A DNA stretch of 44,369 nucleotides, taken from contig JAQTNH010000001.1 of assembly GCA_028713895.1 (NCBI GenBank), forward strand, positions 502,610 to 546,978, given 5' to 3'. Shown here piece by piece: positions 1 through 44,369 of the stretch (positions are counted from its first letter, which is position 1; the number at the start of each line of letters is the position of its first letter). A program made the position numbers and the translations under genes. The notes under the pieces were generated by a model. It was given only the letters and a program-made list of their open reading frames with translations, ran no database searches and had not been told where the DNA came from. The DNA is from Candidatus Nanoarchaeia archaeon (lineage in GTDB: Archaea > Nanobdellota > Nanobdellia > CSSed11-243R1).

Positions 1-140
1 AGGCAAAAGACACATCACTTGCGGGTAAAGTTGTAGCGTCCAAATTGTTGCAGAACCAATTTGCATCAGACTTGACAGGCACAATGGCAACATTGAGCAC
101 AGCTGGCGCATCAACAGTTAATGAAGTGACCTTCAGCTAA
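1..140 (+). CDS. C-terminal end of a truncated S-layer-like protein
   Basis: An open frame enters from the left edge and stops at TAA 138-140, giving the last 45 residues of a larger protein. The tail is rich in Ser, Thr, Ala and Val and contains AGKVVASKLLQNQ followed by a Leu-Thr-Gly stretch. This resembles the C-terminal end of archaeal S-layer proteins, where a Asp-Thr...Ala-Ala...Leu segment is followed by Thr/Val-rich strands. The S-layer assignment is inference from this short fragment only. The frame, the stop codon and the T-rich terminator that follows are seen directly. The start lies outside the window. Confidence 0.45.
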   Translation, partial: AKDTSLAGKVVASKLLQNQFASDLTGTMATLSTAGASTVNEVTFS

Positions 141-156
141 AAGTAAAGGGTAATCC

Positions 157-185
157 TTTCTTTTTTTCTTTTTTTTATTTTTTTT
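157..185 (+). terminator. T-rich transcription terminator
   Basis: Almost uninterrupted T run (three interruptions) starting 17 nt after the stop codon of the upstream gene. Archaeal RNA polymerase terminates at such oligo-T tracts without needing a hairpin, so this probably ends the S-layer-like transcript. Confidence 0.6.
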
Positions 186-209
186 AACAAAACCTGCGAG
201 AGCCCTGCC

Positions 210-232
210 CTTTCTCTTTGCGAAAGATAAAG
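210..232. other. Small inverted repeat
   Basis: Positions 210-219 can pair with 223-232 (9 of 10 pairs, one C/T mismatch) around a GCG loop. It sits between the T-rich terminator and the next promoter. The rest of the gap from 141 to 286 shows no open frame I can support. It could be a remnant structure or part of a small RNA; nothing in the sequence decides. Confidence 0.25.
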
Positions 233-286
233 CGGAAGCTGCGGAAAGAGAAGAAATTTAGCCTATATTATATACACAAATGCGTC

Positions 287-303
287 AAAAAGCTTTAAAA
301 TAA
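287..303 (+). promoter_or_regulatory. BRE/TATA promoter for the 323 gene
   Basis: A purine-rich BRE-like stretch (AAAAAG) followed by CTTTAAAATAA, centred about 25 nt before the ATG at 323. This is the spacing expected for an archaeal promoter that starts transcription at the start codon, so it supports the ATG at 323 over the TTG at 311. Confidence 0.55.
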
Positions 304-322
304 CGGAATTTTGTTGTTGGGT

Positions 323-664
323 ATGAAAACAATCACAAAAATCGTAATATTCTTTGCGATAACAACAATGGTAATGATAATCCTCTATAACATAGCTTCG
401 GATACAAAACTTAAAAACAGCTTTGATAAGCGGAATGAGCTGTGCGCCGTAATAACAAATGAGCTTAAAAACGAGATTGACGCCAACACAACAAACGCGA
501 CCTGCACAGACTATTACTGCTATTACGCAAGCTATGCGCCTCCTGAGGGGTATGAGAACAAGACTGAAACCCTGTGCATATGCGACTGCAGGACGCCTGA
601 AGGCGACATACTAACCTCACAGATTCTAAGCGCAGGGATTCCGACAGTAGAAAGGACCAAGTAG
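323..664 (+). CDS. Small secreted or membrane-anchored Cys-rich protein, unknown function
   Basis: A 113-aa product beginning MKTITKIVIFF. Residues 5-22 form one hydrophobic segment (signal anchor or signal peptide). The exterior domain carries several Cys (CTDYYCYY, then CICDC) and N-glycosylation sequons, suggesting a disulphide- or metal-stabilised domain outside the cell. I do not recognise the family. ATG 323 is preferred over TTG 311 because a TATA-like box lies about 25 nt upstream of it. The stop TAG at 662-664 directly abuts the stop of the convergent thioredoxin-like gene. Confidence 0.6.
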   Translation: MKTITKIVIFFAITTMVMIILYNIASDTKLKNSFDKRNELCAVITNELKNEIDANTTNATCTDYYCYYASYAPPEGYENKTETLCICDCRTPEGDILTSQILSAGIPTVERTK

Positions 665-1336
665 TCAGTGTTCGCAAATTTCCAAATTATTATTGTATGC
701 GCAAAGGGCAGAAGTCACTTCTTCAAGGGACTGGTATCCCGAATACAGCGAGTTTTCAATAACCAGCGAGGGATAGGTTTGCACACCAAAGGACTCCTCA
801 AGCGCATTAACTGTGGACACGTCCAAATCAGTATCCAGCGGGAAAATCATGACATTTCCATCAAGCTTGTCCTTGATGTAGGTAAGGATTATCCCCTGGT
901 CCTTGCAGTCTTCGCAATTCTCATTGGAATAAAAGTAAAGAATTGTAACATAATCCCCCTCGCAGGCTTTTTTAATTTTTTCAACCGCAACCCAGTCGCG
1001 TATCAATGTTGAAGTATAATCCCTCTTTAAGCTGACGAAATCAGACTCTGCTATCTTCTGCGCGCTTTCGTAGCGTTCAACTTCAGAAGCCAGTTCATCA
1101 GAAGTTTTGCCCAGTTCATCTGCAGTTGAAATCAGGTAATTGCAGGCAATCTCAGGCTTCAGAATATCCATGAGCGCGAACTGGAACTCTGCATTGTCAA
1201 CGCTGTCCTTGAGGTCTGATGTGGTAAGCTCAAGCACGTTCACCTTTGCCTGGCCTAACCAAAGCCCCATCATTATTCCAGCTATGAAAATCACAAGTGC
1301 AATCACAGCTGTTTTGATGTATACGCTTTTTTCCAT
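665..1336 (-). CDS. Membrane-anchored thioredoxin-like protein
   Basis: A 223-aa protein with one N-terminal membrane helix (about residues 8-28), a helical linker (about 36-125), then a thioredoxin-like fold. The fold has beta strand TILYFYS, the motif CEDC at 141-144 and a TYPSLVI strand supplying the cis-Pro typical of thioredoxins. It probably acts as a thiol-disulphide oxidoreductase outside the membrane; substrate unknown. The CxxC lacks the usual Gly-Pro or Pro-His, so redox potential cannot be guessed. It lies 4 nt downstream of the glycosyltransferase and is probably co-transcribed. Nearby Cys-rich surface proteins are plausible clients, which is inference only. Confidence 0.75.
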   Translation of the reverse strand: MEKSVYIKTAVIALVIFIAGIMMGLWLGQAKVNVLELTTSDLKDSVDNAEFQFALMDILKPEIACNYLISTADELGKTSDELASEVERYESAQKIAESDFVSLKRDYTSTLIRDWVAVEKIKKACEGDYVTILYFYSNENCEDCKDQGIILTYIKDKLDGNVMIFPLDTDLDVSTVNALEESFGVQTYPSLVIENSLYSGYQSLEEVTSALCAYNNNLEICEH

Positions 1337-1340
1337 AATT

Positions 1341-2594
1341 CTACCACTTTAGCCTTGCTTTTGTAACTTTCCGCGCCACTAAATAGGTTACGGCTGCAGC
1401 CCAAAATATGAAAACCAGAAAAGAGTATGCGCTGAAATAAACTGCGTAATGCACATACCTTTTTTTGATTGCCACTTTTTCGCCTGATACCCAGAGGCTG
1501 AGGAACATGACTGTTATCCCGATAACCACAAACACTGCCAGGAACCATGCCATGAATGTGGGCTGAACATGCAAAGACTCAAGGAACTGCATCCATATCA
1601 GGTCCGGATTGAATCCAGTCAGCATGAGCGTGCGTATGCCATAGCTGAGTCCCTCAGCAGCATTTGAAAACAATTTTCCAAAAGTGTAGAACAAAACAAA
1701 AACCCACAGCACTGACATTGGCAGTATGTACATCCCAAGGCTGCCGTATTTCGGGTTCAGCACAAAGAACCTGTATTTTACAAAATTATCAAAAAAACCA
1801 ACATACCAGCGCATTCGCTGCCTGATTAACTGCCACAGGTGCTCAGGCGCAGATGTCTCGACATAAGCGTTTGCAGAATTCTCAATTTTGTACCCCTTGT
1901 TCTGCATCCGAAATGCAATTTCCATGTCTTCGGTAAGGTTGTTTTCATCGAAACCGCCCAGCTCATTTACGATTTTTGTCCTGTATGCGCTGCCCGGGCC
2001 GGGCACGACATAGATTCCGTCAAGGAAGGACATTAGCTTTCTAAGATAGATTGCGAAAAGATATTCCATCCACTGGACTTTTTGTATGAGTGTCTTCGGA
2101 TTATACACACGCATTGCAGAAGTAACTGCAGACACTTTGGGATTCTCAAAGTAGCCAATCATTGCATTGAGCGCAGCCTTACTGAACACGGAGTCCCCGT
2201 CAAGGCAGCAAAAAAATTCAGTTTTTATGTACCGCAGTGCATTGTTCATCCCGGCTGCTTTTCCAGGCTTTTCTGTAGAAATGAGATTAACGCACTTTCC
2301 TTCGAACTTTTTGCAGAAATCATAATTGTCATTCCTTGGGCCATTCCATGAGATAATAACGTCCTTCTGCGGATAGTCCAGCTCAAGGCAGGACCTGACT
2401 GCCTTTTCAATAAGCTCTTTTTTGTCGCCCTGATAAACAGGAACCACAATGGTGACTGGAGGCTTGTTTTTTGGAGCAGGGTCCTTCCTAATAGAGCCTT
2501 TCCTGTCTACATAAATCACAAGGAACAATATTGAGGAGTAGAGCATGAAAAAAACCACTCCCAGCGTCAATGTCGTGTCAAGATTCATCAGCAT
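1341..2594 (-). CDS. Family 2 membrane glycosyltransferase
   Basis: A 417-aa protein. A membrane helix at about residues 10-28 precedes a GT-A domain (VTIVVPVY near 47-54), with the DxD-type motif LDGDS at 131-135, a TEDMEIAF acid/base motif near 222 and RQRMRWYVG (the Q/RxxRW motif of processive GT2 enzymes) near 260. About four C-terminal membrane helices follow. It should transfer an activated sugar to a lipid or growing glycan on the inner face of the membrane, plausibly for the heavily sequon-rich surface proteins in this window. ATG 2594 and ATG 2588 are both possible; an AAGG about 8 nt before 2588 slightly favours the shorter form. A TATA-like box lies at 2622-2634. Confidence 0.85.
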   Translation of the reverse strand: MLMNLDTTLTLGVVFFMLYSSILFLVIYVDRKGSIRKDPAPKNKPPVTIVVPVYQGDKKELIEKAVRSCLELDYPQKDVIISWNGPRNDNYDFCKKFEGKCVNLISTEKPGKAAGMNNALRYIKTEFFCCLDGDSVFSKAALNAMIGYFENPKVSAVTSAMRVYNPKTLIQKVQWMEYLFAIYLRKLMSFLDGIYVVPGPGSAYRTKIVNELGGFDENNLTEDMEIAFRMQNKGYKIENSANAYVETSAPEHLWQLIRQRMRWYVGFFDNFVKYRFFVLNPKYGSLGMYILPMSVLWVFVLFYTFGKLFSNAAEGLSYGIRTLMLTGFNPDLIWMQFLESLHVQPTFMAWFLAVFVVIGITVMFLSLWVSGEKVAIKKRYVHYAVYFSAYSFLVFIFWAAAVTYLVARKVTKARLKW

Positions 2595-2695
2595 TACCTT
2601 TCATTTGGAAACTAAGATTCAGGCATTTATAAAGTTCATCAGCAGCATATTTTCTTTCATAAAGAAAAGCTAACATCTCAGAAAGTTCATCAGCA
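2584..2695. repeat. Three TTCATCAGCA copies spaced exactly 51 nt
   Basis: TTCATCAGCA occurs at 2584-2593, 2635-2644 and 2686-2695. The first lies at the start of the glycosyltransferase gene and the last in the 3' end of truD. The second and third share a longer 14-nt match. The sequence between copies is only loosely similar, suggesting an old 51-bp tandem duplication. Confidence 0.5.
2622..2634 (-). promoter_or_regulatory. TATA-like promoter for the glycosyltransferase
   Basis: On the minus strand CTTTATAAATGCC lies about 35 nt before ATG 2594, predicting a transcript with a leader of only a few nucleotides that includes the AAGG ribosome-binding site. Confidence 0.45.
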
Positions 2696-3839
2696 AAACT
2701 GTCGCATAGCTGCCTTTGTCAAGCTCAAAGGAGATTACAGCTTCGCCGTCTGAAACCTTGAGCGCCCTGAAATTCCGCATTTTCATGAGGGTTTCACGCT
2801 CAGAGCCGGGTTCTGCAAGTTCAGGCATGCGGCCGAGCTTGAAATATTCCTGCTTCAAATCCTCTGAGCCCAGAAGGGACAAAATTATTTCCCCGACTTT
2901 GCCGTCAAGCTTTGTTTCGTAGCCGACCAAAGGCATTTTTTCAGGCACAGCGATTCCAGCCCCGGAAATTTTTGTAAGCGTGACATTAAAGATGTAAGAC
3001 TGCACTGCATGGATGAACATCCTGCGCAATTTTTTAGGAAGCGTTCGGAACGCTCCGGCAAAGTCATTGGGGCAGTGCACAAGATGGTTCATTATTGACG
3101 CTTCCAGCCCGAGATAGCGCGGCCAGATTTTTAATATCTCACTCCATTTGCCCCAGTTGTCAGAAGCAAACTTCCGCGCTGCTGCAGCATCCCCGCTGAT
3201 GTCCCCTGGATGCGTCAGCAGTATCATCATTGCGCCCTCGAAATTTCCAAGCAGGAGCTGCTTTCCAATAAGATGATTCACAGTGCGCTGCTCCCCGAAT
3301 CGCTGCGGCCCAAAATAATTAAGGATGCCTGCCTGAATTTTTTCCCTGAATTTCTTCAGTTCATCATCAATCGCATATTTGTAGGCATTTATGTTGCGGA
3401 TTGTTATCAGGAACCTGTTTCCAGACAAGTCACCGAGCGTCAATCGCTCGGGTTCATACTTATAGTCCTTCAGCCTGATGTCGCGCAATCGTATCCACTT
3501 CAGCTGCCTGATTTTCTGGTTCCATACGCTGACGCGCTGCGCTGTAAACGCAACCTTGTCCTTTGTGCCCGCATAGCCAAAACGGTTCTTGCTTATGCGG
3601 AGCTTTTTGGAAATCGCTGCGACTGCGCGTTCAGTCGTATAATTATATTTTACAAGGGTGAAATGAAGATGCTCCCGGGGCTTCTGCGGGAACAGGTCCT
3701 TTATGAAGCTCAAGTCCAGCCCGGTTTTGCAGATTTTCCCAGATGGAGTTATTTCCTCCACCACAAAGTCATCAGGCTTTTGCTTAATCTTCCCAGTCAG
3801 ACTTACTTCTGGAAAGTCTTTTATACCGTAAAAATCCAT
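2670..3839 (-). CDS. truD: tRNA pseudouridine(13) synthase TruD
   Basis: A 389-aa protein that isomerises U13 of tRNA to pseudouridine. The N-terminal GKIKQKPDDFVVEEI and FGYAGTKDKVAFTAQ are TruD signatures; Asp94 in GTKDK is the catalytic aspartate. The C-terminal half carries the TRUD insertion domain expected of the family, and the length is normal. The frame stays open for 54 codons upstream, but those residues are antisense to aTrm56 and Ser/Thr-rich noise. MDFYGIKD is where family proteins begin, so ATG 3839 is chosen. It is divergent from aTrm56 with 10 bp between start codons, pairing two tRNA-modification enzymes at one control point. Confidence 0.95.
   Translation of the reverse strand: MDFYGIKDFPEVSLTGKIKQKPDDFVVEEITPSGKICKTGLDLSFIKDLFPQKPREHLHFTLVKYNYTTERAVAAISKKLRISKNRFGYAGTKDKVAFTAQRVSVWNQKIRQLKWIRLRDIRLKDYKYEPERLTLGDLSGNRFLITIRNINAYKYAIDDELKKFREKIQAGILNYFGPQRFGEQRTVNHLIGKQLLLGNFEGAMMILLTHPGDISGDAAAARKFASDNWGKWSEILKIWPRYLGLEASIMNHLVHCPNDFAGAFRTLPKKLRRMFIHAVQSYIFNVTLTKISGAGIAVPEKMPLVGYETKLDGKVGEIILSLLGSEDLKQEYFKLGRMPELAEPGSERETLMKMRNFRALKVSDGEAVISFELDKGSYATVLLMNFLRC
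3818..3827 (+). promoter_or_regulatory. TATA-like box for aTrm56, inside truD
   Basis: CTTTTATACC is centred about 27 nt before ATG 3850, the spacing of a leaderless archaeal promoter. It lies within the first codons of the divergent truD gene, so one stretch of DNA serves both as TruD coding sequence and as promoter. Confidence 0.45.
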
Positions 3840-3849
3840 GTTTATTTTA

Positions 3850-4380
3850 ATGAGAGTAACAGTTTTAAGGCTTGGGCATAGGGTATTTCGGGACAAAAGG
3901 CTCACCACGCACGTGGCCCTGACAGCACGGGCGCTTGGGGCAGACGAGGTAGTCTTGTCCGGAGAAAAGGATGACGGGATACTTGAATCCATCCTGGACA
4001 TATGCGAGAGATGGGGCGGGCATTTTAAAGTAAGCTATGAGAAGAACTGGAAAGGATTTCTTGAACGGAAAAAGAGGGAAGGATGCGAACTGATTCATCT
4101 TACGATGTATGGACTGCAGCACCAGACCCAGATTTCAGAAATACGAAAATCAAAAAAAGACAAGGTGATAATTGTGGGCTCGGAAAAGGTGCCGACTGAA
4201 GTTTATCATCTTGCAGACTATAATCTCAGCGTGACAAGCCAGCCGCACTCAGAAGTCGCTGCCCTGGCTGTTTTTTTGCATGACTTTTTTGAGGGGAAAG
4301 AACTTGAAAAAGAATTTGAGAAGCCGAAAGTCAAGGTCGTTCCAAAAGCATGCGGAAAAGATGTCAGGAAAGAAGCCTGA
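3850..4380 (+). CDS. tRNA (cytidine(56)-2'-O)-methyltransferase, aTrm56
   Basis: A 176-aa SPOUT-class methyltransferase that uses SAM to methylate the 2'-OH of C56 in the T-loop of archaeal tRNA. Family signatures are VLRLGHRVFRDKR at the N-terminus, THVALTARALGA, HLTMYG, IIVGSEKVPTEVY (the SPOUT knot region) and SQPHSEVAALAVFL. ATG 3850 gives the usual start MRVTVLRLGHR; an in-frame ATG at 3838 would add four residues and overlap the truD start. The 3' end overlaps the convergent rad50 gene by 17 bp. Length matches the family. Confidence 0.93.
   Translation: MRVTVLRLGHRVFRDKRLTTHVALTARALGADEVVLSGEKDDGILESILDICERWGGHFKVSYEKNWKGFLERKKREGCELIHLTMYGLQHQTQISEIRKSKKDKVIIVGSEKVPTEVYHLADYNLSVTSQPHSEVAALAVFLHDFFEGKELEKEFEKPKVKVVPKACGKDVRKEA
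3860..3867 (-). promoter_or_regulatory. TATA-like box for truD, inside aTrm56
   Basis: On the minus strand CCTTAAAA lies about 25 nt before the truD ATG at 3839, inside the first codons of aTrm56. The match is weaker than the opposing box. Confidence 0.3.
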
Positions 4381-6364
4381 CTTTGCTTTCACCGGATTCC
4401 TTTACTATTTCATACTTGTAATCGGCAGCATTCTTCAGCTCTTCCTCGTGCGTGACAATGATTATCTGGGGAATAGTCCTGATGTTGCGCAGGGCAGGAG
4501 GCAATGACTTGATATCTTCCTGGTCAAACCCTGTTGTGGGCTCGTCAAGTATCAAAATCTCGCTCGGGTTAATTGAGGACATCTGCGCTGCCAAGTCTGC
4601 GAGGGAAAGCCTGTAAGCAAGAGCGACAGAAGTTTTCTCCCCGCCTGAAAGATTTGTAATCGGGACTTCCTCGCCATTCAATGCGTATGCTATGGGCTCG
4701 TAATCCTGCTTTATGTCAACAGAGTATTCCTCCTCGTACCTGCGGATTTCCTCGAACTTGCGCTGGAACTCCTGGCGGAAATCCTCAAGGAAATTTCTGC
4801 GGATGACTTCGCGTATATTCCGTATGTCCTCGCGAAGGCGCATTATTGTCTCGAGAGCATTTTCCAGCTTTTGCGCAGAACTCTTTTCCTTTTCAAGCGC
4901 ATCAATCAGCGCCTTTTTTTCGCTGAATTCGTTTCGGAAATATTCAAGCTGTTCAGCAAGATTCTGGGAAGTTGTCTCTATCGCACGCAGTTTTGAGAAC
5001 CATTCCCGCTCTTTTGATTTCAATTCGCCCAGCTCCTTCTCTTTTTTGTTAAGCTTGGCTTCGTCCACATCTATTGTTTTTAGTTCGTGCTGCTTCTGCT
5101 TCAGTTCAGACTCCTTCTGTGACACGACAGCAATCTTTTCATCACGTTTGTCTGTGTTCTTCTCCAAGTCCTCGCCCAGATTTTCATGAAGCTTTGATTT
5201 GCGCATCTCAGGCTCAAGCTTCTGCTGCTCTGCTTCAAGAACTTTTATTTCTGCATCAACTTTTTTAGTCATCCTTCCAAATTCACTGTTCATGCTGCTG
5301 ATGTGCTCAGATGTGACTTTCTGCATGCAGACTGGGCACTTTCCTGCACCGAGTTTCAGGATGTTTTCGAATTCCTTCCTTGTTTTTTCAATTTCCTTAT
5401 GCTTAAGCTCGATTTCCTTCAGTATGGATACCTGTTTCATCTGCAGCGCATCAAACTTTTCAACACTTCCGATTTTTGAGAGTTCGCTCTTAAGTTCGGA
5501 TATCTTTTCGCCGAATGCGGCGATTATGATTGTGTGCGCTTTTATGTCTCCGGAAAGATTCGCTATTACGCCGTTGAGCTGGTCAATTTTCCTGCGCTTT
5601 TCAAGCAGGCCTTTTATTTCATTCTCAAGCTCTGCTGTCTGCGCACTTGCGGATTCGTACCCGTGGCGTGCGAGCGCCTTCCCCATATCATTGTTCTTAA
5701 GGCCTGTTTCAGTTTCAATAATCTTCTTTTCCAGCTTAAGAATCTCAGCCTGAAGGTTCCGGAGCTGCTCAAGCCTTCCTTTTTTCTCCGCAATCTCGCT
5801 TGTAAAGAATGAAACAACGTCCTTCATATTGTCCCAGGTGTCCTTGTATTTTGACAGCTGGAGTATCTTGTCAATGTGCTCCTGTCGCTTTTCAGCTGTC
5901 ATCTCAAGAAGCGCGCGTATCTCATCCTGGCGGGTGTAGCTGGTTGTCTCGAACAAATCCTTCGGCTTTATGTCAACGGGATAATCAATGATTTCCAGTA
6001 TTTTTTGGTTTATGTCTGTGGCGCGCTCAAGAACCGAGAGTTCAGAGCCGTTGTGCAGTATCTTTGTTGACGTGGCGTCACCCACAATATTCTTCCCGCT
6101 GCGCTTCAGCCCGCGGATTATTGTGTAATCCTTTCCCTTCTCCTCGAATTCAAGAACTATTTTCCCGCTCTGGCTTGAGCGGCGAAGTATTGCATTCATC
6201 GGTATCCCGCATTCAGAACCAAAAAGGGCGTATTCAATTGCCATGAGCACTGTTGATTTTCCGCAGCCTGTGCGTCCTGTAAATACAGAAATTCCCCTGC
6301 TCAAATCAATCTCGCTCGCTGGGTGGGAGCGGATATTCTCAAGCCTAATCTGTTTTAGTATCAA
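4364..6364 (-). CDS. rad50: DNA double-strand break repair ATPase Rad50, compact form
   Basis: A 666-aa SMC-like ATPase of the Mre11-Rad50 complex. Walker A GRTGCGKS is at 30-37, the Q-loop at YTRQDE near 145, the zinc hook CPVC at 343-346, the ABC signature LSGGEK at 572-577 and Walker B ILILDEP at 603-609. Two coiled-coil arms (about 180-335 and 365-515) flank the hook. At 666 residues it is well short of typical archaeal Rad50 (about 850-900), so the arms must be short. Translation appears to start at TTG 6364, giving the standard start MILKQIRLENIRSH and a 20-bp overlap with the end of mre11, which implies translational coupling and fixed stoichiometry. Confidence 0.95.
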   Translation of the reverse strand: MILKQIRLENIRSHPASEIDLSRGISVFTGRTGCGKSTVLMAIEYALFGSECGIPMNAILRRSSQSGKIVLEFEEKGKDYTIIRGLKRSGKNIVGDATSTKILHNGSELSVLERATDINQKILEIIDYPVDIKPKDLFETTSYTRQDEIRALLEMTAEKRQEHIDKILQLSKYKDTWDNMKDVVSFFTSEIAEKKGRLEQLRNLQAEILKLEKKIIETETGLKNNDMGKALARHGYESASAQTAELENEIKGLLEKRRKIDQLNGVIANLSGDIKAHTIIIAAFGEKISELKSELSKIGSVEKFDALQMKQVSILKEIELKHKEIEKTRKEFENILKLGAGKCPVCMQKVTSEHISSMNSEFGRMTKKVDAEIKVLEAEQQKLEPEMRKSKLHENLGEDLEKNTDKRDEKIAVVSQKESELKQKQHELKTIDVDEAKLNKKEKELGELKSKEREWFSKLRAIETTSQNLAEQLEYFRNEFSEKKALIDALEKEKSSAQKLENALETIMRLREDIRNIREVIRRNFLEDFRQEFQRKFEEIRRYEEEYSVDIKQDYEPIAYALNGEEVPITNLSGGEKTSVALAYRLSLADLAAQMSSINPSEILILDEPTTGFDQEDIKSLPPALRNIRTIPQIIIVTHEEELKNAADYKYEIVKESGESKVRLLS

Positions 6365-7523
6365 CCAGGAACCCCCTCACTATTTCAACAGCTGCTTTCT
6401 GCCTTGCCTTTAGCTCAGCAGGAGAAAGCTTTTTTCCAAACAAAGTAATCATCTGTTTTGCAACATTTACCGAGGCATCGTCATACTTCTGCTTTTTCAG
6501 GTACTCCTCCTCTATTTCAGAGACTGTCTTCCGCTCTGTGCTGACAAAAGGAGCCTCAGGATTCTCAAGTTCGCTCAAATAAATCTTTGTGTACAGATAT
6601 CCGCTGGATTTTGCAGACTCAGAAATAATATTCCTGTCAATCCCTGACTTTGTGCCCTTGCCAAGCTTTCCATTGAGCTTGATTATTAATATTGCCTGAT
6701 CCCCGCTGGGAGGAATACTCATTATCGTTTTTTGGGACACTTCCTTTGCATCACAGCCTGCGCAGTTAACAGAGACTGACACAATCGGACGCGTGTTTAT
6801 CCTTATTTTTTCATACTTTTTTGTTTCAGTATCCACAATGCAGAAGTATTTTTCCTGATGGTTTTCCATTTCTGTCAAGTCATTGAAATCAGTTGAGCCT
6901 GGGTAAACCACAATTCCCCTGTCGTATTTTGTCTCGAAGAACCCGTGCCAGTGCCCTGCCGCGTAATAATCAAACCCTTTTGGCAGGAGAGAAGTTGTTA
7001 TGTCTGCGAACTTCTCTGAAATGTCCGAGATTGCGTGATGGAAGATGAAGATATTATATTTACCTTTGCGGGCGGGCTGGAGTTTTTCGTAAACATCGCT
7101 TATGTTCTCGCGCTTTCCCGCAAGCCCGCATATGAAAATATCCCTGAACATTTCCCCGTCCATCACTATCTTGTCGCCCTGAGTTTTGTAATAACGCGCT
7201 GCGCTCAGGTTTTTAAGAAGCCCGATTGCCTCAAGCACGGAGATGATTGTGTCCTCGACTCCAATGTCATGCGAGCCTGCTGCAATGTAAACAGAGATGT
7301 TCGCTTCCTTAAGGCGCATCAGCTGCTGGACTGCGAAGATAAGCGTGCGGGTCATTGGGCGCGCAACATCAAACAAGTCCCCGGAGTGAATTACAAAATC
7401 AACTTTTTTTTCAAGAGCGTAATCAACAGCCTGTTTGAAGCTGTTGTAGAAGTCAAGCTCGCGCTCACGAATGCGGGACTCTGTTTTTCCAAGATGCGTG
7501 TCAGTTACATGGAGGAACTTCAT
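6345..7523 (-). CDS. mre11: DNA repair exo/endonuclease Mre11
   Basis: A 392-aa calcineurin-like phosphoesterase that processes DNA ends with Rad50. Metal-binding motifs are HVTDTHLG (Asp8, His10), HSGDLFD (Asp49), FHHAISD (His162/163) and AAGHWHGFF (His191, His193), followed by VYPGSTDF. The motif that usually reads GNHD is GSHD here (83-86), so the usual Asn metal ligand is replaced by Ser. The C-terminal region after about 290 would carry the capping and Rad50-binding parts. An AAGG at about 7531-7534 and a TATA-like stretch near 7551-7562 suggest it can be transcribed separately from herA. Confidence 0.94.
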   Translation of the reverse strand: MKFLHVTDTHLGKTESRIRERELDFYNSFKQAVDYALEKKVDFVIHSGDLFDVARPMTRTLIFAVQQLMRLKEANISVYIAAGSHDIGVEDTIISVLEAIGLLKNLSAARYYKTQGDKIVMDGEMFRDIFICGLAGKRENISDVYEKLQPARKGKYNIFIFHHAISDISEKFADITTSLLPKGFDYYAAGHWHGFFETKYDRGIVVYPGSTDFNDLTEMENHQEKYFCIVDTETKKYEKIRINTRPIVSVSVNCAGCDAKEVSQKTIMSIPPSGDQAILIIKLNGKLGKGTKSGIDRNIISESAKSSGYLYTKIYLSELENPEAPFVSTERKTVSEIEEEYLKKQKYDDASVNVAKQMITLFGKKLSPAELKARQKAAVEIVRGFLVDTKTD

Positions 7524-7564
7524 TTTGTATACCTTGGCGTAACTTTACGTTGAGTAATATAACA

Positions 7565-9118
7565 TCAGCCTATGCCAATAACTGGAGTTAATGTAATCTG
7601 CTTGTTTTTGTTGTCCTCTTCAAGGACTTTGTCAAAGTGGAATATCTTTACCGGAAGCGGGAAATCTATGAATGGCGAGGTAATGATTGCTTCTCCCTTG
7701 TCAAGCATCTGGATTTCAGCGGATTCATCAGCGATGTTCTGGCTGGCAGAATTGACAACAGCATCCCTATCCATTGGCGCCGGCAGTCCAAGAATGACTT
7801 TTGTGTTCATCTGCGAGAGAATTTCCCTTGGAAGCAGAGAGGGCATCTGGGTTATTGCGCAGAGCCCGACCTTGAATTTCCTGCCTTCGCGTGCAATGCG
7901 CTCAAAAATATTTGTGCCCTCTGCGAGAACCTCGCTTCCAAGCACCCTTGGAGCTTCCTCGAACAAAACAAGCACTTCAGGATAATTGTTGAATTCCTGC
8001 GGGTCGCGTTGCTTTGCCTCGCGATAGTTTGTGAAAATGCGGTTGAGCAGCGAGGCGCTGATTATTTTTTCAGTTTCCTCGCCAACCATTGACGTGTCAA
8101 CAATAATGAGCTTTCGCTCGGAAACGCTCTTTTTTACCTTGTCGTATATTGAGGCTTCGGATTTTGAAGCTGTGTCAAATACAAGCCCTTTGCTGCCTTC
8201 AAGCTCAAGAGCGTGATACATCTTTCGCTTAAGAGTTGCGATTGTCGCCTTGTGGATTCTCTGGCCAAACTCCTCGAAAATTGATTCAGTTGGCTTGTTC
8301 AGCAGCTCTCTAATCCATGGCTTGCCATAGACCCTCCTGAACAGGTCCATTGCTTCCTGCTGCGTGTCGCTGAGATTTATTATCCCGAAGAAGTCATCAG
8401 GCTCCAAGTCCTCTGTGTAAACCTTCAACTGCTCGGCTGTGGGAACCTCCTGATAGCGCGGTGAAAAGTAAACAATCTTTTTTCGCAGCGGATGGTCGCG
8501 CAATCCCTTTGCGCCCCGTCCCCCAAAATATTCATTGTGCGGGTCAAAAATAACTGCGGAATATTTTTCCAGATTGAGGATTCCGCGAAGGAAAACTTTC
8601 GCAAAATTTGATTTTCCCTTTCCTGTTGCTGCGACAACAAGCATGTGGTGTGAGATTAATGATTCGGCTGGAAGCGAGATTTTTACGCCTGAAATTGATT
8701 CAGTGCCAAGACGCAGGCTGCCAATCGGGATTTCGCCCTTGACATTTACAAAACTGAAATTCGCCGAGTCAATTGGGGACACATCAGAAAAGAAATTCGG
8801 GATTGCGCGCGGCTGAAGGAAAGAACTGCCGCTCCGGATTTTCAACAGCTTTGCTTCGGCGATGCGGTAAAACCTGTCTTTCTGGTCAAACAGTTCATAA
8901 TCAACATCATACTCAAGCTTTTGTCCAGCCATATCCTCTATGAACTGCGGGCCTATGAGCGAGGAAATCATTACGTTTGTTATCTTCATGAAATAAACTT
9001 CATTGGTAACATCGCTGCAGGTAACCAAATCTCCGACATGGACTTTTGCGTCGGACTTCAGGCGTATGTGAACCTTTCCGCCGACTGTGCCTCCGATTAC
9101 CTTGCCTATTGTTTCCAT
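7565..9118 (-). CDS. herA: HerA-like DNA translocase/helicase
   Basis: A 517-aa bidirectional DNA pump that works with NurA in end resection. An N-terminal HAS-barrel-like beta domain (about 1-90) precedes a FtsK/HerA ATPase core: Walker A AATGKGKS at 163-170, FDPHNEY near 191, Walker B VLVLFEEAP at 382-390, AREGRKFKVGL near 409 and the sensor-like ITQMP near 422. The open frame extends 73 codons upstream, but METIGKVIGG is a typical HerA start, and the extra residues are antisense to the Nudix gene, so ATG 9118 is chosen. It begins 1 nt after the Nudix stop codon and has no clear ribosome-binding site, suggesting coupled translation. Confidence 0.93.
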   Translation of the reverse strand: METIGKVIGGTVGGKVHIRLKSDAKVHVGDLVTCSDVTNEVYFMKITNVMISSLIGPQFIEDMAGQKLEYDVDYELFDQKDRFYRIAEAKLLKIRSGSSFLQPRAIPNFFSDVSPIDSANFSFVNVKGEIPIGSLRLGTESISGVKISLPAESLISHHMLVVAATGKGKSNFAKVFLRGILNLEKYSAVIFDPHNEYFGGRGAKGLRDHPLRKKIVYFSPRYQEVPTAEQLKVYTEDLEPDDFFGIINLSDTQQEAMDLFRRVYGKPWIRELLNKPTESIFEEFGQRIHKATIATLKRKMYHALELEGSKGLVFDTASKSEASIYDKVKKSVSERKLIIVDTSMVGEETEKIISASLLNRIFTNYREAKQRDPQEFNNYPEVLVLFEEAPRVLGSEVLAEGTNIFERIAREGRKFKVGLCAITQMPSLLPREILSQMNTKVILGLPAPMDRDAVVNSASQNIADESAEIQMLDKGEAIITSPFIDFPLPVKIFHFDKVLEEDNKNKQITLTPVIGIG

Positions 9119-9119
9119 T

Positions 9120-9554
9120 TTATTTGTCCAGCAAAAACTCCTTTGCGTTCCATGGAATATGTTCAACAAAATTATCAGGAAAATAACCCATAGCTTCGTT
9201 CTTTGAAACCCACTTGATTTCCTGCAAATCGTCAGATGGCGCTGCTGTTTTGTCATCCTTGGGTTCGACAAGATACCAGGCAAAAACCACGACACCTCTC
9301 TTGTTGTTGACATACTGCCGAAGAACCATGACATCAAAGAAGCGTTTTACTTCGATATCAAGCCCTGTTTCCTCCTTCATCTCGCGGACAATTGCGTCCT
9401 CAGGTTTTTCGCCAGGCTCAACCCTGCCGCCTGGGAAGTGCCATTTTCCGCCGAGATTTGCCGGGTGCGGGCCATCAATCTTTTTCCCAATCAGCACCTT
9501 TCCGCCCCTGTGTATCACTGCGTTTACAACAAACTGCAGATATTCGAAACTCAT
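9120..9554 (-). CDS. Nudix hydrolase
   Basis: A 144-aa protein with a complete Nudix box: GGRVEPGEKPEDAIVREM followed by KEETGL, matching GX5EX7REUXEEXGU. It should hydrolyse a nucleoside diphosphate linked to another group with Mg2+; candidates include oxidised dNTPs, NDP-sugars or other nucleotides, and the sequence does not decide. It sits between nurA (4 nt upstream) and herA (1 nt downstream). An AGGTGA ribosome-binding site overlaps the nurA stop codon. The position inside a DNA end-resection operon suggests nucleotide-pool cleansing or handling of resection products, which is inference. Confidence 0.9.
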   Translation of the reverse strand: MSFEYLQFVVNAVIHRGGKVLIGKKIDGPHPANLGGKWHFPGGRVEPGEKPEDAIVREMKEETGLDIEVKRFFDVMVLRQYVNNKRGVVVFAWYLVEPKDDKTAAPSDDLQEIKWVSKNEAMGYFPDNFVEHIPWNAKEFLLDK

Positions 9555-9558
9555 TTTT

Positions 9559-10491
9559 TCACCTGTAGGCTCTTTTGTCTAGCATGTCATGCACTAAAGT
9601 AGCACGTTCATCAAATTCCATGAACTGGTTTCCCAAAGATTTTGCAAGCATTTTAGCTTTTCGGTTGTCATTGTTTTTCTCAAAATCACGCACCCGCGCT
9701 ATTTTGTCAGCTTTTAGAAGCGGATAAGGGTATCCTATGAACTCAGGGTCAGTTGAATAATAGCATATGTGTGACAGCGCATTTGGCAGGAGGTTTACGT
9801 GGCTGGACTCTATCCTGAAGCAGAAATCAGATTTCTCATGCAATTTTGCAATTGCTGTGCCCCCTTCGTCGTAAATCCATTTCTTGTCATGGAACTCTTT
9901 TGAGGAAAATTCGTTAAGCATGCCAATCAATGGTCTGCCGCCTGGAGTGCTTGCCCTGCTTGTTTTGCAGATGCCCACAAGATGAATGCCTTTTTGTTTG
10001 CAGAGCTCAATGACTCCGTTGATAAGAGACTTTTCATATGCGTCGTCAGAACTAAAAGCTCCGTCACGAAGGATTATGTCGCCCTTGTTTGCCTGCAGAA
10101 CTAACTGCCTAAGCTTCAGCCATTCAAGAATTGAGCGGCTGGCGTTTTCCAAGTCTTCCATTGAGCTTTTTCCAGACTCAAGCCTGAACCCTTCAATATG
10201 GGGCTGGAGTTTTGAGCTTAGCTTATTTTTGTTTTTTGATATCCCTAGCATGAAACCTTCCACTTTTTCGGAAAGCCTTTTTCCGTTTTTGTAGGACACA
10301 ACCCCGACTTTTAGCTTTGAAATGCACCAGGTTGCGCCGTCTATTATTGTTGCGCTTCCGCCGTCAATAGCATAAACTGTGCATTCTGGCTTTTTGGATT
10401 CCAGCAATCTGAATAAAGACTTGTCTAGCATAACTGCATTTTGCCCTACATTGTTCTCAAGCCCCAGAAATTTTATGATTTCTTCCATCAT
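9559..10491 (-). CDS. nurA: NurA 5'-3' nuclease
   Basis: A 310-aa nuclease with RNase H-like fold that forms a complex with HerA. Visible NurA features are YAIDGGSATI (first catalytic Asp at about 43-44), GDIILRDGAF, and the C-terminal HVNLLPNALSHICYY with STDPEFIGYPYPLLKADKIA. Length is a little short of the typical 340-450. The start is ATG 10491 or the adjacent ATG 10488; both overlap the TGA of the upstream coiled-coil gene (10488-10490), so translation is coupled. Together with HerA, Mre11 and Rad50 it completes the archaeal end-resection set. Confidence 0.92.
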   Translation of the reverse strand: MMEEIIKFLGLENNVGQNAVMLDKSLFRLLESKKPECTVYAIDGGSATIIDGATWCISKLKVGVVSYKNGKRLSEKVEGFMLGISKNKNKLSSKLQPHIEGFRLESGKSSMEDLENASRSILEWLKLRQLVLQANKGDIILRDGAFSSDDAYEKSLINGVIELCKQKGIHLVGICKTSRASTPGGRPLIGMLNEFSSKEFHDKKWIYDEGGTAIAKLHEKSDFCFRIESSHVNLLPNALSHICYYSTDPEFIGYPYPLLKADKIARVRDFEKNNDNRKAKMLAKSLGNQFMEFDERATLVHDMLDKRAYR

Positions 10492-10784
10492 CGAATATGA
10501 CGCCTTATATTGTCCAGCTCAGCAAGAGCGAGCCGTATGCGCTGGTTTAGAGCGACAATCTCGCCGGAGGTTTGGTGCTCCTCGTTCCGCAATTTTTTAT
10601 CTTCCCTGTCAAGACGGATAAGTTCGGATTCCAACCCCTTGATGTGATTTTCAATCCGATGCACCTTGTTTGCTATGCTCTCCTTTTTGTGTATTTTCGC
10701 ATTAATTTCGGATTTTAGCCTGTTTGTTTCCTCAACTTTTTTGTTGAATTCTGCCTCAACTTTCTTTAATAAGTCAGCAATCAT
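10488..10784 (-). CDS. 98-aa coiled-coil protein in the HerA-NurA operon
   Basis: Nearly the whole protein (about residues 3-95) is charged heptad-like helix rich in Lys, Glu, Arg and Leu, with no Cys, Trp, Pro or Gly-rich loops, so it should form a long coiled coil, probably a dimer. Its ATG overlaps the RNase HII stop as ATGA, and its TGA overlaps the nurA start, so it is translationally locked between them. I do not recognise a family. By context it may be a structural partner of NurA/HerA or a DNA-end tether; this is inference. It is real rather than noise because both overlaps are exact. Confidence 0.75.
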   Translation of the reverse strand: MIADLLKKVEAEFNKKVEETNRLKSEINAKIHKKESIANKVHRIENHIKGLESELIRLDREDKKLRNEEHQTSGEIVALNQRIRLALAELDNIRRHIR

Positions 10785-11449
10785 TCAAAATCACCAAGTT
10801 TTTTTTGTTCTTTGCTGTTTTTAATATTCTGAAAAGTAAGCCATGTTTTTCGCACATATCTGCTTATGATTTCTTTGTTATTAAGCGTTGCTTCAACAAA
10901 TTTCAGCGTCACCGGGTCAGAGGGGTATCCAATTCCAACAGGCATGCCGACTTCCTTTTCAATCTCTTTTATTGCAGCGTCGCGGTTTACCTTTGCGATT
11001 ATTGAAGCAGCTCCGACTTCAAGATGATTCCTGTCAGCATAATTCTCGCACCTGAGCTCGCATTCGTGCGTAAGGAATTTTGAAAGATATGCTGCGAAAC
11101 CCTTTGTGTTGGCAGACGGGCAGTCAATAATCGCGATATCAGGTTTTAATTCATTGATGAGTTCCGCAAATTTTGCAGCTTCAAGCTTGTTAAGATTGCT
11201 TCCAATGCTAAAACGCTGGTCTATTTCCTGCGGAGAAACGCTGATCAGCTTAAAGCGCTGGCAGATTTTTTCTATTTTTGGGAGAAGTTCCTCGCGCTTG
11301 TGCGGAGTAAGCAGTTTTGAGTCTTTTACACCCATTTTCAGCAGCTGTTTTTGCTGGGACTTCCTGAAAACAGCGCCAACTATGACAAGAGGCCCTATGA
11401 CCGGACCCTTTCCAGCTTCGTCGATTCCTAGAATAAAAGGGTCTTCCAT
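10781..11449 (-). CDS. rnhB: Ribonuclease HII
   Basis: A 222-aa enzyme that nicks RNA in RNA:DNA hybrids, including single ribonucleotides. Family motifs: GIDEAGKGPVIGPLV (Asp10, Glu11), VKDSKLL (Asp43), IIDCPSA (Asp about 109) and GAASIIAKVNRD (final Asp near 156), followed by GIGYPSDP. The last residues QKKLGDFE resemble a PCNA-binding box (Qxx-L-xx-F) but lack the second aromatic residue. First gene of the repair operon; a minus-strand TATA-like TTTTTAAATG lies at about 11473-11482, roughly 26-30 nt before ATG 11449. Its 3' end overlaps the coiled-coil gene by 4 bp. Confidence 0.96.
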   Translation of the reverse strand: MEDPFILGIDEAGKGPVIGPLVIVGAVFRKSQQKQLLKMGVKDSKLLTPHKREELLPKIEKICQRFKLISVSPQEIDQRFSIGSNLNKLEAAKFAELINELKPDIAIIDCPSANTKGFAAYLSKFLTHECELRCENYADRNHLEVGAASIIAKVNRDAAIKEIEKEVGMPVGIGYPSDPVTLKFVEATLNNKEIISRYVRKTWLTFQNIKNSKEQKKLGDFE

Positions 11450-11481
11450 ATTGTTTAAAAATCACACTGGCATTTAAAAAT

Positions 11482-12093
11482 ATGGTAGGTATGGCAAAAT
11501 ACACATATTTGTTGCTTGGCGCACTGATTGTCGGGCTTTTTACAGTTTGGGCTGTGCTCAACTTTGTAGAAGCACCCATTGCCGAGCGGGCGAATCTTCC
11601 AAGATGTAATAGCGGAGTCATCATTGATTCTGAGCTTAAGTACAATATCATCCTCTATGGAAACGAACGGATAATACAGGGGACTGGGGAGTCATATTTC
11701 AATAATCACTTCATATACAAGAACATTGACTACTCTATTGCAGACTGCACGTTTATTGTACGCTATGAATACACCTATGACGAGTATCACACGAATATGG
11801 ATATCACTGCAAAAGCAATAAGCAGCGACAAGTTTGAGATAATAAACACAAACACGTTTATGCGCCCGGTTAACATACTTGTTGATTCGGACGAGGCAAT
11901 CCAGATTGCTGTAGCGCAAAACATTTCGTATTCATACTACAATCTTGATATTGACATTGAACAGCAGAGTTTCAAATACAAATTTTTCAGGGATACAATT
12001 ACTGAAGGCTCGCAGCTGGTGCTGATAGTTGACGCGCAGTCAAAGGAGATTGTCATCCCCAAAATCATAAAATCAGTAACCCCGCTGGTGTAA
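11482..12093 (+). CDS. Membrane-anchored protein of unknown function
   Basis: A 203-aa product with one N-terminal hydrophobic helix (about residues 8-28) and a soluble exterior domain rich in aromatic residues and beta-strand-like alternation. The C-terminal third (SDEAIQIAVAQNI to the end) resembles a PepSY-type alpha/beta unit, but the match is weak. No catalytic motif is visible. ATG 11482 is used because a TATA-like TTTAAAAA lies about 26 nt upstream; ATG 11491 would also give a good signal anchor. The stop TAA at 12091-12093 directly abuts the stop of the convergent Dph2 fragment. Confidence 0.6.
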   Translation: MVGMAKYTYLLLGALIVGLFTVWAVLNFVEAPIAERANLPRCNSGVIIDSELKYNIILYGNERIIQGTGESYFNNHFIYKNIDYSIADCTFIVRYEYTYDEYHTNMDITAKAISSDKFEIINTNTFMRPVNILVDSDEAIQIAVAQNISYSYYNLDIDIEQQSFKYKFFRDTITEGSQLVLIVDAQSKEIVIPKIIKSVTPLV

Positions 12094-12339
12094 TCACCCC
12101 ATTTGGGCGTGACCGAACTGAATAAGCAGGTCAAATTCTTTTACATTTGGCGTATCGCATGCCCCAAAACAAGTGCCAAACCAGATTACAATCTCCACGT
12201 TTTTTGCTGATAACCTGTCAACGATGCTGGTTGCAAGTGGCTTTAACCCCTCTGGCAGCTGGATAAGAACCCTCTTTGCTTTAGTCTCCTTCATCGCTTT
12301 TTTGGCGGTTTCAATCTCCAATTCGTAATCAGCTTTCAT
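12094..12339 (-). CDS. Truncated diphthamide synthase Dph2 (N-terminal domain only)
   Basis: The 81-aa product matches the start of archaeal Dph2, which makes the first diphthamide intermediate on EF-2 by radical 3-amino-3-carboxypropyl transfer. Recognisable are AKRVLIQLPEGLKPLA, GTCFGACD (first cluster-binding Cys) and DLLIQFGHAQM. Full-length Dph2 is about 320-350 residues with three Cys, one per domain. Here the frame stops right after the first domain, and no further Dph2-like sequence is seen in any frame downstream. ATG 12339 has an AGGTG about 8 nt upstream; GTG 12348 is an alternative. It could be a decayed gene, one half of a split gene, or a repurposed domain. Confidence 0.7.
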   Translation of the reverse strand: MKADYELEIETAKKAMKETKAKRVLIQLPEGLKPLATSIVDRLSAKNVEIVIWFGTCFGACDTPNVKEFDLLIQFGHAQMG

Positions 12340-12385
12340 GACACACACCTACAGTTTTATTAACTAATATTCAGTTAATAAATAC

Positions 12386-13669
12386 ATGGTGTTGGTGGAA
12401 TTTGTATCGGGGCTGATATTCTCAATACTTGTAGGCGCGCTTGTTGGGATAGAGCGCGAACATGTGCGCGCAACAGAACACTTTAAGGGGCTCCCTATTT
12501 TTGGAGTAAGAACCGTGATACTGTTCTCAATTTTGGGCTTCTTTTTTACATTTCTTGCAATGTATATCAACGCCATGTATCTGGTTGCAATCGGGGCGCT
12601 TACCGCATTAGTCGTAACAACAATAGTGTACTTCTCAAATGTGTTGATTAAAAAGTATACAGGCTCAACAACATATATCGCGATGATGGCAGTTTTCTTT
12701 TTGGGGGCGTTTGTCGGGCTCGGGGGATATACAAATTATCTTATCGCGGCGATAGGCTCAATTGTCATAACCGGCTTTCTTGCAGGCAGGAACAAACTGC
12801 GCAGCATTTCAAAAAGAATTGAGCAGGGCGAGATATTCGGCGCAATAAAGTTCGGGATTATCGCATTTATCATACTCCCGTTGCTTCCAAACCGCACAAT
12901 TGACCCGCTCGGAATTTTTAATCCATTCCAGATATGGTACGTTGTAGTCATTGTTTCAGCAATCTATTTTGTGTCCTATGTCCTGATGAGACTTTTTTCA
13001 GAAAAAGGATTGCTCATCACTTCAATGCTTGGCGGGCTTGTCAGCGGTTCAATGATAACTTTCCAGCTTGCAAACTGGCTTAAGCGAAACAAAAAACTTC
13101 TCCCAGCTGCAGCAACAGGCGTCATGCTTACCATCATAGCGGGGCTGATAGGCGACTTGTTTGTGATAGCATTCGTTTTCCAGAAGTTTGATTTGCTGCT
13201 AAAACTGCTCCCTGCCCTTTCAATTGCCATAGTATTCCTATTGGCTGTGATATTTGTATTATACAAGGACCACAAGAGGATTCCAAATCTAAAACTAAAT
13301 GTCAGGTCGCCTTTTGCATTAAAACCCGCTCTTGAGTTCGGGGCATTTTATCTTGCGCTGTTGGGGATAGGCACTGTCCTTGGGAACCTGCTCGGAGCAT
13401 TAGGGCTTTACCCCCTGACTGTGCTCGCAAGCCTTGTCTCGTCGTCAACGTCAATAATCTCAACTGTGAGCCTTTACTCGCTGGGCAAGATAACTTTGGG
13501 AACCGCATCGCAGCTGGTGCTTGTTGCAATAGTTGTAGCATTCCTTACAAAAATGTTCTGGGCGTCATATTCAAAGAACATTGCTTTCATGAGGAGAGTA
13601 GCATTCGCAACGATAGCAGGTTCCGCAATTATCTGCGCTATTTACGCTTTGCAGGCGTTTTTGTTTTAG
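12386..13669 (+). CDS. MgtC/SapB-DUF4010 family membrane protein
   Basis: A 427-aa protein that is almost entirely hydrophobic, with about 11-12 membrane helices. The N-terminal part (about 1-140) has the MgtC/SapB signature VGALVGIEREHVRA and GVRTVILFSILGF; the rest fits DUF4010, with repeated small-residue helices (GGLVSGSMITFQLA, LASLVSSSTSIIS). The role is probably transport or membrane-potential/ion related; the substrate is not known for this family. A TATA-like TTTTATTAACTA lies about 26 nt before ATG 12386, so the mRNA is probably leaderless. The 3' end overlaps the convergent DHH gene by 32 bp. Confidence 0.8.
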   Translation: MVLVEFVSGLIFSILVGALVGIEREHVRATEHFKGLPIFGVRTVILFSILGFFFTFLAMYINAMYLVAIGALTALVVTTIVYFSNVLIKKYTGSTTYIAMMAVFFLGAFVGLGGYTNYLIAAIGSIVITGFLAGRNKLRSISKRIEQGEIFGAIKFGIIAFIILPLLPNRTIDPLGIFNPFQIWYVVVIVSAIYFVSYVLMRLFSEKGLLITSMLGGLVSGSMITFQLANWLKRNKKLLPAAATGVMLTIIAGLIGDLFVIAFVFQKFDLLLKLLPALSIAIVFLLAVIFVLYKDHKRIPNLKLNVRSPFALKPALEFGAFYLALLGIGTVLGNLLGALGLYPLTVLASLVSSSTSIISTVSLYSLGKITLGTASQLVLVAIVVAFLTKMFWASYSKNIAFMRRVAFATIAGSAIICAIYALQAFLF

Positions 13670-14687
13670 CCCCAATATCCTGAACAAGTTTTTTGTATTT
13701 CTCAATAAAATCATTCAACACATCATCAATATTTTCCCCGACCAGCATTGCCCCGCAAGCCTGCGGATGCCCCCCACCGCTAAAGTTTTTGTATTCTTTT
13801 GAGATATCACGAACAAGCTCCACAAGGTTTATACCGAGAGAGGTGCGGATTGAAAACTTGAAGCGCACGTTTTCGTTTAAAATAAACAATTTTGTTCCTG
13901 GGCTGCGGTATGTTATGTAATCAACGTATATCCTTATGTGCTTGAACCGAGTTTTAACCCAGTAGACGCACAGTTTAATCTGGGGATACTCCTTTCGCGA
14001 GAACTCTATCTCCTTCAGTTCCTCCTTGAATATCTGGGCTGCTTTTTTGTAGTCATCCAGCGAGGTTACAGCTTCAATTGCATCCTCGAAAGTGGACGAC
14101 TTGTTGAAAACCTCAAAAAGGTGTTCAGAACCCTTGGTGTGCGTCAATCCAACAATAAGGTTGAACGGCATCATGGACTCCAGTTCCTTTTCGTACACGC
14201 CGTCATAATAAAATTCAGTCTGTTCCATTGTTTTGTCCCAGAACGAGCCTACTTTTCCAAGCCATTTTATGTTCCTGACTCCAAGCTCCTCCATTGCCCG
14301 TGAAATTGTATAGGACACTGCGGCGGAAATGCCTGCGTCTGCAGAGGTGTAGTAGTCAAAAGCTTCCAGGTGCTTCTCGTGCATGTGGTGGTCTATGATT
14401 TCAGCGTCATAACTCTTTAAGAACTCAACCATTTCCTGCCCAGGTATATAGTCTACAAGGACTATTTTGTCCGGCTGGAACTTTGTTATGCGTTCTATAG
14501 TAACAATTTCAAAACCGCGGGTTGCAGGGAAAAATTTTGCGGATATATGGTTAAGCTCAAAATATCTCCATAACAATGACGCGCTTGCGCAGCCGTCAAC
14601 ATCAAAGTGGTACACTACAGCGATGTTCTGTTTTTCCCTGAGCTGTTCTATCCTCTTTTTAAGTTCGGTTATAGCTTTTTGCACCAT
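13638..14687 (-). CDS. DHH-family phosphoesterase, RecJ-like
   Basis: A 349-aa protein with DHH motifs in order: YHFDVDGCASAS (motif I), IVLVDYIPG (motif II), IIDHHMHEKH (the DHH motif) and SADAGISAAVSY (motif IV), then a C-terminal DHHA1 domain ending SGGGHPQACGAM. Members cleave phosphodiesters in nucleic acids or small nucleotides with Mn2+ or Mg2+. At this length it is closer to archaeal RecJ-like or nano-RNase-type proteins than to full bacterial RecJ. It is third in a Pth2-RtcA-DHH operon, its start overlapping the rtcA end by 19 bp, so an RNA-end or RNA-turnover role is plausible by context. Confidence 0.88.
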   Translation of the reverse strand: MVQKAITELKKRIEQLREKQNIAVVYHFDVDGCASASLLWRYFELNHISAKFFPATRGFEIVTIERITKFQPDKIVLVDYIPGQEMVEFLKSYDAEIIDHHMHEKHLEAFDYYTSADAGISAAVSYTISRAMEELGVRNIKWLGKVGSFWDKTMEQTEFYYDGVYEKELESMMPFNLIVGLTHTKGSEHLFEVFNKSSTFEDAIEAVTSLDDYKKAAQIFKEELKEIEFSRKEYPQIKLCVYWVKTRFKHIRIYVDYITYRSPGTKLFILNENVRFKFSIRTSLGINLVELVRDISKEYKNFSGGGHPQACGAMLVGENIDDVLNDFIEKYKKLVQDIGAKTKTPAKRK

Positions 14688-15676
14688 ATAACATTCCCTT
14701 TAACTTCAAACTTCACTGGGAGAAACTGTTCGGTAACCCAGATATTTGTTTCAGCGTGACTTGTCATCTGCCTGAACCTGAATTTTCCGCCAAGCAAAGC
14801 CATGTACGGAATAATCTGGTCAAGCATGTGTTCGTCCAGAGTTGAATCAAACTGAATTTCCTTTTTAAGCTTTTGCGCGCATTCTTCGCCAACTTTTTCA
14901 GCGGGTTTTCCGCGCTCCCCAAGCTCTTCAGCGCCGATTATGCAGTTTTCATAAACGTTATGCGCATGAATCACTGAACCTGTTGAGAGCGCGCCAACAT
15001 AACTTTTGTCCAGTTTTCCGTATTTTGTCTCGCCAAATTCTTTTTTGAAACCCTTTATCTGGCGTTCAGCAACACTTGCTTTCTGCAAATCGCTGGATGC
15101 GATGCTCCAGACATTTGTTTCAACCAGCTTTCCGCGCTCAAGAATTTCAACAGGGCTGAGCTCAGAAGCCCTTGTTTTTACAGTGACTTGCCCCCCGCCC
15201 TTCGGATAGAACCCATAACGTTCGATTTCAACCGAAATATCAGCACCAAATCGTTTAAGATAGTCACAGAAAACGTGCTGAAAATATTCAATCGGAGGGC
15301 TATGCGTTACAGCAGTCCCGCCGGTTATCCTGAACACAAAATCTTTTTTGGAAAACAACACAGCAGGCATTAATGCCTGAAGCACAAGGGTTATTGCGCC
15401 TGCAGTCCCAATGTCCCAGTTATATGTCCCGCTTTTAATCTTTCCAGGCTCAAATATTATTTTTGTTGAGCCAACTTCTGCGCCAGAGAGCCTTGCACCG
15501 CAGATGTCTGCAAGAGCCGTTATCCCGGTAAGGTGCTGCGCTTTTAGTCCGGGCGGGGCCCGGTTCGCACGAATATTTGATATCGTAACAGGTTTTCCAG
15601 TAAGCGCTGAAAGAGATACTGCTGAGCGGATTATTTGCCCCCCGCCTTCTCCGTAAGAACCGTCAATTGTTATCAT
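14669..15676 (-). CDS. rtcA: RNA 3'-terminal phosphate cyclase RtcA
   Basis: A 335-aa enzyme that converts an RNA 3'-phosphate to a 2',3'-cyclic phosphate through an adenylylated intermediate. Signatures: IDGSYGEGGGQIIRSA at the N-terminus, NIRANRAPPGLKAQH, GTAGAITLVLQALMPA, and HMLDQIIPYMAL, whose His is the AMP-accepting residue. Length is typical. The ATG at 15676 overlaps the pth2 stop as ATGA. A tRNA intron-bearing genome needs RNA-end processing, but whether this enzyme takes part is not known. Confidence 0.95.
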   Translation of the reverse strand: MITIDGSYGEGGGQIIRSAVSLSALTGKPVTISNIRANRAPPGLKAQHLTGITALADICGARLSGAEVGSTKIIFEPGKIKSGTYNWDIGTAGAITLVLQALMPAVLFSKKDFVFRITGGTAVTHSPPIEYFQHVFCDYLKRFGADISVEIERYGFYPKGGGQVTVKTRASELSPVEILERGKLVETNVWSIASSDLQKASVAERQIKGFKKEFGETKYGKLDKSYVGALSTGSVIHAHNVYENCIIGAEELGERGKPAEKVGEECAQKLKKEIQFDSTLDEHMLDQIIPYMALLGGKFRFRQMTSHAETNIWVTEQFLPVKFEVKGNVIWCKKL

Positions 15677-16020
15677 AGAAGCTTAAGTTCACTTATTATT
15701 TTGTCTATTTCCCCGTCTTCTGCAGGGCCAATCCCCAAAGCTGTAATCGTTCCAGGGACTAACTGTGTCAAACCCGCATCTTTTATGAGCTCATTCTTGA
15801 TTCGCATGGCTACAGCCTTATTCTTGAGCTCAATAAGCTGTTTTACACTGTCAACCTTGAGAACAACTTTTTTTTGCCCGAGCCTGAACCACCTGTCAAA
15901 CAGCTCAGGGTCAGACTCCTTTACTTTGAGCGCTGCAGAAACTGAAGCATGGGCTACCTGAACACAGAGTTTGCCTTTGTCCATCTTAACATCCTTCCGG
16001 ATGATGATTGCCTGTTTCAT
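15673..16020 (-). CDS. pth2: Peptidyl-tRNA hydrolase, Pth2 type
   Basis: A 115-aa protein that frees tRNA from stalled peptidyl-tRNA. The archaeal/eukaryotic Pth2 fold is recognised from KQAIIIRKDVKMDKGKLC, QVAHASVSAALK, KKVVLKVDS and GLTQLVPGTITALGIGPA. Length is exactly typical. It leads the pth2-rtcA-DHH operon; the next gene overlaps by 4 bp. It is divergent from the SpoIIM-like gene with a 55-bp gap. Confidence 0.97.
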   Translation of the reverse strand: MKQAIIIRKDVKMDKGKLCVQVAHASVSAALKVKESDPELFDRWFRLGQKKVVLKVDSVKQLIELKNKAVAMRIKNELIKDAGLTQLVPGTITALGIGPAEDGEIDKIISELKLL

Positions 16021-16041
16021 GCCAGGACTAACAAGTTAGAT

Positions 16042-16052
16042 GGTTTTATAAC
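16042..16052 (+). promoter_or_regulatory. TATA-like box for the SpoIIM-like gene
   Basis: GGTTTTATAAC is centred about 28 nt before ATG 16076. This supports the ATG at 16076 over the in-frame TTG at 16055. Confidence 0.45.
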
Positions 16053-16075
16053 TTTTGTTTGCATTCAAAAATGTC

Positions 16076-16876
16076 ATGGTACTGGAATCAATATTTGATA
16101 CCAAGAAACTTTTAGAAAGGCCTTTTTATCTTTTTGGATTAGTAATTGTAATATCCCTTATCGGGCTGCTTACATCATTCCTTTTGTTCCCTGATTATTT
16201 CGGAGTGATGTCTATCGCATTCATCGCGCTTCTTTTGTTTCCGTTGCTCCACAATATCTTTACAGGTTCAGCGGAAAATCATTTCAAAAAATCAAGAATT
16301 GATTTTGTTTTAATATTCAAACAGCACTACCCCATTTTCAAGACATTTGCAATATTGATGCTTGCTGTTTTTGTCGTATTCCTTGCACTGGGCATTGTGT
16401 TTACACCGGAGATGTCCGCAAAACTTTTTAAAGAACAATTAGGCCTGGTGGAAGACAGCGTCAATACTGTTTCAGGATTTAATTTCCACGCTATAGCGCA
16501 AAATAATGTCAGGGTTGTGTTTATCACTTTTGGCATCTCCCTGATTTATGGGGCTGGGGTTATCATCATGATTTCGTGGAACGCATCCGTGTGGGGAGTC
16601 ATAATAGGCTCATCCATAAGGAAAGGAATATCGCTGACAGGTTCATCAGCACTGGCTTATATTGCAGCACAGCTTGCACAGATAGTGCCGCACATGATAC
16701 TGGAGTCGCTTGCTTATCTCGGAGCGGCCATATCAGGGGGCCTGCTTGCAATCTGCGTAGTCTTCCAGAACATTCATTCAAAACGGTTTGTTTACACAAT
16801 TACCGACTCGCTTTTTGTGCTTACACTTTCGATAATACTGATACTGCTAAGCGCGATAATAGAAATAAATATATAG
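16076..16876 (+). CDS. SpoIIM/DUF95-like integral membrane protein
   Basis: A 266-aa protein with six or so membrane helices. The central AQNNVRVVFITFGISLIYGAG and the glycine-rich SLAYLGAAISGGLLAI near the C-terminus fit the stage II sporulation protein M (DUF95) family, which is widespread in archaea that do not sporulate. In those organisms it is thought to be a membrane remodelling or transport-associated component, with no settled function. The ATG at 16076 is chosen from the TATA box; the TTG at 16055 would add seven residues. Confidence 0.7.
   Translation: MVLESIFDTKKLLERPFYLFGLVIVISLIGLLTSFLLFPDYFGVMSIAFIALLLFPLLHNIFTGSAENHFKKSRIDFVLIFKQHYPIFKTFAILMLAVFVVFLALGIVFTPEMSAKLFKEQLGLVEDSVNTVSGFNFHAIAQNNVRVVFITFGISLIYGAGVIIMISWNASVWGVIIGSSIRKGISLTGSSALAYIAAQLAQIVPHMILESLAYLGAAISGGLLAICVVFQNIHSKRFVYTITDSLFVLTLSIILILLSAIIEINI
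16867..16876 (+). promoter_or_regulatory. TATA-like box for the 49-aa membrane protein
   Basis: AATATATAGG, centred about 28 nt before ATG 16899, overlaps the stop codon of the SpoIIM-like gene. Its exact spacing is the main evidence that the tiny gene downstream is real. Confidence 0.45.
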
Positions 16877-16898
16877 GCATATTGCGTATTCTTTTGTT

Positions 16899-17048
16899 AT
16901 GAAAACAGAAGAACCTTTTTATGAAAACAAAAAGTTCATCACACTGGTAATGGTTGTTGCAGTGGCTTTGGCCCTGTTTGCTATGTTTTCAACAACAACT
17001 GTCGGACAAGCTTGGCTGGTAACAATTGCGCGGGGAATCATTCCTTAG
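16899..17048 (+). CDS. 49-aa single-pass membrane protein
   Basis: An ATG-to-TAG frame encoding a charged N-terminus (MKTEEPFYENKK), one hydrophobic helix of about 20 residues (FITLVMVVAVALALFAMF) and a short tail. A well placed TATA-like box precedes it, and the composition is typical of genuine small membrane proteins. No family is recognised. It lies between the SpoIIM-like gene and the zinc-ribbon/aEF-1beta pair and may be an accessory subunit of an unidentified membrane complex. Confidence 0.5.
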   Translation: MKTEEPFYENKKFITLVMVVAVALALFAMFSTTTVGQAWLVTIARGIIP

Positions 17049-17097
17049 AACAACTGTTTTAAAAAGCTTTAATAATGTTTTGATATTCTGAATTATC

Positions 17098-17265
17098 ATG
17101 GCAAAACAAATATGCAACGCATGCAAGGCAGACATAAGCATTGTAAAAAATTCTACAAAGTTTCCCTGCCCTGGATGCGGTAAAGTAACGATTGTAAGAT
17201 GTGGAAAATGCAGGACTATTGCTGCAGAATACAAATGCCCTGAATGCGGATTCATAGGGCCATAG
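17098..17265 (+). CDS. Small zinc-ribbon protein (putative RNA-binding, HVO_2753-like)
   Basis: A 55-aa protein built of four Cys pairs: CNAC (6-9), CPGC (24-27), CGKC (35-38) and CPEC (47-50), forming two zinc ribbons, with the ending GFIGP. This is the archaeal zinc-finger protein family that is commonly encoded directly before aEF-1beta. A role in translation or RNA binding is inferred from that conserved neighbourhood. It is too short to be seen by length filters, but every Cys is in place. Its stop codon overlaps the ribosome-binding site of the next gene. Confidence 0.88.
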   Translation: MAKQICNACKADISIVKNSTKFPCPGCGKVTIVRCGKCRTIAAEYKCPECGFIGP

Positions 17266-17270
17266 GAGGG
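17264..17270 (+). promoter_or_regulatory. Strong ribosome-binding site for aEF-1beta
   Basis: AGGAGGG, a near-perfect anti-16S match, overlaps the zinc-ribbon stop codon and lies 6 nt before GTG 17277 (9 nt before GTG 17280). It is much stronger than most sites in this window and fixes the start region of aEF-1beta. Confidence 0.7.
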
Positions 17271-17276
17271 ACTACT

Positions 17277-17564
17277 GTGGTGGCAAATGTTGTAGTTACA
17301 TTCAAACTTATGCCGGAATCGCCTGAACTTAGCATAAACGATTTGAGGCAAAAGATAGGGAACACTCTTGTTAAATTCGGAAGAATCTATAAAGAGAGCG
17401 TGGAGCCAATAGCATTCGGGCTTAATGCCATTGTTTTTTCGCTGATAACCATTGAAAAAGAAGGCGGCACTGACCCAATTGAAAAAGCGCTCAGGGAGAT
17501 ACACGGAATTGCAGACGTTCAGGTAACTGACGTAACAAGAGTCGTGGATGTCAAGGACATATGA
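17277..17564 (+). CDS. Translation elongation factor aEF-1beta
   Basis: A 95-aa guanine nucleotide exchange factor that reloads aEF-1alpha with GTP. Signatures: VVVTFKLMPESPE at the N-terminus, VEPIAFGLNAIVFSLIT in the centre and the C-terminal VTDVTRVVDVKDI. Two GTG codons in a row (17277, 17280) follow a strong AGGAGGG site; either gives a normal-length product. Upstream in-frame codons as far as ATG 17244 lie within the zinc-ribbon gene and are not used. The stop overlaps the ATG of the HAD gene by 4 bp. Confidence 0.93.
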   Translation: MVANVVVTFKLMPESPELSINDLRQKIGNTLVKFGRIYKESVEPIAFGLNAIVFSLITIEKEGGTDPIEKALREIHGIADVQVTDVTRVVDVKDI

Positions 17565-18178
17565 AAGCTGTGCTTTTCGACCTTTTCGGAGTTTTAGTTG
17601 ATGATAGTTTGGGTTCTTTTTCTGTTAATTTCAAAAGAATATTTAAACCCCACATGAGCCTTGCTGGGATAAGCGAAATAAAACACAAACTTTACAGAAA
17701 AGCCTCAGAAGGAAAGATAACCCGAGCGCAGTTTTGGAAACTTTTTTTTAAAAAAGTCGGAAAATTCAAAAATGTTGAATCTACACTATTGGACTTAAGA
17801 AGGCTAAAAGAGAAGAGTATACATTCTGTTTTGAGAAGGCTCAATAAAAAATACAAACTTGCTATTGTTTCAAACCATGTTGATTATTGGGCGCGTTACT
17901 GGCTCAGAAAATTCAAACTTACGAAATATTTTGATACTATTGTGATTTCTTCTGCTGTAAAAGCAAGAAAACCAGACAAAAAACCCTATCTTGTTGCATG
18001 CAAGCGGCTGAAAGTCAGTCCAGAAGAATGCTATTACATCGGAGATGGGGATGACGATATTGGAGGAGCAAAAAAACTCGGAATGAAAACGATTTTTATC
18101 CCTGGCGAGAGCAAAAACGCAGATGCGGACTTCAAGATAAAGCATCTAAAAGAACTTTTAAATATACTCAAAGTCTAG
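17561..18178 (+). CDS. HAD-superfamily hydrolase with DLF motif I
   Basis: A 205-aa subfamily IA HAD protein: motif I FDLFGVLVDD (nucleophile Asp7), helical cap at about 15-90, motif II AIVSNH near 107, motif III Lys in ARKPDKKPY near 143 and motif IV YIGDGDDDIGGAKK near 165. In phosphatases the residue two after the nucleophile is Asp (DxD); here it is Phe9, as in dehalogenase-like and some uncharacterised members. So phosphatase activity is doubtful or uses another acid. The gene is coupled to aEF-1beta by a 4-bp overlap and sits 7 nt before R15P isomerase; whether it serves sugar-phosphate metabolism is unknown. Confidence 0.85.
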   Translation: MKAVLFDLFGVLVDDSLGSFSVNFKRIFKPHMSLAGISEIKHKLYRKASEGKITRAQFWKLFFKKVGKFKNVESTLLDLRRLKEKSIHSVLRRLNKKYKLAIVSNHVDYWARYWLRKFKLTKYFDTIVISSAVKARKPDKKPYLVACKRLKVSPEECYYIGDGDDDIGGAKKLGMKTIFIPGESKNADADFKIKHLKELLNILKV

Positions 18179-18185
18179 ATTTATT

Positions 18186-19124
18186 ATGGATTTGCTCAAA
18201 AAGACAGCAAAGGACATCAAGTCAATAAAGATACAGGGCGCGACAAATTTAGCAGAAGCAGCGATAAAAGCGCTTGAATACACTGCTAAAATATCTAAGG
18301 CAAAAACAAAAAACAATTTTATTTCTGAACTTGAAAAGGCAAAATCACTTCTTTATGCAACGCGGCCTACTGAGCCGCTGATGCGAAATTCACTCAGGTT
18401 TATTGTTGCGAATGCAAAAGAAAGCAAGTTTGAGGACATTGATGATTTGCGAAAGCTTGTTTCAGTTGCAGGCAAAGATGTTTTAAACAAGATTGAGGAC
18501 GCAAAGAAAAAGGTAAGCGAGTTTGCAGGAAACAAAATAGAAAACGGGATGACTGTATTCACGCACTGCCACTCCTCAACTGTGATGGGCGCTTTCAGGC
18601 ATGCAAAATTACATGGGAAAAAATTCAGCGTGATATGCACTGAATCCCGCCCGCTGTTCCAGGGAAGGAAAACTGCAACAGAGCTGGTAAATATGGGAGT
18701 TCCTGTGACAATGATTATTGATTCAAATGTCTCGGCGCACATCAAAAAGGCAGACATGGTCATGGTCGGGGCGGATTTGATAACTTCAGACATGAACTTT
18801 GTAAACAAAGTCGGGACGCAGAATGTTGCATACGGAGCGAAGCGGGTTGGGATACCGCTCTATGTCTGCACTGATTTGGCAAAGTTTGACCCTGAAACAA
18901 TGTTCGGAAAAACCGAGGAAATTGAGCAACGCAGCCCAGACGAGGTTTGGAAAGGTGCTCCAAAGCAGCTGAAGATACTGAATCCTGCTTTTGACTTGAT
19001 GGCAAGAGAACTTGTAACCGCGTATATAACCCAGGAAGGCGTTATCGCACCAGAATCTGTGCTGGACATAATAAATGAAAAGTACTCGTGGATAACATAC
19101 GGGGCAAGCCCAAAATCTATTTAA
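18186..19124 (+). CDS. Ribose-1,5-bisphosphate isomerase (eIF2B-like)
   Basis: A 312-aa member of the eIF2B-alpha/R15P isomerase family, which converts ribose-1,5-bisphosphate to ribulose-1,5-bisphosphate for RuBisCO. Diagnostic motifs: SIKIQGATNLAEAA near 13-26, ATRPTEPLMRNSL, THCHSSTVMGAF (catalytic Cys near 132), TESRPLFQGRKTA, and VGADLITSDM, whose Asp is the second catalytic residue. The motifs favour R15P isomerase over translation factor aIF2B or MtnA. Co-occurrence with RuBisCO and AMP phosphorylase 9-10 kb downstream strongly supports the AMP pathway role. Starts 7 nt after the HAD stop, so probably co-transcribed with it. Confidence 0.93.
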   Translation: MDLLKKTAKDIKSIKIQGATNLAEAAIKALEYTAKISKAKTKNNFISELEKAKSLLYATRPTEPLMRNSLRFIVANAKESKFEDIDDLRKLVSVAGKDVLNKIEDAKKKVSEFAGNKIENGMTVFTHCHSSTVMGAFRHAKLHGKKFSVICTESRPLFQGRKTATELVNMGVPVTMIIDSNVSAHIKKADMVMVGADLITSDMNFVNKVGTQNVAYGAKRVGIPLYVCTDLAKFDPETMFGKTEEIEQRSPDEVWKGAPKQLKILNPAFDLMARELVTAYITQEGVIAPESVLDIINEKYSWITYGASPKSI

Positions 19125-19146
19125 GCATTTTATGATTTAACAATAG

Positions 19147-20070
19147 ATGGATGAGGTGAATGTTTTGAAGAAATTACTGTTTTTGCTAATCTTTGCAGCG
19201 GCTTTGGTATCTGCTGCAAACGCACAGCTTGTTGTAACACATGAATTGCCTGCACAGGCAACTTTTGATGAAACTTATACCGGCACAGTCACTGTTTCTG
19301 CAACAGATGAATCAAAATTTGACATATCGCTGTTGCTGCCTGTAACATGGGAGATAACAGACTGGAGCGTAACTGGAAACATCAGCGCTGTCAAGTTTGA
19401 GAAAACAACAGTCAGCTACAAGGACAAAGTAAGTGAATCATTCCACTGGCTTTTTGACGGGCCAACCACGAATAATATTGTTTTAACCTACCAATCAAAA
19501 CCATTGTCTACAGGGGCACATAATATCACCCTGCTTTGGTTTTATGAAGGTGGGTTTGGCTCAAAAGATGATGTGATGTATGTCTCAGGAGAACAGCAGG
19601 TGGGCTTGACATCATGCGGAAACAAGATATGCGAAGGCGCATACGGGGAATCCCTGTTCAACTGCCCGATGGATTGTGCATTCAAATATCTCCAAAATGT
19701 CAAAGTATGGCTTGCAGTGTTGGCTATAGCATTATTAATAATCTTTTTTGGCCTCGGATACAAATTGTACATGGCACACAAAAATGAGAATGGGCTGAAG
19801 TGGCATTATGCACAACCTGTGAAGCCGGTTACGCCTGTTGTACCCCGCGAAGAAATTTTACCTTTGCCTCCGCCTCCGCAAGAGTGGCATAGGGCAAAAA
19901 AAGCCAAAAAAATAAGAGTGGTTAAAATGAAACATGTTGCAAAAAAAGTAGGGAAATCTGTTAAACACAAAAAACCCCTGAAAAAAGCGATAAAAAGAGC
20001 AGGAAAACGCTCAGACTTCTTTTCAAAGACAATGAAAAGGCTTGAGATAATAAAGAAAAGTCTGAAGTAA
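19147..20070 (+). CDS. Exported single-pass membrane protein with basic cytoplasmic tail
   Basis: A 307-aa protein: N-terminal signal peptide (KKLLFLLIFAAALVSAANA), a beta-rich exterior domain (about 27-155), a Cys loop CGNKICEG...NCPMDC (near 158-177) that resembles a motif seen in archaeal surface proteins, one membrane helix (about 187-210), then a proline linker and a C-terminal tail very rich in Lys and Arg. The tail should lie in the cytoplasm and could bind nucleic acid or acidic lipids. ATG 19147 sits about 25 nt after a TATA-like TATTTAAG; TTG 19165 with GAGGTGA upstream is an alternative giving a tighter signal peptide. No family recognised. Confidence 0.65.
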   Translation: MDEVNVLKKLLFLLIFAAALVSAANAQLVVTHELPAQATFDETYTGTVTVSATDESKFDISLLLPVTWEITDWSVTGNISAVKFEKTTVSYKDKVSESFHWLFDGPTTNNIVLTYQSKPLSTGAHNITLLWFYEGGFGSKDDVMYVSGEQQVGLTSCGNKICEGAYGESLFNCPMDCAFKYLQNVKVWLAVLAIALLIIFFGLGYKLYMAHKNENGLKWHYAQPVKPVTPVVPREEILPLPPPPQEWHRAKKAKKIRVVKMKHVAKKVGKSVKHKKPLKKAIKRAGKRSDFFSKTMKRLEIIKKSLK

Positions 20071-20072
20071 AA

Positions 20073-20104
20073 CCTTTTTTATTCACCCTTTTTCTTGTTT
20101 TATT
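20073..20104 (+). terminator. T-rich terminator
   Basis: Three consecutive T tracts starting 5 nt after the stop of the 307-aa protein. They probably end the transcript that begins upstream of the zinc-ribbon gene or R15P isomerase. Confidence 0.5.
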
Positions 20105-20153
20105 AAGGTGTTCTGGCAGCAGTTAGCGCGGGTTAGTTTTAAAAAAGCGATTT

Positions 20154-20168
20154 AAAGTATATAAAACC
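20154..20168 (+). promoter_or_regulatory. TATA box for the giant surface protein
   Basis: AAAGTATATAAAACC is a close match to the archaeal BRE/TATA consensus. Transcription would start near 20187, leaving a leader with GAGG at 20205-20208 before ATG 20214. A second TATA-like GCTTATATTTTTGG lies at about 20175-20188. Confidence 0.5.
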
Positions 20169-20213
20169 CAAACTGCTTATATTTTTGGTTTGAAACCCAG
20201 AACTGAGGACGTT

Positions 20214-23200
20214 ATGATAGAGAAAAAAACCATTTTGGTAGTTTTGGTTCTAATAGCTATTGCTACTGTCATCTCTTGTTCAATGTTTACTGGGCTTGTC
20301 ATAGGAGACAAAAGGGGGATTCAGGAAGAAGGAACCGAGCCGGAACCGTATATTGAGATTACAGCGCCTGAAACTCCAAGCGAGCCTGCTGCTGAAGAAC
20401 AGCCAGCTGAGCCTGAGGAGCCTATAATTCCTCAGGAGAACGTAACAAATGAGGCTCTGCCTGGGGTGCTGAACTTTGGAACAATGCATACAGTGGGAGG
20501 ATGCGCGAATATTACGTTTAGTGATTATTTTACTTTGTCTAACGATTTTGCTGATAACCTCTCAGATGGACGCTGCATTACCATCCAGATTGATGATGTT
20601 GTCATTGACTGCGGCCCATACAACCTGACTTCGAGTTTGCCGACTTCTGTCAACACATATGGCATTTATGTTTCTGGCGCAAGGCATAACGTGACGATAC
20701 TAAACTGCAGCATCTACAATTACAAATACGGGATTTATTTGAATGGCACTGAGAATATTACTGTTGCCAATAATTATCTGGCTGCGAACTCTTTTGGACT
20801 CTATGCCGACAATGCAGATTACTGCAACTTTACGGATAACAGGGCGAATTCAAACACATGGGGCTTTGATTTGAATTCAAACTCGGATTACTGCAGACTT
20901 GTGAACAACACGGCAAACTCAAATTCCCAGATAGGATTCTTTTTGGATAATACGCATTACACTGATTTTATAAATAACACGGCAGATTCAAACACCGATG
21001 CCGGTCTGGCTCTTACAGTTGCCCAATACAATACAATTACAGGAAATAATCTTTCCAATAACTCGCATGGCATCCAGGCTTCTGCGACCTCGAGTCATAA
21101 TACGTTCAATAGCAATACAATGACAAATAATACCAATGAAGGTACCCTGATGGAGTTTGATTCAACAAATAATTCGTTCACGAACGATAACATAACATCA
21201 ACTACAGGCTGGGACTTTTCTACAGATAACGGGACTGACACTGCAGCGACAAATATGCTGATGGGAACCACTTATGCGAGCTTTACTATGCGCCCAGATT
21301 CTACGCTTAAGGTCAGGGGAGCTTCAGCGCCTTCAGGCGGAGACCCTACCGGCTACGCGAACATAGGCAAATATCTGAACATAACAAACGGAACAGCAGA
21401 CGCGTGGATTTATATTAATGTTTCGTACAGTGATTCAGATATCGCTACTATCACAGAAGACAGCCTTCGAATATGGAAAAACTCGAGCGGGCAGTGGTGG
21501 AACTCAACTTATGTCGGACCAACAGCGCAGGCTGGTATCGGAACGAGATTGGTACTAGGCGCAGATAGCGCAATCCAAGTATCTGCAGGAGGACATCATA
21601 CCTGCGCCCTTCTTAACAACGGAAACATAACCTGCTGGGGTTATAACATAGAAGGACAAGCAGAGAATTACACACAAGGTGATGCAACTCAAGTATCAGG
21701 GGGCGGACATTACACCTGCGCCCTTCTTAACAACGGAAACATAACCTGCTGGGGATATAACTCGGATGGACAATCAAATAATTACACACAAGGTGATGCA
21801 GCCCAAGTATCCGCGGGAGGGTACCATACCTGCGCCCTTCTTAACAACGGAAACATAACCTGCTGGGGAAATAACTTTTATGGACAATCAAATAATTACA
21901 CAGAAGGGGATGCAACTCAAATATCAGCTGGAGAAGCTCATACCTGCGCCCTTCTCGACAACGGAAACATAACCTGCTGGGGACATAATGATTACGGACA
22001 ATCAGAGAATTACACACAAGGTGATGCAACTCAAGTATCCGCAGGACAAGAATATACCTGCGCCCTTCTTAACAACGGAAACATAACCTGCTGGGGAAAT
22101 AATGATTACGGGCAATCAAATAATTACACGCAAGGGGGCGCGACTCAAGTATCTGCGGGAGGGTACCATACCTGCGCACTTCTTAACAACGGAAACATAA
22201 CCTGCTGGGGTTACAATGATAACGGACAAGCAGAGAATTACACGCAAGGAGACGCGACCCAAGTATCCGCGAGAGAAATTCATACCTGCGCCCTTCTTAA
22301 TGATGGAAACATAACCTGCTGGGGATATAACGCGGATGGGCAATCAAATAATTACACGCAAGGAAACTGTGACAGGATAGATTATGTTTACGCAAACATA
22401 ACAAATTTCAGTTCGATTTATGCACCAATGGGCGGACTGGATTCATGCAATCTTAATGCAGAATATACTCTCACAGAAAATCTTGTATGCAATGCAGGAA
22501 TGAACATATCCTTTAACGGAAAAATGAATACAGACGGATATAATGTTACAGTATTTGGGGATACTGGTATTTACGGAGAACTAAATGCAACAGAAGACAC
22601 AGCCATAAATTTGAGCGATGGAGATGTTTATGTATACGATGAAGGAACTCTTGGCTCAAACGACTGGACAGGAAACTTGTATCTGGACACCGCATACATT
22701 GAGGATGGCGGAACACTGGATGCAACCAGCGGACTGATTTACGTTTACAACTCGATTGAGCTTAACGGGACTTTTAATTATAACAACGGCAACATGAGCA
22801 TAAATGGTGTTTACGCAAGATTTGCAAGCGCGAACAATGTCAGAATTGGAGTAGCTGGAGAAATTCCGTCTGATCAGTTACACTATCAAAACATAGGTTA
22901 CTATGTAAATATCACAAATCTTACCCCTGGAGGTGGGATTGGCTTATTCAACATAACTTATACAGATGAAGATACAGACAATGAAGCAAATCTTTCAATG
23001 TGGAGATACAATGATACAGACTGGACACAAGACGGAATCAGTGCAACTGGTGTGAATGAAACAGATAATTATGTCTGGGCAGACATAGCCCAGTTCAGCG
23101 TGTTTGCTCCAATGGAGTACACCCCGATAATACTTGTAACCAACTGCATGAACCTGACAGAAAGCAATTCAATTTATAAATTAGACAACAGCCTTTCAGG

Positions 23201-26200
23201 CACCCAGACAAATAAAAGATGTATTGACATACAAGCAGACGATCTTATTTTGGACTGCGATGTTTACAGCCTGACAGGTTCACATCTTATAAACACCATT
23301 GGGATTTATGCGTCTGACCGAGACAATATAACAATCCAAAACTGCACCGTGAACCATTATAACTATGGTATAGACCTGTTTTCATCATCAAACAGCAGGC
23401 TCATTAATAACACAGCTTATTCAAATGCCTATTCAACAAGTACTGGAACCGGAATTTATCTCAGCGCATCGTCATACAACAACATCACAAACAACAATGC
23501 CAGCTCAAATAGAAACTACGGAATCTCCCTTGACTCATATTCAAGCAGCAACACTCTCACAAACAACACAGCCAATTCAAACATCCTCTATGGAATCTAC
23601 CTTGACCGCAGCTCAAGCAACGCTCTCACAAACAACACAGCCATCTCAAATTCTAACAGCGGAATCTGCACTTATCGTGACTCAAACAGCAATACCCTCA
23701 CAGATAATACAGTCAGTTTGAATACGAACTATGGAATCTATCTTTATTCAAATTCAGACAGCAACACCCTTATAGACAACAATGCCAGCTCAAATTACAA
23801 GCATGGAATATATCTCTACATAGTTTCAGACAACAACATCATAAACAACACAGCCATCTCAAATTCTAACAGCGGAGTTTACCTCACAGACGCAGACAGC
23901 AACACCCTTACAGACAACAATGCCAGCTCAAATGCGAACTACGGAATCTCCCTTGAATCAGCTTCAGACAACAACATCATAAACAACACAGCCAACTTGA
24001 ATACCTATTCCGGAATCTATATCTACTCAAGCTCAAACAGCAACGCTCTCACAAACAACACAGCCAATTCAAACACTAACAGCGGAATTTACCTTTACTT
24101 ATCGTCTATATACAATACCCTCACAAACAACACAGCCAATTCAAACAGTTACGGAATCTACACCTATTCAGATTCAGACCATAACACCATCACTAGCAGC
24201 ACAGCAATAGGCAATGGTGAAGGGATTAGATTAGAAACCGACTACAACAATCTTACAAGCAACACTGTATCTGACAGTGGTAACTACGGAATCCGTATCT
24301 TTGGCAGCTCCAATAATGTTCTGTATAACAATAACGCAAGCTTAAATGATTGGGACTTTTATTCTGCATACTTTGACAATGACGGCTCTATAACATATTC
24401 GACAGGCAACAAAATAATAAATCTGACAACGAATAACACAGTTTCAAGCTTCACATACTCAGGGGACATTTATCTTAGGGCTGCAACAGCGCCTTCAGGT
24501 GGGGACTTGGGCGGATATTCAAACATAAGCCACTATCTTGAGATTACAGATGGGGGTTATGGCTCACTGATAGAATTAAATGTATCCTACCTAGACTCAG
24601 ACATACCTGCAGCCATAGCAAATAAGTCCGCCATAAAGATATGGAAGCACGTAACTGGTGCGTATGATTACACCTATCAAGAAGACGCGAATGCAACAGA
24701 CAGCAGCGGTTCATGGACTGATTTGGCAAATGTTTCGGACGGAGACTGGACTAATTATGGATACAGTTCTTCAGGTTTAGCATACTTCTATGCTAACTAT
24801 TCCAAACCTGCAGGCGCAAGCCCTGATTATTCGAAATGGCAGGCTGAAGATGATGACGGAACCTATAATCTCAGCATACCAACTGACTGCTGGAACCAGG
24901 ATGTTCTGCAGTTCAGAGTAACTTCAGATTTTGATTCAGATTATGTAAACTGGAGCTGCTATAACGGTGGGTCATATCAGGACATATCTGCGTATGGTCT
25001 CTCTTATGCTTATGAAGAAGCAATGTACTGGGCTTTTGCTAATTGGACTGATAATGTCGGAACACCCAATGCAATAGACCAGACAAATAAAGTTGTGCGT
25101 GCGAATATCTCAAACTTCGGAAGCATATTTGCGCCGATGGGGCCCGAATCCTCATTAATAAGCATAACTGGCTGCGACAACCTATCAACAGATAACACAG
25201 ACTATGTACTAATCAACAATATTACAAACAGGCAGGTGGGGTTTGAATGGTGCATTTTCATCAATTCAAGCAACATAACTTTGGATTGCGGCGGATACAA
25301 TATAACCGAAATTACCGTGCCCGCAGGGAATTCGTACGGCATATACGCCAATAACTCGGACAATGTTACCATCCGGAACTGTTCTGTAACAGATTATGAT
25401 TCCGCAGACATCATTGTGTCAAACTCCAATGAGTTCGACATCAGGGATTCAAACGCAATAAATTCAGGCTCTGGCATACTTTACGGCGACTCAACAAACA
25501 GCACAATTTCAAATGTGATATCAGGTAATTCTTCAAACGGGATAGAGATATATAACAGCGTTAATATTACTGTTGAAAACAGCGCATCCAATGATAATAC
25601 GTATATAGGGATAACAATCTCAAATTCATCCTACTGCAGCTTAACAGGAGATACAGCGAATAGAAATCCGCAAGTCGGCATTTTGATGCAATCAGCCATA
25701 AACAATACAGTAACCAACAATACTGCCAATGACAACAGTTTTACTGGATTCGCGCTCAACACTGTTGAGCCTACCATATACTGTTATGGAAACAACTTTA
25801 CAAATAATAATGCTACTAACAACACAGCGTGGGACTTCCAGTTGACAGGGAGCTCATATGGCAATCTGATTATAAATCTGACAACCAACAACACGCTTTC
25901 AAGCTTCACTTCTGTGGGAGACTTCGGGTTTAAATCAGCAACAGCGCCTGCAGGCAACCCGCCAGGATATTCGGACATAGGGCAATACCTTAACATATCA
26001 AATGACACTCCTGCGTGGGTTTACATTAATATTTCGTATGCTGAGGCAACTCCGACAGATGAATCTGCGCTTAAACTGCAGAGATGGAATGGCACGGACT
26101 GGAACCTGGTTTCTGGTTCAGGCGTCAACATAACAAAGAACTATGTATACGCAAACATAAGCGAGTTCTCAATATTCGCGCCAATGGAAGAGCCTCTTTT

Positions 26201-27950
26201 GTCCACATTCAGTTCAGCAAGTGTCAATGACACAAATCACAACATAAACGCGAAATATTCAATTAATGTTACAGATGCGGACGGATTGTCCTATTGCTCT
26301 GTTGAGCACAACAATACGGGCTCATTTGCAAATACAAGCTTCACTGCGCTGAGCGGGACATCTGCCTGGTGCAACATCACTGTACTGAATAATGATTCAA
26401 ACGACAGAGTTGTCGGATGGTATGTCTATACAAATGATTCAATTGGAACGTGGGCGCGTTCATCACTGCAGACGTTTACAACAACAAACACAGTTCCGAC
26501 ACTGACATCAGTCTCATCGAATGTTACAAACATAACAGAAGGGACTGCGGTCGGGCTAACCAGTTCGGGCGCAGATGATTTCAATGCCGATATTTTGAGA
26601 CTTGAATGCGGATACTCAAACGGAGCTGTTGACGCCTGCGCCGGGACGTACGGCTCTGGAGAGCGGACATGCACGTTAACGTGGTCATTTGATGATAACG
26701 AGAACCACACATTATACTGCAGGCTAAATGACAGCTACGGAGTTTCAACACCTGACTTTGAACTGAACATAACAGGATACACCCTGCGCTTCATAATTTC
26801 AGTACAATCACCATTAAACAATTCACACCACAATTCAGCAGATTTGTGGTTCAACATGACACTAAACAAGAATGCAAGCGCATGCCTGGTAAGCATTGAC
26901 GGGAATGCAAACACAACAATGGGCAACTCAACTCCAACATCATGGTACAATTATACAACAGGAATCCCAGAGGACAGCCATAATGTTACGTTCTGGTGCA
27001 ATAAGTCTTACAGCCCTGATGAGAATGACAGCAAAACAGCATATTTCACAGTTGATTTGACCCTGCCTTTTGTTAACATAACCCTGCCATTGAATCTTGC
27101 AACAGTAGCATCCAGCACAACAAATGTACACGCTGTTGTAAACGAGCCTGCATCCGCGTGCACAGCAGAATTTGACAGCAGTTCAAATACAACAATGACA
27201 AACTCAAGCGGGGACTGGAATGCCGACACAAGCCTTTCAAACGGAAACCACAACGTGAAAGTCTATTGCTCTGATTTGGCTGGAAACTGGAATGCCAGCG
27301 AGACTGTTTCGTTCACTGTAGCAATCCCGGCAACCACTGGCGGGGGCGGAGGAAGTTCAGGACTGCGCCCAAACATAACAGTCAGTGAAATAATAGACAA
27401 GCTTGGATTTTATGTATACCTTGACAACCTGATGGCAAATGTCAGATACAACTTCCCTTACGTGTGGCCTTCAGATTTGAGGATAACCTCAATGAGCTTT
27501 GACAAAAATATCCACAATGATACATTTGTTGCGCATGCAAAAGACAGTTCAACTGTAAATGCTCCGACAGGAAATGTATACAAATACTTTGAGTTTGATT
27601 CCAGCGGGCTGACAGCAAATGTTACAGGAGTAACATTCGAATTCAGAAACACAGTTGAGTGGCTTGAATTGACAGGAACAAAAGTCCAGAACATGAAGCT
27701 TTATGCTTATGACGGGATAACATGGCGTGAATTATATACAACTGTTGAAGAAAGCGAGGGAACTTATGTTTTGTTCAACGCAACAGACAACAGTCTGTAC
27801 GAACTTTATGCTATAGCTGAATCCGGGGCTGCAGCGGAGAGAACCACATTCCTGCAGGTGGTGTACACAATCGAAAAATATTATAACAACGAGATAGGAT
27901 TCACTGATGTGCTGAGCGTGATATCAGACTATTATACGCAAAACAAATGA
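20214..27950 (+). CDS. Giant mosaic surface protein (beta-helix, RCC1-type and Ig-like modules)
   Basis: A 2,578-aa secreted protein. N-terminal hydrophobic signal (residues 6-30) and a Pro/Glu linker are followed by a NosD-type right-handed beta-helix (about 159-330), seven 38-aa RCC1-type repeats (457-722, each with HTCALLNNGNITCWG-like core), a second long beta-helix (about 1040-1395), a third (about 1715-1880), Ig-like domains (about 2000-2370) and a C-terminal domain resembling PGF-pre-PGF (about 2385-2530). No clear C-terminal membrane helix is seen. Asn-X-Ser/Thr sequons are extremely dense, so heavy N-glycosylation is likely. A closing motif like FSIFAPM recurs four times. Adhesion or host contact is plausible. 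ATG 20214 with GAGG upstream is preferred over TTG 20190. Confidence 0.9.
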   Translation: MIEKKTILVVLVLIAIATVISCSMFTGLVIGDKRGIQEEGTEPEPYIEITAPETPSEPAAEEQPAEPEEPIIPQENVTNEALPGVLNFGTMHTVGGCANITFSDYFTLSNDFADNLSDGRCITIQIDDVVIDCGPYNLTSSLPTSVNTYGIYVSGARHNVTILNCSIYNYKYGIYLNGTENITVANNYLAANSFGLYADNADYCNFTDNRANSNTWGFDLNSNSDYCRLVNNTANSNSQIGFFLDNTHYTDFINNTADSNTDAGLALTVAQYNTITGNNLSNNSHGIQASATSSHNTFNSNTMTNNTNEGTLMEFDSTNNSFTNDNITSTTGWDFSTDNGTDTAATNMLMGTTYASFTMRPDSTLKVRGASAPSGGDPTGYANIGKYLNITNGTADAWIYINVSYSDSDIATITEDSLRIWKNSSGQWWNSTYVGPTAQAGIGTRLVLGADSAIQVSAGGHHTCALLNNGNITCWGYNIEGQAENYTQGDATQVSGGGHYTCALLNNGNITCWGYNSDGQSNNYTQGDAAQVSAGGYHTCALLNNGNITCWGNNFYGQSNNYTEGDATQISAGEAHTCALLDNGNITCWGHNDYGQSENYTQGDATQVSAGQEYTCALLNNGNITCWGNNDYGQSNNYTQGGATQVSAGGYHTCALLNNGNITCWGYNDNGQAENYTQGDATQVSAREIHTCALLNDGNITCWGYNADGQSNNYTQGNCDRIDYVYANITNFSSIYAPMGGLDSCNLNAEYTLTENLVCNAGMNISFNGKMNTDGYNVTVFGDTGIYGELNATEDTAINLSDGDVYVYDEGTLGSNDWTGNLYLDTAYIEDGGTLDATSGLIYVYNSIELNGTFNYNNGNMSINGVYARFASANNVRIGVAGEIPSDQLHYQNIGYYVNITNLTPGGGIGLFNITYTDEDTDNEANLSMWRYNDTDWTQDGISATGVNETDNYVWADIAQFSVFAPMEYTPIILVTNCMNLTESNSIYKLDNSLSGTQTNKRCIDIQADDLILDCDVYSLTGSHLINTIGIYASDRDNITIQNCTVNHYNYGIDLFSSSNSRLINNTAYSNAYSTSTGTGIYLSASSYNNITNNNASSNRNYGISLDSYSSSNTLTNNTANSNILYGIYLDRSSSNALTNNTAISNSNSGICTYRDSNSNTLTDNTVSLNTNYGIYLYSNSDSNTLIDNNASSNYKHGIYLYIVSDNNIINNTAISNSNSGVYLTDADSNTLTDNNASSNANYGISLESASDNNIINNTANLNTYSGIYIYSSSNSNALTNNTANSNTNSGIYLYLSSIYNTLTNNTANSNSYGIYTYSDSDHNTITSSTAIGNGEGIRLETDYNNLTSNTVSDSGNYGIRIFGSSNNVLYNNNASLNDWDFYSAYFDNDGSITYSTGNKIINLTTNNTVSSFTYSGDIYLRAATAPSGGDLGGYSNISHYLEITDGGYGSLIELNVSYLDSDIPAAIANKSAIKIWKHVTGAYDYTYQEDANATDSSGSWTDLANVSDGDWTNYGYSSSGLAYFYANYSKPAGASPDYSKWQAEDDDGTYNLSIPTDCWNQDVLQFRVTSDFDSDYVNWSCYNGGSYQDISAYGLSYAYEEAMYWAFANWTDNVGTPNAIDQTNKVVRANISNFGSIFAPMGPESSLISITGCDNLSTDNTDYVLINNITNRQVGFEWCIFINSSNITLDCGGYNITEITVPAGNSYGIYANNSDNVTIRNCSVTDYDSADIIVSNSNEFDIRDSNAINSGSGILYGDSTNSTISNVISGNSSNGIEIYNSVNITVENSASNDNTYIGITISNSSYCSLTGDTANRNPQVGILMQSAINNTVTNNTANDNSFTGFALNTVEPTIYCYGNNFTNNNATNNTAWDFQLTGSSYGNLIINLTTNNTLSSFTSVGDFGFKSATAPAGNPPGYSDIGQYLNISNDTPAWVYINISYAEATPTDESALKLQRWNGTDWNLVSGSGVNITKNYVYANISEFSIFAPMEEPLLSTFSSASVNDTNHNINAKYSINVTDADGLSYCSVEHNNTGSFANTSFTALSGTSAWCNITVLNNDSNDRVVGWYVYTNDSIGTWARSSLQTFTTTNTVPTLTSVSSNVTNITEGTAVGLTSSGADDFNADILRLECGYSNGAVDACAGTYGSGERTCTLTWSFDDNENHTLYCRLNDSYGVSTPDFELNITGYTLRFIISVQSPLNNSHHNSADLWFNMTLNKNASACLVSIDGNANTTMGNSTPTSWYNYTTGIPEDSHNVTFWCNKSYSPDENDSKTAYFTVDLTLPFVNITLPLNLATVASSTTNVHAVVNEPASACTAEFDSSSNTTMTNSSGDWNADTSLSNGNHNVKVYCSDLAGNWNASETVSFTVAIPATTGGGGGSSGLRPNITVSEIIDKLGFYVYLDNLMANVRYNFPYVWPSDLRITSMSFDKNIHNDTFVAHAKDSSTVNAPTGNVYKYFEFDSSGLTANVTGVTFEFRNTVEWLELTGTKVQNMKLYAYDGITWRELYTTVEESEGTYVLFNATDNSLYELYAIAESGAAAERTTFLQVVYTIEKYYNNEIGFTDVLSVISDYYTQNK
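21582..22379 (+). repeat. Seven tandem 114-bp RCC1-type repeats
   Basis: Seven 38-codon units within the giant surface gene share a nearly identical core (for example TGCGCCCTTCTTAACAACGG) while their edges differ, mostly in the residues around Gly-Tyr-Asn. High identity at silent positions suggests recent expansion or gene conversion. Seven blades match the seven-bladed propeller of RCC1-like proteins. Confidence 0.85.
23480..24200 (+). repeat. Degenerate tandem repeats encoding beta-helix rungs
   Basis: Units of about 22-24 codons recur around ACAAACAACACAGCCA and GGAATCTA, each encoding one rung of a NosD-like beta-helix (pattern LTNNTANSN...YGIYL). Copies are diverged but clearly related. 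Confidence 0.7.
27140..27211 (+). repeat. 72-bp segment identical to 42944-43015
   Basis: This stretch in the Ig-like region of the giant surface gene is base-for-base identical to a stretch in the second surface gene about 15.8 kb away. Flanking sequence remains related for about another 100 bp with many silent differences. Confidence 0.85.
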
Positions 27951-27970
27951 TTTTAGAGATGGTGAGGTAA

Positions 27971-29221
27971 ATGAACAAGGAATATCTGCCCTATGTCAGT
28001 CTTGGGTACAGGCCCTCGAAAAGTGATTTAATCTGTAAATTTTATTTTGAACCCGCAAAAGACTCCTCGCATACTGAAGCAGCCGGAGCAATTGCTGCAG
28101 AAAGTTCTACAGGCACATGGACAGAACTCACCACAATAAAGCGTGAAACAAGAGTAAATCTTGGCGCGAAAGTTTTTGAGATAAACAACAACACCTGTAA
28201 AATCGCTTATCCCGCCGAACTGTTTGAGCCAGGGAATATGCCGCAAATATTTTCTTCCATTGCAGGAAACATTTTTGGGATGAAAGAGATAAACAACTTA
28301 AGGCTTCTTGACATAGACTTTCCAAAAAAGATTGCTGACTCGTTCAAAGGGCCCCTGTATGGAATCCAAGGGGTAAGAAAATTAACAGGCATCAAAAAAA
28401 GGCCGCTGGTCGGCACAATAATCAAGCCCAAGCTGGGATTGAATGAGAAACAGCATGCAAAAGTTGCATATGAAGCGTGGGTCGGAGGGCTTGATGCTGT
28501 TAAAGATGACGAGAACCTTTCATCGCAGCCATTCAATAACTTTTACAAACGCGTTGATGAAACACTGAAAATGAAGAGGAAAGCAGAAAAGGAAACTGGC
28601 GAACATAAAGTTTACATGTGCAATGTAACCGCAGAAACAAAAGAAATGCTGAAGCGCGCAAAATACCTGAAGGATTCCGGAAACGATTACCTGATGGTTG
28701 ACATCCTGACTGTAGGGTGGGCTGGGCTGCAGACACTCAGGGATGAAATGGACAGGCTGAAACTTGTAATGCACGGGCACAGGGCAATGCATGCCGCACT
28801 TACAAGAAACCCGAAACACGGAATCGCAATGGATGTGATTGCAAAAGCATCCCGCCTTGTCGGGCTGGACCAGCTCCATATCGGGGCCGGCATAGGCAAG
28901 ATGGAAGGCGATGTAAAAGAAGTGCAGGAGCTCGTTCATGTTTGTGAAGACAAACTTTACAATGTCAAGCCAACATTTGCTGTGTGTTCCGGAGGACTTT
29001 ATCCAGGGACAATACCTGCCCTTGTAAAACTTTACGGAAAAGACATAATCATCCAGGCTGGCGGTGGAGTGCATGGAAATCCATTCGGCACCCGCGGCGG
29101 CGCAACCGCGATGAGAGACGCTGTTGACGCAGCAATGTCAGGCAAGAATATTTATGATTACGCAAAAAACAAAAAAGAGCTGAAAGCAGCACTGGACAAG
29201 TGGGGTGCAGCGCATGTTTAG
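27971..29221 (+). CDS. rbcL: RuBisCO large subunit, archaeal form III
   Basis: A 416-aa enzyme that carboxylates RuBP to two 3-phosphoglycerate. Conserved residues are intact: ESSTGTW (N-terminal Glu), SIAGNIFGMK (Asn), GTIIKPKLGL (Lys152), VKDDEN with the carbamylated Lys at 178, MHGHRAMHAA (His), HIGAGIGKMEG (His, loop-6 Lys), CSGGLYPG (Ser-Gly-Gly) and QAGGGVHGNP. Length and the lack of a small-subunit gene fit form III, used in AMP recycling rather than the Calvin cycle. ATG 27971 follows a GGTGAGGT ribosome-binding site. The stop overlaps the AMP phosphorylase start by 8 bp, so the two enzymes are translationally coupled. Confidence 0.96.
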   Translation: MNKEYLPYVSLGYRPSKSDLICKFYFEPAKDSSHTEAAGAIAAESSTGTWTELTTIKRETRVNLGAKVFEINNNTCKIAYPAELFEPGNMPQIFSSIAGNIFGMKEINNLRLLDIDFPKKIADSFKGPLYGIQGVRKLTGIKKRPLVGTIIKPKLGLNEKQHAKVAYEAWVGGLDAVKDDENLSSQPFNNFYKRVDETLKMKRKAEKETGEHKVYMCNVTAETKEMLKRAKYLKDSGNDYLMVDILTVGWAGLQTLRDEMDRLKLVMHGHRAMHAALTRNPKHGIAMDVIAKASRLVGLDQLHIGAGIGKMEGDVKEVQELVHVCEDKLYNVKPTFAVCSGGLYPGTIPALVKLYGKDIIIQAGGGVHGNPFGTRGGATAMRDAVDAAMSGKNIYDYAKNKKELKAALDKWGAAHV

Positions 29222-30710
29222 ATTAACAGTCAAGCACATTGATGTTGAAACTGGCGGTATGCCCATAGTCGCCCTTAACGAGACTTTTACAAAGAAAAAC
29301 GATTTACATATGATGGACAGGGTAATGCTCAAGACAGCACACAACAAAAAGATTGTGGCTGCCATAGACACTTCTGAAGAGATGATTGCCCCGAGCGAGA
29401 TAGGATTGTTCGAAGAAGTATGGAAAAAGATTGATACGAAAGACGGGGATATTGTTGAGGTTGAGCCAATAGGAAAGCCAATCTCAATAAAGTTCATACG
29501 CAAAAAGATGGACAAGGAAGAACTTGTCCACGACGAAATAAACCAGATAATACAGGACCTTGTGGAAGACAAGCTCACTGATGTTGAAATGGCTGCTTTT
29601 GTTTCAGCGTGCTACATGAACGGCCTGAGCCTTAGCGAGACTGAACATCTTACACGGGCGATTGTTGACAGCGGAGGCAGGCTCAACATAAAGAAAAAAC
29701 CCATACTCGACAAGCACTGCATTGGCGGAGTTCCGGGAAACAGGACAACAATGGTTCTTGTGCCCATCATAACATCGCTCGGGCTTACAATGCCAAAGAC
29801 ATCAAGCAGGGCAATAACATCGCCTGCCGGAACCGCAGACACAATGGAAGCGCTGTGCAATGTGAACTTCTCAATAAAAGAGCTTGAAGAAATTGTCAAC
29901 AGGGTGAACGGATGCATTGTCTGGGGCGGAGCAATAAATCTTGCAGCCGCAGATGACAAATTAATCAAGATAAGGCACCCGCTGTCTCTTGACCCCGAAG
30001 GCATGATGATGGCGTCAATACTCGCAAAAAAGATAGCGGTCGGAGCAACGCACATAATCTTTGATTTGCCAATAGGCGAGGATGCGAAGGTGCACTATCT
30101 TGGCGAAGCACGACATCTTGAGAGAGAATTCAAAAACCTTGCGGACAAGTTCAAGCTTAACATCAAGACTGTTGTTACAGACGGAAACGAACCAATCGGA
30201 AGAGGGATAGGGCCCAATCTGGAAGCAAGAGATGTGTTATGGCTGTTAAAGGGAGACAAAAAATCGCCGATGGACCTGCGCGAAAAAGGGATATTCCTTG
30301 CAGGAGAGCTACTCGAGCTTGCAGGAAAAGCGCCAAGCGGAACAGGGAGACAGATAGCTGAAAAGCAGCTTAAGAGCGGGGCTGCATACAAGCAGATGCA
30401 GAAGATAATTGAAGCGCAGGGCGGAAATCCAAATATAAAACCAGATGACATCCCTGTAGGGGAATACACTATTGACTATGATGCAGAGCGTTACGGCACG
30501 ATTAATGTTTTGAGCAACACAGCCATCTCAAAAATAGCCAGGACTGCAGGCGCGCCAGCAGACAAAGAAGCGGGCATTTATCTTTACAAGCGCTATGGAG
30601 AAAAAGTAAAACAGGGAGAAAAGATATTTACAGTTTACTCAAAATCAGAGAGGAATATCGAGAGGGTCGTACAGATAATAAAAGAGCTTAATCCTGTTGT
30701 AATCAAGTGA
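29214..30710 (+). CDS. deoA: AMP phosphorylase
   Basis: A 498-aa thymidine-phosphorylase-family enzyme of the archaeal AMP phosphorylase group (TIGR03327 type): AMP plus phosphate to adenine plus ribose-1,5-bisphosphate. Motifs: KHCIGGVPGNRTTMVLVPI, SSRAITSPAGTADTMEAL, GGAINLAAADDKLI and DPEGMMMASILAKK. The N-terminal extension of about 85 residues (beta-barrel-like) separates it from bacterial thymidine phosphorylase. ATG 29214 lies inside the end of rbcL and has GGGGTG upstream; GTG 29205 is less likely. It feeds R15P isomerase and RuBisCO encoded in the same cluster. Confidence 0.95.
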   Translation: MFRLTVKHIDVETGGMPIVALNETFTKKNDLHMMDRVMLKTAHNKKIVAAIDTSEEMIAPSEIGLFEEVWKKIDTKDGDIVEVEPIGKPISIKFIRKKMDKEELVHDEINQIIQDLVEDKLTDVEMAAFVSACYMNGLSLSETEHLTRAIVDSGGRLNIKKKPILDKHCIGGVPGNRTTMVLVPIITSLGLTMPKTSSRAITSPAGTADTMEALCNVNFSIKELEEIVNRVNGCIVWGGAINLAAADDKLIKIRHPLSLDPEGMMMASILAKKIAVGATHIIFDLPIGEDAKVHYLGEARHLEREFKNLADKFKLNIKTVVTDGNEPIGRGIGPNLEARDVLWLLKGDKKSPMDLREKGIFLAGELLELAGKAPSGTGRQIAEKQLKSGAAYKQMQKIIEAQGGNPNIKPDDIPVGEYTIDYDAERYGTINVLSNTAISKIARTAGAPADKEAGIYLYKRYGEKVKQGEKIFTVYSKSERNIERVVQIIKELNPVVIK

Positions 30711-30714
30711 ACTT

Positions 30715-33384
30715 ATGGAAGAAAACGTCTGGCACGCATTATCCGAAAAGGAGCTGTTTGTTCTATTAAGGACAGGCAAGTCTGGGCTGTCCAGTGAAGA
30801 AGCAGAAAAAAGAATTGAGCGCTATGGATATAACGAGCTAAAAGAAGAGAAAAAGACAACACCTCTTGAGCTTTTCATCAATCAGTTCAAAAGTTTTCTT
30901 ATAATCGTCCTTATAGTCGCGGCAATAATATCCCTTGTGCTTGGCGAGATTCTTGATGCCACAGCAATTATTGCAATTGTTTTCCTTAATGCAGTACTTG
31001 GCTTTGTCCAGGAATACAGGGCAAACAAGGCGCTTGAAGCCCTTAAAAAAATGACATCTCCGCATGCGGTTGTTGTGCGTGAAGGGCATAAAAAAGAGAT
31101 TCTTTCAAAGGAGCTTGTGCCGGGGGATGTAATATTTCTTGAAGAGGGAAGACAGATTCCTGCAGACAGCAGGCTGATTGAAGCAAACAGCATCCAGACA
31201 GATGAGAGCTCGCTTACAGGAGAGTCTGTTCCGGTGGACAAAGATGCAAACACCCTCCAAAAAGAGGTTCCAATAGCTGAAATGAAAAATACAGTCTTTA
31301 TGGGAACTTACTGCTCACGCGGAAGCGGACTCGCTGTTGTTACAAGCACAGGAACTGAGACTGAGATGGGCAGGATTGCAAAGGTGGTGCAGACTTCTGA
31401 AAAGGACATGTCGCCTTTGCAGCAGAAACTGGAACGAATGGGAAAGACATTGACCGTAATAATCCTTATATTGGTTACACTTATTTTTTTCATAAACTTC
31501 TATGCGCATTCAGGCGGGATGCTTGAACTGTTTCTGATATCAGTGTCACTTGCAATCTCGGCGATTCCAGAGGCGCTTCCAGCCGTCATAACGCTCACTC
31601 TTGCAATGGGAATGCAGACAATGGCAAAGAACAAGGCAATAGTCAAGCGGCTTCTGGCAGTTGAAACTTTGGGCGCAACCTCAGTTATCTGTTCTGATAA
31701 GACAGGAACCCTTACACGGAATGAAATGACAGCCTCGGAAATATTTGCAGGCAACAAAATGTACTCGGTGACCGGGACAGGGTATGCGCCTGACGGAGAA
31801 TTTTTCCTGGGAAACAGGAAAATTACCCCAAAACGGATAAAGGAACTTGAGCTTGTGCTCAGGATAGGCAGGTTCTGCAACAATTCCTCCCTTGTAAAAG
31901 AAAAGAAGGAATGGACTGTGACAGGAGACCCTACTGAGGGCGCGCTTGTTGTTGCGGCTGAAAAAGCAGGATTGCCATTCTCAAAATCAAATTTTGTTTC
32001 AGAGAACCCATTTACATCCGAGAGAAAAGCAATGAGCGTGGTGTACAAACACCAGGGCAAATTTATTTCATACGTCAAGGGCTCGCCCGAGCTGATAGTT
32101 GAGAACAGCACCAAAGTGGCGTTGAATGGCAGAATCAAAAAACTTACAAAGGAAATGAAATCAAAACTTCTTGCGGAGTCCCACAAAATGGCAGGAGAGC
32201 CCCTGAGAGTTCTCGGGTTTTCATACAAAATGCTGGGCACAAAAAAGAAATCGTACAGCGTTGCAGACACTGAAAAAGACATGATTTTCGCGGGATTTGT
32301 CGGGATGATTGACCCGCCGCGCACAGAGATAATAACCTCCATAAAGGACGCACAGGATGCGGGGATAAAAACAGTGATGATAACAGGAGACCATAAGGTT
32401 ACTGCAATTGCAATAGCCAGAACGATAGGAATACTCAGGGGAAATGAGATTGCGGTTACAGGGCTTGAACTTGACAGCATGTCAGACGAAGAGCTTGACG
32501 GGATAATAGAAAATGTTTCAGTGTTTGCGAGAATATCCCCGGAGCACAAAGTAAGGATACTTGAGGCTTTCAAGAGCAGGGGACATGTTGTCGCGGTTAC
32601 AGGGGACGGGGTTAATGACGCGCCAGCAATCAAAAAAGCAGACATCGGAGTTGCGATGGGCATCAAGGGGACTGACGTAACTAAGGAAGCCAGCGACATG
32701 GTACTGCAGGATGACAATTACGGGACAATTGTCAAGGCTGTGAAAAGCGGAAGGGAGATTTACGACAATATACGCAAGTTCATAAAATTCATGCTTTCAA
32801 CAAACTTCAAGGAGCTTTTCCTTGTCGGTGTAGTCGCACTTGCAGGACTGCCTCTTCCGTTCATCCCGCTGCAGATTTTATGGATAAACCTTGTAACAGA
32901 CTCGCTGCCTGCGCTCGCGCTGGCGGTTGACACGCCTGAGCCCAACATAATGGAACGTAAACCTCGGAAAAAAACAGAGGGAATCTTTTCAGGGAGCATA
33001 CTCCCATTCATCATTGTTGCAGGCGTTATAGGAACTTTGACAAGCATATGGCTGTTTGTGCATTCGCTGCCGCACGGAATTGACTATGCACGCACAATGG
33101 TGTTCACACTTGCAGTATTTTTTGAACTGATATTCGTATTCAACTGCAGGTCAGAACACCGCTCGGTTTTCAGAATCAACCCTTTCAGCAACATGAAACT
33201 TGTTGCTGCTGTAGTATTCACCCTGATGCTTCAGGTATTTGTGATATATGCTCCATTCATGCAGGGCATTTTCGGCACAGTCCCGCTTAACCTGCGCGAC
33301 TGGGCACTCATAATCTCGCTTTCACTGACAGGGCTGTTTATCTCGCCAATGTTCTTTAAGAAACCTGCAGAAGAAGCTACATAA
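30715..33384 (+). CDS. P-type cation (Ca2+-like) ATPase
   Basis: An 889-aa P2-type ATPase. N-terminal cation-ATPase domain, TGES actuator motif, M4 motif PEALPAV, phosphorylation site CSDKTGTLT with Asp328, nucleotide-binding domain with TGDPTEGALVVAA, hinge TGDGVNDAPAIKKADIG, M5 NFKELFLV and M6 NLVTDSLPALALA. The M4-M6 ligands (Glu, Asn/Glu, Asn/Asp) fit Ca2+ or Mn2+ pumps of the SERCA/PMR1 class rather than heavy-metal P1B pumps. Begins 4 nt after the AMP phosphorylase stop, so it is probably in the same transcript, but a functional link with AMP recycling is not obvious. Its last 8 bp overlap the convergent argS gene. Confidence 0.93.
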   Translation: MEENVWHALSEKELFVLLRTGKSGLSSEEAEKRIERYGYNELKEEKKTTPLELFINQFKSFLIIVLIVAAIISLVLGEILDATAIIAIVFLNAVLGFVQEYRANKALEALKKMTSPHAVVVREGHKKEILSKELVPGDVIFLEEGRQIPADSRLIEANSIQTDESSLTGESVPVDKDANTLQKEVPIAEMKNTVFMGTYCSRGSGLAVVTSTGTETEMGRIAKVVQTSEKDMSPLQQKLERMGKTLTVIILILVTLIFFINFYAHSGGMLELFLISVSLAISAIPEALPAVITLTLAMGMQTMAKNKAIVKRLLAVETLGATSVICSDKTGTLTRNEMTASEIFAGNKMYSVTGTGYAPDGEFFLGNRKITPKRIKELELVLRIGRFCNNSSLVKEKKEWTVTGDPTEGALVVAAEKAGLPFSKSNFVSENPFTSERKAMSVVYKHQGKFISYVKGSPELIVENSTKVALNGRIKKLTKEMKSKLLAESHKMAGEPLRVLGFSYKMLGTKKKSYSVADTEKDMIFAGFVGMIDPPRTEIITSIKDAQDAGIKTVMITGDHKVTAIAIARTIGILRGNEIAVTGLELDSMSDEELDGIIENVSVFARISPEHKVRILEAFKSRGHVVAVTGDGVNDAPAIKKADIGVAMGIKGTDVTKEASDMVLQDDNYGTIVKAVKSGREIYDNIRKFIKFMLSTNFKELFLVGVVALAGLPLPFIPLQILWINLVTDSLPALALAVDTPEPNIMERKPRKKTEGIFSGSILPFIIVAGVIGTLTSIWLFVHSLPHGIDYARTMVFTLAVFFELIFVFNCRSEHRSVFRINPFSNMKLVAAVVFTLMLQVFVIYAPFMQGIFGTVPLNLRDWALIISLSLTGLFISPMFFKKPAEEAT

Positions 33385-35026
33385 ACTCAGGCACAGACAT
33401 GCCGAGAAGCCCAGCTGACTTTGTGATGACATTAAGATATGCTTTTACAAGTAGCGCGCGGGAATTTTTGATGTCTGCATCAGGCTCATCCGTAACCCTG
33501 CACTTTTCATAGAACTCGCTGAAACATGATGCAAGCTCAAATATATAATTTGCAAGAACATGCGGGACATATTTTTCTGCGCACACACTGACAATATTCG
33601 GGAACTCCGCCATTTTTTTGACGAGCTTTATCTCAGAAGGATTCTCAAGCCTGATATGTTTGGGCTTTGCAGCCCTTATTTTTTCAAGAATTTTCTTTGC
33701 ACGCACTGCTGTGTACAGGATGTATGGAGCGCTGTTCCCCTCAAAGTTCAGGGCTTCTTCCCAGTTGAATATGATGTTTTTGTCAGGGCTGACTTTCAGG
33801 AACGCGTATTTGATTGCGCTGTAGCCGATTGCTTTTGCAATTTTTTCAAGTTCAGCAGGCTTGATGCCCGCATTTCTCTTTAAGATTTCCTGCCTTGCTT
33901 TTTCAACAGCTTCGTCCATGAACTCCTTCAGCAAAACAACATTGCCCTTGCGCGTGCTCATCTTCCCGTCTGAGAGCAGTATAAAACTGTAAAAAACAGG
34001 CTCTGGCGCTTTTATTTTCATGAGGCTGAGGGCAGACTTAATCTGCAAATGCTCAAGTTTGTGGTCTTCGCCCAGGATAATTACATTTTTTCCATTCTTC
34101 ACTTTTTTTGCCTTGCGAATATGATACGCAATGTCCCGCAATGCATAAAGCGAAGTGCCATTAGCACGCGTTATTGGGAGAACAGGCTCTTTCATTGGGA
34201 GATTGAATTCGCTTAGGTCAAGCACTCTCCTGCCTTCACTGTCCTTTGATAGCTTTTTGTTCAATTTTTTAAGAGCATACTTCAACTCAACAGCCTTAAG
34301 CAGGGAACTCTCATAATCAAAGACATCATATTTTATTCCAAGCTCGTTGAGCAGGCTCAGCTGCCCTTTTACAGCTATACTGACAATTTTCTGAAACTCA
34401 GCAGTTGTTTTTCGGTCTCCTTTTTCAAGCTTGTTAAGAAGTTCGAACACGTCCTTTTCAACAGTTGCGTTTGTTATCATGTCAGCATTTATCTTTATGT
34501 ACATGTTCAGCATTTCATCAAAAGTGAATTTTTTGATTTTGTTTTTGCGTACAGCATAAACAAGCATTGCTATCTGTTTTCCAATATCGTTTACAAAGTA
34601 ATGTGTTTCAGTATTATAACCATAGAACTTTAAAATGCGTACAATAGAATCCCCAAGGAGGGCATTGCGTGCGCGTCCAACATGCGGGCTGGCATTAGGA
34701 TTGATGCTTGTGTGCTCCACCAAAGCCCTGCCTTTCGGCTTGCCTGCGCCAAAATCTTTCTTCAAAGCAGCCATGACTGTTGTTTCAATAATTTTTGCGT
34801 TGTTAATATAAAAATTGACATAAGGTCCTGTTGCAACAACTTTTGAAATCAGTCCAGAGGGCTGGATTTTTGCAGCAATTGTTTTTGCGTGCTCAACAGG
34901 ATTTCCCCCAAGCTTGAAGCAGGCGAAGGATAAGTCTCCGAATTCAGGATTTTTTGGGGCTTCGAGCGAAGCATCTGAAACGCCTGCTTTCTTAAGCGCT
35001 GCCAACACCTCACCGTTGAAGTTCAT
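33377..35026 (-). CDS. argS: Arginyl-tRNA synthetase
   Basis: A 549-aa class I synthetase. N-terminal Add1 domain (about 1-85) for tRNA D-loop recognition; HIGH-type motif NPNASPHVGRARN near 108-120; KMSK-equivalent DGKMSTRKGNVV near 345; C-terminal DALR anticodon-binding domain with NYIFELASCFSEFYEKC. Length is typical. It is second in an operon with agmatinase; the start ATG at 35026 overlaps the agmatinase stop by 4 bp. The pairing of two arginine-related genes is notable but may be only positional. Confidence 0.97.
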   Translation of the reverse strand: MNFNGEVLAALKKAGVSDASLEAPKNPEFGDLSFACFKLGGNPVEHAKTIAAKIQPSGLISKVVATGPYVNFYINNAKIIETTVMAALKKDFGAGKPKGRALVEHTSINPNASPHVGRARNALLGDSIVRILKFYGYNTETHYFVNDIGKQIAMLVYAVRKNKIKKFTFDEMLNMYIKINADMITNATVEKDVFELLNKLEKGDRKTTAEFQKIVSIAVKGQLSLLNELGIKYDVFDYESSLLKAVELKYALKKLNKKLSKDSEGRRVLDLSEFNLPMKEPVLPITRANGTSLYALRDIAYHIRKAKKVKNGKNVIILGEDHKLEHLQIKSALSLMKIKAPEPVFYSFILLSDGKMSTRKGNVVLLKEFMDEAVEKARQEILKRNAGIKPAELEKIAKAIGYSAIKYAFLKVSPDKNIIFNWEEALNFEGNSAPYILYTAVRAKKILEKIRAAKPKHIRLENPSEIKLVKKMAEFPNIVSVCAEKYVPHVLANYIFELASCFSEFYEKCRVTDEPDADIKNSRALLVKAYLNVITKSAGLLGMSVPEFM

Positions 35027-35850
35027 TTAATCACCAATGCATCTGCAAACTCAAAAATGAGTTTTGCACCTAAAACAGAAGTCATATCGCTAATATCTTT
35101 GTTTGGGTTGATTTCAACCAAGTCCATTCCCACAACTTTCTCGTTTTTTGCAATATGCTGAATGAATTCGATTGCCTCGCGGGCTGTCAAGCCGCCAGGT
35201 TCAATGCAGCCGGTGCCTGGAGCTGCTGAAGGGTCAATTGCATCAATATCAAAAGTAACATAGATTACATCGCAATTTTCAAGATGATGCTCAATCTCTT
35301 CTGCAATCACACACATCTTTTGGTGGGTGATGTTCTTCATTGGAATAGCCTTTATCTTAGGATTGTTAGAAATGAAATCATATTCGTATTTGCTCCAGTT
35401 GCGCAAGCCGAGCATTGCAATCTTCTTGACTTCAGGGAGCTGGGAAACCGCGCCCATTACATCGCCGTAAGGGAAATAATCTATCTGGCAGTCCGGGTGC
35501 GCGTCAACGTGAATTATTCCTATGCGTTCGTGGAATCTGGTGAGCGCCTCGACAATCGGCAGAGTGATTGAATGGTTTCCTCCGATGCAGATGATTTTTT
35601 TGTTGTGTTTCAGGAACTCAACTGTCTTTCGGAAAATTGAATCAATTGTTTTTTCAAAAGTTTCAGACTCAACAATGTCTGCCCTGTCAAACACCTTGTT
35701 GTTTCCTGCTGTTTCGCTGAAATAGAAATCATCAAAGTGCTGCCTGACTTTGCTAGGCGCATCTGAACAGCCAGGGTTTTCTGTGCCCTGGTCCACTGCC
35801 GCGCCAAAAAGTATTATTCCTGCCTCGTCCGGGCTTTTTGTGAATTCCAT
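35023..35850 (-). CDS. speB: Agmatinase/arginase family ureohydrolase
   Basis: A 275-aa binuclear manganese enzyme, probably hydrolysing agmatine to putrescine and urea. Metal-binding motifs: GGNHSITLP, HVDAHPDCQ and FDIDAIDPSAAPGTG, with MDLVEINP near the C-terminus. The archaeal speB type is favoured over arginase by length and by GCIEPGGLT, but arginase or another guanidine substrate is possible. Starts ATG 35850 with AGGT about 6 nt upstream. First gene of the speB-argS operon. Confidence 0.9.
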   Translation of the reverse strand: MEFTKSPDEAGIILFGAAVDQGTENPGCSDAPSKVRQHFDDFYFSETAGNNKVFDRADIVESETFEKTIDSIFRKTVEFLKHNKKIICIGGNHSITLPIVEALTRFHERIGIIHVDAHPDCQIDYFPYGDVMGAVSQLPEVKKIAMLGLRNWSKYEYDFISNNPKIKAIPMKNITHQKMCVIAEEIEHHLENCDVIYVTFDIDAIDPSAAPGTGCIEPGGLTAREAIEFIQHIAKNEKVVGMDLVEINPNKDISDMTSVLGAKLIFEFADALVIK

Positions 35851-35890
35851 ATCATTACCTTGACTTGCGTGTTTTTTATGCTTTTGGACA

Positions 35891-35904
35891 CCTATATAAT
35901 ATAC
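35891..35904 (-). promoter_or_regulatory. TATA-like box for speB-argS
   Basis: Minus-strand GTATATTATATAGG predicts transcription starting near 35871, giving a leader of about 20 nt that contains the AGGT ribosome-binding site before ATG 35850. A second AT-rich CATAAAAAAC lies at 35871-35880. Confidence 0.45.
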
Positions 35905-35908
35905 TAAA

Positions 35909-36547
35909 TTACAGTTCTTTTAAGATTTCCCTTAAGTCAGTTATTACGTAGTCGGCATCAGACTTTTCTCTGGCTTTTGTAAAGAGGTATGTGGTTGCAC
36001 CAACAGATTTTCCTGCTTTTATGTCGCTCTCTTTGTCGCCAATATTGACTACTTTTGAAAATTTCTTGTTCTGTAAATATTTATTCAATGCATCTGATTT
36101 GCGTCTGACTACATCCATGTTGTCTGATATGTCGTAAACTTCAATTATTGCATCAAAGAAGCTTTTTAGGCCAACAGATTCTGCGAACTCAGCGGCACGT
36201 TTAGGCTCAGTGTTTGTTAGCAATACATTTGTGTGGTCCTTGGACTTTATTGTTGAAAGAACTTCCTTGGCATAGTCCATAGGCTTTATGTATTTTTTTG
36301 AGACTGGCCTGCTTAATTCAATTGAACGAGAGCACATAGTTTTGATAATGTTTCCTGTAACATTTGGAGCGAGATGTCTATAATATTCATTCCAGCTGAG
36401 GCCGTACAACTCGCGCGTTTTCTCTATAGAAATGCTATTATTTACGCCGAATTCCTTAATTACCTGATTGCAGATTGCCTGGACAGCATACTCGTTGTCC
36501 TTTTCAAGAACACCGTGAAAGTCCCAGACAAACAATATATTTTCCAT
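35909..36547 (-). CDS. HAD-superfamily hydrolase with DFH motif I, directly downstream of a tRNA gene
   Basis: A 212-aa HAD protein: motif I FVWDFHGVLEKD with nucleophile Asp9, alpha-helical cap (about 18-85), motif II VLLTNTEP, a motif III Lys in VVRRKSDA and motif IV VNIGDKESDIKAGK. The acid/base Asp expected two residues after Asp9 is His11. A His there could act as a different general acid or indicate a non-phosphatase activity. The ATG at 36547 is just 2 nt from the 3' end of the tRNA-Ala gene, so the mRNA may be released by tRNA 3' processing and be translated leaderless. No separate promoter is obvious, since the -26 position lies within the tRNA T-arm. Confidence 0.85.
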   Translation of the reverse strand: MENILFVWDFHGVLEKDNEYAVQAICNQVIKEFGVNNSISIEKTRELYGLSWNEYYRHLAPNVTGNIIKTMCSRSIELSRPVSKKYIKPMDYAKEVLSTIKSKDHTNVLLTNTEPKRAAEFAESVGLKSFFDAIIEVYDISDNMDVVRRKSDALNKYLQNKKFSKVVNIGDKESDIKAGKSVGATTYLFTKAREKSDADYVITDLREILKEL

Positions 36548-36549
36548 AA

Positions 36550-36666
36550 TGGACTGGGAGGGATTTGAACCCTCAGTCTTCCGCGCACTCGGTATCCCAT
36601 GCGAGGCGGACGCTCTATTACCCCACTATCCAATCCGGATTAGTGTCCGGGTTGAGCTACCAGCCC
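36550..36666 (-). tRNA. tRNA-Ala (anticodon CGC) with two introns
   Basis: The 117-nt gene folds to a standard 74-nt tRNA after removing two introns. Acceptor GGGCTGG pairs with CCAGTCC, including the G3-U70 pair that identifies tRNA-Ala; the discriminator is A and CCA is not encoded. Intron 1 (29 nt, 36618-36646) interrupts the D-loop after GG; intron 2 (14 nt, 36586-36599) is at the canonical site after position 37. Each gives a 3-nt bulge, 4-bp helix, 3-nt bulge structure (ACCC/GGGT and CTCG/CGAG). The mature D-loop is AACCCGGTA, the anticodon stem TCCGC/GCGGA, the T-arm GAGGG/CCCTC. Anticodon CGC at 36601-36603 reads GCG codons. Confidence 0.93.
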
Positions 36667-36691
36667 ATCAAATTAAGATAAAGATAAATTG

Positions 36692-36898
36692 CTATTTAAT
36701 AACTTTGTTAAGCTCCTTGACAACCTTTTTCGGGTCAAGGCCGTGAGCTATTGCGCCCTGCTCGAGCGTCTCGTTCTGCGCCATCCCGCACATGACACAC
36801 ATCAGGCCCATCTGGAAAAGCTTCTCAGCTGCCTTGGGATATTTGGAAATAATATCGCCTAGCAAGGTTTTTTCTGTAATCTTTTCTTTTGTCGCCAT
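36692..36898 (-). CDS. DUF1858-type small protein with CxxC
   Basis: A 68-aa helical protein with the DUF1858 pattern: GDIISKYPKAAEKLFQMGLMC, then C34-V-M-C37-G, then ETLEQGAIAHGLD. Such domains occur alone or next to hydrid-cluster, ScdA-like or redox proteins and are thought to bind metal or take part in redox reactions, though function is unsettled. It is the last gene of the nrdR-nrdJ-cobO group, 7 nt after cobO. A thiol donor for the ribonucleotide reductase is conceivable, but this is inference. Confidence 0.8.
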   Translation of the reverse strand: MATKEKITEKTLLGDIISKYPKAAEKLFQMGLMCVMCGMAQNETLEQGAIAHGLDPKKVVKELNKVIK

Positions 36899-36905
36899 AA
36901 TGCAC

Positions 36906-37535
36906 CTAAAATTCTATACCCAGCCTGCTTGGATGCCCCTTCATCATTGGGTGCTTGATTAGCTTCATCTCGGTAACCAAGTCAGCAAAATCAACTATCT
37001 CTTTTGGCGCGTTCCTTCCGGTAAGAATTACCTCAGTCCCCTTTGATTTGCCCTTAAGCATTTTAATAACGTCCTGAACATCCAGAACCCCCTGGCTCAT
37101 CGCGACATTTATCTCGTCAAGTATGACAATATCATGTTTTCCAGAAGACACAGCTTCTTTTGCCGCTTCAAGAGCCTGAGCGCTTAGCTTTTTGTCATCG
37201 CTGAGAATTGAGAAGCAGTACCTGCAGCTTCCGCACATCTTTTTGCCTTCCTTTAGCTGTTCAGCCCACGGGCAGTCAATCCCAAACTGCTTCAGCCTGA
37301 AATTTTTGAATTTTTTAGCAGACTCAGTCTCTCCAAGATAGCTTCCGCCTTTAAGAAACTGTATCATGCAGACATCAAAGCCATGCCCCAGCGCGCGCAT
37401 TGCAAGCCCAAGCGATGCAGTAGTCTTTCCCTTGCCTGCGCCTGTGTAAACCTGAACCATCCCATCAAGCTTTTTTGTGGTTATCGGCAATGGGCCTTTG
37501 TAGTCGTCTATGCCGGGTCTTAAAATCGGAGCCAT
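36906..37535 (-). CDS. cobO: Corrinoid adenosyltransferase (CobO/CobA type)
   Basis: A 209-aa P-loop enzyme that transfers adenosyl from ATP to cob(I)alamin, producing coenzyme B12. Walker A TGAGKGKTTASLG is at 31-43; further family motifs are ALGHGFDVCMIQFLKGG, DIVILDEINVAMSQG, VILTGRNAPKEI and HPMMKGHPSRLGIEF. Unusual is a Cys-rich insert near 88-107 (Cys88, then Cys101-x2-Cys104-x2-Cys107), which could bind zinc or iron-sulphur. It starts 13 nt after the stop of nrdJ, which requires adenosylcobalamin, so the operon links enzyme and cofactor supply. Confidence 0.92.
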   Translation of the reverse strand: MAPILRPGIDDYKGPLPITTKKLDGMVQVYTGAGKGKTTASLGLAMRALGHGFDVCMIQFLKGGSYLGETESAKKFKNFRLKQFGIDCPWAEQLKEGKKMCGSCRYCFSILSDDKKLSAQALEAAKEAVSSGKHDIVILDEINVAMSQGVLDVQDVIKMLKGKSKGTEVILTGRNAPKEIVDFADLVTEMKLIKHPMMKGHPSRLGIEF

Positions 37536-37548
37536 TTAGTTGTGCCTC

Positions 37549-40500
37549 TTAAAGATGACAGGTTTCACATCCGCCCGAATATTCTGCGTCAACTGTGAAC
37601 TTTGATATATCAGGCTGCGGCGCTCCTTTTGGAATTTCGCGTTCGATGTTTAGCACCTGAACATCACGGCTGCCATCTCTGTATATTGTAATCCCCTTGC
37701 ATCCAAGCTTGTAAGCGAGCAGGTAAACTTTTTCCACGTCGCTTGTTGTAGCTATGAACGGGAAGTTCACTGTCTTTGAAACTGCGTTGTCTGTATGCTT
37801 CTGGAATGTCGCCTGCATCATTACATGCCATTCAGGAGAAATATCAAGCGCAGTGACAAATGTTTTTCTGACATCTTCAGGTATATTGTCTATGTTCTGC
37901 ACCGAGCCTTTTCGCGCAATTTCCTTCATCAGGTCATCGCTGTAAAATCCCCTGTGCTTTGCTATGTCCTCAAACATCGGGTTGACTTCGAGCAATTCTG
38001 TGTTGCCGTCGAGGACACCCCTTCGCACATATGAAACTGCAAACAGAGGTTCTATCCCGCTTGAGCATCCTGCAATTATGCTTATTGTACCAGTTGGTGC
38101 GATTGTGGTGACTGTTGCATTTCGCATCTTCACTCCCAGCTTTTTGAACACGCTTTTCTCCCAGTTCGGGAATACTCCGCGCTCTTCTGCAAGCTCGGTT
38201 GACATTTTGTGGCCTTCCTGGTTTATCACGTGCATTATCTCATCTGCAATTGCAACGCCCTCGTCTGAGCTGTAGGGAATGCCCATCTTGATGAGCATGT
38301 CTGCAAATCCCATGACTCCAAGCCCGACTTTCCTGTTTGCTTTTGTCAGGTCTGCTATCTGCTGCAATGGATACTTGTTCATGTCAACAACATTGTCAAG
38401 GAACCGCACTGCCAAGCGGACTGTTTCTTTTAGCTTGTTCCAGTCAACAGCATATTTTCCCTTGTGCTCGCCAATCATCTTTGTGAGATTTATCGAGCCA
38501 AGATTGCAGGATTCAAAAGGCAACAAAGGCTGCTCACCACAATTATGGACTACAATCCCATTTGCAATAAACGAGTGCGTAACAGGTTCAGTTAAATCAT
38601 AAACCTCCTGTTGGCCCTGTGGTTCTATCGAAACGATCCGGTCCTCAAATTTTGTGTTGTAAAAATTTATTTTTTTCAAATGTTCAATTTTGTCTTTGTT
38701 TTTTGTGCAAATAAATCCCACCTTTGATAGAAAGACAGGAATCATATTCTTGCATATCTGCAATTCAAACAAAATTCCATCTGATTCGTACAGCCTCATT
38801 TCCCCACGTATTGTTTTGTACCTAAACGTGATTCTCTTGTTTCTATGTCTTTCGTATATCTTTGATTTTATTCCAAGATTCAACAGCAGAGCCTGTGTTC
38901 CTTTGAGTAGCTTTTCAGATTTTGAACTAAGCCGTATGTAATTTGTGTTTTTGCTGTTGTTTGCAGCAACAGTTCCGTCTGCTGTAAATAACCCCTGCAG
39001 GAATCCTGTTACTGCTTCTTCTGTGGCTGAGTACAACGATGCAGGCACTTCTTTTTCAGACGCTCTGACTGGTTTAACACCCAATCTTTTGAAGAATTCA
39101 ACAAAATCTTTTGAATGGTATGACAAGTGAGTCACAGTGTCTTTCCTGATAACTTCTTTTATTTCCCTGCCATACAGCTTATTTATCTTTGGCTTAATAT
39201 ATTCAAGAATGTCTGAATCACCATTGCCAAATGTGAAGCCTACTCTGCAATTTTTGCCTTCCCTTATCCATCCATCTCCCACTAAAAGGCCAAGAGTTTG
39301 TCCAAGTTCTTTTGACCACTCTTTTGCGTAGGATACATCCCTGTGAATTCTTTTATCTTTGCTGAAATTTCCGTTCCCAGACTGGATAAGCACGTAGTCC
39401 CTAATAGAGAGGTTACCCAATTCCTTCCATCCTTCTGTTGTGAGAATCTTGTGGTCCTTTGTTGCAGTTAGTTCGTAACCTGATTCGGTTATAATCCTGA
39501 AAGTGTCTTTTATCCCTGTTTTGATAACCTGGTTTATTCCCTGCATGGAAACTCCTTTTTGTAGCATTAATGTGCTTCCATTTTCTACAATTGTTCTGTT
39601 GTCTGTAACTACATTCACATCATTGTAATTGTTGGCAAGCTCTTTTATTGGAATCAAACCTCTGCTTGTTGACACGAGTGTATCACCAACAACACAAGGG
39701 TTAGTGCTTTCAACCAATCCTACTTCAGGAGTGGGGTTTGCCTTGTTCATGCTGTCTATAAAAACAACTCCAGGCTCACCATTTTTCCATGCAAGAGTCA
39801 CAATAAGATTGAAAACTCTTCGCGCATTTAATTTCTTGACAACCTGATTGTTGCGCGGATTAACAAGCTCGTAGTCATCATCTTCCTCGACCGCTTTCAT
39901 GAACTTGTCTGTTATTGCAACTGAGATATTAAAATTGTTAAGCTCTCCCTCGCGCTCCTTTGAAACAATGAAGTCAAGAATATCAGGGTGGTCAATCCTG
40001 AGCATTCCCATGTTTGCGCCGCGCCTTCGCCCGCCCTGCTTTACAACCTCTGTTGCGGCGTTGAAAACCTTCATGAATGAAATCGGGCCGCTTGCAACAC
40101 CCATTGTTGATTTCACACGGTCGCCTTTCGGGCGGATGCGGGAGAATGAAAATCCAGTGCCGCCACCGCTCTGGTGAATCAGGGCTGTGTGCTTTACAGC
40201 GTCAAAAATGCTTGTCATGTTGTCTTCTACAGGAAGAACAAAACAGGCAGACAGCTGCTGCATATCTGTGCCTGCATTCATTAGCGTGGGAGAGTTTGGT
40301 ACGAACTCCATCTTGGATATCATATTATAAAATTTGTCTGCAACTTCAGTTGAGTCTGCATTTCTGTTGTACAACAGCTCTGCCTGGGCTATGTTGTCTG
40401 CCACACGGCGAAAAAGCTGGGCAGGAGATTCTATCACCTTTCCAGACTCATCTTTTTTCAGATACCTCTTTTCAAGAACAGTAACAGCATTCAGCGGGAG

Positions 40501-40836
40501 CTTGAGCTCGTCCTGCACCCCAAGCATTGCTTTTGCCTCGCGGAGCTCTGCGCGCTTCTGCCTGTAAAGGATATATGCTTTTGCGGTTTTAGCATGCCCT
40601 TCCTCAATTAAAACCTTTTCCACAAGGTCCTGAATCTGCTCTACATCAGGGACTGTATGCCCGTCAAACTTCTGATTTGCAAGTTCTTCAACTTTTCTTG
40701 CAAGTTTCTCAGCTGCGTTTCTGTCCTGCCCTCCGACTGCGACAGCCGCCTTGAAAATTGCGTTTACAATCTTCTCATGGTCAAAATCAACAATTCGTCC
40801 ATCACGTTTTTTTATTTTTGTAACAACATTACTCAT
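37549..40836 (-). CDS. nrdJ: Class II (B12-dependent) ribonucleotide reductase with intein
   Basis: The 1,095-aa precursor yields a 710-aa reductase after a 385-aa intein is spliced out. The N-terminal ATP cone (TKIKKRDGRIVDFDHEKI) is followed by the radical barrel: SACFVLPVEDNM with the first redox Cys, HQSGGGTGFSFSRIRP, NPCGEQPLLPFESCNLGS with the thiyl-radical Cys, and APTGTISIIAGCSSGIEP. The C-terminal GGCETCHL supplies the redox pair. Absence of an adjacent small subunit and linkage with cobO indicate class II. ATG 40836 is preferred over TTG 40845 because NrdJ proteins start near VVTKIKKRDG. It overlaps nrdR by 8 bp. Confidence 0.96.
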   Translation of the reverse strand: MSNVVTKIKKRDGRIVDFDHEKIVNAIFKAAVAVGGQDRNAAEKLARKVEELANQKFDGHTVPDVEQIQDLVEKVLIEEGHAKTAKAYILYRQKRAELREAKAMLGVQDELKLPLNAVTVLEKRYLKKDESGKVIESPAQLFRRVADNIAQAELLYNRNADSTEVADKFYNMISKMEFVPNSPTLMNAGTDMQQLSACFVLPVEDNMTSIFDAVKHTALIHQSGGGTGFSFSRIRPKGDRVKSTMGVASGPISFMKVFNAATEVVKQGGRRRGANMGMLRIDHPDILDFIVSKEREGELNNFNISVAITDKFMKAVEEDDDYELVNPRNNQVVKKLNARRVFNLIVTLAWKNGEPGVVFIDSMNKANPTPEVGLVESTNPCVVGDTLVSTSRGLIPIKELANNYNDVNVVTDNRTIVENGSTLMLQKGVSMQGINQVIKTGIKDTFRIITESGYELTATKDHKILTTEGWKELGNLSIRDYVLIQSGNGNFSKDKRIHRDVSYAKEWSKELGQTLGLLVGDGWIREGKNCRVGFTFGNGDSDILEYIKPKINKLYGREIKEVIRKDTVTHLSYHSKDFVEFFKRLGVKPVRASEKEVPASLYSATEEAVTGFLQGLFTADGTVAANNSKNTNYIRLSSKSEKLLKGTQALLLNLGIKSKIYERHRNKRITFRYKTIRGEMRLYESDGILFELQICKNMIPVFLSKVGFICTKNKDKIEHLKKINFYNTKFEDRIVSIEPQGQQEVYDLTEPVTHSFIANGIVVHNCGEQPLLPFESCNLGSINLTKMIGEHKGKYAVDWNKLKETVRLAVRFLDNVVDMNKYPLQQIADLTKANRKVGLGVMGFADMLIKMGIPYSSDEGVAIADEIMHVINQEGHKMSTELAEERGVFPNWEKSVFKKLGVKMRNATVTTIAPTGTISIIAGCSSGIEPLFAVSYVRRGVLDGNTELLEVNPMFEDIAKHRGFYSDDLMKEIARKGSVQNIDNIPEDVRKTFVTALDISPEWHVMMQATFQKHTDNAVSKTVNFPFIATTSDVEKVYLLAYKLGCKGITIYRDGSRDVQVLNIEREIPKGAPQPDISKFTVDAEYSGGCETCHL
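38542..39696 (-). other. Intein with LAGLIDADG endonuclease inside nrdJ
   Basis: A 385-residue in-frame insert splits the catalytic motif NP/CGE. Splicing motifs: first residue Cys in CVVGDTLV, block B GYELTATKDHKILT, C-terminal VYDLTEPVTHSFIANGIVVHN region ending His-Asn, followed by the +1 Cys of the host. Both LAGLIDADG helices look intact (LGLLVGDGW near 136 and LQGLFTADG near 233), so the endonuclease may be active. Confidence 0.95.
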
Positions 40837-41293
40837 CCTTAACACCCCTCTTGAGCTCTTTTAGTTCTTTTTCGAATGATTTGATATTATCAAATGAACG
40901 GCACACAGATGCAAAACGCAGGTAAGCAACCTTGTCAAGCATTTTAAGCTTTTTCATCACAAGCTCTCCAATCAGCGTGCTGTTAACGCGCGGAGAACTT
41001 CTCGCCTGAAGTTTCGCCTCTATCCAATTCACAGTTGCGTCAATCTTGTCGTTAGGAATATCCCTTTTTTCGCACGCTTTTAATATCCCGTTCTTTAATT
41101 TTTCCTTGTCAAAAGACTGGAGCGAACCGTCTTTCTTGACAACAGTGAGCCCCATGTTCACTATCTGCTCGTATGTTGTAAAGCGCTTGCTGCATTTCAG
41201 GCATTCCCTGCGGCGCCTATTAATATTTCCGTCAGAAGTGGCCCTTTTGTCAATAACCTTTGTTCCATCATGCATGCAGAAAGGACAATTCAT
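40829..41293 (-). CDS. nrdR: Transcriptional repressor NrdR
   Basis: A 154-aa regulator that senses ATP/dATP through its ATP cone and represses ribonucleotide reductase genes. N-terminal zinc ribbon: CPFCMHDG and CLKCSKRFTTYE with the RRRREC basic patch; ATP cone from about residue 47 (VVKKDGSLQSFDKEKLKNG). The frame is open for 17 codons further upstream, but MNCPFC is the family start and has AGGGTG 8 nt upstream, so ATG 41293 is chosen. It leads the nrdR-nrdJ-cobO-DUF1858 operon. Two candidate NrdR boxes sit in its leader, implying autoregulation. Confidence 0.95.
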   Translation of the reverse strand: MNCPFCMHDGTKVIDKRATSDGNINRRRRECLKCSKRFTTYEQIVNMGLTVVKKDGSLQSFDKEKLKNGILKACEKRDIPNDKIDATVNWIEAKLQARSSPRVNSTLIGELVMKKLKMLDKVAYLRFASVCRSFDNIKSFEKELKELKRGVKDE

Positions 41294-41309
41294 TGTTTTA
41301 CACCCTGAC

Positions 41310-41325
41310 ACACAACAGGTTGTGG
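41310..41325. promoter_or_regulatory. NrdR box 1 (proximal)
   Basis: ACACAACAGGTTGTGG contains the perfect palindrome CACAAC-AG-GTTGTG and matches the 16-bp NrdR box consensus at 12 positions by my count. It lies 17 nt before the nrdR ATG, within the presumed leader. Confidence 0.6.
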
Positions 41326-41340
41326 TATTGCGCTGAATAG

Positions 41341-41356
41341 ACACAACCTATTTTGT
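41341..41356. promoter_or_regulatory. NrdR box 2 (distal)
   Basis: ACACAACCTATTTTGT matches the NrdR box consensus at 12 of 16 positions by my count. Its start is exactly 31 bp from the start of box 1, the three-helical-turn spacing described for paired NrdR boxes. It lies directly downstream of the TATA box, where a bound repressor would block initiation. Confidence 0.6.
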
Positions 41357-41380
41357 TGCGGATATTTTTATGCAGGACTA

Positions 41381-41390
41381 GTATATAAGC
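41381..41390 (-). promoter_or_regulatory. TATA box for the nrdR operon
   Basis: Minus-strand GCTTATATAC, predicted to start transcription near 41360 and give a leader of about 65 nt. It overlaps an inverted repeat ATATAA-GCAA-TTATAT at 41383-41398. The rest of 41345-41498 holds the promoter of the divergent surface gene (TATA-like tracts near 41420 and 41452); no further gene is seen. Confidence 0.5.
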
Positions 41391-41498
41391 AATTATATGC
41401 TGCAGACGATACTTTTTGGTTTAAATTAACTTAGATTGGGTAACGAAGGCTTTTTATTTGCACAAAAATTTCCTAAATCATTAACTGAGGTTGATTAA

Positions 41499-43679
41499 AT
41501 GTCGTTCAAACACTTGAATAAAATAATTCTGGCATTATTTTTAGCTGTCTTTGCCATAAACTTCTCCCTTGCAGGAGAATTCGGAACAATGAATCATAAT
41601 TCAAATGCTGTTATTTCGCCAAGATGGGTAGCAGATAATACTACTGCAGTACTAACTTTTTTTGTAAATAATTCTAACACCTCGGTTAATAATATTACTG
41701 AGATCCAAATAATAAATTTAGATACAGACCCTTTTGATGTTGTTGCACTTATCTGTCCCCCAGGATGGACAAATATAACAAATAGTACACTATTAGTTTG
41801 TAACAATAGTTTTTTACAACCAGCTAGTTCAACAACAGTAAATTTGACAGTTTATGTTAACCATACAAATGTTATTCAAAATGCAGCAACCGATTATTAC
41901 TGGACTTTAAACACTTTGGACTACAATGTAACGGGGCCTAATAAGTTTAGAACTTGTGACTTAATCATGGGGGTAGACGCAAAAGGTCCAACAGTTAGTA
42001 TATTCCAAGTGACCCCTTCTGTAGGAAACGTCATTGGGAACAATGACACCACAACATTTAATGTTTCTGTTGTTGAAAACGAGGTTCAAATCAATAAAAC
42101 GAGCGGGACTATCTCATTGTCAGGAAACTGTACTGCAAGCCCTAGTGATTTAACTCTTGTTAATTGCGCACCAGATAACAAGACATGCAACTATTCATTC
42201 ATGATGGATGCAAGCAGCGGAAATGGAAACTGCAGTGTTACTGTTAGATTTAATGACACATTCAATAACACAGGAAGCAACACAACTGTGTACCAGATTG
42301 ATAACACAGGACCTGAAATAAAACTTGTATCAAGTTCAAAACTGCATAACGGAACAGCTATAGAGTTTAATGTTACAGATACCCCTGCTGGAGTAAATCT
42401 TGTTTGGTGGCTGAATGAGTCTAGTGGTATAAACGAAACAATGCCAAACAGCAGTTCAATTTATTCTATTAATACAACAGGATGGTTAGAAGATGATTAC
42501 ATAATAAAAGTCTGGGCAAATGACACGCTTGGAAACATTGCAGATGAAATCACAAATGGAACAGGCACAGTAACAAACATTACTGTAACTATTGATGATA
42601 CTGCACCAATTGTAACAATAAACTTTCCTGCAAATACGACATATGGCACGACAGTTCTGTTCAGTGCAACAACAAATGAAACAGCGTCATGGTGCAGGTA
42701 CAGCCTGGACGAAACGGCGAATGTGAGCATGACCGGAGCTGCAACTTCATGGACATACACAAATTCCAGCATGACAAGCGGAGGGCACAATGTGACTTTC
42801 TACTGCAGTGACTTGGCTGAAAATGTGAATAATAGCGCAACAACATATTTCACAGTAGACGCAACAGCGCCGACAATAACCGTGACTTCACCAACTTCAA
42901 GCGCTTTGTACGCATCTAACCCAATAAATATTAACGCATACACAAACGAGCCTGCATCCGCGTGCACAGCAGAATTTGACAGCAGTTCAAATACAACAAT
43001 GACAAACTCAAGCGGAGACTGGAACGTTGCAAAGAGCCTTTCAAACGGAAACCACAATGTCAAGATTTACTGCTCGGACTCAGTTGGTAACTGGAATGTC
43101 AGCGAAACTATTTCATTTACAGTAAGCGTGCTCGGAGGCGGCGGCGGAGGAAGTTCAACAAATTTGATTAATACGTCAAAATTCACAAAAGACAACACCA
43201 AGCCGGAGCTTACAGCACCGAGTGTTGACAAGGAAACACCTGTGCAGGGCGACAAAATAAAATGCATTTCAGGAACATTTTCAGATGCTGACGGAGACTC
43301 AAAAGTCGGAGAGCAGTGGAGATGGTTTGTTAACGGGGCGCGGGTTACTGGCTCAACAAATGAGTATGACACCGGCAAAGCAAAGGCAGGAGACAAAATA
43401 ACCTGCAGCCAGAGGGCAACAGACGGAGTTGATTACTCAGTGTGGATAGAATCCTCAAATTTAGCAGCAGTGCAGGCAAAGGAAGAAATAACAGAAGAGC
43501 CCATTGCAGCGACTGAAGAGAAGCCTGTTACGAATCCATTCACTGGAGCATTCATCGGAGGGCTGCTTGGAGACAATATATTTATGACAATACTGGCTGT
43601 AACTGTAATGGGCGGGGCAATAGCGGTGCTTGCGATAAGATTCATCAAAAGAAGAGGGCTCAAGTTCAAGGTTGAATAA
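41499..43679 (+). CDS. Membrane-anchored Ig-like surface glycoprotein
   Basis: A 726-aa protein with signal peptide (residues 8-25, cleavage near SLAGEFG), several Ig/cadherin-like beta domains recurring as APTITV... and YFTVDATAP, a Gly-rich linker (GGGGGGSS near 548), an Ig-like domain with FSDADGDSKVGEQWRWF, a Glu/Thr-rich stalk and one C-terminal membrane helix (about 693-714) ending in RRGLKFKVE. Asn-X-Ser/Thr sequons are numerous. It shares a 72-bp identical segment and a Gly-rich linker with the giant surface protein. ATG 41499 follows GAGGTTGAT. It is probably a cell-surface component; ligand unknown. Its stop abuts the next gene's stop. Confidence 0.85.
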   Translation: MSFKHLNKIILALFLAVFAINFSLAGEFGTMNHNSNAVISPRWVADNTTAVLTFFVNNSNTSVNNITEIQIINLDTDPFDVVALICPPGWTNITNSTLLVCNNSFLQPASSTTVNLTVYVNHTNVIQNAATDYYWTLNTLDYNVTGPNKFRTCDLIMGVDAKGPTVSIFQVTPSVGNVIGNNDTTTFNVSVVENEVQINKTSGTISLSGNCTASPSDLTLVNCAPDNKTCNYSFMMDASSGNGNCSVTVRFNDTFNNTGSNTTVYQIDNTGPEIKLVSSSKLHNGTAIEFNVTDTPAGVNLVWWLNESSGINETMPNSSSIYSINTTGWLEDDYIIKVWANDTLGNIADEITNGTGTVTNITVTIDDTAPIVTINFPANTTYGTTVLFSATTNETASWCRYSLDETANVSMTGAATSWTYTNSSMTSGGHNVTFYCSDLAENVNNSATTYFTVDATAPTITVTSPTSSALYASNPININAYTNEPASACTAEFDSSSNTTMTNSSGDWNVAKSLSNGNHNVKIYCSDSVGNWNVSETISFTVSVLGGGGGGSSTNLINTSKFTKDNTKPELTAPSVDKETPVQGDKIKCISGTFSDADGDSKVGEQWRWFVNGARVTGSTNEYDTGKAKAGDKITCSQRATDGVDYSVWIESSNLAAVQAKEEITEEPIAATEEKPVTNPFTGAFIGGLLGDNIFMTILAVTVMGGAIAVLAIRFIKRRGLKFKVE
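42944..43015 (+). repeat. 72-bp segment identical to 27140-27211
   Basis: Second copy of the identical segment, encoding NEPASACTAEFDSSSNTTMT and the residues just after it in an Ig-like domain of the second surface protein. Confidence 0.85.
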
Positions 43680-44369
43680 TCAGCCCAATACTTTTATTTT
43701 TTCTATTTTTCCATCACCGTCAAGGTCAAGCCCCTGTATCACTCTTATGAATTCCCTGCTCTTCTTGTAGTCCTTAAGAATTTCCTTGCTGAACTTTGTT
43801 ATTGCGAGTATGCACGCTTTTGTCCCGAGAAAATCCCTTCCTGAAACAAGAATTATTGTCTTGGTTGCATCCCATGGATTCCTGATTTTTGCGATTACAC
43901 CAGCGCCATCCTCAGTAAATGTTTTGTTTTTGTGCGTTATCTTCCACAATTTATCCCACACAAAAAAGTTCATTTTGGAGTTCAGTTCAGAGCATATAAT
44001 GTTTGTTACAGGGCCTCCGACAACAATCATGTTCTGTTTTTGCTTTTTTTCAAGCTTCATGTCAGTATCCAGAACAACAGAGAACTCTTCTCCTATTGAG
44101 CAGAACTGCCCAAGGAAAAGTCCAAGCTGAACTGCATAGTGCCCGTCGCGCGCAGCTGTCAGATAAGGGCCGTGGGTTGTGGGAGAGCCGACAACTATCG
44201 AGCCATTCAACTCTCCTGTAGAAATAAACTCATAAAAGAAGTCACGGACTTCAGTTTCAGCCATGTTTTGGTTAAACTTTATCTCTTTTTTTGGAGATGG
44301 CAGTTCAACCCCGAAAGCATGCGCTGCCGGAGCAAAATACTTGCACAGGGCGCCGTTTTTTTCCTCTTC
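43680..44369 (-). CDS. C-terminal part of an S-layer-like protein (truncated by window edge)
   Basis: The frame is open to the right edge, giving at least 229 residues; the ATG at 44264 is unlikely to be the true start, because 35 sensible codons precede it without a stop. Motifs MIVVGGPVTNIICSELN, IRNPWDATKTIILVSG and DFLGTKACILAI resemble the domain shared by archaeal S-layer proteins and related archaeal proteins, where VGGP-x-x-N and a later NPW...G segment recur. It ends DLDGDGKIEKIKVLG. The function is probably structural, or a partner of the S-layer; this is inference from remembered motifs. The stop abuts that of the convergent surface gene. Confidence 0.55.
   Translation of the reverse strand, partial: EEEKNGALCKYFAPAAHAFGVELPSPKKEIKFNQNMAETEVRDFFYEFISTGELNGSIVVGSPTTHGPYLTAARDGHYAVQLGLFLGQFCSIGEEFSVVLDTDMKLEKKQKQNMIVVGGPVTNIICSELNSKMNFFVWDKLWKITHKNKTFTEDGAGVIAKIRNPWDATKTIILVSGRDFLGTKACILAITKFSKEILKDYKKSREFIRVIQGLDLDGDGKIEKIKVLG

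Follow-up and report, generated by a model that had tools for sequence, protein, structure and literature searches.

The window, i.e. the whole 44,369-nucleotide stretch of DNA analysed here, carries a tRNA-Ala(CGC) gene at positions 36550..36666. The preliminary description gave its sequence and coordinates correctly, but the gene actually lies on the minus strand, with its 5' end at 36666 and the discriminator A at 36550. The gene was described as yielding a normal 74-nt tRNA only when a 29-nt and a 14-nt intron are both removed; our own parser and ARAGORN confirmed that the 117-nt precursor gives a 74-nt mature tRNA, discriminator A73 included, in exactly this way.

All the parts of the gene are read on the minus strand. 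Exon 1 (36647..36666) contains the 5' strand of the acceptor stem, positions 8-9, the 5' strand of the D-stem and the D-loop up to G19. Intron 1 (36618..36646; 29 nt) interrupts the D-loop at position 19/20. Its central helix pairs 36652-36649 (ACCC) with 36623-36620 (GGGT), with the bulges GG^A and AA^T, and the 5-bp inner stem reported earlier is indeed present (36645-36641 with 36628-36624). Exon 2 (36600..36617) includes the end of the D-loop, the 3' strand of the D-stem, the 5' strand of the anticodon stem, the anticodon CGC (36603-36601) and A37. Intron 2 (36586..36599; 14 nt) occupies the canonical position 37/38, and its central helix pairs 36605-36602 (CTCG) with 36591-36588 (CGAG), with the bulges CA^T and TG^C. 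Exon 3 (36550..36585) provides the 3' strand of the anticodon stem, the variable loop, the T-arm, the 3' strand of the acceptor stem and A73. Outside the tRNA, an ORF for a HAD-like phosphatase (35909..36547, minus strand) has its ATG 2 bases past the tRNA end.

After both splices, the mature tRNA-Ala(CGC) is GGGCTGGTAGCTCAACCCGGTAGAGCGTCCGCCTCGCACGCGGAAGACTGAGGGTTCAAATCCCTCCCAGTCCA, which folds into a complete cloverleaf. The acceptor stem GGGCUGG/CCAGUCC is paired at 7 of 7 positions, including G3:U70, the D-stem at 4/4 and the anticodon stem at 5/5. The spliced sequence keeps A14, G18G19, A21 and the T-loop TTCAAAT, and the restored D-loop reads, in standard numbering, A14 A15 C16 C17 C17a G18 G19 ^ U20 A21. 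The G3:U70 pair is the main alanine identity pair, and it occurs in the spliced sequence together with the alanine anticodon CGC. G3, upstream of the D-loop intron, and the anticodon agree independently. The corresponding GCG codon is used 175 times among the ~12,600 codons of the window's genes.

Both introns had been described as bounded by exact 3-4-3 bulge-helix-bulge (BHB) motifs. The geometry holds, both central helices consisting of 4 Watson-Crick pairs between two 3-nt bulges, but the motifs are not both complete. Beyond its central helix, intron 2 has only a 7-nt loop (GGGATAC) without inner helix, i.e. a bulge-helix-loop, and intron 1 shows an A.A mismatch between the 3' bulge and the D-stem. 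Neither intron thus belongs to the complete hBHBh' class with outer helices on both sides, which is a strict sub-class only. Both are of the relaxed types (BHL or HBh') that have likewise been described in archaea.

Several other genes of the window deserve mention. A ribonucleotide reductase ORF of 1098 aa (37549-40845, minus strand) contains an apparent intein (CVVGDTLVS...IVVHNC). Three apparent enzymes, a ribose-1,5-bisphosphate isomerase (18186-19124), a form III RuBisCO (27971-29221) and an AMP phosphorylase (29205-30710), would make up the archaeal AMP pathway. A secreted protein of 2586 aa (20190-27950, plus strand), with parallel-beta-helix-like and RCC1-like repeats, is possibly a surface adhesin.

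Detection of the gene and rival readings of the locus

Our parser required acceptor and T-arm pairing and considered all sets of at most two BHB-bounded introns, without using the earlier coordinates. Its best solution contains the same two introns as the earlier reading. When the D-loop intron is shifted by one nucleotide, its central helix scores only 2.0, and the other boundaries tried score lower. With default settings and no introns, ARAGORN missed the unspliced gene altogether and recognised the doubly spliced sequence as a full tRNA-Ala(cgc). The real gene scores 31.3, a value that none of 1,500 shuffles of its interior reached, the highest being 23.6. As a control of the D-loop intron, the 38-nt D-loop region was subjected to dinucleotide shuffling 20,000 times, a comparable intron being defined by 4 Watson-Crick pairs, at least 5 inner pairs and a restored D-loop. 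Such an intron appeared in 0.065% of the shuffles. A looser BHB alone arises in 20% of them, so the significance of the D-loop intron comes from its inner stem and perfect helix.

From these features of the sequence, the locus is very probably a tRNA-Ala(CGC) gene that is functional, present in a single copy and interrupted by two archaeal introns of the protein-spliced type. Its transcription, cleavage at the predicted bulges, ligation and charging are what we infer from this. Two aspects of the motifs count against this reading, namely the A.A mismatch by the 3' bulge of the D-loop motif and the lack of an inner helix in the 14-nt intron. A second intact tRNA-Ala(CGC) had been named at the outset as a case that would speak against it, and BLAST of the mature tRNA against its own genome, a 1.07-Mb draft that is 89.5% complete, found none, with otherwise only partial matches to other tRNAs. 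A second copy in the unsequenced part of this draft is possible, and tRNA-Ala(TGC) might read GCG codons without tRNA-Ala(CGC).

Fragments of tRNA genes do occur in this genome, as an orphan tRNA-Ala 3' part (contig C1, 809107-809128) illustrates, and the gene could likewise be a decayed pseudogene or tRNA fragment, with a D-loop insert that is mere damage and no mature product. We consider this very improbable: the stems and the tertiary nucleotides are all intact, a BHB of the quality seen in 0.065% of shuffles delimits the insert, no other CGC copy was found and GCG codons are in use. It is slightly less probable still that the tRNA starts inside the D-loop intron, at 36631, with the 14-nt anticodon intron as its only intron and an upstream part that is not tRNA. 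This is where ARAGORN placed its match when an intron was allowed or the anticodon intron alone was removed, and the sole Rfam match to the unspliced gene designates the same alternative (82-87 nt for these matches), at 23.4 bits and thus below the 29-bit gathering score. The acceptor stem obtained from this start (GGATAGU/CCAGUCC) nevertheless has 2 mismatches and lacks G3:U70, and the D-arm is poor, while the sequence farther upstream gives a perfect 7-bp acceptor stem with G3:U70, U8-A9 and a perfect D-stem. Finally, although the D-loop segment can form its own hairpin, its retention as an enlarged D-arm, with removal of the anticodon intron alone, is the least credible reading, since G18G19 and A21 would be set apart in a 38-nt D-loop, for which no parallel is known, and since a normal loop likewise requires the removal of a D-loop BHB intron in two tRNA-Gln genes and tRNA-Gly(TCC) of the same genome.

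tRNA introns and a dispersed hairpin element in the family

Combining the parser and inspection by hand, we found introns in about 23 of the 38 tRNA genes of the window genome, i.e. about 29 introns in total; boundaries are approximate, set by eye or loosely, for the anticodon intron of tRNA-Trp and for the single introns of tRNA-Asn, -His, -Ile(TAT) and -Tyr. This load is close to that of Thermoproteales (0.84 introns per tRNA gene) and far over the archaeal mean of 0.21 (PMC8450103). Besides tRNA-Ala(CGC), D-loop introns are present in tRNA-Gln(TTG), tRNA-Gln(CTG) and tRNA-Gly(TCC), and tRNA-Met(CAT) has introns at 31/32 and 37/38. Two introns with perfect BHBs interrupt the tRNA-Trp(CCA) gene (L230, minus strand, C1 ~272822-273070), one of 31 nt in the acceptor stem (3/4) and one of 30 nt at 24/25, and the gene also has an anticodon insertion, which is longer. 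Possible C/D-box motifs were noticed in this insertion.

The tRNA-Ala(GGC) gene (L036, minus strand, C1:809142-809263) has introns at 33/34 and 37/38. Its second BHB (TTGG/CCAA) scores 0 before removal of the first intron and shows 4 Watson-Crick pairs afterwards; splicing must therefore be ordered. The orphan tRNA-Ala 3' part mentioned above, with the sequence upstream of it, directly follows this gene, and a copy of the hairpin element described below comes next; the orphan part is either a fragment or a split-tRNA half. The window genome also encodes a tRNA-Leu with the anticodon AAG (L018, C1:876912-876995), A34 anticodons being unusual in archaea.

Among the sister genera of the family, introns in the D-loop are frequent and mostly follow its second nucleotide, and there are several tRNAs with three introns, one of them in the T-loop. 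The T-loop of tRNA-Glu(CTC) carries a 65-nt intron in genome G005 and is intact in G001 of the same genus (L196 vs. L231), while the other two introns of this tRNA are common to both. D-loops with two introns each were seen in tRNA-Glu(TTC) of G003 and tRNA-Gln(TTG) of G004 (L085 and L124).

The two introns of tRNA-Ala(CGC) differ in their distribution among the relatives compared: the anticodon intron has counterparts, whereas the D-loop intron was seen only in the window genome. At position 37/38, tRNA-Ala(CGC) carries a 13-nt intron in G028 and a 12-nt intron in G037 (another family of the same class), with 4 Watson-Crick pairs, and is intron-less in G001 and G003, of the same family as the window genome, and in G031. 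A pattern search for the anticodon intron in 38 genomes returned 2 matches outside the window genome, which resemble chance matches in coding sequences. This distribution suggests that the D-loop intron was gained in this lineage, within a family rich in tRNA introns. The length of the 14-nt intron had been taken to indicate a relaxed endonuclease. This argument fails, as lengths of 11-129 nt are published for archaeal tRNA introns, most medians falling at 12-25 (PMC4090602), and introns of 12-13 nt occupy the same site elsewhere in the class. That a DPANN genome has a tRNA with two introns, including a D-loop intron, is supported: in the named collection, the relatives of argS are mainly Woesearchaeota and Nanoarchaeota (41-49% identity). 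The accompanying statement that multi-intron tRNAs are known mainly from Thermoproteales and a few other archaea was incomplete, such tRNAs being already known in N. equitans and ARMAN-1/2 (PMC4033280).

Many tRNA introns of the family contain a hairpin of ~40 nt, N4-C-CTTTCTT-loop-AAGAAAG-C-N4', with a conserved C.C mismatch; neither intron of tRNA-Ala(CGC) contains it. Its consensus fold was obtained from nine introns of equal arm length, a MAFFT alignment of 24 mixed introns giving none. The outer pairs covary, with 10 cells in which both sides are changed, and none of 500 shuffles was as high. After the hairpin comes a second purine tract, a potential pairing partner of the same 5' arm. 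With a covariance model (R1), we detected 29-74 copies per genome in the better-assembled members of the family, namely the window genome (G000), G001, G003 and G005, and 5-8 copies in the drafts G002 and G004 (E <= 0.01), compared with 0-8 copies in the other genomes of the class (E <= 0.001). Wherever inspected, the copies in tRNA introns are in the sense of the tRNA (e.g. L038, L231, L196, L188-L197). Many of the copies inspected in the window genome are outside tRNAs, either intergenic, beside tRNA genes or in frame in two ORFs. The latter resemble FtsY (L178, 601-641; peptide KTSLSSEESLEGKKP) and MBF1 (L179, 601-641; peptide KISLSSKESLKGKKA), names that come from our reading of the sequences. 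The FtsY-like ORF has a further similar stretch (EVSLSSEDQ...SLKGKK).

The hairpin element, which we take to resemble the Rickettsia palindromic elements, would be a source of mobile introns. Tentatively, and with less than even confidence, the invasion of the family's tRNAs by introns could have been driven by this dispersed hairpin with its two alternative 3' arms, and been tolerated because a loopless alpha-type enzyme with an Arg/Trp clamp excises anywhere; the introns of tRNA-Ala(CGC) would then be older element-free introns or decayed ones. As part of the same doubtful scenario, the element would insert intergenically, in protein genes (in frame) and in three loops of tRNAs (D, anticodon and T).

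Splicing endonuclease and predicted processing

We searched for splicing endonucleases with PF01974 (catalytic domain) and PF02778 (N-terminal domain). Each gave one match in the window genome, in the same gene, which is the sole splicing endonuclease gene found in this genome and encodes an alpha-type enzyme of 181-188 residues (L041). No second subunit was found by these searches in the window genome, G001 and G003. Two different alpha-type genes are present in G004 (L147 and G004:C21:1776-2036), a draft with 3% contamination, the extra gene being either a second subunit or contamination. The window genome has one gene for the RtcB ligase.

L041, a single gene of ~180 residues, has both EndA domains (N- and C-terminal) and the triad Y117, H127 and K158, as an alpha-type enzyme does. 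It is collinear with the alpha4 enzyme of M. jannaschii (1A79) over its full length (171 residues), without insertion. Broad-specificity enzymes possess an additional loop that bears a key lysine, namely K44 in A. pernix and K161 in ARMAN-2 (PMC6379350). In our alignment, this CSL/ASL insertion is absent at residues 36-46 of L041, where S. tokodaii has 11 and ARMAN-2 (K161) 7 additional residues, and it is also absent in the five relatives aligned. The bulge is bound by an Arg+Trp pair in the broad types and by two arginines in alpha4 and alpha'2 enzymes (PMC12397907). R151 and W178 of L041 align with R275 and W384 of ARMAN-2, and W178 is invariant in the six aligned sequences. Thus, the classification of the enzyme as a single alpha-type protein without CSL/ASL leaves a specially relaxed endonuclease unsupported, though the Arg+Trp pair is present.

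According to the literature, genomes with alpha4 or alpha2 enzymes have few introns, located at the canonical position (PMC4090602), and the alpha4 enzyme of the nanoarchaeon Nst1 cleaves canonical introns only (PMC4033280). This description of the enzyme type as canonical-only counts against a tRNA-Ala(CGC) gene with a spliced D-loop intron. Conversely, the predicted intron set of the window genome argues against a canonical-only cutting rule for alpha4 enzymes. L041 may itself be broad, or merely tolerant of BHBs at any position. Although the length argument fails, the question of a relaxed specificity is still raised by the relaxed forms of the motifs and the odd positions.

For tRNA-Ala(CGC), the precursor would fold so that each intron presents a 4-bp helix flanked by bulges. 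The alpha-type endonuclease L041, as a homo-oligomer, would cut within the bulges, and RtcB (L176) would join the exons. The product would be a tRNA whose D-arm and anticodon loop are normal and which reads GCG codons.

Taken alone, tRNA-Ala(CGC) is a further case of a known type; what is new is a loopless alpha-type endonuclease beside many non-canonical introns. According to the accepted rule, tRNA introns at odd positions appear only after a broad-specificity endonuclease, with an extra loop or a second subunit. In the present family, introns occupy the D-loop, the acceptor stem, the anticodon stem and, in the sister genera, the T-loop, and only a single loopless alpha-type enzyme was found. 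At the genomic level, the family is a counter-example to this co-evolution rule: either alpha-type enzymes as a class are not as strict as is taught, or another feature is enough, be it the Arg/Trp pair or an unseen partner. In addition, the pairs of intron presence and absence between close species bear on how tRNA introns spread.

Comparison with known systems

The multi-intron tRNAs of Thermoproteales (Sugahara 2008; Fujishima 2010; reviewed in PMC4090602 and PMC4033280) are the first term of comparison. They also have 2-3 BHB introns per tRNA, in the anticodon loop and at non-canonical sites (D-arm, T-arm, 3/4), and similar introns common to several tRNAs. However, Thermoproteales are Crenarchaeota, whose reported enzyme is of the (alpha beta)2 type and carries the CSL loop, whereas the present genome is of DPANN type with one loopless alpha-type gene, and copies of the intron sequence shared in the present family are also scattered outside tRNA genes.

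N. equitans and ARMAN-1/2 are likewise small DPANN-type archaea with non-canonical or multiple tRNA introns. Their endonucleases, (alpha beta)2 in N. equitans and epsilon2 in ARMAN-2, are both broad, compared with the alpha-type enzyme here. N. equitans also uses split tRNAs, none of which is shown in the window genome.

Korarchaeum cryptofilum combines a homodimeric alpha2 endonuclease with non-canonical tRNA introns, and was described as the only alpha2 archaeon to do so (PMC4033280). Its enzyme has the specificity loop, unlike L041. Finally, the catalytic Tyr, His and Lys of the M. jannaschii enzyme (1A79) are kept in L041, while the M. jannaschii enzyme has a Tyr where L041 has W178, the residue aligned with Trp384 of ARMAN-2.
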